51,410 bases of DNA. Source: a virus. Position 1 is the stretch's first letter. Each line of letters starts with the position of its first letter. Below the pieces are notes generated by a model. The model did no database searches. It was not told the origin of the DNA and saw only the letters and a program-made list of their open reading frames with translations. Location of the stretch: IMG/VR virus record IMGVR_UViG_3300035703_000130, positions 1 to 51,410 of that record; one strand, written 5' to 3'. The position numbers were made by a program, and so were the translations under genes. This document shows, one piece after another, positions 1 to 51,410 of this stretch.

Positions 1-127
1 TATGCACACAGGCTCTCAGATTGGAGAGATTGTTCACTCGCTACCTGTAACTAACGAAATTGCTGCCTCTTTAGGATTAACCACTGACCGTGAGGGTTGG
101 ATTATCTGCGTTAAGGTGCATGATGAT
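1..127. repeat. terminal direct repeat, left copy (identical to 51284..51410)
   Basis: Bases 1-127 and 51284-51410 are identical and fall inside the protease gene. A 127-base overlap equals a common assembler k-mer length, so it most likely shows a circular assembly rather than a physical end. Confidence 0.95.
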
Positions 128-208
128 GCTGTGTGGGATCAAGTTAAGAGTGGCAAGTTGTCGGCCTTTAGTATTGGGGGCCGTGCTTTGAGGGGAACTG
201 ACGAATGA
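1..208 (+). CDS. prohead protease, C-terminal part (gene wraps the origin of the map)
   Basis: This is the rest of the gene that begins at 51087; joined across the ends it gives 134 residues. The protein resembles XkdF-like prohead proteases, which trim scaffold and capsid proteins during head maturation. The segment carries the family-like 'HTGSQIGEIVHS' and 'SGKLSAFSIGGRA' blocks. The stop overlaps the next start as ATGA. It is shorter than usual for the family: the terminal 'EVSLVD' block seems to lie in the next reading frame. The family is inferred from motifs and from its position before scaffold and capsid genes. Confidence 0.7.
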   Translation, partial: MHTGSQIGEIVHSLPVTNEIAASLGLTTDREGWIICVKVHDDAVWDQVKSGKLSAFSIGGRALRGTDE

Positions 209-897
209 GTGTAGAACTTACTGATCTTGATCTTTTCGAGGTTTCTCTCGTAGATGCGGGGGATGATCCTCTTGCAAAGGTCACGTTACTTAAAAGAAAA
301 GGAACTTCCGATATGTCCGATGAGACACTGGAAAAACAGCTTGCCGACGCCAATCAAGAGATTGAAACGCTGAAAGCTAAAATTACTGAACTCGAAACTA
401 TCACCCAAGAGGTAGAAACTCTCAAGGTTCGTGTTGAAGAGTTTGAAGCGGCTGAGATTGAAAAGTCCAAACCCGCAGAAGAAATGATTGACATTGATGG
501 AGAAATGGTGGCTAAGTCTGCTGTTCCTGCACCTGTCCTCAAAAAACTAGAAGAGTTGGAAAAGGCCAAAGAAGCCGAAGAACTCCGTAAGCGCGCTGAT
601 GAGAAGCTTCCTAACTTTAAGGGAAGTGCAGACCAACGCGGCAAACTGCTGAAATCCATCGGTGATGATGCTGAACTCCTTGAACTGCTTGTTGCGGCTG
701 ACGCTCTGTTCGCCCAATTGTTCGTGGAAAAAGGTAAGACTGACGCCGAGGAAGACCTCAAGGATGCTACCGCTAAGCTTGATACTATGGTGAAAGCCAA
801 GCAAGCAGAGGGAAAAATGACTTACGAACAAGCTTACCTTGAAGTGTCGAAGACCAAAGAAGGTCTTGCTCTTATCAACCAAACTTACAAGAAATAA
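205..897 (+). CDS. scaffold-like coiled-coil protein with protease-tail-like N-terminus
   Basis: A 230-residue acidic, Lys/Glu-rich protein. Residues about 30-80 and 110-135 look coiled-coil, as in capsid assembly scaffolds, and it lies just before the decoration and capsid genes. The first 30 residues ('LFEVSLVDAGDDPLAKVTLL') look like the C-terminal end of an XkdF-type prohead protease, in a different frame from the protease proper. ATG at 205 overlaps the protease stop. An internal ATG at about 313 would give a pure scaffold. The scaffold role is inferred from composition and position. Confidence 0.65.
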   Translation: MSVELTDLDLFEVSLVDAGDDPLAKVTLLKRKGTSDMSDETLEKQLADANQEIETLKAKITELETITQEVETLKVRVEEFEAAEIEKSKPAEEMIDIDGEMVAKSAVPAPVLKKLEELEKAKEAEELRKRADEKLPNFKGSADQRGKLLKSIGDDAELLELLVAADALFAQLFVEKGKTDAEEDLKDATAKLDTMVKAKQAEGKMTYEQAYLEVSKTKEGLALINQTYKK

Positions 898-908
898 GGA
901 TAATCTAA

Positions 909-1274
909 ATGGCTTTCCATGAAAACATTCAAGCCCGCACTTATATCTCTTCGGCGGCTATCTCTCAGTTTACCTTTGTAACAATGCCCGACTCGAACAA
1001 CCGCGTTGCTACGCTCGCTTCGGGAACCCGTTCGGCTGGTGTTGCTCTGCAACCTACCACGGGTGCTGGACAGGCTCTTGCGGTCGCCTATGACGGCCGT
1101 GTGCAGGTCCTTGCTGGTGGTGCTATCACCGCTGGTGCGGCTGTTATGTCGAACGCTTCGGGCCGTGCTGTTGCTGCTACTGCTACTAACGTTGTGCTTG
1201 GCTATGCTGTCGAAGGTGGCGCTAACAACCAAGTTATCACGATTGAACTCGCTCGTTCGGAACGTGTGGCCTAA
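909..1274 (+). CDS. head decoration protein (DUF2190-like)
   Basis: A 121-residue protein rich in Ala, Gly and Val, with short beta-type segments such as 'VQVLAGGAITAGAAVMSN', typical of small capsid cement proteins that bind assembled HK97-type shells. It has a Shine-Dalgarno (AAGGA) eight bases before the start and sits directly before the major capsid gene. It uses the same codons (TCG, GTC, CTC) as the capsid gene, which suggests high expression. Confidence 0.7.
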   Translation: MAFHENIQARTYISSAAISQFTFVTMPDSNNRVATLASGTRSAGVALQPTTGAGQALAVAYDGRVQVLAGGAITAGAAVMSNASGRAVAATATNVVLGYAVEGGANNQVITIELARSERVA

Positions 1275-1299
1275 TAACTCTATAGGAGAATAATAGAAA

Positions 1300-2307
1300 A
1301 TGGCTTTACTTACTGCTTCTCAGGTCCACATTGACCAACCGCTGACCAATCTCACGATTGCGTTCCTGCAAAACACTACCGGCTTTGTGGCTGATAAAGT
1401 GTTCCCTCGCGTTTCGGTTATGAAAAAGACTGACCGTTACTATGTCTGGCCGCGCGGTCAGTTTAACCAGATCGACGACATTAAAGAACGTGCGCCATAC
1501 ACTATGGCCCCGGAAGTCGGTCTGACGCTCTCGACTGACACCTATGCGGTTAAAGTTTACTCGGAAGCTGCTCCGATTGACTTTGAAACGGCTGCTAACG
1601 AAGATGCAATGCTGAATATCAAAGCGGCTCTCGCTGCTCAGAAAACCCAGCGTTTCCTTCTGCACCGTGAACAACTCTGGGCTGATCGCTATTTCGCTCA
1701 GGGCGTCTGGTCTACTGATTGGGAAGGTATTGCTGGTGTTCCCGGCGCTAACCAAGTCCGTCAGTGGTCGGATTATACCAACTCGAACCCGATTGTTGAT
1801 GTTACCAACATCAGCCGCACCATGCAACTCCGTTCGGGTGGATTTAAGCCCAACGTCATGGTTATCGGTAAAGAAGCTCGTGACATTCTTGTCAACCATC
1901 CGATTATCCTGAACCGTCTGAATGGTGGCGCTACTGTCACTAACACGGCTCTTATCACGGATGCTAAGCTTGCGGAAATCTTTGGCGTTGAGAAATTCCT
2001 CGTCATGGAAGCTGTCCGCAACACTGCCAAAGAAGGTCTGGCTGAAACCAACGCCTTCATCGGTGGTAAGGCTGTCGCTTTCTTCTATGTTCCGCCTGCC
2101 TCGGGTCTTATGGTCGCTTCGGCTGGTATGACCTTTACGTGGGATGAACTGGAAAATGCTTCGGGTTACGGTATCACGATCAAGTCGTATACTGGCGACT
2201 ACCTGACCGAGCGTGGCATTGCCGAAAAGATCGAAGTCAATATGGCTTACGACCAAAAGGTTGTGGCTGCTGACCTCGGCGCTTTCATCCGCACTGTTGT
2301 TGCCTAA
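1300..2307 (+). CDS. major capsid protein
   Basis: A 335-residue protein expected to build the icosahedral shell. The N-terminal 'NTTGFVADKVFPRVSV' and central 'MVIGKEARDILVNHP' blocks, and the 'TWDELENASGYGITIKSY' region near the C-terminus, fit phage major capsid proteins of the HK97-fold group. A good ribosome site (TAGGAG) precedes ATG 1300. Codon choice is unusually uniform, as expected for the most abundant product. It lies between decoration and connector genes. Confidence 0.85.
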   Translation: MALLTASQVHIDQPLTNLTIAFLQNTTGFVADKVFPRVSVMKKTDRYYVWPRGQFNQIDDIKERAPYTMAPEVGLTLSTDTYAVKVYSEAAPIDFETAANEDAMLNIKAALAAQKTQRFLLHREQLWADRYFAQGVWSTDWEGIAGVPGANQVRQWSDYTNSNPIVDVTNISRTMQLRSGGFKPNVMVIGKEARDILVNHPIILNRLNGGATVTNTALITDAKLAEIFGVEKFLVMEAVRNTAKEGLAETNAFIGGKAVAFFYVPPASGLMVASAGMTFTWDELENASGYGITIKSYTGDYLTERGIAEKIEVNMAYDQKVVAADLGAFIRTVVA

Positions 2308-2325
2308 TATTGGAGGGAGTTGAAA

Positions 2326-2736
2326 ATGTCCCGACTCATCTTTGACTCCCGCCGCCCTCTGTTCGTCGCTCAACCGTTTCAAGCTTATGGTAAGAATTGG
2401 ACGGTTGACGACCACTTTCCTTGGGAACTCATAGGTATTGACTTCCAAGATAGAAGTCTTCATATGTTATATGATAACAACTTTCTACAGCATCGTCCTG
2501 ATTTAGAGAGTTCAATGCTGGATATTGTTAAGAAGACTATTGGGGATGGCTTAGAGTCCTTGACTATTGAGGCTCTACACAATCTTAGAGACAGTATTAA
2601 CAAGCAAGTTAAAGCTAAAGTTTCTACTGCCAGAGACTACGAAAAAAAGAAGTGTGCTTTCTCAAGCATCAAAGACAAGCAAATCGGCAAGATTAGAAGC
2701 TGGCGCGCTGCTTACGGACACATGGAAAATTACTAA
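2326..2736 (+). CDS. uncharacterised protein in head module
   Basis: A 136-residue protein of unknown family. GGAGGG lies shortly before ATG 2326, which decides this start over the one at 2320. Residues 60-110 are helical and charged. Codon use is closer to the connector genes than to the capsid gene. Its place between capsid and connector suggests a head-assembly or completion role, but no motif supports one. Confidence 0.6.
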   Translation: MSRLIFDSRRPLFVAQPFQAYGKNWTVDDHFPWELIGIDFQDRSLHMLYDNNFLQHRPDLESSMLDIVKKTIGDGLESLTIEALHNLRDSINKQVKAKVSTARDYEKKKCAFSSIKDKQIGKIRSWRAAYGHMENY

Positions 2737-2751
2737 ATACCGGAGGGGTAA

Positions 2752-3213
2752 ATGGCCTATACTTATGATCCATTGGATTTGGTGACTACTACCCCTGCTG
2801 GTAGACTTAATGTCGTCAGGTTACTTATTGGTGACAACAACACTGACGATCCTCAGATGCAGAATGAAGAGATTAACTTTGCTCTGTCTGAGAATGGAGA
2901 TAACGTTTATTTCTCCGCATCTTTCTGCGCTAGGCTTCTCGCTAGTAAATACGCTAGGATGGTTAATACCCAACTTGACGGTGCGCTTGAAGCAGAATAT
3001 AGCGACAGGATTAAACAATACACTCTGTTGTCCATCCAACTCTCTGAGCTTGGTAAAAAGATGGGTGGCAAGAGCATGGGTGTTAGCGCAGGCGGTATTT
3101 CTAAAGCCGCTATGGATTTGGCTAACCAGAACACAGATCGTCCAAAACCTGCTTTTGAGGTTGGGCAGTTTGACGCTTATAGCCAAGTAGGTTATTTCCC
3201 GGAGTATGACTAA
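2752..3213 (+). CDS. head-tail connector (adaptor) protein
   Basis: A 153-residue, mostly helical protein placed where gp6/gp15-type adaptors sit, right after the capsid genes. The opening 'TTPAGRLNVVRLLIGD' and 'DPQMQNEEINFAL' blocks match the usual start of adaptor proteins that bind below the portal. GGAGGG precedes the start. Its stop overlaps the next start by one base (TAATG). Confidence 0.65.
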   Translation: MAYTYDPLDLVTTTPAGRLNVVRLLIGDNNTDDPQMQNEEINFALSENGDNVYFSASFCARLLASKYARMVNTQLDGALEAEYSDRIKQYTLLSIQLSELGKKMGGKSMGVSAGGISKAAMDLANQNTDRPKPAFEVGQFDAYSQVGYFPEYD

Positions 3214-3572
3214 TGTTTGATCCCGCCTCTCTTAGAGCTTTAATCTCAGAGCATGGGGTAACAGTCACTCTTAGGAAAAAGGCTGCTGGTGCCTATAACG
3301 TAACAACGGGTTCTGTAACCCAAACAATTACTGACTACCAAGTCAAAGCTTACTTCTTTAACAATGACCCTTCGGTCGGGGAGTTTGCTGTTCATCAAAC
3401 TGGTGAAAGGCGAATGGTAGTTTCTGATAAACTAACGAATGGGGCCATTACCCCAGAGATTGACTCAACAGATGAGATTGTATTCGGCAGCAAAACCACT
3501 ACAGTTACTCGTTCCTCGGTGATTGCATCTGCTGGATCGACAATGTGTCAACTCTTATACTTGAGGGATTGA
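3213..3572 (+). CDS. head closure / stopper-like protein
   Basis: A 119-residue beta-rich protein coupled to the preceding adaptor by a TAATG overlap. Its size, order and the pattern 'VTVTLRKKAAGAYNVTTGSVT' fit the small beta-barrel stoppers (SPP1 gp16-like) that close the portal channel and receive the tail. The assignment rests on gene order and secondary structure only. Confidence 0.55.
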   Translation: MFDPASLRALISEHGVTVTLRKKAAGAYNVTTGSVTQTITDYQVKAYFFNNDPSVGEFAVHQTGERRMVVSDKLTNGAITPEIDSTDEIVFGSKTTTVTRSSVIASAGSTMCQLLYLRD

Positions 3573-3573
3573 T

Positions 3574-3999
3574 ATGGCACAGAGAGAGTTCCTTGGTAAA
3601 CTTAAGGTCTTGCAAGACAAGATCGACAAAATTCCACGAAACATTCTGACAGAACTTGTGACAGATGTAGTGGCTATGTCGCCAGATGATACCGGGGCTT
3701 ATGTCCTCTCTCACTCCGTAGGACAGTCTGGTAATGTTGGTAGAAGTATTTCTTCTCACGGTAGACCCTCTGCTCCAAATACCCACAGAGAAGATGCTCT
3801 CGCAGGTTTGATGGCACAGGTCGCTACTATCCCACCTGATAGCTCTTTAATCTGGATGGGTAATAACTCTCCACACGTAAACGCTGTTGAGTTTGGGTTG
3901 CCTTCTTGGCGTAGGCCGGGGTATTTTGTTTACACAACTCTCCGCTCCAACATTAAACAGATAGTAGCAGATGCTATTGCACAGGCAGGGCTTAAATGA
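3574..3999 (+). CDS. HK97 gp10-like tail-joining protein
   Basis: A 141-residue protein with the layout of HK97 gp10-family tail completion proteins: an N-terminal helix, 'AMSPDDTGAYVLSHSV', then the 'NNSPHVNAVEFG' and 'PGYFVYTTL' blocks before a final helix. This family acts at the head-tail interface. It starts two bases after the previous gene and its stop overlaps the next start (ATGA). Confidence 0.7.
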   Translation: MAQREFLGKLKVLQDKIDKIPRNILTELVTDVVAMSPDDTGAYVLSHSVGQSGNVGRSISSHGRPSAPNTHREDALAGLMAQVATIPPDSSLIWMGNNSPHVNAVEFGLPSWRRPGYFVYTTLRSNIKQIVADAIAQAGLK

Positions 4000-4406
4000 G
4001 TATCGTAAACAAAATTAGGGCTGCTCTTGAAAATCATCTGATTTCTACTGTAGGTATCCCACCAGTATATCCTTCTAACTTAGCTTTCGATGCAGACCCT
4101 AACACTAACTTTATCAAAAGCACATTTGTTGTTACTAGGGTTGATGCTGCCAACAGGGGTCTTAACCCTCAGTTAAGATACTCGGGCTTCTTTACCATGC
4201 TTGTCTGCACACCGGAAGGTAATGGGCTTGGTGAAGGGATGAGTATTGCTGAGACTGTATTAGATAGGTTCGCTCCAACCACAGACATTCCAGGAGACGG
4301 TATTATCGTTTCCCTTGAGGGTTCGCAATTATCCTCTGATTATTTCTCTGCACCTTTTAATTGCTTACCGATTACTGTTAACTGGTATATCTACCACAAC
4401 AACTGA
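3996..4406 (+). CDS. tail terminator-like protein
   Basis: A 136-residue protein in the position of lambda gpU-like tail terminators, between the gp10-like protein and the tail tube. The start 'IRAALENHLIST' and later beta strands ('FTMLVCTPEGNGLGEGMSIA') fit proteins that cap the tail tube. Translation is coupled by ATGA. Called from order and fold pattern. Confidence 0.6.
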   Translation: MSIVNKIRAALENHLISTVGIPPVYPSNLAFDADPNTNFIKSTFVVTRVDAANRGLNPQLRYSGFFTMLVCTPEGNGLGEGMSIAETVLDRFAPTTDIPGDGIIVSLEGSQLSSDYFSAPFNCLPITVNWYIYHNN

Positions 4407-4417
4407 GGATAATACAG

Positions 4418-5344
4418 ATGCCTTTTTCCCAAAATTCGAGAGCCGGTCTCTCTTACGTTCCAGAAGTTACCTTTGGCGTAACACCGGGCACCCCTTCTCT
4501 GGTCCAATTACCTTATACGACACACAGTCTGAACCTTAGCAAAGAGACTCTGCAAGGTAATGATATTCTTCCTGATCGTATTCCGCGTGTTCTCCGTCAC
4601 GGTAACCGCTCGGTTGCAGGGGATATTGTTGCTGACCTTCGTAAAGGTGACTACGATCTTTTCCTTGAGAGTGCTTTCCTTAACACCTTCTCGACAAACG
4701 TGTTGAAAATTGGAACAACTCCCCGCTTCTTCTCTATTGAAGATGCCGCTGCTGATCTTCCTCAATTCCGACTCTTCACAGGTTGCTCGGTTTCTTCGCT
4801 CGCTGTCTCTATCAAACCTAACCAGATGGTTACTGCAACCTTTGGTATGATTGGTAAGGATATGACGATTGCAGGGACTTCTCTTGATGCAGTCAAAACT
4901 CCAATCTCCACCAATGCTCCGTTTGACGCTTACTCTGGTCTTATGCGTATTGGTAACGCTGGTGGTGCTTTAGCTTCTATTGCTACGATCACTGGTATTG
5001 ACTTTACCATCAATAACAACTTCAACCCAACCTATGTTGTTGGTAGTGCCTCCACTCCGCAGCTTGAATTTGGACAGGCTTCTGTTGAAGGAACGGTCAC
5101 TGCATACTTTGAAGATGCTACGCTTATTAACCGCTTCATTAACGAAACTGAAACCGCTATGGAAGTTTCTGTTGATGATCCTACCGGGGCAAGCGACTAT
5201 ACTTTCCTTTTCCCGCGTGTGAAGTTTAATGGTGCTGATGTTCCTGTCGATGGAACTACAGGATCGCGTATCATCACTATCCCGTTCGTTGCTCTGTTTG
5301 ATACGACAGAAGCTACTAACGTTAGGCTTACTCGTTCGACGTAA
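4418..5344 (+). CDS. major tail tube protein
   Basis: A 308-residue protein with the start typical of siphovirus tail tube proteins ('YVPEVTFGVTPGTPSLVQLP'), followed by 'RSVAGDIVADLRKGDYD' and a C-terminal Ig-like segment. It forms the stacked rings of the non-contractile tail. Codon use resembles the capsid gene, consistent with abundance. A terminator-like hairpin follows, and an HNH gene on the other strand separates it from the tail chaperones. Confidence 0.8.
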   Translation: MPFSQNSRAGLSYVPEVTFGVTPGTPSLVQLPYTTHSLNLSKETLQGNDILPDRIPRVLRHGNRSVAGDIVADLRKGDYDLFLESAFLNTFSTNVLKIGTTPRFFSIEDAAADLPQFRLFTGCSVSSLAVSIKPNQMVTATFGMIGKDMTIAGTSLDAVKTPISTNAPFDAYSGLMRIGNAGGALASIATITGIDFTINNNFNPTYVVGSASTPQLEFGQASVEGTVTAYFEDATLINRFINETETAMEVSVDDPTGASDYTFLFPRVKFNGADVPVDGTTGSRIITIPFVALFDTTEATNVRLTRST

Positions 5345-5356
5345 TCCCTTCGGGGT

Positions 5357-5400
5357 AAGGTGGGCTTGGTTGTCGGGGCTAGGCTCACCTTTTCTATTTT
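5357..5400 (+). terminator. terminator-like hairpin after tail tube gene
   Basis: A nine-pair stem (5357-5365 with 5383-5391, one G-U pair) is followed by a T-rich run. It could end or attenuate transcription after the tail tube gene, lowering expression of the tape measure block. Confidence 0.6.
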
Positions 5401-5413
5401 CACCCGACACAGT

Positions 5414-5929
5414 TTATCTGTCTATTACATTTAGTTTGGCAAAAGATTTAAACAAACTTTTTGCAGCGGCATTATAGGCTATGGCAGCTTCCTCTTCGGT
5501 ATCAAAAGATCCAAGATGTTTACTTTTCCGGTTGTGTTGAATAACAGCCCTCCAATTGTTCTTAGCTTTGTGAAAAGAGACCCCTTTGAAACGAGAAGTG
5601 CCACCCCTAGATTGGGTATTAAACTGGTTTTGCCAGTTACTAGCCTCTCTAAGGTTTACCAACCTGTTGTCTGTTTTTACACCGTTTATGTGGTCAATCT
5701 GCTCCTTTGGCCAAACTCCGTAGTATAAAAACCACGCAACCCTATGAGACAACAGTCTTTTCTTATTTCCGCTCAGGGTTATACTAACTGTGTAATAACC
5801 TTTTTTGTTTAGGCCCCCGGCAGGTTTTGTCAAGTCTCGGCCTTTAGAGGGTTGCACCCACCAGAGTTGCCCCGTTTGCGGGTTGTATTTTAGGCTGTCC
5901 TCAATACAAGCGTCTAGTTCTTTTTTCAT
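5414..5929 (-). CDS. HNH homing endonuclease with AP2-like domain
   Basis: A 171-residue protein. The central 'EQIDHINGVKTDNRLVNLRE' segment is an HNH nuclease core, and the C-terminal 'FKGVSFHKAKNNWRAVI' and 'LGSFDTEEEAAIAYN' are an AP2-type DNA-binding domain. This HNH-AP2 build is typical of free-standing homing endonucleases that spread between phages. AAGGAGG seven bases before ATG 5929 decides the start. It is transcribed against the late operon, between tail tube and chaperone genes. Confidence 0.85.
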   Translation of the reverse strand: MKKELDACIEDSLKYNPQTGQLWWVQPSKGRDLTKPAGGLNKKGYYTVSITLSGNKKRLLSHRVAWFLYYGVWPKEQIDHINGVKTDNRLVNLREASNWQNQFNTQSRGGTSRFKGVSFHKAKNNWRAVIQHNRKSKHLGSFDTEEEAAIAYNAAAKSLFKSFAKLNVIDR

Positions 5930-6004
5930 TTGTCCTCCTTGAGGCCATAATATAGTAACACCCCCGATAGTTTTCAACCCCCCTCAAAAGGAAAAATTCC
6001 CGAC

Positions 6005-6400
6005 ATGGACCTTTCTAATTTCGTTCCTAAAAGCGACACCGCTACTTTTGAAATTCGTCACCCCATCACTGGTGAAATCCTCGCTAAAGATGACGGCACT
6101 GAAATGACGATTACCGTCTATCTCCCCCACAGCAAAGAGTATAAGGCTGTTGTTCACGAACAGAATAACAAGCGTATTGCTCGGGCACAAAAGGGCAAGG
6201 CAGTCTATACGTCTGAGGACCTTGAAGAAGCCACCCTTGATCTTCTGGTTAAGACGACAAAGGATTGGAATATCCAATTCAATAAAAAGAACATTAAGTT
6301 CAGCCAAGAAGAAGCTAGGGAAATCTATACAAAGCTTCCTTGGGTTAAAGCTCAAATCATGCAACAGCAGGAAGACCTGACAAATTTTTTGAGCAACTAG
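6005..6400 (+). CDS. tail assembly chaperone, short form (gpG-like)
   Basis: A 131-residue protein just upstream of the tape measure gene, where lambda gpG-like chaperones sit. These coat the tape measure protein before the tail tube polymerises. The last codons contain the slippery sequence AAATTTT, and a second frame continues to 6747, so most ribosomes should stop at 6400 and a minority make the long form. GGAAAAATTCCC precedes the start; the ribosome site is weak. Confidence 0.75.
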   Translation: MDLSNFVPKSDTATFEIRHPITGEILAKDDGTEMTITVYLPHSKEYKAVVHEQNNKRIARAQKGKAVYTSEDLEEATLDLLVKTTKDWNIQFNKKNIKFSQEEAREIYTKLPWVKAQIMQQQEDLTNFLSN

Positions 6401-6747
6401 TCTGTGAATTAGAAGACTATGCCGCGTGGGACTTTAAGCTCGCTATCCCAGATAAAGATGGCGTCCCTGAGAGAGAACACTTAAAGCAAGTTGAAATCCA
6501 GACTGGTAGAACACCTTTACCACTTGTATCGCCCCCTTTCCCTAAAGAGCTTAATCACTTGTGGTCAAAATTCTTAGAGCTATCCAATACAAGGTCTATG
6601 GGTTACAGTGGGCCTATGCCTATTACTTATCAGGAAATCTTGGCTTGGGTAGCTCTCACTGGTAATACACTTTCCCCTTGGGAAGTTGAAGTTATCAAAC
6701 GTCTAGACAAAATCTATGTGAAGGTAGTGAGCAATGGCCGATCTTAA
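6005..6747 (+). CDS. tail assembly chaperone, -1 frameshift fusion (gpGT-like)
   Basis: A -1 shift at 6382-6388 joins the first 128 codons to 119 codons ending at TAA 6745-6747, giving 247 residues. The downstream part ('FEQLVCELEDYAAWDFKL', then 'MPITYQEILAWVALTG') has no ribosome site or start codon at its beginning, so it is best explained as the T domain made only by frameshifting. Its end overlaps the tape measure start at 6734. The arrangement is the classic siphovirus G/GT arrangement. Confidence 0.75.
6382..6388 (+). promoter_or_regulatory. -1 programmed frameshift slippery site A_AAT_TTT
   Basis: The heptamer AAATTTT is read as A AAT TTT in the zero frame, matching X_XXY_YYZ. It lies ten bases before the zero-frame stop. 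A third T follows, so the A-site tRNA re-pairs fully after slipping. I saw no convincing pseudoknot downstream. Confidence 0.75.
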
Positions 6748-8458
6748 TATCAGCGTTGACATGACTCAGTTGAAAGAACTCAACAGGGAAATGTTAAAGA
6801 CTACCTCCACCTACAATATTGCCACCCGAGAGTTAGAAACTTTCTCTGGTGCTCAAATGCGTTCGGTTGGTAGTATGAACCGTATGGGGGTTGTTACTCA
6901 GCAGGCGGGTTATCAAATTGGTGACTTTTTAGTTCAAGTCCAATCTGGGACTAATGCTTTTGTTGCTTTTGGTCAACAGGCCACTCAGTTAGCCGGTCTT
7001 ATGACTACTTTTGGTGGTAAGTTCATTGCTATCGGAACTGCATTGGGTATTATTATTCCATTAGCCACCGCTCTTGGTGCCGTTTGGATGAGGACTTCCC
7101 AAGAGGTTGACCCCGCAACAGATTCTCTCAAACGGTATGAAGAAGCTCTTAAGTCTATTATTGATAGAACAGAGGAAGCTCGTTTAAAAAGTATTGGACA
7201 AATCTTAGGTGTCACGACCGAAGAAGTAACTGTCCTTGAACGTATTAAACAAGTAGAGGCTGAGAGAGAAGAGATTGCCAATAATATTCTCAACATTCAG
7301 AGGAACGCTGTTGTTGCTCAGGGTATGTATGATATTGTTGCGGCTGGCGCTGCTTGGCAACAAGAAAGACAGCTAAAAGCTCTTGAAGGTCAGTTAAAAA
7401 CTGCGGAAGAGACGTTAGAAAATCTTCGCTCTCAAAACTACGAGACGCAATACACTAACGCTATGCTTGCCAAACAAGAAGCTTTATACGTTCGCCAACT
7501 TCAAACCCAAACTAGAGTGGTTGTTCTTACAAAGGAACAGGCTGCTGCTTTAGAAGAGGGACGTAAAAGAGCCGAACAAATCAACACCGCAATTAGTAAG
7601 TTTGCTGGAACAACCGTTAAGGTTGGTGTAGAGTTTCAAGCTAGTTTTGTTGGCTTCACTGATCAAGCTATGGGTTGGGCCAGTGGTCTTTACAACAATA
7701 TGAAAGACCTTGCCAGTAATGAAGGCACAATGTGGAGTTCCCCTAGACCTCGTAGCGCCCCTGCTATGTTGGGGGAACCGGAGCTAGGTTCTGGTGGCGG
7801 TGGTGGGGGAGGCGGAGGTAATGCTCGCCTTGAATCTCTTATCTCTGAATTACAAACTGAGAGTGAAACTTTAGCCGCTTGGTATGAAGAATCTCAAGCT
7901 GCACTACAAGCCGCCTCTGACGCTGAACTTACTATTCTTGGCGGTAAGCACGAAGCCATGCTTCGCCTCACAGAAGAATACCACAAGCGTAAAAACGAGA
8001 TTGATGAAATGGGGAACCAATGGTCCCTAGAATCTGCTCTCGGGGGTGCTGCTGAAATTGCTGGCGCTTTAGGCGCTTTCAATAAAAAGGCTCTTAAGGC
8101 TCAGGCTGTATTCGCTGCTGGTGCCGCTTTGATTGATACCTATCAGGGGGCTGCTAGGGAACTTAGAAAAGGAACCTTTGGTTTCGCTACCGCTGCTGCG
8201 GTTATTGCTAAGGGTCTTGGTTTTGTCGCGGCAATTAAATCTGCCGGTGAAGGTAACACTAGCATTAGTGCTGGTGGTGGTGGACGAGGAACTTCTACAG
8301 TGCCTCAGCAAGCTGCTGCCCCTTCCCCACAAACAGTTTACATTGACTCGCTTGATCCTGCTGGCTTGTATAGCGGACAAACACTCATCAATCTGTTTGA
8401 TGCGTTCTATGATGAAAATGATAAACGAGGGAAAGTCTTCGTAGTAGCAAGAGGATAA
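6734..8458 (+). CDS. tail tape measure protein
   Basis: A 574-residue protein that sets tail length and passes DNA. Residues about 50-110 contain the family-like 'YQIGDFLVQVQSGTNAFVAF' and hydrophobic 'IAIGTALGIIIPLATALGAV'. A long helical stretch follows (about 135-280), then a run of ten glycines near residue 355 as a linker, and a second hydrophobic stretch ('AAEIAGALGAFNKKALKAQA'). It is short for a tape measure, which suggests a tail under roughly 100 nm by the usual 1.5 angstrom per residue rule. Confidence 0.85.
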   Translation: MADLNISVDMTQLKELNREMLKTTSTYNIATRELETFSGAQMRSVGSMNRMGVVTQQAGYQIGDFLVQVQSGTNAFVAFGQQATQLAGLMTTFGGKFIAIGTALGIIIPLATALGAVWMRTSQEVDPATDSLKRYEEALKSIIDRTEEARLKSIGQILGVTTEEVTVLERIKQVEAEREEIANNILNIQRNAVVAQGMYDIVAAGAAWQQERQLKALEGQLKTAEETLENLRSQNYETQYTNAMLAKQEALYVRQLQTQTRVVVLTKEQAAALEEGRKRAEQINTAISKFAGTTVKVGVEFQASFVGFTDQAMGWASGLYNNMKDLASNEGTMWSSPRPRSAPAMLGEPELGSGGGGGGGGGNARLESLISELQTESETLAAWYEESQAALQAASDAELTILGGKHEAMLRLTEEYHKRKNEIDEMGNQWSLESALGGAAEIAGALGAFNKKALKAQAVFAAGAALIDTYQGAARELRKGTFGFATAAAVIAKGLGFVAAIKSAGEGNTSISAGGGGRGTSTVPQQAAAPSPQTVYIDSLDPAGLYSGQTLINLFDAFYDENDKRGKVFVVARG

Positions 8459-8459
8459 C

Positions 8460-9254
8460 ATGGCGATTACAATTACAAACGTCCCCACTCCTACGGACAG
8501 ACTTCCTACTATTCTTTGGAACAATCTTCTATTAGGTAAAACATTGACAGCTTCTTCGGAGGCTGTCGATTACCCTAAAGAGAATATCCGAACAGAGAAT
8601 ACTGTTAAATCTTGGAGACCCACTGCTTTACCGGCTACCTTGTCTGTAGACCTTGGGTCTTCCACTTCTGTAGATAGCTTTGCTATCGTTGGGCATGACT
8701 GCGGCACTAAAGGTAACACTATCCTGTTGCAGTCTTCCCCGGATAACTCTGTGTGGACTACTCGCTGCACAATTGTTCCGACAGACAACACTACGATTAT
8801 GGGACTTTTTACTGCCTTCTCAGCGCGCTATTGGAGAATTAATATCTCTGGGGGAACGGTTCCGACTATTTCAGTGTTCATGTTGTCCCAGAGGTTTACT
8901 TTCCCTGCTGGCGTTAAGCCCCCTTATACTCCTGTCTGGTTAGCTCAAGATTTTGATCTACTCACAGGTATGACTATGGGCGGTCAGTTTCTTGGTAACC
9001 GGGTATTAAGGAAAGGCGGTAGAACTGCTATTTCCCTTGTCTCTCTTGAAACTAACTTTGTAGAAGCTAGTCTTTTACCGTTCAGGGAACACTACAACTC
9101 GGGTAAAGCTTTTGTCTTTGCTTCCTCTCCATCAGCGTTTGCCAAAGATGTTGGCTATGTCTGGCGAACAGAGGGGGCTGTTATGTCTCCCTCATTCGAT
9201 GACAATGGTAATTGGATGAGCGTTGCAATGGAAGTTTATAGTTATGGCGAATAG
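8460..9254 (+). CDS. minor tail protein with discoidin-like (F5/8C) fold
   Basis: A 264-residue protein after the tape measure. Residues about 25-145 ('KSWRPTALPATLSVDLGSST', 'FAIVGHDCGTKGNTILL', 'RYWRINISGG') show the pattern of F5/8 type C carbohydrate-binding domains. Distal tail proteins of alphaproteobacterial siphoviruses and gene transfer agents often carry such folds. It probably sits at the tail tip. Its stop overlaps the next start at 9244. Confidence 0.65.
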   Translation: MAITITNVPTPTDRLPTILWNNLLLGKTLTASSEAVDYPKENIRTENTVKSWRPTALPATLSVDLGSSTSVDSFAIVGHDCGTKGNTILLQSSPDNSVWTTRCTIVPTDNTTIMGLFTAFSARYWRINISGGTVPTISVFMLSQRFTFPAGVKPPYTPVWLAQDFDLLTGMTMGGQFLGNRVLRKGGRTAISLVSLETNFVEASLLPFREHYNSGKAFVFASSPSAFAKDVGYVWRTEGAVMSPSFDDNGNWMSVAMEVYSYGE

Positions 9255-11016
9255 AGAACCTATCCAATACGTTGAGATTGATGTAGACTACTGTTCCAGA
9301 ACCTATGGGGTAGCCCCTTGTGCGGCTATCCTTGGAACAACAGGGGATCGAAAGTGCTTTAACACTTACGCCACTTGTCAAGATAAGACAAACTTCCTCA
9401 AAACAACTAAGACGATCTCTTTCATCAACAACAGGTCTAACCTTCCTAAAGGTTTGATTGCTTACCCTGCCCTTAAGGATAACGGTATTAGTGCTTTCTC
9501 TAGCACTGTTAACGTTGCAGGGTCTAACCCAAGGATGAACGCTTTCGGGCGTAGGGCTTCCGTCACGGTGGCCTTGAAAGATTTTGTTGATGATGATGTG
9601 TGGTTTGACAAATACCAGTTACAGCGTATCTCCGGGGCTGCACAGGCCAGTGCTATTGGCTATGACCCCGGCTCTGTAGGAACCTTCTTCACCCGTCTTA
9701 AAGCTCGCTGGCCTTACTATGCTGGTCGTCCATTACGAGTTATTGATGGTTATGTGGATGATGGTATCCTTACTGTTACTCAAACTCGTCACTTCATTAT
9801 CACAGACCTTAGTGGTCCTGATAGTAATGGCGATGTGACTTTTGAAGCCAAAGATGTTCTTGCTCTAGCTGACGACAAGAAGGCTCTCGCCCCTACCCCT
9901 TCTCGTGGTAAGCTTGGAGCTAACGTTACTAACGCTGTCGGTCAGACCTTTGCTTTAACTCCTACAGGAATTGAAGCAGAGTATCCCACCTCTGGTTGGG
10001 GGACAATCGGCTCTGAGGTTGTGACATTTACTCGTTCCGGTGCCACTGTTACTCTTACGGGTCGTGGACAAGAAGGAACTGTTGCTGCTGCTCACAATCT
10101 TGGAGATACTTTCCAGGTTGCGCTATACATTAATAATGAGAGGGTAGATGACACTATCTATGATTTGTTAGTGAATTATGCTAAAGTCCCTGCCTCTTTC
10201 TGCCCCCTCGTTTCTGAATGGGAACCAGAGATTACCAAGTGGATGAGTTCTGTTCTCTTGAAGACTGTGATTACAAAACCTACGGGTGTTGCACAGTTGG
10301 TCGGGGAGCTTTCTGATATTGGTGTTTCTGTTTGGTGGGATGATGTTAACCAGAAGGTTAAGCTTTTAGCTACTCACCCTATTGATCAAGAACTTATCGT
10401 TCCTGTCAGTGACAACTTAGATATCAAGACTATCGCTCAGGAAGATTTCGATGAGGATAGGATCACTCAGGTTCACTTCTATACTAAGCAATCTGATCCT
10501 ACCAAAGATTACAAAGACAAGAACAACTATGACAGATTGAATGTGTTGATTGACACTGATGCTGAATCTGCCAATGCCTATAACGACACAAAGGTTCGAG
10601 AGGTGTTCTGCCGCTGGTTAAACAGTGGTGCGGATGCTATCGTTAGAACCCTGTCCCTTAGACTTCTAAAGAGGCTTAACACTCCACCTGTTCACTACAC
10701 AATCCTGCTTGATGCTGTGTTGAAAGACCTTAATCTTGCAGATGTTATTGAGTTGGATAGTAGGGTGGCTACAGATGAAACAGGATTACCTGTGAAGAAA
10801 CTTCTTCAAATCATCCGTAGAACTGAAAAAAAGTCTGGCCACGAGTTGGAGGTAGAGGCTCAATCCTTCCGCTATGACGGTCGCTACGGTCAGATTATGG
10901 CTAATACTACCCCTAACTATGGTTCTGCCACAGATGAGCAAAAGAGATTGGGTGCTTTCTTTGTAGGCCCTACCCTTGTGTTTAGTGACGGTCAACCTGC
11001 CTACTCATTTATTTAA
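9244..11016 (+). CDS. tail tip / baseplate hub protein with conserved cysteines
   Basis: A 590-residue protein. The N-terminal 'VEIDVDYCSRTYGVAPCAAI' and 'KCFNTYATCQDKTNF' hold four closely spaced cysteines, as in tail proteins near the hub of siphoviruses related to gene transfer agents. The middle part (residues about 230-290) has a beta insert with repeated Thr and Gly, and the C-terminal third resembles hub-type folds. ATG 9244 overlaps the previous stop and is preferred over TTG 9223. Confidence 0.65.
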   Translation: MANREPIQYVEIDVDYCSRTYGVAPCAAILGTTGDRKCFNTYATCQDKTNFLKTTKTISFINNRSNLPKGLIAYPALKDNGISAFSSTVNVAGSNPRMNAFGRRASVTVALKDFVDDDVWFDKYQLQRISGAAQASAIGYDPGSVGTFFTRLKARWPYYAGRPLRVIDGYVDDGILTVTQTRHFIITDLSGPDSNGDVTFEAKDVLALADDKKALAPTPSRGKLGANVTNAVGQTFALTPTGIEAEYPTSGWGTIGSEVVTFTRSGATVTLTGRGQEGTVAAAHNLGDTFQVALYINNERVDDTIYDLLVNYAKVPASFCPLVSEWEPEITKWMSSVLLKTVITKPTGVAQLVGELSDIGVSVWWDDVNQKVKLLATHPIDQELIVPVSDNLDIKTIAQEDFDEDRITQVHFYTKQSDPTKDYKDKNNYDRLNVLIDTDAESANAYNDTKVREVFCRWLNSGADAIVRTLSLRLLKRLNTPPVHYTILLDAVLKDLNLADVIELDSRVATDETGLPVKKLLQIIRRTEKKSGHELEVEAQSFRYDGRYGQIMANTTPNYGSATDEQKRLGAFFVGPTLVFSDGQPAYSFI

Positions 11017-11025
11017 GGTGCTTTG

Positions 11026-11607
11026 ATGACAACCTATATCGACATTACTGATCCAGAAACCGATCCAGATGCGCCTTTAACCTCTGAGCTTGCTAAAAAG
11101 TGGAGGGATAACGCTATTGCTATCGCAGAGGGGGATTCCACTGCGGTAGTAAACTCTGCGGCTTGGCATCCTTATAACATGGTCAAGGCAAACGACGCCA
11201 ATACTGGTAACTTCTACAATGGCACGGTAGTTACAAGTATTGCAGTCCCTACTATGGTTGCAGGTTACGACTATGCTTTTAGGGGGGTAGGTCTAAGTCA
11301 CAACAGCGGAACCTCACAATCTTTCTTAATTAACGGGACTACACCGGGGGGTGGTGCTTTATCTAACGCGGTCACTATGAGTTTCTATTTTGAAATCATA
11401 GCCCCCTTAAACACAAACCACCCTAAGATTGCTCAAAACGGAGTTTTTAAACGTTCTGACGGTAACAACACTGTGTTTGCTGCCTCAAGCCTTTTTAGTG
11501 ACTTTGCTACAGCACTGAGCACTTTTAACTTCACTTGGTCCGCAGGTAGTTTTGATGCTGGACAGATTTACATGTATCGTCGTAGAAACTATATGGCTAA
11601 CTCATAA
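11026..11607 (+). CDS. structural protein at tail tip, unknown family
   Basis: A 193-residue protein. AAGGTG precedes ATG 11026. The first 30 residues ('TDPETDPDAPLTSELAKKWR') resemble N-terminal anchor segments of phage tail-fibre-like proteins, and the rest is beta-rich with many Ser, Thr and Asn. Its place between the hub protein and the endolysin fits a virion component. No specific family recognised. Confidence 0.55.
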   Translation: MTTYIDITDPETDPDAPLTSELAKKWRDNAIAIAEGDSTAVVNSAAWHPYNMVKANDANTGNFYNGTVVTSIAVPTMVAGYDYAFRGVGLSHNSGTSQSFLINGTTPGGGALSNAVTMSFYFEIIAPLNTNHPKIAQNGVFKRSDGNNTVFAASSLFSDFATALSTFNFTWSAGSFDAGQIYMYRRRNYMANS

Positions 11608-11615
11608 GGTAACAA

Positions 11616-12371
11616 ATGAACAAAGAAATCTTTTTCACAACCTTACGAAAGTCTTTGTTCAAAAGGCTTAACCAATCTCAAGTAGATGGTATTAACGGTA
11701 TCCTTGAAGCTTTCGATCAAGTCGGTGATGGTGACAAGGATACCCTAGCCTATGCCCTTGCTACTGCTTACCATGAAACAGGTAAGAGGATGGTTCCCGT
11801 TCGAGAGGGCTTTGCGATTACGGATGCAGGCGCTAGGAAGGCCGTTAACAATCTTGCTAGGAAGCGTGGCCCTAACTCTGCCGTGGCCCGCTACGCTCAA
11901 CCTGCTGGCCCCTATGGGCATGTCTATTATGGTCGCGGTCATGTTCAACTGACTTGGCTTGACAACTACAAGGACTCGTCCGCTGATGCTGGTGTTGATC
12001 TGGTTAAAGACCCAGATAAAATGCTTGATCCGGTTATTTCCGCTAGGGTTCTCGTTAAGGGGCTTATTGATGGGCGCTGGTCGGGTAAACGTAAAGGGTT
12101 AGCGCATTACGAAGGTAATGATGATTTCCTGGATCAACAAGAAGCTACTAATGCACGACAGACGGTTAACGGCTCTGATAAAGCTGCTTTGATTGCTGGC
12201 TACCATAAACAATTCTATGATGCTCTGACTACTGCTGACTGGCAACCCAAAAAGAAGGCAAAGCCTGTTGTTGACGGCAAGACTGTTGCCGGTGCTGGTT
12301 TGGTTGTTGCTCTTGTTGCTTTCTGGGAACAGATTAAAGAGTGGGCTGCGTTCTTATACTTACTGTTCTAG
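11616..12371 (+). CDS. endolysin, glycoside hydrolase 19 / chitinase-like, with C-terminal membrane segment
   Basis: A 251-residue lysis enzyme expected to cut peptidoglycan glycan strands. 'LATAYHETGKRMVPVREG' contains the catalytic-type Glu of the GH19 lysozyme-like group, and 'YYGRGHVQLTWLDNYK' is the matching substrate-groove motif. Residues about 225-251 form a hydrophobic segment ('AGAGLVVALVAFW' and 'WAAFLYLLF') after a basic linker, so the enzyme may be tethered to the inner membrane. It begins the lysis cassette. Confidence 0.8.
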   Translation: MNKEIFFTTLRKSLFKRLNQSQVDGINGILEAFDQVGDGDKDTLAYALATAYHETGKRMVPVREGFAITDAGARKAVNNLARKRGPNSAVARYAQPAGPYGHVYYGRGHVQLTWLDNYKDSSADAGVDLVKDPDKMLDPVISARVLVKGLIDGRWSGKRKGLAHYEGNDDFLDQQEATNARQTVNGSDKAALIAGYHKQFYDALTTADWQPKKKAKPVVDGKTVAGAGLVVALVAFWEQIKEWAAFLYLLF

Positions 12372-12383
12372 GAGAACTAATAA

Positions 12384-12608
12384 ATGAAACTGGTAGAAAA
12401 CTGGAAAGAAGCTTGGACGTGGTTTTCTGTGCAAGCTATTTCTTTAGCTTTCATATGGGAAGCCTTGCCACAAGAGACTAAAGACTCTTTGTTCGTGTTG
12501 ATCCCTGATGTGGCTGAACCACACGTTACTGCTATTTTGCTAGTGGCGGGTCTGTTTGGTAGAATGGTTGATCAACAGAAGCAGGCTAAGAATGTGGATA
12601 CTGAGTAA
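12384..12608 (+). CDS. small membrane protein in lysis cassette (holin candidate)
   Basis: A 74-residue protein with two hydrophobic stretches ('WFSVQAISLAFIWEAL' and 'VTAILLVAGLFGRMV') separated by a short acidic loop. Size, topology and position after the endolysin fit a class II holin-like protein. TAGGAGAAC lies before the start. The stop lies 17 bases inside the next gene. Confidence 0.6.
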   Translation: MKLVENWKEAWTWFSVQAISLAFIWEALPQETKDSLFVLIPDVAEPHVTAILLVAGLFGRMVDQQKQAKNVDTE

Positions 12609-12975
12609 ACTACTTGGGTTATTCACTGGCTCCACAGGTTTAGGGGAAAGCTTACGTAAAGCCTATGAGGCTAAGCTTACTGCTGAGACCGATGTAGAGA
12701 AGATTTCCGCTGAGCGAGACCTACAGCGGATTGAAGCTGCAATTGAAATGTCTAGGATAGCGGCTAACGATAGGTGGGGTGCCACTTCCCTCGGTCGCTA
12801 TCTTATTGTCTTACCCTATGGTGTGTGGTGGACTGCCGTCTTTGTTGACAGTATCTTCAACATGCCTTGGGATATTCTAGCTTTACCCCCACAGATTGAT
12901 GGTATGGCTAAAATCTTAATCCCTGCTATCCTTATTGCTGAGGTTGGCAGAACAATAATACCAAAAAGAAAATAG
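12592..12975 (+). CDS. membrane protein in lysis cassette, holin-like
   Basis: A 127-residue protein. An amphipathic, charged N-terminal half (residues about 15-50) is followed by two membrane segments ('YLIVLPYGVWWTAVFVDSIF' and 'ILIPAILIAEVG') and a basic tail. Start ATG 12592 is inside the end of the previous gene, with AGGCTAAG upstream. The topology resembles phage holins of the same region in related siphoviruses. Confidence 0.6.
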   Translation: MWILSKLLGLFTGSTGLGESLRKAYEAKLTAETDVEKISAERDLQRIEAAIEMSRIAANDRWGATSLGRYLIVLPYGVWWTAVFVDSIFNMPWDILALPPQIDGMAKILIPAILIAEVGRTIIPKRK

Positions 12976-12984
12976 GTCTTGGAA

Positions 12985-13290
12985 ATGCACTTGATTTCAG
13001 AGTATATAGAGCAATTCATTACGGGTATAATCGTTATGCTTATCGGTGGGATAACTTGGCTGTTTAGAACAGTCTTCACCAACCAGAAAGAGATTGCTCT
13101 GTTAAAAGAAGATATCCTCTTTCGAGAAGAAAAACTGAACGAAGAAATTAAGAACAGGGAAAGAATGAGGGCAGAGGACAGAGAGATATTACTCTCTATG
13201 AAGGTTGAACTCAAAGAAGACTCGAAAGAAATGAAACAGAAGGTGGAGAACCTTCAAGTTCAAATATCTGAACTCTGGAAGAACAAATAG
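12985..13290 (+). CDS. single-pass membrane coiled-coil protein (spanin or holin accessory candidate)
   Basis: A 101-residue protein: one N-terminal membrane segment ('FITGIIVMLIGGITWLF') then a long charged coiled coil to the end. This is the general shape of an i-spanin, but no lipoprotein partner is visible, so the call stays open. Last gene of the rightward late operon; its stop touches the terminator. Confidence 0.6.
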   Translation: MHLISEYIEQFITGIIVMLIGGITWLFRTVFTNQKEIALLKEDILFREEKLNEEIKNRERMRAEDREILLSMKVELKEDSKEMKQKVENLQVQISELWKNK

Positions 13291-13333
13291 AAAAACCCGC
13301 TAGATTCCCTCGTCAGGAGTCTAGCGGGTTTTT
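13291..13333. terminator. bidirectional rho-independent terminator
   Basis: Perfect inverted repeat: AAAAACCCGCTAGA (13291-13304) and its complement (13320-13333). The nine-pair GC-rich stem is flanked by A's on one side and T's on the other, so it can end transcripts from both strands. It separates the convergent late (plus) and early (minus) operons. Confidence 0.95.
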
Positions 13334-13524
13334 CATGTCTTATTGTTCCATTGAACACATTGGTAGTCGTATGATACAACGGTCAGATCAATACCTGTAG
13401 TTTCTGCCACAGCAAAATCCATACACTGCTCATACGATTCAAATACAATAGGTGGAGTAGCGGGAACACAAATTCCCTTATCTGGTTCTGCTAGATTGCA
13501 GAACAACGCAATCACTGTCCACAT
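13333..13524 (-). CDS. small Cys-containing protein, possible signal peptide
   Basis: A 63-residue protein, last of the leftward operon. The first residues ('MWTVIALFCNLAEP') are hydrophobic enough for a weak signal sequence or membrane anchor, and four cysteines are spread through it (near positions 9, 19, 34 and 56). GAAGGA precedes the start. Unknown function. Confidence 0.55.
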   Translation of the reverse strand: MWTVIALFCNLAEPDKGICVPATPPIVFESYEQCMDFAVAETTGIDLTVVSYDYQCVQWNNKT

Positions 13525-13775
13525 TAATATGTGTCCTTCATTGTATCGTGAACCTTTTGAAGCTCATCAATAAGAACTTTTAGAGATTTCTTGGAGAAAT
13601 AACTTTTGTATTTGGCTTTGTAATTAGCACCGACAACAAGATAAATCCCTCCATCATACTTTGCAGGGACAACACTTACTGCCGCGTCACTAGGCAGAGG
13701 AAGATTACCATTAATAACCTCTTTAATTTTGAGGGTGGTAGTAGTGACAATTTTTTCTTCTGTAAACAGACCCAT
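13524..13775 (-). CDS. uncharacterised small protein
   Basis: An 83-residue soluble protein with alternating strands ('AAVSVVPAKYDGGIYLVVGA') and a C-terminal helix. AAGGAG eight bases upstream of the start is part of the end of the preceding mini-gene. No family recognised. Confidence 0.6.
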   Translation of the reverse strand: MGLFTEEKIVTTTTLKIKEVINGNLPLPSDAAVSVVPAKYDGGIYLVVGANYKAKYKSYFSKKSLKVLIDELQKVHDTMKDTY

Positions 13776-13778
13776 GAT

Positions 13779-13844
13779 TTACTCCTTGAAATAGCAAAGA
13801 TAGATGATTACGCCGAAGGCGATTATTGCGAACACAATGTCCAT
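13779..13844 (-). CDS. 21-residue membrane mini-protein
   Basis: ATG at 13844 overlaps the upstream stop (TAATG), and GGAGAC lies seven bases before it. The product is almost wholly hydrophobic ('DIVFAIIAFGVIIYLCYF') and ends Lys-Glu. Coupling and ribosome site support translation despite the size. Function unknown; it could modulate a membrane protein. Confidence 0.6.
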   Translation of the reverse strand: MDIVFAIIAFGVIIYLCYFKE

Positions 13845-14203
13845 TATTTGTCTCCACCAAACTGTTTGTCGTCTAGAAGCTCTTGAAGATAAGCTCTAGT
13901 CTTTTCCACCCCTACTAGCATCTTGTATACTCGAACGCCATAGTAAATGATCTTCCTAGAGTCATACTCCACTGTGGTTCCATCTTTTTCTCCCCAACGG
14001 CAAAGACCCTTGAAGATATCTTTCAGGTGGATACCAAACTTACCCCACTTGTGTTCAGCAAGATGTTCCATCATATCATTGGTTGTTACCCAATCTTGGA
14101 ATGGAAAGTCGTAGTAGGGGGCGGGACCCCCTGTAGGTTTAGGTTTCTGGTGTAGTGGATTATCATCTGGATGCCAATAGCTTTCCGAATACTGTTTAAT
14201 CAT
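13844..14203 (-). CDS. uncharacterised phage protein (DUF3310-like layout)
   Basis: A 119-residue protein with 'PYYDFPFQDWVTTNDMMEHL' and 'DSRKIIYYGVRVYKMLVG', which in outline resembles small phage proteins annotated as nucleotide-kinase-like DUF3310, where an aromatic block is followed by a K-x2-Y-x2-R helix. The similarity is weak. Start overlaps the PhoH stop (ATGA). Confidence 0.55.
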   Translation of the reverse strand: MIKQYSESYWHPDDNPLHQKPKPTGGPAPYYDFPFQDWVTTNDMMEHLAEHKWGKFGIHLKDIFKGLCRWGEKDGTTVEYDSRKIIYYGVRVYKMLVGVEKTRAYLQELLDDKQFGGDK

Positions 14204-14871
14204 TTAGGCCAAGACCTTTCATACCTGTCAAAGTTAATAATCCAATCCTTGCACACTTTGGACCTGACGATATCATCAACTCCGAAGTCAATCATAGGAA
14301 CATCTAAGTCCCATTTATCGACAATAGAAGTCAATACAGATAGGCCAGAGGTGCCTCCCCTAAGATCACTCTGACGAATATCCCCGTTAATAACTACCTT
14401 ACAATTTTCCCCCACTCGGGTCAAGAACATTTTGATCTCATCGTAGGTAGTGTTTTGAGCTTCGTCTAGAATAATAAAGGCGTTCTCAAAGCTTCTCCCC
14501 CGCATGGTAGACAAGGGGGCGATTTCAATCTTGCCTTCCTTAATATAGGTAGTCACCTCGGTTTTGCCAAGGGCTGAGGTCAAAACATCTAGCACAGGTT
14601 GCGCCCAAGGGGTGATCTTCTCTAGCAGGGTGCCGGGGAAATACCCCAGATCACGACCAACAGAGACAGAGGGGCGGGTAAGAATGATCTTTCCCACTAA
14701 CCCCTGTTGGAACATTTGAGAAGCATAGGTAGCGGCAATATAGGTTTTGCCCGTGCCGCTATACCCTGTGACGATTACTTGCTCCCTATCATTCAAGGCA
14801 TCAATATACCTCGCTTGATTCTCATTGAGAGGGGAGAGATTAATGTTAGTCTTGTTCTTCCGTGGCGGCAT
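14200..14871 (-). CDS. phoH: PhoH-like ATPase
   Basis: A 223-residue P-loop ATPase. Walker A is 'VTGYSGTGKTYIAATY' near residue 35, followed by 'KIILTRPSVSVGRDLGYFPG', and Walker B is 'NAFIILDEAQNTT'. These are hallmark PhoH blocks. PhoH is common in marine phages; it is thought to act on RNA, and in hosts it is linked to phosphate stress. Its start overlaps the end of the upstream membrane protein gene by 26 bases. Confidence 0.9.
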   Translation of the reverse strand: MPPRKNKTNINLSPLNENQARYIDALNDREQVIVTGYSGTGKTYIAATYASQMFQQGLVGKIILTRPSVSVGRDLGYFPGTLLEKITPWAQPVLDVLTSALGKTEVTTYIKEGKIEIAPLSTMRGRSFENAFIILDEAQNTTYDEIKMFLTRVGENCKVVINGDIRQSDLRGGTSGLSVLTSIVDKWDLDVPMIDFGVDDIVRSKVCKDWIINFDRYERSWPK

Positions 14872-15049
14872 CTACTACTGCTTTCAAGGCGTGTGCGTTA
14901 TTATCTACTACTTCACCCATACGGGCAATCTCGTCCCAAAGTTCGTCTACTTCATCTTCTAATACTTCCACTCTGTATCTGTCAATCCAGAGAAAGGTTG
15001 CCACACCCGCAAGCATGGCAAAAATCAGTGCATCAGCAATTGTAATCAT
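14846..15049 (-). CDS. small single-pass membrane protein with acidic coiled coil
   Basis: A 67-residue protein: an N-terminal membrane segment ('ADALIFAMLAGVATFLWI') then a strongly acidic helix. It overlaps phoH by 26 bases. Unknown function; might anchor a partner to the membrane. Confidence 0.55.
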   Translation of the reverse strand: MITIADALIFAMLAGVATFLWIDRYRVEVLEDEVDELWDEIARMGEVVDNNAHALKAVVDAATEEQD

Positions 15050-15101
15050 TATCCACCAACATCTACGATTTCACACACTTTGTCAAATTAAGTCAACAAA
15101 C

Positions 15102-17018
15102 TTATACATCAACTATCTCACAATTACCAACACAAGCGAAGGTTTGACTAGAAACAGTGTTGTCTTTCTTTTCAAACTCCGACAGTTGCGACCAGTCGAT
15201 CTTCTCAGGCATAACCGCTAAAGCTTTTTCATAGGTTTCCTTGTCTACCTCTTGATAAGGTGCTTGTTGATAAGTGTGATCCGAATAAGGAAGGAACGAG
15301 ATACCAGACACTTCATCAAAGTGCTTGTATACCCATGCCCCGACTTCCATCCACTCACCCTCTCTAACGTTAACAGTAATAGAGGGTTTATGTTCACACC
15401 AATAGCGTTGATAAGTAAGCCACAACTCCAATTGTTCGATAGCAGTAAGGTTAGCCCGAGTGATTGCCCCATCAGGAGATTTCACAGGGAAACTAAACAC
15501 AGTAGTAGAAGCAGGCTTCATAACATCTGGTTCAGCCGGGATACCCTGAGCCGCCATAAACTTAGTCAGAGGGTCTTTATTATCCCCACGGACAGTCCGA
15601 ATATAATACTCACTATGACGCGGGTGGATACCAGAAGCACTATCAACCAACTGGCTAACAGTGCCAGAAGGCTTAACGCAAGTGATTGCAGCCGATACAG
15701 GAATACCAAGCTTATCTGCCCACTCTTTGTTTGTGTTGATAGCTTCTTGTTTTAGATTAGTTAATTGATTCTCTAAATAATCCCCGCCAACAAAACATAG
15801 ATTATAGTTATCCATAATACCAGTCAGGCTTACCCCGAGGAGTCTTTCTTCCTCAGTATTAGCGCGCCAGATATCTCGCAGATATGGAAAGTGTGTGTAT
15901 GTTGCTTGGACAGTGCCAAGTATAGTTGCAAGACGGACTTTCCTACGCAACGACTCGAAAGTATCGTCTGCCCTGACAACCACTTCCGTAAGGTTGCAGA
16001 ACTGATAGGGTCGGAGAATAATCTCAGAACACGGATTTGTTCCAAACTCAAAGTTGGGGTTGCGTCGTCCATTCTTTCCTGCTTGCTTCTGTGAAGCCAC
16101 ACGACTAAAGATACCACGTTCACCAGACTTACTCTCCATCAGGGACAACCATTCCCGCATGAAGCTTTCTTCATCTGGCTTCTCCGTATAAGAGACAGAG
16201 TTGTTAGCCAAAGCGCGATGAGCATTTTGTTCCCACCATTGGCCCGACTTAGCATAACGCATACGATTGTCAGAAAGGTTAGACAGAGAAATCATAGCAG
16301 AGCGACGAACACCGCCAACAACTACAACCTCACCAATCTTACACATAATGTCGTGACACTCAAGGCTATTAAGCTGACGACCTTTAGCAGCAGCAAAAGT
16401 GTTGATCACAAAAGTAAAGAGTTCAACCAGAGGCCCCGGCCCAGATGCACGACCGCCAAAGGTCTTAAGCTTTGCTCCTGCTTTACGAACACGACTAATA
16501 TCCCAATTAGGAATCCTGCCTTCGTAGAGAAAACCAATCAGTTTACGAAGTGCATCGGCCCAACCCTCTTTGCTATCCTCAACAACAATAGTATCATCCA
16601 CTTTGAATAGGGCAGCAGGGATAGAGGGAAGCTGAGAGATAAACTGACGCTCTACCGAGAAACCCACACCAGTTCCGCAAAGCAAAATAAACATCGCCTC
16701 ATCAAAGGAACGGGGATCATCTACCGGAAGATAAGAGCAGTTGTATGCACAGGTATTATCACGATTGAGAGCAGCCCCAGCCGTCATAAGAGCGCGCATG
16801 GAAGGCATGATATCCAGATTAAGGATTGCCTCACGGATATCGTTGTAAGTTTTGGGATCAAAGTGATCATCCTCATCACTCAACTCAGGTGCAACTACGT
16901 TAATCATATAGCGGTCAACAGTCTCTTCCCAAGTTTCCCTGCGTTTTTCTGTGTCAAGCCAGCGGGCATACCTTGATGTGTGAATGAAGGCCATATAGTC
17001 GGTCATAAGTTTACTCAT
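15102..17018 (-). CDS. nrdJ: adenosylcobalamin-dependent ribonucleoside-triphosphate reductase (class II)
   Basis: A 638-residue enzyme that makes deoxynucleotides from ribonucleotides. Seen motifs: 'MPSMRALMTAGAALNRDNTC' near residue 75 with the first active cysteine, 'VVVGGVRRSAMISL' near 230, the radical cysteine and Glu in 'NPCSEI' near 330, 'CVKPSGTVSQLVDS' near 440, and a C-terminal Cys pair ('CVGNC') for re-reduction. GGVRRSA and NPCSE mark the single-chain class II (RTPR) group, which needs vitamin B12 from the host. AGGAG precedes the start. Confidence 0.92.
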   Translation of the reverse strand: MSKLMTDYMAFIHTSRYARWLDTEKRRETWEETVDRYMINVVAPELSDEDDHFDPKTYNDIREAILNLDIMPSMRALMTAGAALNRDNTCAYNCSYLPVDDPRSFDEAMFILLCGTGVGFSVERQFISQLPSIPAALFKVDDTIVVEDSKEGWADALRKLIGFLYEGRIPNWDISRVRKAGAKLKTFGGRASGPGPLVELFTFVINTFAAAKGRQLNSLECHDIMCKIGEVVVVGGVRRSAMISLSNLSDNRMRYAKSGQWWEQNAHRALANNSVSYTEKPDEESFMREWLSLMESKSGERGIFSRVASQKQAGKNGRRNPNFEFGTNPCSEIILRPYQFCNLTEVVVRADDTFESLRRKVRLATILGTVQATYTHFPYLRDIWRANTEEERLLGVSLTGIMDNYNLCFVGGDYLENQLTNLKQEAINTNKEWADKLGIPVSAAITCVKPSGTVSQLVDSASGIHPRHSEYYIRTVRGDNKDPLTKFMAAQGIPAEPDVMKPASTTVFSFPVKSPDGAITRANLTAIEQLELWLTYQRYWCEHKPSITVNVREGEWMEVGAWVYKHFDEVSGISFLPYSDHTYQQAPYQEVDKETYEKALAVMPEKIDWSQLSEFEKKDNTVSSQTFACVGNCEIVDV

Positions 17019-17020
17019 AA

Positions 17021-17248
17021 TTACTCCTGTAAATTTTTGGTTTGACCGTTTAATGCTCTGTAAATTGTCAATTTGTCTTCATAAGCTTGACAAGCTTTGA
17101 TGGCTAAAAGTTGACTAGGGTAGGTGCCTATCCAAGATAAACCTGCCACTGCGCTATACCCTTTATACGGAATCCTTCTAACCTTGTAATTAAGGGTTCC
17201 ATTACGAGTCCAAATTTTATCCCCACCCTCTATCCAACTTAATTTCAT
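17021..17248 (-). CDS. uncharacterised small protein upstream of nrdJ
   Basis: A 75-residue basic, aromatic-rich protein ending two bases before the nrdJ start, so both are probably co-transcribed. No ribosome site is seen before ATG 17248; a promoter-like sequence reaches almost to the start, so a leaderless or very short-leader message is possible. Family unknown. Confidence 0.5.
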   Translation of the reverse strand: MKLSWIEGGDKIWTRNGTLNYKVRRIPYKGYSAVAGLSWIGTYPSQLLAIKACQAYEDKLTIYRALNGQTKNLQE

Positions 17249-17276
17249 CGTATAATAAGCCCCCAAGGCAAGTCAA
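17249..17276 (-). promoter_or_regulatory. possible promoter for nrdJ unit
   Basis: On the minus strand TTGACT (17276-17271) is followed after 16 bases by TATACG (17254-17249). This is a fair sigma70-type match but sits so close to ATG 17248 that the transcript would start at or inside the gene. Confidence 0.4.
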
Positions 17277-17305
17277 TTACGTTTTCTTCTTTTAGTTCGG
17301 TGCAA

Positions 17306-17342
17306 GCCCCACTACTAGAGTAGTAGAGTTTTTTCGTGGGGC
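17306..17342. other. stem-loop in 130-base gap between mazG and nrdJ units
   Basis: GCCCCAC (17306-17312) pairs with GTGGGGC (17336-17342). The enclosed segment holds a second small hairpin (TACT/AGTA) and six T's. It may end the mazG transcript or structure the nrdJ leader. I saw no cobalamin-riboswitch core despite the B12-dependent enzyme downstream. Confidence 0.5.
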
Positions 17343-17378
17343 GTTGCTTTTGTAACAGTTCAATTAGTTGCTGGACTG

Positions 17379-17753
17379 TCACACTAGGTCACTCAAATCT
17401 GGTGGGATATAACTCTTAGACTTAAGCACTTTTCCATCTTCACGATAGATAGGCTTACCCTCTTCACCAAGCTTACTCATGTTGCTTTCGTGCACTCGGT
17501 TAAATGCTGTATCAATATCCCAACCAAAGGTTGCAGCGAAGCCGTAGACAACATAAAGAAGATCAGCAAGCTCTTTTAGGTTATTCTCCCAATCCCCAAT
17601 GTCTACTTCCATAACTTCATAAAACTCTTCTGCGATAAGTCTAGATCGCAGTGCAAGAAGGTCTTCCGCGCTTTTAGAGGGATCAACATCGAGAGGGTGT
17701 CCGAAAGCTTGGTGAAACTCTCGGACTTTTTCGTAATTGGTTTTAGACCTCAC
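17379..17753 (-). CDS. mazG: MazG-like nucleotide pyrophosphohydrolase
   Basis: A 124-residue all-helical protein. 'RLIAEEFYEVME' and 'LKELADLLYVVYGFAATFGW' give the EExxE...D metal-binding set of MazG/HisE-type enzymes, and 'NRVHESNMSKLGEEGKPIYR' is the usual phage continuation. It should hydrolyse nucleoside triphosphates, to clean non-canonical dNTPs or lower alarmone levels. Its start overlaps the previous gene's stop (ATGA). Confidence 0.85.
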   Translation of the reverse strand: MRSKTNYEKVREFHQAFGHPLDVDPSKSAEDLLALRSRLIAEEFYEVMEVDIGDWENNLKELADLLYVVYGFAATFGWDIDTAFNRVHESNMSKLGEEGKPIYREDGKVLKSKSYIPPDLSDLV

Positions 17754-18001
17754 GAAATATCTCCCAGCAGGGTTTTAGCAATTTTGGCTTTTTGAGCCGC
17801 ATCTACCATAATCTCCCCAACCAGAAGACCAGCATCTTTTGGTTCCATAGCTGTGACAAGGAACAGTAGATTAGCATAAATGCTGTCTACAGCCTCTTGT
17901 GCCACATTCTCTTCTGGTAGAAGACTAAGCTGCATGATTTTAGAAAGAACGTTAGCATTGAGGTCGATAAAGACCTCGGTTTTGATATAATCATTCGTCA
18001 T
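17750..18001 (-). CDS. uncharacterised helical protein
   Basis: An 83-residue helical protein. A GGAG site before ATG 18001 favours this start over 18082, where there is none and where another small gene overlaps. Acidic middle ('MQLSLLPEENVAQEAVDSIY'). Coupled to mazG by ATGA. Function unknown. Confidence 0.55.
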   Translation of the reverse strand: MTNDYIKTEVFIDLNANVLSKIMQLSLLPEENVAQEAVDSIYANLLFLVTAMEPKDAGLLVGEIMVDAAQKAKIAKTLLGDIS

Positions 18002-18068
18002 CAAAATGCTCCAAGTTGTTAAGTTTTGCGTAATCTGCACCAAGTCTTTTAAGTCTTTTGTTGGATTT

Positions 18069-18224
18069 TTAATCTGTGTCATCGAAGTTTTCTAGATATA
18101 TATACCCAAGTTCGTCTAGAATTTCCAGGACTTTCCACTCGGTCAGGTTAAAACGTAGTAAGATTTCCTCAAACCCATACGTCTCAATTAGGTTTAAGAT
18201 TTTCTTCTTATTGTAGTCGCTCAT
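18069..18224 (-). CDS. 51-residue acidic mini-protein
   Basis: ATG 18224 overlaps the upstream stop (ATGA). The product is helical and acidic ('LNLIETYGFEEILLRF'), with a layout resembling small phage proteins that bind host factors, though no family is recognised. Coupled position and sensible composition support it. Confidence 0.55.
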   Translation of the reverse strand: MSDYNKKKILNLIETYGFEEILLRFNLTEWKVLEILDELGYIYLENFDDTD

Positions 18225-18286
18225 TTTAACTTAATCACTTCAACTGGCCCACCGTGAATATCTGCAATTACATATGTTTTGTTCAT
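18221..18286 (-). pseudogene. remnant of a metallophosphoesterase N-terminus
   Basis: This 21-codon frame begins 'MNKTYVIADIHGG', which matches the first strand and D-x-H metal motif of calcineurin-like phosphoesterases, then stops. Both ends are coupled by ATGA overlaps to neighbours. It looks like the stump of a third phosphoesterase gene lost by deletion, kept because it links translation. Confidence 0.55.
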
Positions 18287-18450
18287 TCAAAGTTACCAGT
18301 CACTTCGTTGTAGGTTCGCCCCATGCTTGCCATAGCGTAAGCACCAGCCGGGCTATACGTCTTAAACACCGTCCACCAGATAAGACCAAACTTTAACTCT
18401 TGAACGTAGAGTAAACCTGTCTTATCCTCTAACACTCTCATTTTTGTCAT
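18283..18450 (-). CDS. 55-residue uncharacterised protein
   Basis: ATG 18450 overlaps the methyltransferase stop (ATGA); an in-frame second Met is three codons in. Aromatic middle ('ELKFGLIWWTVFKTY'). Its stop overlaps the phosphoesterase stump. Unknown function. Confidence 0.55.
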   Translation of the reverse strand: MTKMRVLEDKTGLLYVQELKFGLIWWTVFKTYSPAGAYAMASMGRTYNEVTGNFE

Positions 18451-19007
18451 CGCGGATGAAACCTCGTGAAACCTTCGTAGTTGAAGTCAAACTTATACCA
18501 GCAGAAATTATCAACACCTTTGACTTTCTTACCGTCTTCATTCTCGAACCACCAAAGCCTACCTACAGACACAACGTCTTGGCAAATAGACATATAAGGC
18601 GACATGCGTTTGTTGTGCATCATATCCGCAGGCAGCAACAACCAAGTTGGCATCAGTCTAGGAAGATGCTCTAGAATAGGTTGAAGCATTTTCCATTCGT
18701 AAGGTGGATTAGTGATGAACTCGTGGGCAGACATACAATCTAGCTTAGTTAAAAACAAACAGTTCTTTTGCACTACATCTGCTCTTAACGGTTCAATATC
18801 ATATGCCGCCACACACGTCACAGGAGGCCCGCTAGAGGCCAGCAAGTCAATCAGGCTACCATCCCCAGCGCAAGGTTCGATATAGCGTGTCTGTAGCCCT
18901 GTAGGGTGCCACAGGAAAGGCGCTAGGGCAGCTACAGCGGCAGGGTCCTTAGTCGGATACCAATCCCTCTCTAGGCGAGGCTTCTTAGTCTCTTCTCGTT
19001 TACCCAT
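18447..19007 (-). CDS. adenine-specific (N6) DNA methyltransferase-like protein
   Basis: A 186-residue class I SAM-dependent methyltransferase. 'YIEPCAGDGSLIDLLAS' (near residue 45) is the SAM-binding motif I and 'FITNPPYEW' (near residue 98) is the catalytic motif IV of amino-methylating DNA enzymes. No target recognition domain is obvious. It may methylate phage DNA against host restriction. It overlaps its neighbours at both ends. Confidence 0.75.
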   Translation of the reverse strand: MGKREETKKPRLERDWYPTKDPAAVAALAPFLWHPTGLQTRYIEPCAGDGSLIDLLASSGPPVTCVAAYDIEPLRADVVQKNCLFLTKLDCMSAHEFITNPPYEWKMLQPILEHLPRLMPTWLLLPADMMHNKRMSPYMSICQDVVSVGRLWWFENEDGKKVKGVDNFCWYKFDFNYEGFTRFHPR

Positions 19008-19266
19008 TATAGCCTTCCAGTGTTTTTAATCCCAACCAGTTTTTAGGCGGCTCAGATAAGACTTTTTTGTAGGACAGGGTGGGTAGAAGCTTAACCAGTT
19101 CACTAGTGCATCTTGGGCAAACCTCTTTCCATGAGGTAGTGTTTGTATGCCACTCTTCCTCAATCTCAAAAACTACCTTAACAGAGTAGTAATCTTTTGA
19201 AGGTCGCTTGTCGTGAACCTCTCCACACCTATCGCATTGCCATTTTTCAATAACAAGTTTACCCAA
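19000..19266 (-). CDS. small zinc-ribbon protein
   Basis: An 88-residue protein with two Cys pairs, 'CDRCGE' near residue 10 and 'CPRCTS' near residue 50, spaced as in a zinc ribbon. Such proteins bind nucleic acid or proteins. It overlaps the methyltransferase start by eight bases. Specific role unknown. Confidence 0.65.
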   Translation of the reverse strand: MGKLVIEKWQCDRCGEVHDKRPSKDYYSVKVVFEIEEEWHTNTTSWKEVCPRCTSELVKLLPTLSYKKVLSEPPKNWLGLKTLEGYNG

Positions 19267-19287
19267 CTTTAATCCCCGTGCTGATTC

Positions 19288-19800
19288 TCATAGAATTTCC
19301 TCAATGTTAAGGGGCTTGTAGTAAATCTGCTCAACACACACGCACTTATAGGGACCATCAGGGGAAGGGTTCTGGTGAATGTGTCCATGAACGTTAATCA
19401 TTTCTTTTCCATCGAACCTGTGTTCCTGTAGCGTAGTAGGGTGAACAGGAACGTGAGTAAGAAGAAGGTTCTCAAACTTACGCCACAGCATTACCTTCTC
19501 GAAGAAAGCCCCAGAGGAAAGAAACTTTACGTCATCATGGTTCCCCACAACAAGACGCTTCCTGCCATTAAGACGGGGCCAAAGAGCTTTGAAATGCACA
19601 GGCGAACCAAAGAATACATCACCAAGATGGTAGACTTTATCTCCGGGTTTTACTACAGAGTTCCAGTTATCCACCATAGTTTCATTCATATCGTGAACAG
19701 TGTCAAAGGGACGAACAGATTGTCCAGAGTGACGATCCGTAAACTTTAGAATGTTACCGTGATTAAAGTGGGTATCTGAGATAACGAATATATCAGCCAT
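19288..19800 (-). CDS. calcineurin-like metallophosphoesterase
   Basis: A 170-residue enzyme with the full metal-site set: 'ISDTHFNHGN' at the start, 'KVYHLGDVFFG', 'VVGNHDDV', 'LLTHVPVHP' and 'NVHGHIHQN'. The short single-domain form is common in phages and bacteria and may act on phosphodiesters or cyclic nucleotides. It overlaps the next phosphoesterase gene by eight bases. Confidence 0.85.
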   Translation of the reverse strand: MADIFVISDTHFNHGNILKFTDRHSGQSVRPFDTVHDMNETMVDNWNSVVKPGDKVYHLGDVFFGSPVHFKALWPRLNGRKRLVVGNHDDVKFLSSGAFFEKVMLWRKFENLLLTHVPVHPTTLQEHRFDGKEMINVHGHIHQNPSPDGPYKCVCVEQIYYKPLNIEEIL

Positions 19801-20566
19801 ATTCTTTTTTCAACCTTTCCATTGAAACAAATTCTGGATCGTAGACCCCATTGTCAACTTCACGCTTAATGATCACTCCCGACCACCACTCGTTATTGCT
19901 TTGCCCTGCCCAAGCTTCCTCTTTACCTTTAAAGTTACCTGCAACAAGCCCGATAAGAGGACGAGGGTAAGCAGAGTCCCTGAAATAGAGACCGCGCTTA
20001 TGGCTATGACCGCAAGTAGATGAATGGTGACGGTGTTGTAGTAAAGCGTAAGCGTGGTGAAGACCTGAGATAGCAGCACCATAATTACCGGCACTAAAAT
20101 AGTGAGAGTAAGATACCCCATCCAAGTCAACAATAGCTGGCCCAGAGTTCTTGTATTCGTGGTATTCATCAAACCAGTGATCCGTTTGCAGGTGCGAGAA
20201 GCTGATACCATATGTAGTGCCTTCCAGCCGTGGATCAAGGGCTACTGCTTTTTTAATTCTATTCTCGTGGTTGCCTTCTAACCCAATACGGTATGGTCTA
20301 CGCTTTTTCTTGAGGCTATAGCGATCCCACAACCTAGACTGCGCGTCGTTATAAGAGTTGATATCTCTCTCATAAGACTGAGCCACAATAGCTTTAGGGT
20401 AGCGTGTGTCATAAGAGTTAAGGGATGACATATCAGCACCATCCCCCAAGTCAACAACATAGTCAGGTTTGATATCTTCAATCAGATCGCCCAACCAATT
20501 GAAACGCTCATTTCCTACTTCCGGGTTAGCATGGGCACAGGTATATACGATTACTGTGCGGCTCAT
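19793..20566 (-). CDS. metallophosphoesterase, larger paralogous family
   Basis: A 257-residue protein with 'VVDLGDGADMSSL', 'GLEGNHENRIKKA' and 'STCGHSHKRGLYF', which are the D-G-D, GNHE and GHSH metal blocks. The first strand reads 'VIVYTCAHANPE', so the usual Asp of DxH is replaced (TCAH). It may be a phage nuclease or phosphatase. Adjacent to a second phosphoesterase, suggesting cooperation. Confidence 0.75.
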   Translation of the reverse strand: MSRTVIVYTCAHANPEVGNERFNWLGDLIEDIKPDYVVDLGDGADMSSLNSYDTRYPKAIVAQSYERDINSYNDAQSRLWDRYSLKKKRRPYRIGLEGNHENRIKKAVALDPRLEGTTYGISFSHLQTDHWFDEYHEYKNSGPAIVDLDGVSYSHYFSAGNYGAAISGLHHAYALLQHRHHSSTCGHSHKRGLYFRDSAYPRPLIGLVAGNFKGKEEAWAGQSNNEWWSGVIIKREVDNGVYDPEFVSMERLKKEYG

Positions 20567-20745
20567 TGATGGAAATCCAATTCTTGAAAGCCAATCAAGT
20601 TTTCTTCAAAGAGTTCATCAAAAGGCTCTTCAATACCAGAATCTTTTAGAGCAGTAATAGCCCAACTTCTAGCTACTTCTTTTGTAGAGAAGATGTGGTT
20701 TTCTAATCCAATATCCCACTCAGAATAAATTTGATAGACTTTCAT
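20563..20745 (-). CDS. uncharacterised 60-residue acidic protein
   Basis: A small acidic protein starting 'MKVYQIYSEWDIGLENHI'. It is similar in build to the next protein (20745..20969), with 'KEVARSWA' where that one has 'DEAYEVVK'. Overlaps the phosphoesterase start by ATGA and its own start by one base (TAATG). Confidence 0.55.
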   Translation of the reverse strand: MKVYQIYSEWDIGLENHIFSTKEVARSWAITALKDSGIEEPFDELFEENLIGFQELDFHQ

Positions 20746-20969
20746 TAAACATACCCATGCACTTCATAAGGAATAATCTGTCCCTTAAACCACTTCACAA
20801 CCTCGTAGGCTTCATCAAAGGTATCGAAGATGATTTCTTCTTCCTCTAATGCGCCACTAGGTTGCTCTACAAGACAGACCATAAGCCAACCCTCTTTGTC
20901 TTTCCAATCTGGAATATCATAGGTTGAGATAGGCCCCTCAATAACGTTGTATACTTTTAGTGGGTTCAT
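20745..20969 (-). CDS. uncharacterised 74-residue acidic protein
   Basis: An acidic protein ('GALEEEEIIFDTFDEAYEVV') that resembles its downstream neighbour in order of strands and a helix. Such small alpha-beta folds recur in phage early operons as host-takeover candidates. Coupled on both sides by overlaps. Function unknown. Confidence 0.55.
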   Translation of the reverse strand: MNPLKVYNVIEGPISTYDIPDWKDKEGWLMVCLVEQPSGALEEEEIIFDTFDEAYEVVKWFKGQIIPYEVHGYV

Positions 20970-21313
20970 TTCTCGCTCACTTGTTTCAGTAGATCAAGAT
21001 AAGCAGCCGCAGAGAGAATTACAAGGGCAGGCTCCCGATCAGCGCGCATAAACACAACAGGCTCATGTGGGCCGTGGGCTTTGGCTTGACCATACCATTT
21101 GTAAATGCCTTTGGCTGACTTAACCCTTTTGCACTCTGTTTGAATTGGTAGAAGCTTTCTGGCAGCAGGAGAGAGTTTTACGTCTTCACCCCCCGACCCC
21201 ATGCTTGTAGAAACCACGTCTCCCGGTTCTAATTGCTTGAACCTATCTAGGATAGCGTCTCTAACCTCTTGTTGAAAACTTCTGCCTTTAGCTTTAGCAC
21301 TTGCAGGTTTCAC
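20966..21313 (-). CDS. PD-(D/E)XK nuclease-like protein (resolvase candidate)
   Basis: A 115-residue protein. 'GRSFQQEVRDAIL', 'GEDVKLSPAARKLLPIQTEC' with 'ECKRVK', form an E...D...ExK set like that of small Holliday-junction resolvases or VRR-type nucleases. It might debranch replication intermediates for packaging. GTG 21313 overlaps the upstream stop (GTGA), which favours it over TTG 21331. Confidence 0.6.
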   Translation of the reverse strand: MKPASAKAKGRSFQQEVRDAILDRFKQLEPGDVVSTSMGSGGEDVKLSPAARKLLPIQTECKRVKSAKGIYKWYGQAKAHGPHEPVVFMRADREPALVILSAAAYLDLLKQVSEK

Positions 21314-21384
21314 TTTTGAAATATACTCCAAACTAAGTAGCTCAATACTAAAAAGGCCAACAGGCCCATTAGGCCATTTATCAT
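21310..21384 (-). CDS. 24-residue membrane mini-protein after dpdA
   Basis: ATG 21384 overlaps the dpdA stop (ATGA), with GGAG six bases upstream. The product is one hydrophobic helix ('GLMGLLAFLVLSYLVWSIF') ending Gln-Lys. It sits between the transglycosylase and the nuclease and is coupled to both, so it may be a small partner of the nearby transporter. Confidence 0.6.
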   Translation of the reverse strand: MINGLMGLLAFLVLSYLVWSIFQK

Positions 21385-22040
21385 AAACTTCTCCAAGTCA
21401 AAGGTGTTTGCAAAGCGTCAATCCTAGTTGCCATTTGTTTTGGGCATTTTTCTGCACCCTTGTTCTTAAAATTTCTGGCTATATTGGTGCTATCTGCACT
21501 AGCAAAAGGCCAACGTTTACCTGAAACGGACAACCCCCTCATCATATGGACATAGGGCCGAGTTCCAGTTTTATCAATTAACTCCCAAGCTTCATCAGCA
21601 CGATCTGCCCAATCAGGGGAGCTAAGTTTCCAGTATTTACCAGAGGAACCAAAAGCCACTTTTGGGTATGTTTCCACCAATCTCTTAAGCCAATCAAGAG
21701 GCAAATCCATGTGCCAAACGTAACAGGACAAATGATCTGGATAAGGCCAATCTTTAGCAGATTCTACTTGTTGTTCTACAGAACCACCTATAATGTCAGG
21801 GACAACAGCCCAATTGGCCCCGTAAAGTTTGTCGTCTAACCAACGGTAGTAAGCTTGTTTATCAAACTGGATTCCTCTTGTGTAAGAGGAAAAAGCACCA
21901 TTATCCCACATAATAGATTGTGCGTTTCTGATGCACCAGTTGGCATTTTCTGGTCTAGCGAAAGAGACACAGAAGTTGTGTCCCTTAAGCTTTTCCAACT
22001 CACTGTTTGGGGTTAGAGGGGTTCCATGATAATGAAGCAC
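21381..22040 (-). CDS. dpdA: DpdA-like DNA 7-deazaguanine transglycosylase
   Basis: A 219-residue protein with the phage DpdA-type pattern: 'MWDNGAFSSYTRG' near 45, 'ANWAVVPDIIGG' near 77, 'CYVWHMDLPLDWLKRL' near 105, 'VAFGSSGKYWKL' near 130 and 'WPFASADSTNIARN' near 178. DpdA is related to tRNA-guanine transglycosylase and swaps guanine in DNA for a 7-deazaguanine base, protecting phage DNA from restriction. It overlaps a YhhQ-type transporter gene by 41 bases. No QueC, QueD, QueE or FolE is present, so the base must come from the host or medium. Confidence 0.75.
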   Translation of the reverse strand: MLHYHGTPLTPNSELEKLKGHNFCVSFARPENANWCIRNAQSIMWDNGAFSSYTRGIQFDKQAYYRWLDDKLYGANWAVVPDIIGGSVEQQVESAKDWPYPDHLSCYVWHMDLPLDWLKRLVETYPKVAFGSSGKYWKLSSPDWADRADEAWELIDKTGTRPYVHMMRGLSVSGKRWPFASADSTNIARNFKNKGAEKCPKQMATRIDALQTPLTWRSL

Positions 22041-22542
22041 GATACCTCCAATACAGATAAACTGCTACGACAAGACTTGCATAGATTTTAGCCACAAAAT
22101 TACCAAGGGCAAACTCTAACGCGCCAAAGGCGATAATAGTGAACAAAACGCTATCAACGGCAGCACCGACTACACCAGAGGCAACTACAGCCCAATGCTT
22201 ACCCTTTTTCCGAAGGGGGGTATATACAGCAAGGTCAAACACCTCGGCCACAGTAAAAGCCACCATAGAGGCCAGAGCAACAAATGGGTCGCTTGTTAGG
22301 TAGGAAACAAAACCCCCTAAAAAGACAGCAGCAAGAGACCATTTCCATCCAGCCAACTCTTGCAACCAATCCCGTAAGACAAGAGCAAAGCCAATCATAA
22401 GAACACCAGAAGGTGCCATAAGACCAAACCCAACAGGAATAAGGCAAGGCCCGTTCTCAACGCATACGGTTCCTACAGAACCAATCAAAAGGTTTGCCAC
22501 CCATACAGAGGCAGCAAGTAGTAGAGTAACTAAGTATTTCAT
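22000..22542 (-). CDS. yhhQ: YhhQ/VUT-family queuosine precursor transporter
   Basis: A 180-residue protein with about five or six membrane segments. 'GFALVLRDWLQELAGWK' and 'MVAFTVAEVFDLAVYTPLRK' followed by 'AAVDSVLFTIIAFGA' are signature blocks of the VUT family that imports preQ0/preQ1. ATG 22542 overlaps the exonuclease stop (ATGA), with GGAG upstream. Its overlap with dpdA indicates that imported deazapurine feeds DNA modification. Confidence 0.85.
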   Translation of the reverse strand: MKYLVTLLLAASVWVANLLIGSVGTVCVENGPCLIPVGFGLMAPSGVLMIGFALVLRDWLQELAGWKWSLAAVFLGGFVSYLTSDPFVALASMVAFTVAEVFDLAVYTPLRKKGKHWAVVASGVVGAAVDSVLFTIIAFGALEFALGNFVAKIYASLVVAVYLYWRYRASLSWNPSNPKQ

Positions 22543-23276
22543 TTTGGAGGCTCCCATAGCTCACCGGGGTATCGTCTAATCCAAAGCAACCTAGCGTTTT
22601 CTAGAACACGAGACTCTGCCTCTTGGTAGCTGTGGTCGTGTGGGTGCTTAGAACAAATTTCATAATCATAGGCACTAACACAAGCATTATAAAGAGCTTT
22701 CTCACTATCACAACCTTCCAAGAGCTTTTCCGCTTTGACAGGTCCAATACCATAGATACCAATAATGTTATCTACTCGGTCACCCATCAAGATTTGCTTA
22801 TAGAAGTTCTTGGTTGCTTCCCAATTATCTACTGTTTTCCACTCCCACCTAGAGGGGTTGAAGATAGTGGTAGGAAGTTGCTCAAAATCCTTGTCGATAC
22901 TGACAATGACAACTCTGTCGTAGCCATAGTAATTAGCGTGAATACCAATTGCATCGTCTGCTTCACAACCTTCTGTGACTAAAGCATCATACTTGAAAAT
23001 TAAGTGTTCTCGTAAGGCAGAGAAGTGAGGTGGCTTTTCGGTGTCTTTTCGGTTTCCTTTGTAAACAGCCGTTTTGGCAATATCATTACGAAAGTTACCT
23101 TTTCCAGTGAGGAAGAACTTTCTATAGTTTGTGGTTCCCCAAGGATCGACTTCTTCGATGATGTGTCCAATTAACTCATCCAGTTTAAGCTTTGCGGTTT
23201 GTTCATCAGAGTCTTTCTCTGCCCAAGCACAACGATAGACGAGAACATCACCATCAAACAGTAAGTATTTATTCAT
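22539..23276 (-). CDS. 5'-3' exonuclease / flap endonuclease (FEN-like)
   Basis: A 245-residue nuclease with all FEN-type blocks: 'LLFDGDVLVYR' at the start, 'VYKGNRKD', 'GCEADDAIG', 'VSIDKDFEQLP' and 'GDRVDNIIGIYGIGPVKA', the helix-hairpin-helix. It removes RNA primers or flaps, and resembles the T7 gp6 and polymerase I 5' nuclease domain that this phage's polymerase lacks. Overlaps thyX by eight bases. Confidence 0.9.
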   Translation of the reverse strand: MNKYLLFDGDVLVYRCAWAEKDSDEQTAKLKLDELIGHIIEEVDPWGTTNYRKFFLTGKGNFRNDIAKTAVYKGNRKDTEKPPHFSALREHLIFKYDALVTEGCEADDAIGIHANYYGYDRVVIVSIDKDFEQLPTTIFNPSRWEWKTVDNWEATKNFYKQILMGDRVDNIIGIYGIGPVKAEKLLEGCDSEKALYNACVSAYDYEICSKHPHDHSYQEAESRVLENARLLWIRRYPGELWEPPK

Positions 23277-23976
23277 GCTTCAAACTCTTAAATACTGTTG
23301 GAAAGGCAGGGGCTAGAGCTTTCTTAATTTCCCTCGCCAGCATAACATGCTCCCATTGAGTGACACCCGGATCATCCCGAACATCTAGGTAGTGCAGCCA
23401 GCTACGCAAGGTTCCATTGACATAGAGGCGCGACATAGTAAGCCCTTCTGGCAGGATTACCCTAGCACACTCTTTAGCTACACCGGATGCCCTCATCCAA
23501 GCATAGTCTTCTTTAGCAACCTTAACAGTCCCATCTACAATAAGACTAGCCTCATTAAAAACTGCTTCTGGCAGATCATCAATAGAGTTTTGTCGGTTCT
23601 TAGTATCCTGTCGTCTAAACTCACGATCAGTAAATTCAATCTCGTCAGAGTAACGTTGGCTAAACTCTTGAACTCCACCATAGTCATAGTTAAAACCGGG
23701 GGCTTCAAAAGGGTCCGGACAGTATAAACTAGAGTGTCGAGTGAATTGACGAGTAATATCTCTTGGCCCCTCAATTTCCACAATAGCATTAACCATTTGG
23801 AAAACTGACCAGTGTTTATTACGAACACAGTAGTCTAGAAGAGAACCTAATTCCTTATCTTGATGTTGCGGATTACTGACCCTAGCGCAATAAGCTACGA
23901 GTCCCTCAGCATTAGGAACCCGTAGCTCAATAAGCGGTTGTGTCAGTGCGATAAGTTTTGCACTGAGTTTAGTCAT
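23269..23976 (-). CDS. thyX: flavin-dependent thymidylate synthase
   Basis: A 235-residue enzyme making dTMP from dUMP with FADH2. 'DITRQFTRHSSLY' and, about 25 residues later, 'QEFSQRYSDE' give the ThyX signature in split form, with an inserted loop between the RH and EFSQRY parts. 'VARVSNPQ'-type text at the N-terminus ('AYCARVSNPQHQDK') and 'TMSRLYVNGTLRSWLHYLDV' are also typical. Part of the nucleotide-supply set with NrdJ and MazG. Confidence 0.88.
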   Translation of the reverse strand: MTKLSAKLIALTQPLIELRVPNAEGLVAYCARVSNPQHQDKELGSLLDYCVRNKHWSVFQMVNAIVEIEGPRDITRQFTRHSSLYCPDPFEAPGFNYDYGGVQEFSQRYSDEIEFTDREFRRQDTKNRQNSIDDLPEAVFNEASLIVDGTVKVAKEDYAWMRASGVAKECARVILPEGLTMSRLYVNGTLRSWLHYLDVRDDPGVTQWEHVMLAREIKKALAPAFPTVFKSLKHE

Positions 23977-24227
23977 TAGAGAGGCTTAACTTTTGGATTA
24001 GCTAGGACATTACCATCCATACCGAGGATAGAATAAGTCTCTATTTTTGCATGGCGTCGTAGACCGGAGTGGAGTCGATTTACAATTGGACGCCAACCTA
24101 GATCGTTGTCATAACCCCCCGTTTTATTAAGGACGGCATACAAAACCTCAAGCTCATTCTGATCAAGGGTTAGAACATACTCTTTCGGAGGCTCTACAGG
24201 CTTAATTTCACGAACTTCAAGTTTCAT
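23976..24227 (-). CDS. uncharacterised small protein
   Basis: An 83-residue protein. The core 'YVLTLDQNELEVLYAVLNKT' resembles a short domain found in many phage early proteins, with a strand followed by a helix of the 'el..l...l' type. Its stop and start overlap thyX and the single-strand binding protein by one base each. Unknown function. Confidence 0.55.
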   Translation of the reverse strand: MKLEVREIKPVEPPKEYVLTLDQNELEVLYAVLNKTGGYDNDLGWRPIVNRLHSGLRRHAKIETYSILGMDGNVLANPKVKPL

Positions 24228-24814
24228 TAGAACGGGACCTCATCATCATCACGCGGAGGGGCATCATACTTAACGTGTTCAGTAATAGCAACCTCTTCCA
24301 GTTGAACCACACAGGTGGGCTTACCTGCTTTGTTAGTGCCACGGTAGACAGAGAGCTTAACTTTACCTTTGGAACCGTTACCGATCAAACCGTCAGTAGC
24401 AATATCCCATTGGGTCTTGTGCTCGTCCATGATACGACCAGTGCCACCAGCCTCTTTCCAAGCCGCAACAGCCTTGTTAAAGTCAAAGACTTTCGGGGCA
24501 CCAACCAACTGAGGATTACCATCGTCGTCTTTCAGATACTTACTGATCCAAGGGCGCTTGGCAACCATGCCACGGAAGTTGACACCATCAATAGTGTAGT
24601 TCTTAAACGTCTGGTAACCAAGGGCAGTCGGAGGGACGCCAAGGCCCAGAAGTTCTTGTTCTTGCTCATCCGTCAGAGAGATAGTTACTTTAGTAACACC
24701 ATCTGTTTCTGCGTGAACATTTCCACGGTCCCGGTTAGCTTCAAACAGTTGCGGGTAGTAGAGGGTAACGTCATGCAGAGTAACCCAAACGGTTTTAGAG
24801 TCTTTATCAGCCAT
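24227..24814 (-). CDS. single-stranded DNA-binding protein (T7 gp2.5-like)
   Basis: A 195-residue protein. An OB-fold-type N-terminus ('TVWVTLHDVTLYYPQLFEAN') and 'VNFRGMVAKRPWISKYLKDD' match phage DUF2815/gp2.5-like binders, and the acidic tail with terminal Phe ('PPRDDDEVPF') is the usual partner-recruiting end. It lies among replication genes. Confidence 0.8.
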   Translation of the reverse strand: MADKDSKTVWVTLHDVTLYYPQLFEANRDRGNVHAETDGVTKVTISLTDEQEQELLGLGVPPTALGYQTFKNYTIDGVNFRGMVAKRPWISKYLKDDDGNPQLVGAPKVFDFNKAVAAWKEAGGTGRIMDEHKTQWDIATDGLIGNGSKGKVKLSVYRGTNKAGKPTCVVQLEEVAITEHVKYDAPPRDDDEVPF

Positions 24815-25086
24815 TAGTTGATTGCCTTATATTTAGTTACAGTTTCTTGGTAAGGTTCTACTTGAACAAGAACCAAGTCTTCAATACCCTCATCTTGATA
24901 CTCTGTAGAACCCCGGCTCCAAGAAGCCCGCCAGAGAGTCCCATCTTTATATTTCAAGATTTGGTTAAAGTGAGTGGACCACCTAGTTTGGTCGGTAATC
25001 TCTTCATCAGTTACAGGTGTAAAATCGTCACTAGAAAACACATACTCTTCCGGGTATGATTCGCCACTTAGGTCAAAGTAGACCAT
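24814..25086 (-). CDS. uncharacterised acidic protein
   Basis: A 90-residue acidic protein ('YPEEYVFSSDDFTPVTDEEI') with a beta-rich second half. TAGGAGAAAC precedes the start. Its stop overlaps the start of the single-strand binding protein by one base. Upstream is a 62-base gap with a G/C hairpin but no T tract. Unknown function. Confidence 0.55.
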   Translation of the reverse strand: MVYFDLSGESYPEEYVFSSDDFTPVTDEEITDQTRWSTHFNQILKYKDGTLWRASWSRGSTEYQDEGIEDLVLVQVEPYQETVTKYKAIN

Positions 25087-25148
25087 TGTTTCTCCTATTG
25101 TGGACTAATAGATATAGGTGTTGAGGGGGGATTTTTCAACCCCCACCA

Positions 25149-25727
25149 TCAGATTTTCTTGAGGTAGTTAATCTCTTTGGTCGCATTTTTGGACTTGGTA
25201 TCCACGTCAACAACCATAGCGATTTGGTAGTTACTACCTGCGTAGCCTTCCATAACGAGAGCGTCACCTTTTACAAGGTCTTTTGCTTCGTTGAAGTAAT
25301 GGTAGATAGTTCCGTTAGTTGCGAACTTAACCCCAATCGTATACGGAATGACTTCCGACACAGAGGCTTTGTCCACAGCAATAACATCACCGGAACCCTT
25401 AATTTCCATTACCCACTGGCCTTGACTATTCACTGCCAGTTTGTAACCGTAGGACTTGATATCGCCACGGTTGATTTCGTAGAGCGTCTTTTCATTAGCC
25501 ATGTTGGTTTCTCCTTGTTTTGGCGGTTCAAAAGTAGAATAACCCTTTGACACTAGAACTACGTTGTTTCTAGAGATAGTTGTCTTTTCAACACTGTCAC
25601 AAATAACATGCTCTAGGTTTAGCATATGTGCGCCGCGAGTTGACGCCACACGCCATATTTTTTTTGTTTCTCCTAAATAATGAGCTTGTTTCTTTACAAA
25701 ATCACCAACCTCAATAAAACCCTTCAT
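25149..25727 (-). CDS. two-part protein with internal start at 25502
   Basis: One 192-residue frame, but AAGGAG eight bases before an in-frame ATG at 25502 strongly suggests a second product of 117 residues. The first 75 residues ('FIEVGDFVKKQAHYLG' onward) look like a small SH3-type beta domain; the rest is another beta domain with a basic C-terminus. Either two genes fused by loss of a stop or a single gene with two starts. Functions unknown. Confidence 0.6.
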   Translation of the reverse strand: MKGFIEVGDFVKKQAHYLGETKKIWRVASTRGAHMLNLEHVICDSVEKTTISRNNVVLVSKGYSTFEPPKQGETNMANEKTLYEINRGDIKSYGYKLAVNSQGQWVMEIKGSGDVIAVDKASVSEVIPYTIGVKFATNGTIYHYFNEAKDLVKGDALVMEGYAGSNYQIAMVVDVDTKSKNATKEINYLKKI

Positions 25728-26302
25728 CAGTGCACCATATCGTAAGATTTACCGAACTTAACATCAATACCAAGAGGCACGTTAAGCTTTAGATCGTCGT
25801 TAGTCATCTGCATAGCTTTCTCCAACAGGTCTTTTCTCTCCTGCTCTTTTCCCACGGGAACGATAGAACCCTTTTCGTCGTGGAATTGGAAGTTGATTTT
25901 GCAACCCAACCCGCGCACATAGTAAAGCCACTTATCAAAGCAATAGACACCTGTCCCTTGGTTCAGGGTTGAGAAGCGATCTTTTTCATTCCGTAGTTGA
26001 TACCAAAAACCAGATACAGGGTTCTTAAGCCACATGCTTTGGCCAGTGTGCTTTACCTCGCAATCGTTAGCTACTTTCTGCACAGCCCAATTCTTCTTCC
26101 AGAAGGCATCCAGAAGACTTTTGGCAAACTCTACCGTGCAATTAAGATCACGAGCGAGCTTTTTCTCCCTGATACCATAGGTTGAGCTATAGTTTGTAAC
26201 TTTTGATGGTTTTCTAATTTGATGTATTTTATCATACAACTCTTTTTGTTTGTCTTTCGGTAGGGCTTTCATCTGTGCTAGGGTAAGTGTGTTTCCTGAC
26301 AT
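25727..26302 (-). CDS. DNA polymerase family A, C-terminal piece (fingers and palm)
   Basis: A 191-residue protein that carries only the end of a family A polymerase: motif B 'KVTNYSSTYGIREKKLARDL' (the O helix) near 33 and motif C 'INFQFHDEKGS' with the catalytic Asp-Glu near 140. It must work with the upstream piece (26695..28089), which holds the exonuclease and motif A. ATG 26302 lies inside the HNH gene's end. The pieces together give about 655 residues, a normal size. Confidence 0.85.
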   Translation of the reverse strand: MSGNTLTLAQMKALPKDKQKELYDKIHQIRKPSKVTNYSSTYGIREKKLARDLNCTVEFAKSLLDAFWKKNWAVQKVANDCEVKHTGQSMWLKNPVSGFWYQLRNEKDRFSTLNQGTGVYCFDKWLYYVRGLGCKINFQFHDEKGSIVPVGKEQERKDLLEKAMQMTNDDLKLNVPLGIDVKFGKSYDMVH

Positions 26303-26684
26303 ACTCAGCGGCGCTTTCTAAATACTTAGGGTTGTCTTGGAAAAGTCCCAAGCCTCGGTTGCAGTTGTGACATAACAAAGCCCTAACCTCTCCCGTTTTG
26401 TGGTTATGATCAACGTTAAGTCCAGACACGTGATCTTCTCGCATTTTAAAACCAAAGTCTCTACAAATAGCACACTTAAAGTCCTGCTCTGCAAGCATAC
26501 GATGCACGTCTCTGACGCTTATACCATAAGACCTTTTATAGTGCTTATCACTGTGGGCCTGTTGTCTACACTCTTCACAACAATAGTGATGTGATGGAGC
26601 CATAGGTTCAAAACTATCTCCACACCATTTACAAAGCTTATCTCTAAAACTACCTTGAGGATACTTACTCCTATGGGCTGTCAT
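26232..26684 (-). CDS. endonuclease VII-type HNH homing endonuclease inserted in polymerase gene
   Basis: A 150-residue protein. 'CKWCGDSFEP', 'YCCEECRQQ' and the later 'CAICRDFG'...'CHNCNRGLG' give zinc-binding Cys pairs, and 'LNVDHNHKTGEVRALLCHNC' is the endonuclease VII core. The natural end ('AAEYVRKHT') is followed by 14 codons that run into the start of the polymerase C-terminal gene in another frame. No ribosome site is clear before ATG 26684. It fills nearly the whole insertion that divides the polymerase. Confidence 0.85.
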   Translation of the reverse strand: MTAHRSKYPQGSFRDKLCKWCGDSFEPMAPSHHYCCEECRQQAHSDKHYKRSYGISVRDVHRMLAEQDFKCAICRDFGFKMREDHVSGLNVDHNHKTGEVRALLCHNCNRGLGLFQDNPKYLESAAEYVRKHTYPSTDESPTERQTKRVV

Positions 26685-26694
26685 TGGTTTTAGT

Positions 26695-28089
26695 TTAAGA
26701 GGCGTCTTTACTTTTAAACCATTTATAAAACTCATACTCATCTTCTGTAATAAGGCCAGCAAACACGGCCAAGCTTAGGTGAGGGTCATACCCTTCCTGT
26801 TGCATTTCCTCAACGTATTCTGGATCATGCGGTTGGATATAATGCCTCTTGGTTGTATCTTCCAACGACACCATATCAGAGCCACAGATTGAATAGCCTT
26901 CTGGTGCAATAATACAGGAGCGAATTTCTTTGCCCCAAGGCTTATCAACTCCAGGAATATTAGCCAAAGGCTTCCGGTGTTGGAACCTGAGAGTGTTAGT
27001 CAAACCATCAATAGAAGCAGTAAGCTTTCCATCTTTGTGAGACTCAAGAAAACCCTTGAAGAAACCTACGCGGTGTTTGATGATGGAGAGTCCCGCCAGA
27101 ACTTGAACAGCGGGGTCTTTTTCAGCCAGTTCCAGAACTTCTTCACACAATTCTCCTTCATTAGGATGACCTTTAGGATACCTGATCTGAGGTATCTGCT
27201 TATTTTCCCCTGTTACCTTATTACGTTCAAACTTAAAAGTCTTGCACTCCCAACCAAGATCGGTGAGCCAAGCCTTAATCTGAACATCAGATTGTGGGTT
27301 AGGTTCGACATACTCTTTAACATAGGTAACATCAGACACCGTGTCTAGAGGCAGGTTGAGAGAGGCCAGCAGAGCTTGCCACTTGATCCCGTGTGCACTC
27401 AATCCACCGTCTTTGAGGAAAGGTTTTTTGGGATAACTTTTGGTTTCGTAAACCGCAACTTTAGGCATAGAAGCAGCGAGTTCAACAAATTTTTCATCAC
27501 GTTGCCTTTCAAGCTCAGTCAAATGTTTTTGTGCAGATACAAGATCAACCGTAATGGGGTTAGCCTCTTGTTCCCTCGCACAGTCCATCTTGAAAGCAAG
27601 ATAGGAAGTATACCTAAGCCATTCCTTCTGGTCTTTGTCATAGAGGATATTAAGCTTACGCTCAAGGTCCTTCCACAACAGCCAGTTGATCTTTACGTCT
27701 TCCGTGACACGGTGTGCGTATTCTTCGTAGCTAAGGTTATTCCAGTCTTCGACTTTTGGTTTTGGGACTCCGAAGGTTTCTCCGTAGCTTTCAAGTCCGT
27801 GCTTGTCTCGTTGGTAATTGATTGTCCACGATAACGGGAGCGTGTCCACAAAATCATGATAAAGCAAATCAAGACCAAGGATACGATTAAATACAGGTAG
27901 GTCAAATCGAATGGCATTGTGGCAAACCAACTTTCTATCTCGGGGGTGTCCAGACAGAACAGCCCTCATTTCAAAATAGTCACCTGTAGTGCGATAGTTT
28001 ACTCCATCTTCGGTCCACCCAAGCACATGAATCTTAGTGCATACATCTTGAAACCCGTCAGTTTCACTATCGACTACAATAAACTTCAT
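26695..28089 (-). CDS. DNA polymerase family A, N-terminal piece (3'-5' exonuclease and motif A)
   Basis: A 464-residue protein. The proofreading exonuclease has 'FIVVDSETDG' (Exo I), 'LVCHNAIRFDLPVF' (Exo II) and 'YAHRVTEDVKINWLLW' (Exo III). The polymerase part begins near 330 and includes motif A 'YSICGSDMVSLEDTTKRHY'. It stops after 'YKWFKSKDAS', before the O helix. AAGGG before ATG 28089 decides the start. The missing fingers and motif C are the next polymerase gene, beyond an HNH gene. Confidence 0.9.
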   Translation of the reverse strand: MKFIVVDSETDGFQDVCTKIHVLGWTEDGVNYRTTGDYFEMRAVLSGHPRDRKLVCHNAIRFDLPVFNRILGLDLLYHDFVDTLPLSWTINYQRDKHGLESYGETFGVPKPKVEDWNNLSYEEYAHRVTEDVKINWLLWKDLERKLNILYDKDQKEWLRYTSYLAFKMDCAREQEANPITVDLVSAQKHLTELERQRDEKFVELAASMPKVAVYETKSYPKKPFLKDGGLSAHGIKWQALLASLNLPLDTVSDVTYVKEYVEPNPQSDVQIKAWLTDLGWECKTFKFERNKVTGENKQIPQIRYPKGHPNEGELCEEVLELAEKDPAVQVLAGLSIIKHRVGFFKGFLESHKDGKLTASIDGLTNTLRFQHRKPLANIPGVDKPWGKEIRSCIIAPEGYSICGSDMVSLEDTTKRHYIQPHDPEYVEEMQQEGYDPHLSLAVFAGLITEDEYEFYKWFKSKDAS

Positions 28090-28265
28090 TAGATATCCCT
28101 TGTCGTCAACGATTGGTATCGAGCGTTCCAACCCGCTTCAAAAGCGCCTCGAATAGCTTCAACTAAGTCGTCCCAATCCCCACCTGAAACATCGTATAGC
28201 CACTCGTCAAAATCAATACCACTTTTATTATTTACCCAATTATCATAAGCCTCATCAACAGTCAT
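28089..28265 (-). CDS. 58-residue acidic protein upstream of polymerase
   Basis: ATG 28265 overlaps the upstream stop (ATGA) and its own stop overlaps the polymerase start (TAATG). Acidic and aromatic ('IDFDEWLYDVSGGDWDDLVE'), ending in a helix 'AFEAGWNARYQ' often seen in small phage proteins. Unknown function, possibly a polymerase accessory. Confidence 0.6.
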   Translation of the reverse strand: MTVDEAYDNWVNNKSGIDFDEWLYDVSGGDWDDLVEAIRGAFEAGWNARYQSLTTRDI

Positions 28266-28693
28266 CCCATCTTCTCCACAAATTTTCCATTACGGACTAC
28301 AAAAGAGGTTGCTTTAGGGATAACAGAACCCCCTAAGCGAGTGTATGCACGTCCACCATCAATAAAGCCGACAGCAGTAGTTACCATATCGTGTCTGTGA
28401 GAACTGTAGAACCAATACCCCTCTGACTTAATCATGTCAAAGGTAAGGTCCTCAACCCAATCAGCAGAGCCAATCAGAAGGGTTCCACCCGACTCAGGAA
28501 TAGGATTACGATAGAGACAGAAATACTTATTTCCAAACTTGGGGTGTGGTGTATCACGATAGAAGATATCCCTAGCGTAAGTGTCATTCTCCCGCCCGGT
28601 AGTGCAGACGTAGGAGACAGGCACCCCATCTTTTTGGGAATACAAATCTTCTACAGCCTCAGTGTTAAAGATGGGGTAGTGCCTGATTTTCAT
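28262..28693 (-). CDS. uncharacterised protein
   Basis: A 143-residue beta-rich protein ('YICR'-free, no metal motif), with conserved-looking 'DTPHPKFGNKYFCLYRNP' and 'GSADWVEDLTFDMIKSEGYW'. No family recognised. It lies between primase-helicase and polymerase genes and is translationally coupled to the next small gene. Confidence 0.6.
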   Translation of the reverse strand: MKIRHYPIFNTEAVEDLYSQKDGVPVSYVCTTGRENDTYARDIFYRDTPHPKFGNKYFCLYRNPIPESGGTLLIGSADWVEDLTFDMIKSEGYWFYSSHRHDMVTTAVGFIDGGRAYTRLGGSVIPKATSFVVRNGKFVEKMG

Positions 28694-28702
28694 TGTATCA
28701 CC

Positions 28703-28927
28703 TTAAAACGTGATTGTTACGGAGTCACCTTCATAGAAGACTTTTTCTGCGGATTTAAAAGTCCCTGTTAACAACAGATTGGGCCAAGGCATTTGCCCTT
28801 TATAGTTTGCTGCTCCGGAAAGGATTAGGTAATACCCCTGAGACTCCTTAAGGTAAAGGGTTTTATTACAGATAAACGCCACAACATTATTTTTACTTTT
28901 GGCTTTTTCATAGGTAAATCTCATCAT
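28703..28927 (-). CDS. uncharacterised small protein
   Basis: A 74-residue basic beta-rich protein starting at the primase-helicase stop (TGATG overlap), with a second Met right after the first. Unknown function. Confidence 0.55.
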   Translation of the reverse strand: MMRFTYEKAKSKNNVVAFICNKTLYLKESQGYYLILSGAANYKGQMPWPNLLLTGTFKSAEKVFYEGDSVTITF

Positions 28928-30495
28928 CAGAATCCTTGTTCCCGAGGGGTTAATGTAAACGTTGCACCGTCGAATGTCAAGGCCCCAGCATCACCTTCTA
29001 GGCCACACGGACGGTTTTTTGTCACCTTAAGGTAGGTAGTATTCTTTTCTACAAGAGAATCTGCCTCTTTGTTCCTGGACAATACGATACGAACAGATGC
29101 TCGTTGACTAATCATCTTACAGTATTTAGGGTCGCCATTCTCGTTAGTGTGAGCAATGGTAACAATACCTACGTTAAGCTTAGCCGCCATCTTAGACAAC
29201 TGGATACTCAGAGAAGCAAGCTTACTCTCTTTCTCTTTCTCATCGGAGATAGACAGAACGTCTTGGATAGGCTCAAAGAAGATATACTGGCAACCGCAGG
29301 CTTCACTCAGGAACCTGATTTGATCCGTGAGAGCTTCAACGCTATCCGACTCCTTAAGAGTGAATTGCATGTAGTTCCCATTGGCCGAAATCTTTTTGAT
29401 GGATTCCTTAACCTGTTCGACTTTACCTTTTTTCTCTACCAAATCCTTCCTAGTCAGGTTGTCATTAAGATCATATGATACCAGACCCAACAGAGAACGT
29501 AGCGGGGTTTCTTCAAGGTGCCAAGCTGCAAACTTGATATCAGGATGGTTCTTGATCAGGTTATATTGCAGGTAACGCATCAACTCCGTCTTACCAATAC
29601 CCGTCTCAGCCAAAAGCACAGTGAAGTGCCCTTGCATAAGTCCCAGAATCTTAGCATCCAACTCTGGAATACCCGTAGGAACATAAGTATGATCCGGTGT
29701 ATCCTCATAAAGCTCTAGGAAGTCAGATGAGTCTGCAATGATAGTAGACGGTGTGAATATCTTAGCATTATACCATGCACTAGTATAATTCTGTGCTGCC
29801 CCGGCTTGCAGGAACTCGTTTGCATCCTTAAACTTGTCGTGACTAATCTTGTAGACCCGGCCCGGAAAGAGGTTCATCAGATTAATTGCAAAAGCTTCTG
29901 CTTTATCGTCTGTATCCAGAGACAGATAAATACGCTCAAAGCTATTCAGCCACTCAAAGCAATTCTCAAGGATCGTTCGCTTAGGAGTAGCACTTGGCAG
30001 AGATACGACAGGATACTTAGACCCGAGCATCTGGAAGGCAGACATAGCATCAAGCTCACCCTCACAGATAGTAACAGCCTTTTGCCCACCGTTAAACTTA
30101 TTCATACCCCAGAATACATCAGTCTTCAACCCAACATCAGCAACGAATTGCTTAGGAAAGACACGATACTTTACTTTTCCATCGGGATACTTGTAGCCGT
30201 GGCGAATTTCTTTGTTGTTTTCATCTACGTCAGTTTCTACATCATAGAAACGCATAGTCTGTTTAGTAATTCCCCTGTGGTCCCTATACTCTTTTTTCAT
30301 TTCGTCTTCGATTACCTCAAATTGACCACTGTTCTTTGTTGGGTAGCGAGCTTTCGCCCAATCTGTCATTTTCTTACTAGAGGGGTAGGACGAGCCGCAA
30401 CTATGGCAATATCCCACCCCTTTGTCAGTGTTGAAAGTAAAGGCGTCAGAGCTACCACAAGCTTTATAAGGGCAAGGCTTATGGATTAACTCCAT
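28927..30495 (-). CDS. DNA primase-helicase (T7 gp4-like)
   Basis: A 522-residue replicative protein. Residues 8-35 form a zinc-binding primase finger ('CPYKACG'...'CHSCG'). TOPRIM blocks are 'VTICEGELDAMSAFQML' near 140 and 'IYLSLDTDDKAEAF' near 192. The helicase has Walker A 'LLAETGIGKTELM' near 297, 'AAWHLEETPLRSL', and Walker B-like 'YIFFEPIQDVLS'. It unwinds DNA and lays primers for the family A polymerase. Confidence 0.92.
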   Translation of the reverse strand: MELIHKPCPYKACGSSDAFTFNTDKGVGYCHSCGSSYPSSKKMTDWAKARYPTKNSGQFEVIEDEMKKEYRDHRGITKQTMRFYDVETDVDENNKEIRHGYKYPDGKVKYRVFPKQFVADVGLKTDVFWGMNKFNGGQKAVTICEGELDAMSAFQMLGSKYPVVSLPSATPKRTILENCFEWLNSFERIYLSLDTDDKAEAFAINLMNLFPGRVYKISHDKFKDANEFLQAGAAQNYTSAWYNAKIFTPSTIIADSSDFLELYEDTPDHTYVPTGIPELDAKILGLMQGHFTVLLAETGIGKTELMRYLQYNLIKNHPDIKFAAWHLEETPLRSLLGLVSYDLNDNLTRKDLVEKKGKVEQVKESIKKISANGNYMQFTLKESDSVEALTDQIRFLSEACGCQYIFFEPIQDVLSISDEKEKESKLASLSIQLSKMAAKLNVGIVTIAHTNENGDPKYCKMISQRASVRIVLSRNKEADSLVEKNTTYLKVTKNRPCGLEGDAGALTFDGATFTLTPREQGF

Positions 30496-30671
30496 TAGTT
30501 ATCATACGCCTCCAAAGATTGAAGAAGGAGTTTCAGCATGTTTTTACCCAGACGGTTTTGGATAACTCCGTCATAATAAAATTCCGCAGATTTAACCCCG
30601 TCCTCTTGCTCGTAAACCCTTACTTCAATTTCACTAGCATGAATATATCCAATTTGTTTTGCACCGCTCAT
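30495..30671 (-). CDS. 58-residue uncharacterised protein
   Basis: Coupled at both ends by TAATG overlaps, with a purine-rich GAAGGTGAGG upstream. Mixed strand-helix pattern ('IEVRVYEQEDGVKSAEFYYD'). Its place directly before primase-helicase suggests replication-linked expression only. Confidence 0.55.
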   Translation of the reverse strand: MSGAKQIGYIHASEIEVRVYEQEDGVKSAEFYYDGVIQNRLGKNMLKLLLQSLEAYDN

Positions 30672-30754
30672 TAAAACAACCTCACCTTCTTGACACGAAG
30701 AACCGCCCGGCCAAGGACACGATCATATTCACACGACAGAATGAAATCATACAT
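30671..30754 (-). CDS. 27-residue mini-protein
   Basis: A short frame from ATG 30754 (overlapping the RNA ligase stop) to the next start at 30671, beginning 'MYDFILSCEYDRVLG' with a basic end. Supported mainly by coupling at both ends; it may serve to carry ribosomes to the next gene. Confidence 0.45.
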   Translation of the reverse strand: MYDFILSCEYDRVLGRAVLRVKKVRLF

Positions 30755-31683
30755 TAGAACAGGTCCTTTCTGATTTCTTTGACCTTAGCAATAGTCAGAC
30801 GTTGCAGGAGTTTGAAGTCAACTTTGGGATTATTGAACTTCTTCATAAAGTTCCAGGTTTCTTCGGTGATCAGATCATACCAAACTACACCAAGTAGTTG
30901 CCCGATATATTTGCTATTCCAACCGTCATGTTGCAGAGTAATCTTAGCAACAACCTTATCAACCAAATGCTGATTGACAAAATCGTTGACGATCTTTTCC
31001 TCTACAAGATCACCGTTGATAATCGGTGCACCCATTTCCTTGTGGTGGACTTCCTTGAAAGCGTTGGTAATCATCTTGGCCCAAACAACACGGCCAAAGC
31101 GATTGCTCCAACCGTAATTCTTTAGGACAATACCTTCACCGACACCCTGACCGTCTTTAATCAGGAAGACGTTACGCTCTAGGACACCTTGCAGTTGCTC
31201 ATAAGAGGGGTTCTTAAGGATAGCTATAGGCGCAAGGTAATCAATACCGTAAGCATCAAGCAGCGGTTTGTAATCTTCGTATTTCAAAAGATCGCCGTTT
31301 GAACCCATCACGTCAAACACATAGAACTTACGCCATGCGTCATCCCGGTAGGTTTTAAGCGAGTGAGGCACAAGCCATTCACCCACCAGCCGCAAGGTCG
31401 GGAAGGCCATAAAAAAGGCCGTATACCGCTTGTCCGCGAGGGCATGGGCATAGAACCCAGCGTTATCGTTACCCACGCTCAGGACGCGATTCCGAGAGCC
31501 TGCACATAGGCCAAGCGACCCGGCAGGGGCAAGCGCACCATCAGCAGCAATACCACCCTGCCCCCACCAGAGTTGACCGTTAGTGCCATCCAGCTTCGGG
31601 AAGGCGTAAACAATACCTTCCGTGATCCCTTCAACCTCGTCATTGCCAAGGCGCTCAAGGTGCATATACTTAGCGAAATCCAT
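30754..31683 (-). CDS. RNA ligase (nucleotidyltransferase family)
   Basis: A 309-residue ATP-dependent ligase. 'YAFPKLDGTNGQLWWG' near residue 27 is motif I with the nucleotide-binding Lys, 'LRLVGEWLVPHSLKTY' near 105 is motif IIIa, 'GVGEGIVLKNYGW' near 183 is motif IV, and 'RVVWAKMITN' is motif V. With the P-loop kinase at 34941..35360 and the phage tRNAs it suggests repair of cleaved tRNA. Start overlaps the next gene's stop by one base. Confidence 0.8.
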   Translation of the reverse strand: MDFAKYMHLERLGNDEVEGITEGIVYAFPKLDGTNGQLWWGQGGIAADGALAPAGSLGLCAGSRNRVLSVGNDNAGFYAHALADKRYTAFFMAFPTLRLVGEWLVPHSLKTYRDDAWRKFYVFDVMGSNGDLLKYEDYKPLLDAYGIDYLAPIAILKNPSYEQLQGVLERNVFLIKDGQGVGEGIVLKNYGWSNRFGRVVWAKMITNAFKEVHHKEMGAPIINGDLVEEKIVNDFVNQHLVDKVVAKITLQHDGWNSKYIGQLLGVVWYDLITEETWNFMKKFNNPKVDFKLLQRLTIAKVKEIRKDLF

Positions 31684-32630
31684 TATTTTCTCTTTCTGTC
31701 GTTACAAGCCCAATAGTCTGGATTATCAGGGTCACCGAAGGCAACAACACCAGCAGTAGAGTTGCTCGTATCTCTAAGCCCAGACCCAATGACTAGATAG
31801 TCTGCATCATATACCCGAACATAACGGTAGTTGTCAATATAAGGGCAAAGGAAGCGGTCAGTCCGGTAAGGAACCCTCAGAAGCTTTAGACCATGCCAGC
31901 CACCATCGCCAACTTCAAGAGCACCAACACTCTTAAGATAATCCTTAATAAGTCCCGTAGAATGATTACAAGAGCTATAAATTCTGTTGGGAATATACTT
32001 CCCATCTTTTACTCCGACAACACAGCGCGCCCTAGTCTTACCTTTCTTATTCCTAACGGTCACTACAATAAAATCACCAGAGGCATATACAACAGAGGGG
32101 TGATCTGGTAGAGGGCTAAAAGGATATCGCATACAACTATCTGAGATAGAGGCACAGTCGTAAGCGTAGGAGAAGTTGCCACGGGTTCTAACGTAAGACG
32201 TAAAAGCCCTCTTGAAATCCTCTTTGGTATTTCCTACGTGGAGAACAAAATCGTCATCATCAAACAGGATATTGGTTTGCCAGAAGGCAGCAAAAGCCTC
32301 TACCAATTGATCAGGCGCTTTGGGGAAAATGCGACGGAAGAAGCGGCCCGCAGTCGTCTTAGTGCGATGACGAACCAACCCACCCATATACTTGTTGTAG
32401 CTATCAAAGTAGCTAATGTTTTCCCCATCAGACGCTTGCTTAGGAAGCATAAGCTTCATCAAAGTTTGAACCTGATCAACACTTTCCCCTAGAAGATCAG
32501 CAGCATTAAGCAGACCGTCAACAATCTTCTTGTTTTGAACACGCTTAGTAAGCCGGGGACGAGGGGTATCTGGGTTCTGGAAATGAAATGACTTCCACCA
32601 ACCTTCAATCATGCTTTCAATATGGTTCAT
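31683..32630 (-). CDS. uncharacterised protein, paralogue of 38638..40092
   Basis: A 315-residue protein. Blocks 'AGRFFRRIFPKAPDQLVEA', 'DDFVLHVGNTKEDFKRAFTS', 'DSCMRYPF' and 'RTDRFLCPYIDNYRYVRVYD' have counterparts in the same order in the plus-strand protein at 38638. It lacks that protein's C-terminal Cys-rich and acidic part. Family function unknown. Confidence 0.7.
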   Translation of the reverse strand: MNHIESMIEGWWKSFHFQNPDTPRPRLTKRVQNKKIVDGLLNAADLLGESVDQVQTLMKLMLPKQASDGENISYFDSYNKYMGGLVRHRTKTTAGRFFRRIFPKAPDQLVEAFAAFWQTNILFDDDDFVLHVGNTKEDFKRAFTSYVRTRGNFSYAYDCASISDSCMRYPFSPLPDHPSVVYASGDFIVVTVRNKKGKTRARCVVGVKDGKYIPNRIYSSCNHSTGLIKDYLKSVGALEVGDGGWHGLKLLRVPYRTDRFLCPYIDNYRYVRVYDADYLVIGSGLRDTSNSTAGVVAFGDPDNPDYWACNDRKRK

Positions 32631-32794
32631 TTCTTTTCCCGGTTAGCTTTCTTGAGTGCAGTGAGTTCTTTAGACACTTTGACTAGCTTTTCTCTAGTTT
32701 CAGTAAGAAGGGTTCCTTTTCGGATAGCTTCATCCCTGTGTTCAATCACAAGCTTAGCCAACTCTTCTTTTGTATAATCTTGTGGAAACCTCAT
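32627..32794 (-). CDS. 55-residue basic coiled-coil protein
   Basis: ATG 32794 follows GAGGG-type purines, and the stop overlaps the next start (ATGA). Charged helix throughout ('LTETREKLVKVSKELTALKK'). May bind nucleic acid or a partner. Directly downstream of tRNA-Cys. Confidence 0.55.
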   Translation of the reverse strand: MRFPQDYTKEELAKLVIEHRDEAIRKGTLLTETREKLVKVSKELTALKKANREKK

Positions 32795-32810
32795 GGAACC
32801 CTCTTTAGTT

Positions 32811-32882
32811 TGGAGACCTTGGCGGGAATCGAACCCGAAGGAAAGTTTTGCAGACTCTCACATGAACCATCAACCCAAGGTC
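32811..32882 (-). tRNA. tRNA-Cys (GCA), CCA encoded
   Basis: Acceptor GACCTTG pairs with CAAGGTC. Anticodon stem AGAGT/ACTTT encloses loop CTGCAAA, giving anticodon GCA. The T loop is TTCGATT. Discriminator U73 is the cysteine identity base. The terminal CCA is in the DNA. The D stem is short (three pairs). Confidence 0.85.
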
Positions 32883-32887
32883 TAAAC

Positions 32888-32926
32888 TGGTAGGTGTGGT
32901 AGGACTTGAACCTGCACGGATTAATT
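32888..32926 (-). pseudogene. orphan 3' half of a tRNA
   Basis: The sequence has a T arm (GCAGG/CCTAC around TTCAAGT), acceptor 3' strand CACACCT, discriminator A and CCA. No matching 5' half (AGGTGTG) is found within a tRNA length upstream; that space is the end of an HNH gene whose stop lies where the anticodon loop should be. It looks like a tRNA cut by the HNH insertion. Confidence 0.6.
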
Positions 32927-33289
32927 AAATGTCAACCCTACACAACGTTTCGAGCAGTAAGGGCCATCCTTACCTTGGCTTCTGTTGTGTTTTTCTTGGC
33001 TTAAAGCCCTTTGAAACTTGTTTCCACAGCGTTTGCAAGTTAACTCTACAGTAACAGCTTTTGGAGAAGATTTCCTTGCATTTTCTGTTTTAAGTAGAAG
33101 TTGAAAATTGTCAAGACTGTTATTAGTCAAATCATCGTCTTTGTGATCTACCTCATAACCAAAAGGTATTTCACCAAAAGTCTGTTTCCATAGATATCTT
33201 GGATAGGACTCTGTTGTTCTTTTACCCTCAGAGTAATGCACAACGTGTTGTCTACCGTCTTTTCTAGTGTAAGGTCCGTAAGTTTTCAT
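32921..33289 (-). CDS. HNH homing endonuclease in tRNA cluster
   Basis: A 122-residue protein. 'YEVDHKDDDLTNNSLDNFQL' is the HNH core and 'CKRCGNKF'...'YCSKRC' is a C-terminal zinc knuckle. Its stop codon lies in the anticodon-loop region of a broken tRNA, and its start lies six bases after the tRNA-Leu CCA end. Free-standing HNH genes often invade phage tRNA clusters. Confidence 0.85.
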   Translation of the reverse strand: MKTYGPYTRKDGRQHVVHYSEGKRTTESYPRYLWKQTFGEIPFGYEVDHKDDDLTNNSLDNFQLLLKTENARKSSPKAVTVELTCKRCGNKFQRALSQEKHNRSQGKDGPYCSKRCVGLTFN

Positions 33290-33294
33290 AGTTT

Positions 33295-33371
33295 TGGTCC
33301 GGGTGGCGAGATTCGAACTCGCATTGGAGAGGGTTTAAGGCTCTTGCCGTTACCAGTTAGGCTACACCCGG
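33295..33371 (-). tRNA. tRNA-Leu (UAA) with short variable loop, CCA encoded
   Basis: Acceptor CCGGGTG/CACCCGG is perfect. D stem GCC/GGC, anticodon loop CTTAAAC (anticodon TAA) closed by a C-C mismatch, T arm GCGAG/CTCGC around TTCGAAT, discriminator A, and encoded CCA. The variable loop is only about five bases, although bacterial tRNA-Leu normally has a long variable arm. Confidence 0.75.
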
Positions 33372-33430
33372 CAGGAATATCGTGTCGGTCTTTCCCGACT
33401 GTCAGATACCATTAGGTATCAATCAGACCT

Positions 33431-33646
33431 TTAATCCGCAAGGTCGGTGGTGGCGTTGACAATCTCCAAGCGGGAGTCAATCAGGAACTTTTCTTGAGCA
33501 AGCGTTGCCAGCGTATCATCCCTTTGGACAGGATTATAGTGACGAACGATGGTCAGAGGAATCCGAGTCCCATCCGGTTGAGAAACAAATTCTTCCTTGA
33601 TACCCCTCTTGATAGCATCACTAATGACACTAACAACAAAGGGCAA
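33431..33646 (-). CDS. uncharacterised small protein between tRNAs
   Basis: About 71 residues from TTG 33646, ending 'EIVNATTDLAD'. Codon choice (CGT, GTC, GCT) matches well-expressed phage genes. The start is uncertain: no ribosome site is visible, and the frame continues into tRNA-Glu. May be translated from processed tRNA-cluster RNA. Confidence 0.45.
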   Translation of the reverse strand: MPFVVSVISDAIKRGIKEEFVSQPDGTRIPLTIVRHYNPVQRDDTLATLAQEKFLIDSRLEIVNATTDLAD

Positions 33647-33651
33647 GTTAT

Positions 33652-33726
33652 TGGTAGCCCCACCGAGACTCGAACTCGGTTTCCCGCCTTGAAAGGGCAG
33701 TGATCTAACCCATAATCTATGGGGCC
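33652..33726 (-). tRNA. tRNA-Glu (UUC), CCA encoded
   Basis: Acceptor GGCCCCA/TGGGGCT with a first G-U pair, anticodon stem CTGCC/GGCGG (one wobble) around CTTTCAA (anticodon TTC), T arm CGAG-type stem with TTCGAGT, discriminator A, and encoded CCA. Confidence 0.85.
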
Positions 33727-33841
33727 ACACTCAGACAACCTATATAGTGCGCGACAAGAGAACTTCAAGTGTAGTAATTTTGCCACACCTACCAAGTGTT
33801 GCATAAACGACACACTGTCAACTTTATTTTTAGGTTGTCTC

Positions 33842-33952
33842 TTGACAAATTCTTTCACGACCCCATCTATTAATACTAGAGTCTTAGTTCTAGAGTCTCT
33901 TTGATTATTCATGTAAGATTAATAAGAGACTCTAGTATAAGATACTATAGTA
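33842..33952 (+). promoter_or_regulatory. promoter-like and operator-like segment (twin of 41846..41975)
   Basis: TTGACA at 33842-33847 is followed by an AT-rich run with the words ACTAGAGTC, CTAGAGTCTC, AGACTCTAGT and a perfect palindrome ATACTATAGTAT. The same words occur after a good promoter at 41846. Here the -10 spacing is poor and downstream genes are on the other strand, so it may serve an operator or antisense role. Confidence 0.45.
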
Positions 33953-34297
33953 TTAGCGTTGAGTGAAAACTTCTTTTACCTCCCCACTCTTGTAGAAGAT
34001 ACGGATATCTGGTTTAGTCCAGCCGTAGTTATTAGCAAGATATTGGGCATAATCTTCTATGTTGTCTTCTTTAATCCAAGGTTTCTCTAGATTGATTTCT
34101 TTACCAGAAACCCACCTATCACCACAGCAACTACAATCATAGCCATCATCTACACCATTATAGTAGACCCCAAAGTCAAGGGCTTTTTGTTCGGCTTCAT
34201 CATAATTATCAGCTTCAATAAAGATTTGATGACAAATCTTGTCATCAGTATAGAAAGTTCCACCAGAGTTATTCTGACTCCATTCATAAAAAGCCAT
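33953..34297 (-). CDS. uncharacterised acidic protein with Cys pair
   Basis: A 114-residue protein. 'DNYDEAEQKALDFGVYYNGV' followed by 'DCSCCGDRW' is a pattern seen in small phage proteins with a single Cys cluster. Strongly acidic second half. Start overlaps the next stop (TGATG). Unknown function. Confidence 0.6.
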   Translation of the reverse strand: MAFYEWSQNNSGGTFYTDDKICHQIFIEADNYDEAEQKALDFGVYYNGVDDGYDCSCCGDRWVSGKEINLEKPWIKEDNIEDYAQYLANNYGWTKPDIRIFYKSGEVKEVFTQR

Positions 34298-34452
34298 CAG
34301 TAATCCTCCTCATCTTCGTAGTAATCATCATAGTCATCATCTGTATTACAGAATACACAGATATCATCATCTTGAACTGACCTGTAGTATTCCTTTGTTT
34401 CTCTTCCACATTCAGCACAAATAAATGTGTCTTCTGGATCATATGGTTTCAT
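34297..34452 (-). CDS. 51-residue zinc-finger-like acidic protein
   Basis: Two Cys pairs ('CAECGR' and 'CVFCNT') about 20 residues apart suit a zinc ribbon; the tail is nearly all Asp, Glu and Tyr. ATG 34452 overlaps the previous stop (ATGA), and its stop overlaps the next start. Possibly a DNA-mimic or host-protein binder. Confidence 0.6.
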   Translation of the reverse strand: MKPYDPEDTFICAECGRETKEYYRSVQDDDICVFCNTDDDYDDYYEDEEDY

Positions 34453-34697
34453 GCTGCTACCGCCCTAAGCTTTCTGTATGTTGCGACATTAGCTGCCGCA
34501 GGTGACCCACCCGAGGTTGGGGGTTCGGGGAAATTGTGACTGCCGGTGGCCCAGATCAGAAAACTGATGCCAAAATACGGATGAGACCAAAGTTCATCAC
34601 GGTTTCCAGGTTTTTCAATGAGGACAGGTTGGTTGTATCTCCAAGGATCAACAGGTTTTGGCCTACGGTCTGCCAAATTGATGACATTATTACTCAT
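34449..34697 (-). CDS. uncharacterised 82-residue protein
   Basis: Starts 'MSNNVINLADRRPKPVDPW', a common opening of phage regulatory or accessory proteins. Pro- and Trp-rich centre with 'FGISFLIWATG'. Coupled to neighbours at both ends. Unknown function. Confidence 0.5.
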   Translation of the reverse strand: MSNNVINLADRRPKPVDPWRYNQPVLIEKPGNRDELWSHPYFGISFLIWATGSHNFPEPPTSGGSPAAANVATYRKLRAVAA

Positions 34698-34948
34698 ATC
34701 TTCACTCTTTGGTAAGCTTCTGTTATATGTTTAACAGCCCAATCAAGGTCTTCTTTAGGGTTTAGTCCGAACATACCTCTCCCAGAAATCACATCATCAA
34801 CAGATTTATTTACAACCTCTCTTGTAAAAAGAAGATGCTCTAAAATATCTGCGATTTCATCGGCCTCAAAACAATCTATCGGCTTTAAATCGCTAAGCCT
34901 CAGTCTTTTTATAAGAGGTCTTGCTTTGTCTTCAATAATATCAACCAA
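34694..34948 (-). CDS. uncharacterised helical protein
   Basis: An 84-residue, mostly helical acidic protein ('ADEIADILEHLLFTREVVNK'). It overlaps the P-loop kinase gene by eight bases and the next gene by ATGA. Unknown function. Confidence 0.55.
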   Translation of the reverse strand: MVDIIEDKARPLIKRLRLSDLKPIDCFEADEIADILEHLLFTREVVNKSVDDVISGRGMFGLNPKEDLDWAVKHITEAYQRVKI

Positions 34949-35360
34949 TCAGAATCTCCCCATCATAATCTTGAAAACGAGCTTTCATCTGCCTGATTTT
35001 GTCGTCAGGAACCCCGTGAACGTTCTGGTATTCTTTAGTCATACGATAGACCACAACCGGAATGTCGTTCTCTTTAGCAAAATTGATATACGACCTCATT
35101 TCCCAAAGCTGAGTAAACGTATTAGCTACTGCAACAGAATACCCTTTCTGCAAAGCAACCATAGTTTTCCACAGGCAGTGACGGTGGGCATCACTAATAA
35201 GGTCAGTTTCGTAGTTGTAGATGAAAGCACCATTGACACCATCCAACCAGAAGTAATCGTCCGCTTCAAAGACAAAATCCACATTCGGGTTCTTCTGAGC
35301 CGCAGTAGATTTGCCACTACCGGGGATACCACGATAAAGATAGAGAGTGGGTTTTTTCAT
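34941..35360 (-). CDS. P-loop kinase (polynucleotide kinase / N4BP2-like)
   Basis: A 139-residue kinase. Walker A is 'LYRGIPGSGKSTAAQK' at the start; 'FEADDYFWLDGV' follows, then 'SDAHRHCLWKTMVAL', 'SVAVANTFTQLWEM' and 'NVHGVPDDKIRQMKARFQ', the order seen in N4BP2-type nucleic-acid kinases. It may heal 5'-OH RNA ends before ligation by the phage RNA ligase. No phosphatase domain is fused. Confidence 0.75.
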   Translation of the reverse strand: MKKPTLYLYRGIPGSGKSTAAQKNPNVDFVFEADDYFWLDGVNGAFIYNYETDLISDAHRHCLWKTMVALQKGYSVAVANTFTQLWEMRSYINFAKENDIPVVVYRMTKEYQNVHGVPDDKIRQMKARFQDYDGEILIG

Positions 35361-35521
35361 TATTCACACTCCCCTACAAAAGCGAATTGACCGTCTAGCG
35401 GACAATAGATAACGTATCCGCGGTTGATAAGATCATTGCGCCATTCATTATTCAAAAACATAACTGTAAACCCAGTGCCGAAGACCAAGCCAAGGATTAT
35501 ACCCCAAGAGAAATCCTCCAT
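35360..35521 (-). CDS. 53-residue single-pass membrane protein
   Basis: N-terminal membrane helix ('WGIILGLVFGTGFTVMFL') and a short basic-to-neutral tail with two Cys. TAATG overlaps couple it on both sides. Unknown function. Confidence 0.6.
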   Translation of the reverse strand: MEDFSWGIILGLVFGTGFTVMFLNNEWRNDLINRGYVIYCPLDGQFAFVGECE

Positions 35522-35865
35522 TATTCATCCTTTCCGAATTTGAACGACACAACTTTAGTTTGATAGAACGAGCGCCAGCCTTTGTCGGTATAGACGGGCA
35601 CGATATCTTTTTCAAGAAGGCCAAGCGTATAAGCCAGAACCTCATTGTCAGAGCCAGTAAAGTTAGGTGCAAACAGCTTGCCGGTAACCTTACCAAGTGA
35701 ACCGTCTTGCTTGGTAAACTCTACAGTAAAGAGGTTGCGGCCTACAGTCAGAGGGTTGAACATCGGTCTCTCCCAAGGGTTGATGGTATCTTCTAGCATG
35801 TCTAGCAAGTTGTTGTCAAGTGATTCGCGCAGCCACCTGTCAAGATTCATCTTACACAACCTCAT
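35521..35865 (-). CDS. uncharacterised protein
   Basis: A 114-residue protein (alternative start at residue 5, after 'MRLCKM'). 'RNLFTVEFTKQDGSLGKVTG' is a small beta domain resembling the SH3-type phage WYL/SH3-like region seen in some accessory proteins. Its C-terminus is basic. Function unknown. Confidence 0.55.
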   Translation of the reverse strand: MRLCKMNLDRWLRESLDNNLLDMLEDTINPWERPMFNPLTVGRNLFTVEFTKQDGSLGKVTGKLFAPNFTGSDNEVLAYTLGLLEKDIVPVYTDKGWRSFYQTKVVSFKFGKDE

Positions 35866-35930
35866 CTAGAACGAGGTGGGACCCCTTGCGACCCCACCCC
35901 AAACGTGGACTTTGAGATTGACAAAAATTC

Positions 35931-36959
35931 TTAGAACTCATATTCGTCTTCCTCAAATCCAGGGTTTTTCTTGTAGTTGTATACTTCATCAATCAAATCA
36001 TAGGCGTCATAACCGATATCTTTCAACAACCTAGCAACCTGAATAGGATTGTTGCGGATAAGATCAACCATATCGTCCATGTCTTTGTTTTCAGGATGAA
36101 TAATCTTCTCACCCTGCGGCTTATGGCTTGACTTAGGGCCGCTGTAGTAAGATTTGGAACCGCCCTCTGAATAGGTGGAAGTCCCATAATACTTTTCCCA
36201 ACCAGCCCAACGGTCATACTCCACGACAGAAGGATCACGCTTGATAACCAAAGAAGACCAGTCAGCCTTAATCAGTTGATCAATCAGAAGCTCAACAAAG
36301 TTGATATCCTGAGTTTCCGACTTAGTGTGTTGCAGGAAATAACCGACAGAAATGTTTGTGCACTCTGCAATTACTTCACGATACTCGTTCGAGTCAGTGT
36401 AAACACCGCCATCATCCAAGCTATAATCCATATCAAGGATATTAGCAAGGCTCTCACCAAAAGCATCAGAGCAAGTGCGCTCTCCCAACTGGTGAGTAAT
36501 AATTGACGAATAACCCTTGCGGTCAAAGCTGATAGCAGCATCAACGTGCTTGATCCAGTCAGGGTTAGAGGCAACCATACCCCTAGCACCGATGCAACCA
36601 ATCTCTTCTGCGCCGTGGACAACGTAGACGCCCGGAATACCAGCCTCAATCATTTTGAGGATGATATAAACACCCGTGGTGCAGTCAGCACCCAAGCAAT
36701 TGCTAGTGCCAAATTGGGGAACCTTATAGAAGTTACCCTCTTTTACAACCTGCTGTTTACCGCCTTCCCGGTGCACCGTATCATGGTGAGCCATAAAAGC
36801 TACATTAGGTTTGTCCCCTATGATCTTGATATAATTACCAAAAAGGTCAGGGCCGTCCATCACAGGGCGAAGATAACGATTGCAGAACTTCTTCTGGTGA
36901 CGCGAGCCATCAGGTCTTTTGTAAGCAAGCATTTCACCAAGATGATATTTCTGATACAT
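35931..36959 (-). CDS. M20/M28-type zinc metallopeptidase
   Basis: A 342-residue peptidase-like protein. Metal motifs: 'VAFMAHHDTVHRE' near 50, 'NCLGADCTTGVYIIL' with the bridging Asp near 88, 'VVHGAEEIGCIGARGM' with the catalytic Glu pair near 110, 'AAISFDRKGYSS' near 140, and 'FLQHTKSETQDI' near 218. AAGGA before ATG 36959 decides the start. Such peptidases are rare in phage early operons; the substrate is unknown. Confidence 0.8.
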   Translation of the reverse strand: MYQKYHLGEMLAYKRPDGSRHQKKFCNRYLRPVMDGPDLFGNYIKIIGDKPNVAFMAHHDTVHREGGKQQVVKEGNFYKVPQFGTSNCLGADCTTGVYIILKMIEAGIPGVYVVHGAEEIGCIGARGMVASNPDWIKHVDAAISFDRKGYSSIITHQLGERTCSDAFGESLANILDMDYSLDDGGVYTDSNEYREVIAECTNISVGYFLQHTKSETQDINFVELLIDQLIKADWSSLVIKRDPSVVEYDRWAGWEKYYGTSTYSEGGSKSYYSGPKSSHKPQGEKIIHPENKDMDDMVDLIRNNPIQVARLLKDIGYDAYDLIDEVYNYKKNPGFEEDEYEF

Positions 36960-36993
36960 TACTTTCGTCCTTTTAGTTTTATGGAAGTCGTCT

Positions 36994-37263
36994 TTAGACA
37001 CCTCCCGTCTGATTCGTTTGGGTAGTATACGGGGTTGGACTGCCGTTGTCAACAAGTTTCCCGTCGAGTGCGCCCGAAGCAATCTCCCAAAGAATTTCTG
37101 TATAAGCTGCGTCTGGGTTAGTTTCATAATAAATATCTGAGTTCTTGTAGTCCTTTGTATAGTTATTTATGAAGTATTGTCCAAATCTCAGGGGGCAATT
37201 TCCAAACGCTGTGTCTAGTCCCCATTCGTGCCAAGCTTTATTAAAAATATCTACAGATTGCAT
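36994..37263 (-). CDS. uncharacterised protein ('AWHEWGL...FGQYFINNY' type)
   Basis: An 89-residue protein. 'FNKAWHEWGLDTAFGNCPLR' and 'RFGQYFINNYTKDY' look like a conserved small phage protein with a helical fold. It follows a 97-base spacer with hairpins. Unknown function. Confidence 0.6.
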   Translation of the reverse strand: MQSVDIFNKAWHEWGLDTAFGNCPLRFGQYFINNYTKDYKNSDIYYETNPDAAYTEILWEIASGALDGKLVDNGSPTPYTTQTNQTGGV

Positions 37264-37280
37264 GGTAAACCTTTTCTCGT

Positions 37281-37332
37281 CCCCTCGAAATGGGACCCCT
37301 TTTTGGTCCCTATCGTGGGACCCCTTTCGATT
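37281..37332. repeat. nested inverted and direct repeats in spacer
   Basis: TGGGACCCCTTT occurs twice (37291 and 37316), GGGACC pairs with GGTCCC as a local hairpin, and TCGAAA/TTTCGA bracket the whole. The 97-base gap holds nothing else. It may be a processing site or attenuator in the leftward operon. Confidence 0.6.
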
Positions 37333-37360
37333 TGACTTTTTTCTGATGACTTCAAACTAA

Positions 37361-37588
37361 CTAAAAATTGAAGTCTAGTTGCTCTTCTAAGTTGATAATA
37401 GTCAGTTCAGCATCATAGCCACTAAAATACATTTTAACCCAATCACGGCCCTCTTGTTTAAAAACCCAACCAACATCATCTATAAGGTAAACATCTCCTT
37501 TTTTGTAGGCGTAGTAACAACTATTTGTCACTAGGACCTTCTTATTATAGAAAGAAACTGGAATATGTTGACCCATAGGTTTAATCAT
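37361..37588 (-). CDS. first gene of leftward operon, SH3-like small protein
   Basis: A 75-residue beta-rich protein ('NKKVLVTNSCYYAYKKGDVY') resembling small SH3-type phage early proteins. GAGAGG before ATG 37588 decides the start over 37603. It is the promoter-proximal gene, so among the first expressed. Confidence 0.6.
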   Translation of the reverse strand: MIKPMGQHIPVSFYNKKVLVTNSCYYAYKKGDVYLIDDVGWVFKQEGRDWVKMYFSGYDAELTIINLEEQLDFNF

Positions 37589-37616
37589 GTTCTGACCTCT
37601 CAATCTCGTTGTGAAG

Positions 37617-37646
37617 TGTATCTCACAAGTGCTAGTGATTCGTCAA
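37617..37646 (-). promoter_or_regulatory. candidate promoter of leftward early operon
   Basis: On the minus strand TTGACG (37646-37641), 18 bases, then GATACA (37622-37617). The -10 is weak, which fits dependence on the adjacent phased repeats. The transcript would begin about 20 bases before ATG 37588. Confidence 0.5.
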
Positions 37647-37650
37647 GCGA

Positions 37651-37751
37651 TCATTTCCACCGTAGCCCTGCTCATTTCCCTCATGGGTGGGTATACCCTA
37701 GCTGGGTGGGGTGCTCATTTCCACCGTGGGGGTGAGCTTTTCCATCGTGGG
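37651..37751. repeat. helically phased repeats TCATTTCCACCGTGGG (four copies)
   Basis: Copies at 37651, 37672, 37715 and 37736 share TTTCC and, in three, the CGTGG end. Spacings are 21, 43 and 21 bases, so all lie on one face of the helix. They sit just upstream of the leftward promoter and surround a GGGTATACCC palindrome (37690). Confidence 0.7.
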
Positions 37752-37787
37752 TTGTGTTTTCAGGCTTTGACCCTAAACTTTTGTTTA

Positions 37788-37989
37788 TGTGACATTTCTG
37801 CCAATTTGAAACAATTCGTGATTTGACAAAACATAAATGCAACATGTGTGACATTTCTGCAACTGTGTCTGATTCGCGACAGTGTGACAATATTGTTGCA
37901 ACACTCCCGATTGACTGACGAGTCATTGACTAGCGAGTCAGTGGATTTGGCCTGTCACATTTCAGCAACAAACGTGACATATCGGCAAC
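37788..37989 (+). repeat. repeats TGTGACATTTCTGCAAC (five variant copies)
   Basis: Copies start at 37788, 37847, 37883, 37953 and 37973, each TGTGACA or near it followed by GCAAC, and a weaker one lies at 38555. With the phased repeats they occupy the space between the divergent operons, a natural place for an operator array or replication origin. Confidence 0.65.
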
Positions 37990-38012
37990 ATGGGTCTAGG
38001 ACGCGATAGAAA

Positions 38013-38047
38013 GGCCGCCAGAGGGGCGATAGGCTTGCCCGGTATCC
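38013..38047 (+). repeat. left arm of imperfect inverted repeat bracketing 38.0-41.3 kb
   Basis: Contains GGCCGCCAGAGGG followed by GCGATAGGCTTGCCCGGTAT. The right arm (41246..41282) carries the same 13-base core in reverse complement and then a similar GCTAAGG...TGCCCG stretch. The rest of 37990..38637 is non-coding, GANTC-rich, without a recognisable gene. Confidence 0.6.
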
Positions 38048-38637
38048 TGACCTGAAAACTTTCGACTTGACAGGTTAGCGGCGAAATTGGGTTTTCCGTA
38101 TGTGATTCGGACCCACGACACACAATATCTTGTGCCTTTCGCTGCATTGCAGCATCACAATATTTCTGACTCTTTCGCTTATTGTAACATTCCGTTACCA
38201 GTGCCTAAAATTTAGACTCATCAAGTTTTGTGACAACACAGCTTTGTGATTTGCTGTAACAATAGCAAAGAATCATTTGACAAATTCAGAATCACTAGAT
38301 TAGGTCCGAAGCGGACTGATTCGCAGTCGTCCAGTCTCCCTGTTTTTTGCGAGTCGAGTGCCGACCCCCGCCGAGTCCCTGCCCGGTTCATACGAATCAA
38401 TATAATCGAGTATCCAGGCGGACACAAGCCCTTGTAACAATTCGTGATCTAGGGAAGCTGGCACATGACACTAAAGGAATCGGGCGCGCGCGTAGTCCAA
38501 CATCTAGGTGGAAGTCAATAGGGAATCGTATCAAAAATCAAAATATCCAGGAAACGTGACATTTTTACATCAGTTGTCCAGCTTGGCGCTATCTGGCAAG
38601 GTGCAGTTAATGAGTCGTCAACCCACGGAGTCACGCC

Positions 38638-40092
38638 ATGTCACATGAGTCGGCAATTCCCGAGAAGATTAAAAACGCTGAAAAGCTTTTGTCTGAAATG
38701 CAAAAGGTTCGGGCAAATTTTTATACTTTTACGACACGCTGGTCTTATTTTATTATGGATCATATCACGTTCCCATATCGCCAGCAAAATGTCCTTGATT
38801 GGGAATCCATCACGGGAATTGATGTATATTCGTCTTTCAATCGCTACATTGCCGCTAATTATGCGGATGGATACATTGAAGGATTCACTAGCCTTTCCGA
38901 TATTTACCGCAGACGTCCAGTCAAGGCGAAAGCTGGAAAATTCATCCGCAAAATATTCCCCTTTATGACGGACTCCGAAGTTGAAAAGGCAGTCCAGAAT
39001 CTAAAGGAACAATTCAGCCCACTAGAATTTGATATCGTTATGGGCAATGACGCGGAGTCGTTCCGTTATGCATACGTAACAGAACATACGCCTAAGCGGA
39101 GTCCTAAGTTTGAACGTGGCGACTATTACCCAAAGCGCCTTGATTGCTCGTGCATGAGAGGGGATAACTTTGAAGGCTGGAAACAGCATCCGGCCGAGGC
39201 TTATGCACATTCGGACCTTGCGATTGTTTACGCGAAACAGAAAGGCAAGGATTATATTGGCGCGCGTGTAATTGTCTGGCCGGATAAGAAAACCTGCCAA
39301 TCTATCTATACGGCGGATGATGAAGCGACTCGCGTTATTTCCGAATATCTGAAAGCTAATGGATATAAGGAAAGCGGAATCCGTGGCGCTAAAATGTCTA
39401 AGATTCATTATAGAGGCGATTATTACCTTATGCCGTATATTGACGGCGAGGATTTTGTAGAGGATTGCGAGGATCACTTTGTCATTGGGCAAGGTGGGAT
39501 TGCGCTGTGCGGCACTAGTGGACGTGTTAGCGTTGTTCCTATGGCCTATTGTGACGATTGCGGGGATATGTATGAGGAGTCCGAATTAGAGTCCATTAAC
39601 GGGGAATGTTATTGCCCATCCTGCCGCTATAACAATCTCATATGGTCGGATTTGATGGACTCCTATGTTCGTCGGGATGAAGTTTGCGAGTCTGGCAATG
39701 GCGACATTGCGACTAGTGATTATTTCGAGTCGAATGGGTATGTGATCGACTATCGCGGCACATATCAAGATGAGTCAGAATGTGTGGAATTTGACGACGA
39801 ATATTACCACAATACGGATCACTATATCAAATCTGTTGACGGGGAATATTATCACGAAGACTCCGACGAATATCAAACTGCCTTGGATTTGAAGGCAAGA
39901 AAGGACGCGGCATATCAGACAATCACGACAATTCAATTCGGATGGACTCAATCTATGGATTGGAATTGCCAAATCCCGAAAAGGACTCCGCATATGGGAA
40001 TCGTCACGACACAAGAAAGGGTATTGCGCGACAACTACCAACTAGACGAAAACGGAATCCCGGAAAGATTGCCGGAATTTGACTTCGCCTAA
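38638..40092 (+). CDS. large uncharacterised protein with Cys4 motif and acidic tail
   Basis: A 484-residue protein. Residues 95-275 match the order of blocks in the minus-strand protein at 31683 ('AGKFIRKIFPFMTDSEVEKA', 'DLAIVYAKQKG', 'YLMPYIDGEDFVEDC'). A Cys4 zinc-type motif follows near 304 ('YCDDCGDMYEE' with 'YCPSCRYN'), then an acidic, Tyr-rich tail with repeated 'D-G-E-Y-Y-H' text. GGAG precedes the start. Its codons (ATT, GCG, CGG, GAC-TCC) differ from those of the late genes, and GANTC sites are dense in it. Confidence 0.7.
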   Translation: MSHESAIPEKIKNAEKLLSEMQKVRANFYTFTTRWSYFIMDHITFPYRQQNVLDWESITGIDVYSSFNRYIAANYADGYIEGFTSLSDIYRRRPVKAKAGKFIRKIFPFMTDSEVEKAVQNLKEQFSPLEFDIVMGNDAESFRYAYVTEHTPKRSPKFERGDYYPKRLDCSCMRGDNFEGWKQHPAEAYAHSDLAIVYAKQKGKDYIGARVIVWPDKKTCQSIYTADDEATRVISEYLKANGYKESGIRGAKMSKIHYRGDYYLMPYIDGEDFVEDCEDHFVIGQGGIALCGTSGRVSVVPMAYCDDCGDMYEESELESINGECYCPSCRYNNLIWSDLMDSYVRRDEVCESGNGDIATSDYFESNGYVIDYRGTYQDESECVEFDDEYYHNTDHYIKSVDGEYYHEDSDEYQTALDLKARKDAAYQTITTIQFGWTQSMDWNCQIPKRTPHMGIVTTQERVLRDNYQLDENGIPERLPEFDFA

Positions 40093-40141
40093 ATCCAGGC
40101 GGAATAGCCTAAACCTGAAACTGAAAGAAAGTAGGAATAAC

Positions 40142-40357
40142 ATGGTAAAAACCTATCAACTGGCAATCCTTGGCGAGTATGGCAACAAGCGTTTCATTGG
40201 CCCTAAGATGACGCTAAATCAGGCAGAACGTTATCAAGCTGATATGACGGCGGGCGGATTCCCTGTTGTGATTGTCAATCGGGCGGAAGGCTTTGACCCT
40301 ACCCTTAAGACTGGCGGGCGGAAAGTCTGGCAACGTTTCACTCTCTTGACAGTCTAA
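40142..40357 (+). CDS. uncharacterised small basic protein
   Basis: A 71-residue protein starting 'MVKTYQLAILGEYGNKRF' with AGGAA before ATG 40142. It reads as an alpha-beta domain. Second gene of the inverted-repeat-bracketed module. Unknown function. Confidence 0.6.
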   Translation: MVKTYQLAILGEYGNKRFIGPKMTLNQAERYQADMTAGGFPVVIVNRAEGFDPTLKTGGRKVWQRFTLLTV

Positions 40358-40429
40358 CGCAAACAATGCTAGGACTCACTTGTGGCAAGCGAATCAACGC
40401 TTAGCCCATAACCTCGAAAGGCTAGAAAG

Positions 40430-40792
40430 ATGACGAAAGCACAAGACACCACCGCGGCCACCGAGTCGAATGTTCCGGCTGTTGACCTCTCGACTCTGTC
40501 GGTGAAAGAGCTTGCCGATATGCTGGCAAAGGCCCGCCAAGCCGAAAAGGCTAAGAAAGCCGAAGTTTCCAGCTTGCCGCAATTCGCCTATGTGCTGGTA
40601 ATGGAAGACTCCAGCCTTGTTTACTGGTCTGGACGTGCCGCTAGTGCAGCGGATGCAACGCAAGCCGCGATTGCCTATGCCGAGAGTGAAGGCAAGAAAG
40701 TGTTTGTTGATGGTGACGGACTCAAGGGGATTGCCGCGCGTCCTATTCCTCAACCCCGTGGTCGCAAGGCTAAGGCACAAGACGCAAGCTAA
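40430..40792 (+). CDS. uncharacterised protein with basic C-terminus
   Basis: A 120-residue protein: a disordered Ala/Thr start, a helix ('LSVKELADMLAKARQAEKAK'), a beta-alpha middle ('FAYVLVMEDSSLVYWSGRAA') and a basic tail 'RPIPQPRGRKAKAQ'. It may bind DNA. GAAAG precedes the start. GANTC-rich, like its neighbours. Confidence 0.6.
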   Translation: MTKAQDTTAATESNVPAVDLSTLSVKELADMLAKARQAEKAKKAEVSSLPQFAYVLVMEDSSLVYWSGRAASAADATQAAIAYAESEGKKVFVDGDGLKGIAARPIPQPRGRKAKAQDAS

Positions 40793-40806
40793 GGATTATT
40801 GATTGA

Positions 40807-40834
40807 GGCGCTAGGGTATCAAGCCCTAGCGTCT
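40807..40834 (+). terminator. hairpin after 40430..40792 gene
   Basis: CGCTAGGG (40809-40816) pairs with CCCTAGCG (40824-40831) around a seven-base loop. Only a weak T run follows, so it may be an attenuator or a 3' end protector rather than a full terminator. Confidence 0.5.
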
Positions 40835-40873
40835 TGAATGAGTGATCCAAACAAGCTGGAAAGGGAATGAGAT

Positions 40874-41023
40874 ATGAAGACTCTGTGCACTTGGGATAAC
40901 GTGGCTTGTATCGTGGACTCTGCCATTGCTAATCCATCCGAGTCCGTTGCCTTTGGTGCGGTTGTGATTGGCTTGGCTTTGATTGCCAGTCTTGCCTTTG
41001 CATCTTACTGGAAAGGGTTTTAA
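40874..41023 (+). CDS. 49-residue membrane protein
   Basis: A short soluble start with two Cys ('LCTWDNVACIVD') and then one membrane helix ('GAVVIGLALIASLAFASYW'). GGGAATGAG lies upstream. Its stop is two bases before the next mini-gene. Function unknown. Confidence 0.6.
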   Translation: MKTLCTWDNVACIVDSAIANPSESVAFGAVVIGLALIASLAFASYWKGF

Positions 41024-41025
41024 TC

Positions 41026-41097
41026 ATGGCTGGAGTCGTGGTGATCTTTGCAAGCTTGGCCTTCTGGCTTGCCTTGTTTGTCGCATGGCTGATTTAG
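41026..41097 (+). CDS. 23-residue membrane mini-protein
   Basis: Almost wholly a membrane helix ('VVVIFASLAFWLALFVAWLI'), beginning two bases after the previous stop and followed closely by a terminator. The pair with the 49-residue membrane protein resembles phage exclusion or toxin-like membrane peptides. Coding status inferred from position and composition. Confidence 0.55.
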   Translation: MAGVVVIFASLAFWLALFVAWLI

Positions 41098-41127
41098 CTT
41101 AGCCTTTGTCGCGTGATCTATAGTTTA

Positions 41128-41153
41128 CCCCGCCTAGCGCGGGGTTTATTTTT
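41128..41153 (+). terminator. rho-independent terminator
   Basis: CCCCGC, loop CTAGC, GCGGGG, then TTTATTTTT. It closes the rightward 38.6-41.1 kb unit. Confidence 0.9.
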
Positions 41154-41245
41154 GTCATATGTATTCACATATTCAAACCTGTATGATCCAGGCGGATAGG
41201 CCATAGGAAGGCCATAGAATAGGGGTTAGCCTTACACGGTATGGG

Positions 41246-41282
41246 GGTAGCGGGCAGGTCCTTAGCGGCCCTCTGGCGGCCC
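41246..41282 (-). repeat. right arm of imperfect inverted repeat
   Basis: In reverse complement it reads GGCCGCCAGAGGGCCGCT and then TAAGGACCTGCCCGCTACCC, matching the left arm at 38013 with small changes. It lies just past the terminator. Nearby are a second CCAGAGAGGGCC copy (41280-41292) and two AGGCCATA words (41198-41216). Confidence 0.6.
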
Positions 41283-41632
41283 TCTCTGGCGCTGTAGCGG
41301 GGTATTGCAAAGGCAAGGGGATTCAATGGTCTAGGAATATTCTGGAATATATCTGATGAGTCCAGATACGCTATATTGACAGTGTAAAGATATAGCCAGA
41401 TTGGTAACCGAATCACTCCCCTATTTCTAAATTGTCAAGTAGAATCAGCATACTAGCGCATTATGTTCATATGTGTTGCACCTATGCCACTATGAGTCCA
41501 GATGTGTGATTAATGCAACAGGTCCAGGATTTCTGGTGCTATGATGCGATTGTCTCTTGACACGACAGCGGGAGTGTGAGTGGGACCCTCCAGATTATGA
41601 GCGGGTGATTCGCTGCGGTGTGGTTAGCAGAT

Positions 41633-41709
41633 ATATATCCAAGGAAAAAATACAAAGGTGTAATAATCTACAATGGGATATATCCAAGGAAAAAATACAA
41701 AGGTGTAAT
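41633..41709 (+). repeat. 32-base perfect direct repeat, two copies
   Basis: Identical copies at 41633-41664 and 41678-41709, beginning ATATATCCAAGG and ending AGGTGTAAT, 45 bases apart start to start. They lie in the 1-kb stretch without genes (41098..42143), which otherwise holds AT-rich sequence, the right inverted repeat arm and a promoter. Confidence 0.85.
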
Positions 41710-41845
41710 GATTATGGCTAAAAGGTAACAATACATTTGTTTTTTGATTTGCTGCAGAATCTTGTCAAGGCCCACGACCAAAAAAAGAATCGTTTAGAAT
41801 CAACGAAAGATTGTAACCGATACAATATTTTTTGTAGGTCCCCTC

Positions 41846-41873
41846 TTGACAAACTCGCTTCGAGCACTATATT
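41846..41873 (+). promoter_or_regulatory. strong sigma70-type promoter
   Basis: TTGACA (41846-41851), 16 bases, TATATT (41868-41873). GACTCTAGT lies at the expected start site, and further words TACTATAGTA and AGACTCTAGTATT follow at 41951-41979, suggesting repressor or activator control. It should drive 42144..43266. Confidence 0.75.
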
Positions 41874-42143
41874 AAGACTCTAGTCTTTCAACCCATAAGA
41901 TGATTAGTTAATATAATAATTATTCATATACTAGAAATAACTATGATACTATAGTAACTAAGACTCTAGTATTAAGGATAATTCTAGAATCTGCTCAAGG
42001 CTCCTATAGAGTTGGTTGTGAATATTGATATTTTATAGGATTCATAACAGAATCTTGTATATTTCATCAATCTTATGTCGTGAAAGCGAGAATCGCTGTT
42101 GATTCTCATGTGTTTTATACGTTATAGCGAGAAAAAAGCCAAA

Positions 42144-42443
42144 ATGGTCGAAATTATACATGAATGGGGTGGTCCTCTATCATCTATCATATCTGTAGAT
42201 AGAAAAGGTCAATGTATTGACTTCATCTATGAGAACACAGTAGTTCCAACCCCCGGAGATTACCTTTCTTGGGACTACAACATTGATGGGCACATTCTTA
42301 CCATAGAAAATGCTATGGATAAGGTTCCAGATGGAATGTCAGTCACTCCACTGCCCGGTTGGGAAGCTGTCACTGAGCTTTCTGTCGTTGCACCTGATTG
42401 GGCCACCACTGTTATTACTATTTGTCAGCAGCTACTTGGATGA
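42144..42443 (+). CDS. uncharacterised 99-residue protein
   Basis: Beta-rich protein from ATG 42144 (an earlier ATG at 42108 is possible). 'GDYLSWDYNIDGHILTIENA' suggests a small barrel. Its stop overlaps the methyltransferase start (ATGA), so the two may work together. Unknown function. Confidence 0.55.
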   Translation: MVEIIHEWGGPLSSIISVDRKGQCIDFIYENTVVPTPGDYLSWDYNIDGHILTIENAMDKVPDGMSVTPLPGWEAVTELSVVAPDWATTVITICQQLLG

Positions 42444-43042
42444 GAGTATTAGTTGCGTGTGAGTATTCTGGTGTCGTGAGGCGAGCCTTTAGGGCCAGAG
42501 GGCATGAAGCTTGGTCTTGTGATTTACTGGATAGTGAAGATAGTAGTCCATTTCATTATAAGTGTGATGTGATAGAGGTTTTAGATAATTCCTGGAACTT
42601 AATCGTTGCTCACCCCCCTTGCACCTATTTGACTGTCGCAGCTAACAAATGGCTGTATCACCCAGAAGATAAGCATTTACCCGTTAGTGAACGTAGACCA
42701 CACCCTCAATACCCTACCAGACAACAAGATATGCTTGATGCGGTAGAGTTTGCCAAGATGTTCTATGATAAAGCTGAGAAGGTTGCTGTTGAGAACCCTA
42801 AAGGCAGATTGTCTACTTTATGGAGGCCACCGGATCAAATCATACAACCTTGGCAGTTTGGTCATGGTGAAGTTAAGGGAACCCACTTGTGGTTAAAGAA
42901 TCTGCCTAAACTCACTCCAACTGATGTTGTCGAGGGTCGAGAGGCTAAGATTTGGAAGATGGGGCCTAGAGAAGATCGCTGGAAAGAGCGTAGTAGAACT
43001 TATGAAGGAATTGCTAAAGCTATGGCGGAGCAGTGGGGCTAA
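42440..43042 (+). CDS. C5-cytosine DNA methyltransferase-like protein
   Basis: A 200-residue protein. 'VLVACEYSGVVRRAFRARGH' is a SAM-binding motif I, 'WNLIVAHPPCTYLTV' holds the Pro-Cys nucleophile motif IV, and 'KVAVENPKG' is motif VI. The usual target recognition domain is missing, as in many short phage forms. It could methylate phage DNA, or bind only. ATG 42440 overlaps the previous stop. Confidence 0.75.
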   Translation: MRVLVACEYSGVVRRAFRARGHEAWSCDLLDSEDSSPFHYKCDVIEVLDNSWNLIVAHPPCTYLTVAANKWLYHPEDKHLPVSERRPHPQYPTRQQDMLDAVEFAKMFYDKAEKVAVENPKGRLSTLWRPPDQIIQPWQFGHGEVKGTHLWLKNLPKLTPTDVVEGREAKIWKMGPREDRWKERSRTYEGIAKAMAEQWG

Positions 43043-43266
43043 TGGATAAAGATCAAAGAATCGCTGAATTGGAGGAGTTTGTGCAGAGACTACAGTGGGA
43101 AGTCAGAAATGCCTACTGTCTAGGTTATACTGCTGCTAAGCCGGGTAGAGGACAAAGTAAGATCAATCCCGAAAAGGGAGAATGGTTTGACCATTGGTTG
43201 TTGTCGAAATCCCGTCAAATGCTGGTAAATTGGGGTGTTATCGGAGAAAAAGACACCTATCGCTAA
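43042..43266 (+). CDS. uncharacterised small protein
   Basis: A 74-residue protein starting at the methyltransferase stop (TAATG). A charged N-terminal coiled coil ('QRIAELEEFVQRLQWEVRNA') precedes a 'GYTAAKPGRGQSK' segment. May be an accessory to the methyltransferase. Confidence 0.55.
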   Translation: MDKDQRIAELEEFVQRLQWEVRNAYCLGYTAAKPGRGQSKINPEKGEWFDHWLLSKSRQMLVNWGVIGEKDTYR

Positions 43267-43285
43267 AAATATTTTCATTCACCCC

Positions 43286-43313
43286 TTGACAAATCAAGAT
43301 TTCGCACTATATA
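43286..43313 (+). promoter_or_regulatory. very strong sigma70-type promoter
   Basis: TTGACA (43286-43291), 16 bases, TATATA (43308-43313). The -35 matches the consensus fully and the -10 has five of six. It shares the context CCYTTGACAAA with the promoter at 41846. It drives the leader and secreted protein gene. Confidence 0.85.
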
Positions 43314-43319
43314 TACTAA

Positions 43320-43438
43320 CATGAAGGGCAACCTACAGAAGTCCCCAACACTACGATTGATTTAGGCTCTCTCGTAGCCGATGCCCTTCTGATAACTTAA
43401 ACGGGCGGTATGCCCATAATCTTTAAAGAAAGCTTAAC
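43320..43438 (+). ncRNA. structured 5' leader of the secreted protein gene
   Basis: GAAGGGCA (43323-43330) pairs perfectly with TGCCCTTC (43382-43389) and encloses a CTACGA/TCGTAG hairpin (43351-43377). A later hairpin GGGC/GCCC (43403-43415) is close to the ribosome site. GGGCA could pair with either TGCCC, so two exclusive folds are possible. No known riboswitch class recognised. Confidence 0.6.
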
Positions 43439-43690
43439 ATGAAAAACTTCCTTTTTGCTACTGTCACGGCCTTCTCGCTTCTGGCTTTCCCGGCCCTTGC
43501 TTGTGAAACCAAAGCTGTCGCTGGCTCGAACTACACTGTGAAAGTTGACCCGACTTGTCAATTCGCAGATAATCGGGGTGGTGAAGGTTTCCTTTTCCTC
43601 TCGGTTGATGACGATCAAGACGTGACGACTCCGAACAAGGCCGCTGTTGCCCTGTCGAAGACCCCGGATGCTGTCGCGGTCATTAACTAA
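43439..43690 (+). CDS. small secreted protein, highly expressed
   Basis: An 83-residue protein with a clear signal peptide ('FLFATVTAFSLLAFPALA', cleavage after Ala-Leu-Ala, before Cys-Glu). The mature part (about 62 residues) has two Cys and ends in 'SKTPDAVAVIN'. Codon choice matches the capsid gene, and a near-consensus promoter precedes it. It may act in the periplasm or at the surface, for example in superinfection exclusion. The Cys after cleavage is also compatible with a lipoprotein. Confidence 0.8.
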   Translation: MKNFLFATVTAFSLLAFPALACETKAVAGSNYTVKVDPTCQFADNRGGEGFLFLSVDDDQDVTTPNKAAVALSKTPDAVAVIN

Positions 43691-43714
43691 CTACTACTAA
43701 CTGAAAATACCTTT

Positions 43715-43750
43715 GGGGGTTGGTTGGATAAACCCCTATCTATTTTCTAT
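43715..43750 (+). terminator. terminator after secreted protein gene
   Basis: GGGGTT (43716-43721) pairs with AACCCC (43731-43736) around a nine-base loop, followed by TATCTATTTTCT. It isolates the secreted gene as its own unit. Confidence 0.7.
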
Positions 43751-43813
43751 CTGGCCCTTCCCTCTAGTGGCGCGCTTAGACTTTTGGTCGGGGTTAGACA
43801 GTAAATAGATTTT

Positions 43814-43888
43814 AGGGGTGATGCGATACAGTTTCGCCAGCGGTCTCCAAAACCGTCAGACAGGGTGCAAGTCCCTGCACCTTTGCCA
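43814..43888 (+). tRNA. tRNA-Trp (CCA), CCA encoded
   Basis: Acceptor AGGGGTG/CACCTTT, anticodon loop CTCCAAA giving CCA, T arm CAGGG/CCCTG, and discriminator G, the tryptophan identity base. The 3' CCA is in the DNA. UGG codons are frequent in the phage. Confidence 0.88.
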
Positions 43889-43892
43889 AATA

Positions 43893-43968
43893 TGCTAGGA
43901 AGGTGTTGTTGGTATACATTCCTGACTGTTAATCAGGTTTAAGCTTGGTTCGAATCCAAGAGTAGCAG
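43893..43968 (+). tRNA. tRNA-Asn (GUU), CCA not encoded
   Basis: Anticodon stem CCTGA/TCAGG encloses CTGTTAA, giving GTT. The T arm is CTTGG/CCAAG around TTCGAAT, discriminator G. The acceptor TGCTA/TAGCA has only five good pairs plus two mismatches, so it may fold poorly. Unlike the other tRNAs, it lacks an encoded CCA. Confidence 0.75.
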
Positions 43969-44003
43969 CATTAATCTTACCATATCATCTACGAAGGTAA
44001 ACG

Positions 44004-44417
44004 ATGAGTAAGAACACAGACTTAAAAACCAAACAGTTGGGGATGCCTATCGGCACAGCCTCTAACAAACTAAGAAAAAGTATACTTTGGAAGTATATAG
44101 TTTTATCAGGGGATAACTTCTGTTTCCAGTGTGGTTCTGAGATTATTAGTCAGGACGACCTATCCATAGAACATAAAATTCCGTGGTTACATTCAAAAGA
44201 CCCCCTATCTCTGTTTATGGATTTAGACAACATAGCTTTTTCGCACTTGTCTTGTAATGTCGGCGCTGCCAGAAAACAACAAGCCCCTCACGGAACACCC
44301 ACTAAGTATAACAAAGGGTGTCGTTGTGATCTTTGTAGGGTTGCTAATGCAGCCCGAGCTAAAAAAGACTATACTACAGATAAAAGACGAGAAAAATATC
44401 TGCGCTCTGGACATTGA
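44004..44417 (+). CDS. HNH endonuclease next to tRNAs
   Basis: A 137-residue protein: 'CFQCGSEIISQDDLSIEHKI' holds a Cys pair and the first His of the HNH core, and 'LDNIAFSHLSCN' completes it; a basic Cys-containing end follows ('KGCRCDLCRVANAARAKK'). A free-standing homing-type gene in the tRNA cluster. The next 186 bases (44418..44603) hold a CCGCTT/AAGCGG hairpin but no clear gene. Confidence 0.75.
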   Translation: MSKNTDLKTKQLGMPIGTASNKLRKSILWKYIVLSGDNFCFQCGSEIISQDDLSIEHKIPWLHSKDPLSLFMDLDNIAFSHLSCNVGAARKQQAPHGTPTKYNKGCRCDLCRVANAARAKKDYTTDKRREKYLRSGH

Positions 44418-44603
44418 GCAGCAGCCATTCCCACCCTATGTTTGCCGTGTAGGGTTCGGAGTATCGCCGCTTTGTTTTGTTGGCTTTCTCAAGCGGAAAC
44501 GGCTAATATAAACTACCGCCCGAGTCGATTGTGACAGGATTAATAGAACCCGTTCTTGAAGGTTCCGGTAGTAATTATCCCCAATTATCCAGAAAAAATA
44601 ATT

Positions 44604-44678
44604 GCTGCCACGCGCACGGGTTGCGTCCTCCGCCTTCCAAGCGGTAGAGCACGGGTTCGAGTCCCGTTGGCCGCTCCA
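44604..44678 (+). tRNA. tRNA-Gly (UCC), CCA encoded
   Basis: Acceptor GCTGCCA/TGGCCGC with one mismatch, anticodon loop CTTCCAA giving TCC, T arm ACGGG/CCCGT around TTCGAGT, discriminator T, and encoded CCA. The D arm (CGCA/TGCG with a five-base loop) is unusual. Confidence 0.75.
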
Positions 44679-44752
44679 ATACAACGCCATAAGGTGCGCC
44701 CTGTGGCCCCCTCAGAGGCTACGGCCTTTGGGGTTATTCCTGTAGGTGAAAT

Positions 44753-45142
44753 ATGCACAGTCAAGCCCTCCCATACGATATGAAGATTGCCGAGACTGTT
44801 CAACGAATGGTCGCTTCTGGCGTTAGTGTCAATGTCATCTTTGATACTACCAAAGAAATGAAAAACGGACCTCAATCCCTCACCACATTTTATAAGCTTT
44901 ACCGAAAAGACCTTGTTGCTGCTAGGGCGGCTCTCCATGAGGGTGTTGGTAACCTTATTGTAAAGAAAGCTATGGATGGTGACGTTAAGCTTCTTGAACT
45001 CTTAGCTAAGACTAAACTTGGTTGGAGCGAGAAGGTTATCGTTGAAGAGCAAGACCCGAATAGTATGGATGAAAACACCAGTGCTATTGATGATCTGCTC
45101 GCCAAGCTGAACCTGAAAGCAAAACAGGATGAATCAAACTAG
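44753..45142 (+). CDS. terminase small subunit
   Basis: A 129-residue helical protein directly before the large terminase, with 14 bases of overlap. 'TVQRMVASGVSVNVIFDTTK' and 'LTTFYKLYRKDLVAARAAL' fit the helix-turn-helix of small terminases that bind the packaging site. GTAGGTG precedes ATG 44753; a second Met at residue 10 is possible. Confidence 0.75.
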   Translation: MHSQALPYDMKIAETVQRMVASGVSVNVIFDTTKEMKNGPQSLTTFYKLYRKDLVAARAALHEGVGNLIVKKAMDGDVKLLELLAKTKLGWSEKVIVEEQDPNSMDENTSAIDDLLAKLNLKAKQDESN

Positions 45143-46538
45143 TTTAGGTAAGAATGGCCTCAATCTTCACGCCGATGACCTCAGATCAATGGGGTATGAC
45201 GTAGAAGACATGCTTAGGCAGTTAGATGCCAAAAAAGCAGAGGAACTTCTGTTCACTTGGAGATTCTGGGCTAGGCCCGAACAACTTCCTCCTAAGACAA
45301 CCTTATCAGGCGAACCGTGGAATAACTGGCTAATCAATGCTGGTCGTGGATTCGGTAAAACCCGTGCTGGTGTTGAATGGTGTCGTGAAAAGATCAAACG
45401 CGGTTTTAGACGCGGTATGGCTGTTGCTGCTACCAACTCTGATATTGAACGTGTTATGATCAAAGGGGAAAGTGGTTTCCTCGCTTGTTGCTGGAAAGGT
45501 GACAGGGACGTTAACGGAAAAGAAATTGGTGCGCCTGAGTGGTCCCCTACTAAAAGGACCTTAACTTGGGCTAACGGTGCTACTATTACGTTCTTCTCAG
45601 CGGAAGAACCTGAACGCCTCAGAGGACCGCAAGGCGACTTTGCTTGGTGTGATGAACTCTGTGCTTGGAACAGAGACCGTGATACTTGGGACATGCTGCA
45701 ATTCTGTTTGCGCTTGGGTAAACACCCTCAAGTCTGTATCACAACAACTCCCAAACCAACTAAACTTATCCGGGATATCTTAAAGCATCCCAAAACAGTT
45801 GTTACTACTGGTTCTACATTTGATAACAAAGCGAACCTCGCTGAAACATATGTAGAGAACGTTAAGGCCACGTATGAAGGCTCCAGGATTGGCCGTCAAG
45901 AGCTTTATGCTGAAATTCTTGATGAAGCTTCTGGTGCGTTGTGGACAAGAGACCTTCTCTCTAAATGCGAGATTGAAATCGAAGACCCGGTAGAATTTGC
46001 TAAGACACTCAATCGTGTTGTCGTCTCAGTAGACCCGCAGATCACAGTTAACGAAGAATCGGACATGACAGGTATTGTTGTGGCTGGTATCGACGTAAAC
46101 GGTATTTGCTATGTTCTCCAAGATGCAACCGAGAGGTTTACCCCAGAGGGTTGGGCGTCTAAAGCAGTAGAACTTTATCATCTATATGAAGCTGATCGTA
46201 TTGTCGCTGAGAGAAATCAAGGTGGCGAAATGGTCAGACACACGTTTAAGACTGTAGATGAAACAATCCCAATCAAGCTAGTCCACGCTTCTCGTGGTAA
46301 GTTTGCCCGTGCTGAACCTGTGTCGTCCCTTTACGAAAGGGGTAGGGTTAGGCATAATCGCGGCTTGGACGCCTTAGAGGATCAGATGGTTCAATGGTGC
46401 CCACTAGGGTCCATAGGATCACCGGACAGGTTAGATGCCTTAGTCTGGGCTATCACCGAGTTGGCTCTTAAGGGTGTTTCTCGTCCAGAGTTAAGTCTTA
46501 GTTACGGTGATGCAAAAGGTATCAGTATTCATGTTTAA
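45129..46538 (+). CDS. terminase large subunit
   Basis: A 469-residue DNA-packaging motor. Walker A 'NAGRGFGKTRAGVEW' near 75, Walker B 'GDFAWCDELCAW' near 175, coupling 'ICITTTPKPT' near 200, and the RNase H-like nuclease with 'VVSVDPQITVNEESDMTGIV' near 300, 'IVAERNQGGEMV' near 358 and 'SPDRLDALVWAI' near 435. The end overlaps an HNH gene. Confidence 0.92.
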   Translation: MNQTSLGKNGLNLHADDLRSMGYDVEDMLRQLDAKKAEELLFTWRFWARPEQLPPKTTLSGEPWNNWLINAGRGFGKTRAGVEWCREKIKRGFRRGMAVAATNSDIERVMIKGESGFLACCWKGDRDVNGKEIGAPEWSPTKRTLTWANGATITFFSAEEPERLRGPQGDFAWCDELCAWNRDRDTWDMLQFCLRLGKHPQVCITTTPKPTKLIRDILKHPKTVVTTGSTFDNKANLAETYVENVKATYEGSRIGRQELYAEILDEASGALWTRDLLSKCEIEIEDPVEFAKTLNRVVVSVDPQITVNEESDMTGIVVAGIDVNGICYVLQDATERFTPEGWASKAVELYHLYEADRIVAERNQGGEMVRHTFKTVDETIPIKLVHASRGKFARAEPVSSLYERGRVRHNRGLDALEDQMVQWCPLGSIGSPDRLDALVWAITELALKGVSRPELSLSYGDAKGISIHV

Positions 46539-46980
46539 GTGTGCTGGTTGTAAAACTTATAAGGACTCGGAGTTCTTTAGCAAAAATGCTAGTCGATCTT
46601 CCGGTCTATCACACATGTGTAAAATTTGTATATCTTCTCGTAACGAAAGTGTTGGAGCGGATCATGCAAAGCACTATGCTAAAAATAAACTATACTACAA
46701 GATTAAAGCTTCTTTTAGGAAAAAGTCTGTCAAACAAGCTACCCCAAAATGGCTTAGTGCAGAAGACAAAAGCAAGATTATATCTATCTATCTTCACGCC
46801 AGAGATTGTCAAGCGGTAACGGGAGAACCTTACCACGTCGATCACATTATCCCCTTACAAGGGGAGACTGTCTGTGGCCTTCATGTTCCGTGGAATCTCT
46901 GTGTATTGCCTGCGGAGGTTAATATAAGAAAGAGCAACAAAACATGTTTGGACGGTTTTTCAATAAAAGCACAGAACTAA
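46531..46980 (+). CDS. HNH endonuclease between terminase and portal
   Basis: A 149-residue protein. An N-terminal zinc-type part ('CAGCKTYKDSEFF', 'MCKICISSRN') leads to the HNH core 'YHVDHIIPLQGETVCGLHVP' and 'WNLCVLPAEVNIRKSNK'. It overlaps both the terminase end (8 bases) and the portal start (37 bases), so it has slipped into the junction without cutting either gene. Confidence 0.85.
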   Translation: MFKCAGCKTYKDSEFFSKNASRSSGLSHMCKICISSRNESVGADHAKHYAKNKLYYKIKASFRKKSVKQATPKWLSAEDKSKIISIYLHARDCQAVTGEPYHVDHIIPLQGETVCGLHVPWNLCVLPAEVNIRKSNKTCLDGFSIKAQN

Positions 46981-48404
46981 GTGCGCCAAAAGCTAAAGTA
47001 GAACTTGGTGTCTCTGGTCGTAACACTTATACGGGTCAAATCCGTGCCGATGAATTTCTTCAAGAACTCAAAGGCAAGAAGGCTATCCGCAAGTATCAAG
47101 AAATGCGAGACAACAACAGCGTTATTGGTGCAGTCCTTTACGCTATTGAACAAACCCTCCGAGACGTGAAGATCAAGGTTAAACCTGCTGATGAATCCGA
47201 AGCTGCTCAAAAGGAAGCTAAGTTCCTAGAGGAAGTCCTTGCGGACATGGATCATAGCCTTGACGATCATATCTCTGAGGCTTTGTCGCACCTGACCTAC
47301 GGCTTTGCTTGGTTCGAGGTTGTATATAAAATTCGTGGTGGTGACACTAACAACCCTAAGAAGAAGTCAAAATACACTGACGGCCGTATTGGGGTAAAGA
47401 AGCTCGCTATTCGCGCACCTTGGACAGTTGATCGTTTTGAGATTGATCAGGACACAGGGGATACGCTTGGTGTTTGGCAGGAGTCTTATTGGGGTAAGCC
47501 CGCAGTAATGATCCCTACGAACAAGTCCCTTTACTACAGGACTACCACTTTGAACAATGATCCTTCGGGACGCTCTGTTCTTCGTAATGCCTACGTCTCT
47601 TATACATACCTGAACAAGATTCAAGACTTTGAAGCTATTGCTATTGAGCGTGAACTCCACGGTGTTCCTGTTGGCCGTATGCCTGCTGAATATCTTAGCT
47701 CGGATGCTACGCCAGAACAGCAAGAGTTACGTGCAAGCTTTGAACGTATTCTCCGCGACCTCAAGAAGAATGAACAAGGTTTTGCCCTGCTTCCTTCGGA
47801 CCTCTATGTTGATGCGGATGGTAAACCCACCAATCAAAGGCTGATGGACCTTGAACTGATTACCGCTAATGGTAGCCGTTCTATTGACATTGACCCTGTG
47901 GTTCGCAGGTATCAGCACGATATCGCTCGCTCGGTTATGGCTGAGTTTATGATGCTTGGTAGTGGAAGTGGTTCTTATGCTTTGTCGAAGTCTAAGACAG
48001 ACCTTTTCCTTCGCTCCCTTGAAAGCTATATCAACACTATCGTTGATGTTCTGAACAAGCAACTTGTCGAACGCCTGTGGGCTTTGAATGGCCTTCCTTT
48101 CGAGACAATGCCTAAGCTTGAGGCTGGCGATGTTGCTCCGCATGATCTTAAAGAGATCGCTTCCTTCCTTCGTAACCTCAACGGTGCTAACATTAACGTT
48201 GCTGATAACGTTGAAGTTGTCACTGACTTGATGGAAATCGCTGAGCTTGACTTTGATAGTGACGCTTATGTTGAGAACAAAGAGAAGCAAAAGGCTGAGG
48301 AACAAGCTGCTAAAGAACGAGAGTTTGAGCTTCAAACACAAGCTGTTCAAGCGAAGACGCAACCACAAGAGGCTCCACCTCAGAAACCAAAAGGTAAAAC
48401 CTAA
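46944..48404 (+). CDS. portal protein (DUF935-like)
   Basis: A 486-residue protein that forms the DNA gate of the head. 'MRDNNSVIGAVLYAIEQTLR' near 50, 'SEALSHLTYGFAWFEVVYKI' near 112, 'PTNKSLYYRTTTLNNDPSGR' near 190, and 'SVLRNAYVSYTYLNKIQDFE' near 210 match the DUF935/Mu gp29-type portals. A charged, Gln/Lys-rich C-terminus follows. It begins inside the HNH gene. Confidence 0.85.
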   Translation: MFGRFFNKSTELSAPKAKVELGVSGRNTYTGQIRADEFLQELKGKKAIRKYQEMRDNNSVIGAVLYAIEQTLRDVKIKVKPADESEAAQKEAKFLEEVLADMDHSLDDHISEALSHLTYGFAWFEVVYKIRGGDTNNPKKKSKYTDGRIGVKKLAIRAPWTVDRFEIDQDTGDTLGVWQESYWGKPAVMIPTNKSLYYRTTTLNNDPSGRSVLRNAYVSYTYLNKIQDFEAIAIERELHGVPVGRMPAEYLSSDATPEQQELRASFERILRDLKKNEQGFALLPSDLYVDADGKPTNQRLMDLELITANGSRSIDIDPVVRRYQHDIARSVMAEFMMLGSGSGSYALSKSKTDLFLRSLESYINTIVDVLNKQLVERLWALNGLPFETMPKLEAGDVAPHDLKEIASFLRNLNGANINVADNVEVVTDLMEIAELDFDSDAYVENKEKQKAEEQAAKEREFELQTQAVQAKTQPQEAPPQKPKGKT

Positions 48405-48787
48405 TGTCTAGTTTTTCCGATTATCTTGAGAACGCAGTTTTAAACCATGTGTTCCGCAACACTGCTTTGACTGCCCCTGCAAGTGTTTGGTTGGCCCTTT
48501 ATACTGTCGCCCCAACTGATGCTGGTGGTGGAACACAGGTTACTGGCGCTGGCTATGCTCGCCAACAAATTACTTTTGGTGCCCCTTCTGGGGGCGCTAT
48601 TTCTAACACTGCCGCTGTTTCTTTTACTGCTACAGGTGGTAACTATGGAACTGTTGTTGCGGTGGGTATCTTTGATGCTTCTACTGCCGGTAACCTCCTT
48701 GCGTGGGACGACATTACTTCCGCAGTAATTAACGATGGTGATACGCTCAACTTCCCAATCGGTGATATTGACGTTACCCTTACCTAA
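48404..48787 (+). CDS. virion-associated beta-rich protein (tail-fibre or decoration type)
   Basis: A 127-residue protein. 'SDYLENAVLNHVFRN', 'VWLALYTVAPTDAGGGTQVT', 'YARQQITFGAPSGGAISNTA' and 'FDASTAGNLLAWDDITSAV' match small phage structural proteins often found as fibre N-terminal or decoration domains. One-base overlap with the portal stop (TAATG). Confidence 0.65.
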   Translation: MSSFSDYLENAVLNHVFRNTALTAPASVWLALYTVAPTDAGGGTQVTGAGYARQQITFGAPSGGAISNTAAVSFTATGGNYGTVVAVGIFDASTAGNLLAWDDITSAVINDGDTLNFPIGDIDVTLT

Positions 48788-48807
48788 TCTAGTCACGAGG
48801 TTTTAAT

Positions 48808-49755
48808 ATGGCTGATATTGATCTTTCTACGTTAACACCTCGTGATCAAGACACTGCCGATAAGTTTGTAGTTATGAAGGAAGGCTCCCCCGACGAAATG
48901 GGATTGGTGGACACTTTTACACAAGTTCCACTTGCCCCTGTTGCCGACCCTTCCGCCCCGGCAAGCGGGCTGCTGCTTTACGCCCAAAGCTTCGCTAACC
49001 GCCTGCTGCCAAAGATCATCGGGCCGTCCGGGATCGATACGGCGTTGCAGGTGGGCCTGCACGGCAACAGCGTCATGCTGATCAGCCCCACTTCAGGCAC
49101 TTCTGCGCCCAGCATCATCGGCGGCACCCTGACCACCGCGGCCACTATGTCGCTGCAGTACACTTCCGGATCGTCGAACCGCTGGTCCTCGACGCAGCGC
49201 AAGCGGTTCCAGACATCGACGACGGCAGGCAACACATCAGGAATGCGCACGGCCTATTCCATCGTGCACCGTGGCAACGCGCCGGGCTTCGGTGGCTTTT
49301 TCTTCCGCGCGCAGTTCGGGATGCAAATCAACCTGAACGGCGGGCAGAAGTTCGTCGGCCTCTGCAACTCGACCGGGGCGCTGACAGGCAATCCTTCGGC
49401 ATTGGTCCGCATGTGCGGCATGGGCTATGACGCATCGGACGCGTCGACCGGCAACTGGTTCTTCATGCGGAACGACAACACCGGAACGGCGACGAAGGTT
49501 GACCTCGGGGCCGACGCAGCGCGCAACACAACCGACGCATATGACCTGATCATGTTCATGCCACCGAACAGCGGGACGCTCTACGTGCGGATCACCAACA
49601 TCGTCACCGGGGCCCTGGTCCTCGATACCTCCTACACGACCGACATCGTGGACGCGAACAACGGCATGTCCTTCAAGGCCGAGGTCCACAACGGCGCGGT
49701 GGCCGCAGCGGATAATATTGAGGTTGCCAAGGTCTATATTGAAAAGGACTACTAA
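48808..49755 (+). CDS. mosaic tail fibre-like / receptor-binding protein
   Basis: A 315-residue protein. The first 40 residues use the phage's own codons, then from about 48930 to 49715 the DNA turns strongly GC-rich (GCC, GGC, ACC, CTG), unlike all neighbours, and returns to AT-rich for the last 12 codons. The central part is Gly/Thr/Ser-rich and beta-rich ('TLYVRITNIVTGALVLDTSY' near 265). It looks like an attachment domain recently gained from a GC-rich genome. Confidence 0.65.
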   Translation: MADIDLSTLTPRDQDTADKFVVMKEGSPDEMGLVDTFTQVPLAPVADPSAPASGLLLYAQSFANRLLPKIIGPSGIDTALQVGLHGNSVMLISPTSGTSAPSIIGGTLTTAATMSLQYTSGSSNRWSSTQRKRFQTSTTAGNTSGMRTAYSIVHRGNAPGFGGFFFRAQFGMQINLNGGQKFVGLCNSTGALTGNPSALVRMCGMGYDASDASTGNWFFMRNDNTGTATKVDLGADAARNTTDAYDLIMFMPPNSGTLYVRITNIVTGALVLDTSYTTDIVDANNGMSFKAEVHNGAVAAADNIEVAKVYIEKDY

Positions 49756-49838
49756 GTCTACCCATAAGGGTGTAAATTTAGGATATAGATTGCCCTTTAA
49801 ACAATCCTTCTTTCAAGTTAAATAAGAAAGATTAAATC

Positions 49839-50720
49839 ATGGGTCTTATTCTTCTCGGACCCGATAGGGTTGTCCTTGGGACAGATACAATCAGTTTAGG
49901 TGGACCTAGCGGCGGCACAACGTATGACAGGGCTGCCGTTGTAACTTCTGCTTCTACGGTTGCTGTAGCTCGCTCTATAATTAGAAATCGTGTTGCTGTT
50001 GTATCTGCCGTCTCTAGTCTTTCTGCGGTATACACTACTTCTAGCGGTATTTCTAGAGCCGCAGCAATTAGCTCTGCTTCTTCTCTGATTGTTAATAGAA
50101 CTATCCGTAGAAACAGGATAAGCTTAACACAAGCACAATCTAGTGTTACTGTCTTAGCGAGAGTTATTAGAAATCGTGCAAGTTTAGTTCAAGCTCAATC
50201 TACTGCTACAGTTCTTGCTAGAGTAACAAGAAACAGAACAAGTTTAATCTCTGCTACCTCTAGCCTTGTAGCTAACTATGTTGTCTCTGGGACAATCAAT
50301 AGAGCCGCCCTATTCCAATCTGTAAGCTCTCTCGCCGTTAATCGTGCGTTGACAAGGTTCCGTGCTGTTGTTGTCTCTGGACAAAGTTCTGTCGCGGTAA
50401 ATAGGAATAGGCGTCTTTCACGTCTGGCTGTTGTTTCCTCTACTAGCTCTCTGAGTGTTCAGAGGCAGAAGATTTCTAACGTTACTGTCTCTATCCTAGC
50501 CACCTCTTTGGTTGAGGTTAGAGGGCAAGTTTCTAATGGTAAGTCTTCTCTTACTCTTATAGGAAACCCAAACCCATCGGCAGTTATTGAGGCTCTGCTT
50601 AGCACAGCTTCTATTCAAGGCTCACCAACAGACTTTAGCTTCAATGGAAACCCTAGTGCCTTCGTGATTACTGGTAGTCCAAATGATTTACCTGTGTTGA
50701 CAGGTTCCCCTTCTAATTGA
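49839..50720 (+). CDS. repetitive Ser/Arg/Val protein, probable fibre
   Basis: A 293-residue protein with an N-terminal cap ('GLILLGPDRVVLGTDTISLG') and about nine repeats of roughly 20 residues with the form R-N-R-x-S-L-x-x-A-x-S-S-L-x-V-x-R (about 30-225), then a non-repetitive Gly/Asn/Ser end with 'TGSP' repeats. The pattern suits a beta-solenoid or trimeric stalk. Ala and Arg are unusually frequent. Confidence 0.6.
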   Translation: MGLILLGPDRVVLGTDTISLGGPSGGTTYDRAAVVTSASTVAVARSIIRNRVAVVSAVSSLSAVYTTSSGISRAAAISSASSLIVNRTIRRNRISLTQAQSSVTVLARVIRNRASLVQAQSTATVLARVTRNRTSLISATSSLVANYVVSGTINRAALFQSVSSLAVNRALTRFRAVVVSGQSSVAVNRNRRLSRLAVVSSTSSLSVQRQKISNVTVSILATSLVEVRGQVSNGKSSLTLIGNPNPSAVIEALLSTASIQGSPTDFSFNGNPSAFVITGSPNDLPVLTGSPSN

Positions 50721-50727
50721 GGTTGAT

Positions 50728-51087
50728 ATGGCCGCAAACACTGACATTACTGGCTTCTTCAAGGGTGAAGTTGTTGACATTAATTTCTTAGCAAAGAACA
50801 GGGATGGTTCGGTTCTTTCTTCTCCCGCTACAGCAACAGTTTCTATGACTATCGGAAACAACCCTGTAGATAACCCGTCCCTGACTTTCTCTACTGCAAC
50901 CGGAGAGATTACCCTTGTATCTGCTCCATTAGGTTCCTTCCGTATTTTCCTGGAACCAACTGATTTGGTTAGCCTCGCAGAAGGTAAAGTGTATTATTAC
51001 AACATTTGGACATGGCAAACCTCAACAGAAAAGACACTACAAGCTTACGGTAGGTTTGTATTGCAAAACTCTATTAGTCCACCATAA
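50728..51087 (+). CDS. structural protein, Ig-like
   Basis: A 119-residue beta-rich protein ('FFKGEVVDINFLAKNRDGSV' with 'YYYNIWTWQTSTEKT') resembling BppU-type N-terminal Ig-like domains of phage baseplate proteins. GAGGTTG precedes the start, and its stop overlaps the protease start (TAATG). Confidence 0.6.
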   Translation: MAANTDITGFFKGEVVDINFLAKNRDGSVLSSPATATVSMTIGNNPVDNPSLTFSTATGEITLVSAPLGSFRIFLEPTDLVSLAEGKVYYYNIWTWQTSTEKTLQAYGRFVLQNSISPP

Positions 51088-51410
51088 TGGATATTGACAT
51101 GGATATGGATTTCAAAAGTGAAGTATTCAAGTTCAACGAAGAACAACGTCTTGTTTATGGTTGGGCTTATGTTTCCACTGTAAAGGGCGAGATTAGCTTA
51201 GATCACTCTGGCGAGTATATCAGGCCAGACGAGCTAGTTAAAGCCGCAACAAACTTTATGATGGACGTTCGGGTAGCTAAGGCTATGCACACAGGCTCTC
51301 AGATTGGAGAGATTGTTCACTCGCTACCTGTAACTAACGAAATTGCTGCCTCTTTAGGATTAACCACTGACCGTGAGGGTTGGATTATCTGCGTTAAGGT
51401 GCATGATGAT
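51087..51410 (+). CDS. prohead protease, N-terminal part (continues at 1)
   Basis: Begins 'MDIDMDMDFKSEVFKFNEEQ' and continues 'RLVYGWAYVSTVKGEISLDH', the usual opening of XkdF-like proteases, with 'YIRPDELVKAATNFMM' and 'MHTGSQIGEIVHS' (possible catalytic His). After base 51283 it repeats the first 127 bases, so the reading frame continues at position 1. Ends at 208 on the circle. Confidence 0.75.
   Translation, partial: MDIDMDMDFKSEVFKFNEEQRLVYGWAYVSTVKGEISLDHSGEYIRPDELVKAATNFMMDVRVAKAMHTGSQIGEIVHSLPVTNEIAASLGLTTDREGWIICVKVHDD
51284..51410. repeat. terminal direct repeat, right copy (identical to 1..127)
   Basis: Second copy of the 127-base overlap. Trimming one copy yields a 51,283-bp circle and restores the complete protease gene. 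Confidence 0.95.

Follow-up and report, generated by a model that had tools for sequence, protein, structure and literature searches.

The family A DNA polymerase of the window (the whole stretch of virus DNA that we analyzed, 51,410 nt, IMG/VR record IMGVR_UViG_3300035703_000130) is encoded on the minus strand by two frames, E1 and E2, with an Endo VII-type gene between them. Our preferred explanation, to which we give a probability of roughly 0.8, is that a free-standing Endo VII-type cassette splits the polymerase gene and that the two halves are subunits of the enzyme; in this explanation homing, the direction of transfer, assembly of the halves, and their activity are inferred. The features of the locus are collected in Table 1. 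E1 is a single open frame with the end ...EDEYEFYKWFKSKDAS and a stop at 26695, and E2 is a separate frame with the start MSGNTLTLAQMKALP at 26302; the gap between them (392 nt) is filled by the endonuclease frame, which overlaps E2 by about 70 nt and ends at 26232. The start of the endonuclease is uncertain: it may be the ATG at 26684 or an in-frame ATG further upstream, at 26741, that lies inside E1. A first-pass annotation, made from the sequence alone, had described a polymerase in pieces with an HNH gene between them, the exonuclease and motif A in one frame and motifs B and C in the other; this arrangement is confirmed (E1 ends WFKSKDAS, followed by its stop, and E2 opens MSGNTLTLAQ), and all of the motifs are found intact.

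Table 1. Features of the split polymerase locus (positions are those of the window).
Feature	Position	Strand	Remarks
E1 (polymerase part: 3'-5' exonuclease and motif A)	26695..28089	-	464 aa; stop TAA 26697-26695
E1 tail (left adapter), LITEDEYEFYKWFKSKDAS	26698..26754	-	in place of the short linker of unsplit relatives
Endo VII-type (DHHRN/HNH) homing endonuclease gene	26232..26684	-	150 aa from ATG 26684
E2 (polymerase part: O helix/motif B and motif C)	25727..26302	-	191 aa; ATG 26302
E2 head (right adapter), MSGNTLTLAQMKALPKDKQKELYDKIHQ	26219..26302	-	
Whole cassette	26219..26754	-	536 nt; the nearest unsplit relatives (L015, L016, L020) have a 57-nt linker between these anchor residues

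Elsewhere in the window, the polymerase's strand block includes PhoH, a B12-dependent ribonucleotide reductase, and ThyX (14200-17018 and 23269-23976, minus strand). A 385-aa open frame at 1306-2463 (minus strand) runs antisense to the gene for the major head protein (1300-2307, plus strand) and has no Pfam match; it is probably spurious.

Taken together, E1 and E2 satisfy the criteria for a family A polymerase, that is, the presence of motifs A, B, and C and of the 3'-5' exonuclease motifs: DSETD, CHNAIRFD, HRVTEDVKIN, and GSDMVSLE are all intact in E1, RKPSKVTNYSSTYG and QFHDE are intact in E2, and E2 matches Pfam DNA_pol_A (E=1.2e-11). On the PHROG_17 profile (phage DNA polymerase), E1 covers positions 670-1056 and E2 continues from position 1056; because one stops where the other begins, no polymerase sequence is missing. 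The split had been placed before the O helix, and structure prediction agrees: an intact relative, L016 (85% identical over E1), was modeled with AlphaFold (mean pLDDT 91.5), and in this model the split position falls in the loop between a helix at 449-456 and the O helix at 463-476. The nearest solved fold to this model is T7 DNA polymerase (E=3e-29), and in a profile alignment the linker directly precedes the equivalent of T7 R518. In intact relatives this linker is variable (54-111 nt, median 57).

The insert was correctly recognized at first reading as an Endo VII-type HNH protein (Pfam Endonuclease_7, PF02945, E=4.6e-21). It contains VDHNH, VRALLC, CHNCN, and CAIC; its catalytic residues (D92, H93, H95, R101, and N109) and its zinc cysteines are conserved, and it satisfies the criterion for a DHHRN endonuclease (catalytic D, H, H, R, and N with CxxC...CxxC zinc ligands; residue list from PMC6083498). 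DHHRN endonucleases are known, including intron-encoded members in polymerase genes (PMC6083498), and the nearest relatives of the insert in phage records are the nucleases of group I introns in polymerase genes (those of PaGz-1, Bas94, LUZ24, Jarilo, and Kpp-61); these introns are inserted within the O helix, downstream of the split site in the window. Close relatives of the nuclease are also found free-standing in L188, L192, L195, and L197 (at about 2900-3400), directly 3' of intact polymerase genes; with this location added, the nuclease family is associated with the polymerase gene in three ways. In the dN/dS analysis of the endonuclease, synonymous sites are mostly saturated.

The same split occurs in at least 14 other viral contigs, that is, in 15 lineages with the window included; the counts come from searches aimed at splits, so they are not frequencies. 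In nine lineages the split contains an Endo VII-type gene (the window, L013, L037, L107, L112, L115, L180, L209, and L214). In three others an unrelated HNH gene is found at the same split (HNH_3 in L136 and L138; a different HNH, assigned by eye, in L213). The remaining three lack an intact endonuclease: L108 and L114 have none, and L206 keeps only a C-terminal Endo VII-type remnant (the last ~35 codons). In these three, only 183-221 nt separate the anchor residues; across the splits, this distance ranges from 183 to 657 nt. Three of the contigs (L013, L107, and L114) were each found in two metagenomes, and L205, at a contig end and apparently chimeric, was excluded from the counts.

The ends of the insertion recur with the split. 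An aromatic E1 tail of the FYxW(Y/F) type (like EYEFYKWY) is present in all 15 splits and in only one of 92 unsplit linkers, and the same proportions (15/15 and 1/92) hold for an MKx(L/I) E2 head; the window and L180 also share the start of E2, MSxNTLT. One unsplit polymerase, L134, has a 111-nt linker that resembles a joined E1 tail and E2 head and could be an ancestral or a re-fused form. The Endo VII-type inserts of different lineages differ at about half of their residues, so recent donors are absent from the sample; the unsplit relatives L015, L016, and L020 are 82-88% identical to the window. A search of phage records for close DNA matches to the window found none, and no cultured phage with the window-type split was present among the best 25 matches. 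We lean, with some hesitation, toward a more general reading in which portable adapter ends would let polymerases of this family run as two subunits, the endonuclease families would be interchangeable, and the split would be permanent after the endonuclease is lost.

The replacement or loss of the endonuclease bears on the alternative that survives best, that is, that the Endo VII-like protein is kept because it benefits the phage, for example, as a Holliday junction resolvase, with the polymerase still split. T4 Endo VII is a resolvase with the same catalytic motif (PMC6083498), and the HNH protein of the window keeps all of the key residues; however, the proteins closest to it are encoded by introns in polymerase genes and, at the same split, the endonuclease has been swapped for an unrelated HNH or lost, so we regard this alternative as unlikely.

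Judged by substitution rates, both halves are under purifying selection. Comparison of E1 of the window with its unsplit relatives gives dN/dS values of 0.05-0.07, and the split-unsplit pairs with unsaturated dS give values of 0.05-0.11 for E1 and 0.05-0.13 for E2, the same range as the unsplit pairs; the exception is E2 of L115/L158 (0.17), for which the matching unsplit pair gives 0.20. A Shine-Dalgarno-like sequence precedes the E2 start in most splits, and in L013, L037, and L112 the E2 start overlaps the stop of the HNH gene; in the window, only a weak sequence of this type is found upstream of the E2 start at 26302. The strongest evidence from sequence that the halves may work as such is that the split is kept without an intact endonuclease in three lineages. 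With the intact motifs, the purifying selection, and the separate E2 starts, these endonuclease-less splits support the earlier suggestion of two separately translated subunits. We conclude that the polymerase very probably works in two pieces; this is a conclusion from sequence without protein data, and both assembly and activity are inferred.

The same observations make it very improbable that the polymerase gene is simply broken, whether by degeneration, a sequencing frameshift, or an assembly error. The weak ribosome-binding site at E2 of the window and an HNH frame that lacks the stop position used in other splits are compatible with a broken gene; however, 14 other contigs have the same architecture (three of them in two metagenomes each), dN/dS is as low as in the unsplit pairs, the catalytic residues are all intact, and no second polymerase came up in the window ORFs that were scanned.

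We give even less credence to the idea that the polymerase message is spliced by a group I intron whose core is compact or unusual and overlaps the HNH frame, although group I introns in polymerase genes encode the nearest nuclease relatives of the insert. A search of the window with the Rfam group I models gave no match; because these models also miss the evident introns of the nuclease's relatives (LUZ24, Jarilo, PaGz-1, Bas94, and Kpp-61), this silence is uninformative. An intron sequence profile made from the introns of five relatives recovered six further, held-out introns, and all eleven were used to build a covariance model of the 3' intron core. This model scores 98-133 bits on its eleven introns; they are its training set, so the informative results are the held-out finds of the profile and the negative result on the splits. 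In the window, the best score with filters off is 1.8 bits (with filters, nothing is reported), and no match is found at the other split loci. There is no group I intron at the split in the window. Of the Rfam/Infernal search that had been proposed as a check, the Rfam part was uninformative, whereas our own covariance model detects the introns of the relatives and finds none in the window; the absence of an intron, first argued from the small size of the insert, now rests on this relatives-trained model and not on size alone. In addition, the known introns interrupt the O helix, which is downstream of the split site, and L108, L114, and L206 have merely 183-221 nt between their anchors. A group I intron of the same class is present in L014 (527-1255, 112 bits), upstream of and outside an intact polymerase gene. 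No intein family was found by Pfam in the window; outside the conserved core there are just 19 residues on E1 and 28 on E2, which is not enough for intein halves, so the criterion for an intein or split intein is unmet. The criterion for a split gene is met, that is, one enzyme is encoded by two ORFs with an endonuclease ORF between them and no splicing element.

Programmed frameshifting or ribosomal bypassing that joins E1 and E2 into one polypeptide is just as hard to defend: bypassing of a 50-nt gap is known in phages from T4 gene 60, but here about 390 nt, filled with coding sequence, would have to be crossed; in several splits a Shine-Dalgarno-like site stands immediately ahead of E2; and the anchor distance varies from 183 to 657 nt.

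Returning to the free-standing cassette, its mobility is suggested by the distribution of the splits. On a tree of 107 polymerases (linker removed, quick method, SH-aLRT support), the splits are scattered, with 14 changes between split and unsplit, at least 13 of them forced by starred branches (unsplit label), and every Endo VII-type split sits on its own branch; a long-branch warning applies to L209 and L177. In an earlier tree of 103 polymerases there were 10 changes, all of them forced. A single ancient insertion followed by vertical inheritance was considered and rejected, since the splits are dispersed over the tree, most of them with close unsplit relatives; repeated loss from a split ancestor is not formally excluded, and the direction of change is inferred from parsimony.

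Two pairs of split and unsplit polymerases are close enough to compare at the DNA level. L180 (split) and L173 (unsplit) are 97% identical in protein sequence; their DNAs have long runs of 100% identity on both sides and a divergent short tract around the insert that includes roughly 45 nt from E1 and 40 nt from E2. We infer that this pattern is as expected from homing with short co-conversion; recombination in the other direction or loss is not excluded. A similar pattern near the insert is seen for L115 (split) and the unsplit L158, in which E1 is nearly identical (dS 0.17) and E2 is far more diverged (dS 0.80); this contrast suggests that recombination took place at the split site or close to it. 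For the window and L015, L016, and L020, the same linker is replaced, and the divergence is too great for dating.

We propose that a free-standing homing endonuclease gene interrupts the polymerase gene at the loop preceding the O helix, without an intron or intein. The transferred unit would be about 540 nt and would consist of the C-terminal tail of E1 with its stop, the endonuclease gene, and the start and N-terminal head of E2; this cassette would take the place of the natural 57-60 nt linker. The endonuclease would cut unsplit polymerase alleles of co-infecting phages (its activity and target site are inferred), and repair would copy the cassette with short flanks into the cut allele. A single operon-like message with overlapping genes would yield E1 and E2 as separate translation products, which would assemble non-covalently into a working family A polymerase; if the endonuclease decayed later, the polymerase would remain split.

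Precedents exist for several parts of this proposal. The first-pass annotation had drawn a parallel with NrdA of Aeromonas phage Aeh1, which is split by the free-standing HNH endonuclease MobE without an intron and is active as a split enzyme (PMC2988022), and the parallel is apt: in both, the gene for an essential enzyme is cut into two encoded parts. The enzyme in Aeh1 is a ribonucleotide reductase and the endonuclease is of the MobE type, whereas in the window they are a polymerase and an Endo VII-type protein; also, unlike in Aeh1, the window-type split recurs across numerous lineages that have adapter ends in common and carry different endonucleases. A replicative phage polymerase encoded by two genes is known from gp43 of T4-like Aeromonas phages: in phage 25 an endonuclease lies between the two genes, and the parts co-purify and polymerize; in 44RR only an untranslated spacer lies between them (PMC2988022). 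That polymerase belongs to family B and the endonuclease is of the seg type (GIY-YIG), whereas the window-type splits affect a family A enzyme at the loop that leads into the O helix, and the endonuclease genes are of the Endo VII type or other HNH types. The intron nucleases of LUZ24, Jarilo, and PaGz-1 are the closest relatives of the insert and occupy about the same region of the same gene, but they are located in a group I intron in the O helix; the window has no intron, and its site is upstream. F-CphI (DHHRN, collaborative homing; PMC6083498) is likewise free-standing, with Endo VII-type catalytic residues, but it adjoins the intron-containing psbA gene (PMC6083498), whereas the endonuclease of the window is inside the gene and splits it. 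Finally, the OM43 phages MEP401 and MEP402 have a family A polymerase in two ORFs with a small ORF between them, the reason for which was left open (PMC10580990). The MEP401 polymerase (L202:6111-8221) is split upstream of motif A, and the intervening 77-aa ORF is of unknown kind; because the site is different, MEP401 is ruled out as a case of the window-type split and represents a second place at which family A phage polymerases have been split independently. We found no report of the window-type split in the literature searched (many subscription papers were outside its scope).

That single phage genes can be split by homing endonucleases is already known; here one polymerase family shows the same split in at least 15 lineages, next to the O helix, a moving element of a replicative polymerase. 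With the near-identical pairs of split and unsplit polymerases (L180/L173 and L115/L158), direct tests of homing, co-conversion, and subunit assembly are possible. If the halves assemble, the split would show that, in addition to using introns and inteins, a selfish nuclease has a third means of residing inside an essential gene, and it would provide a route from single-chain enzymes to permanent two-subunit enzymes.
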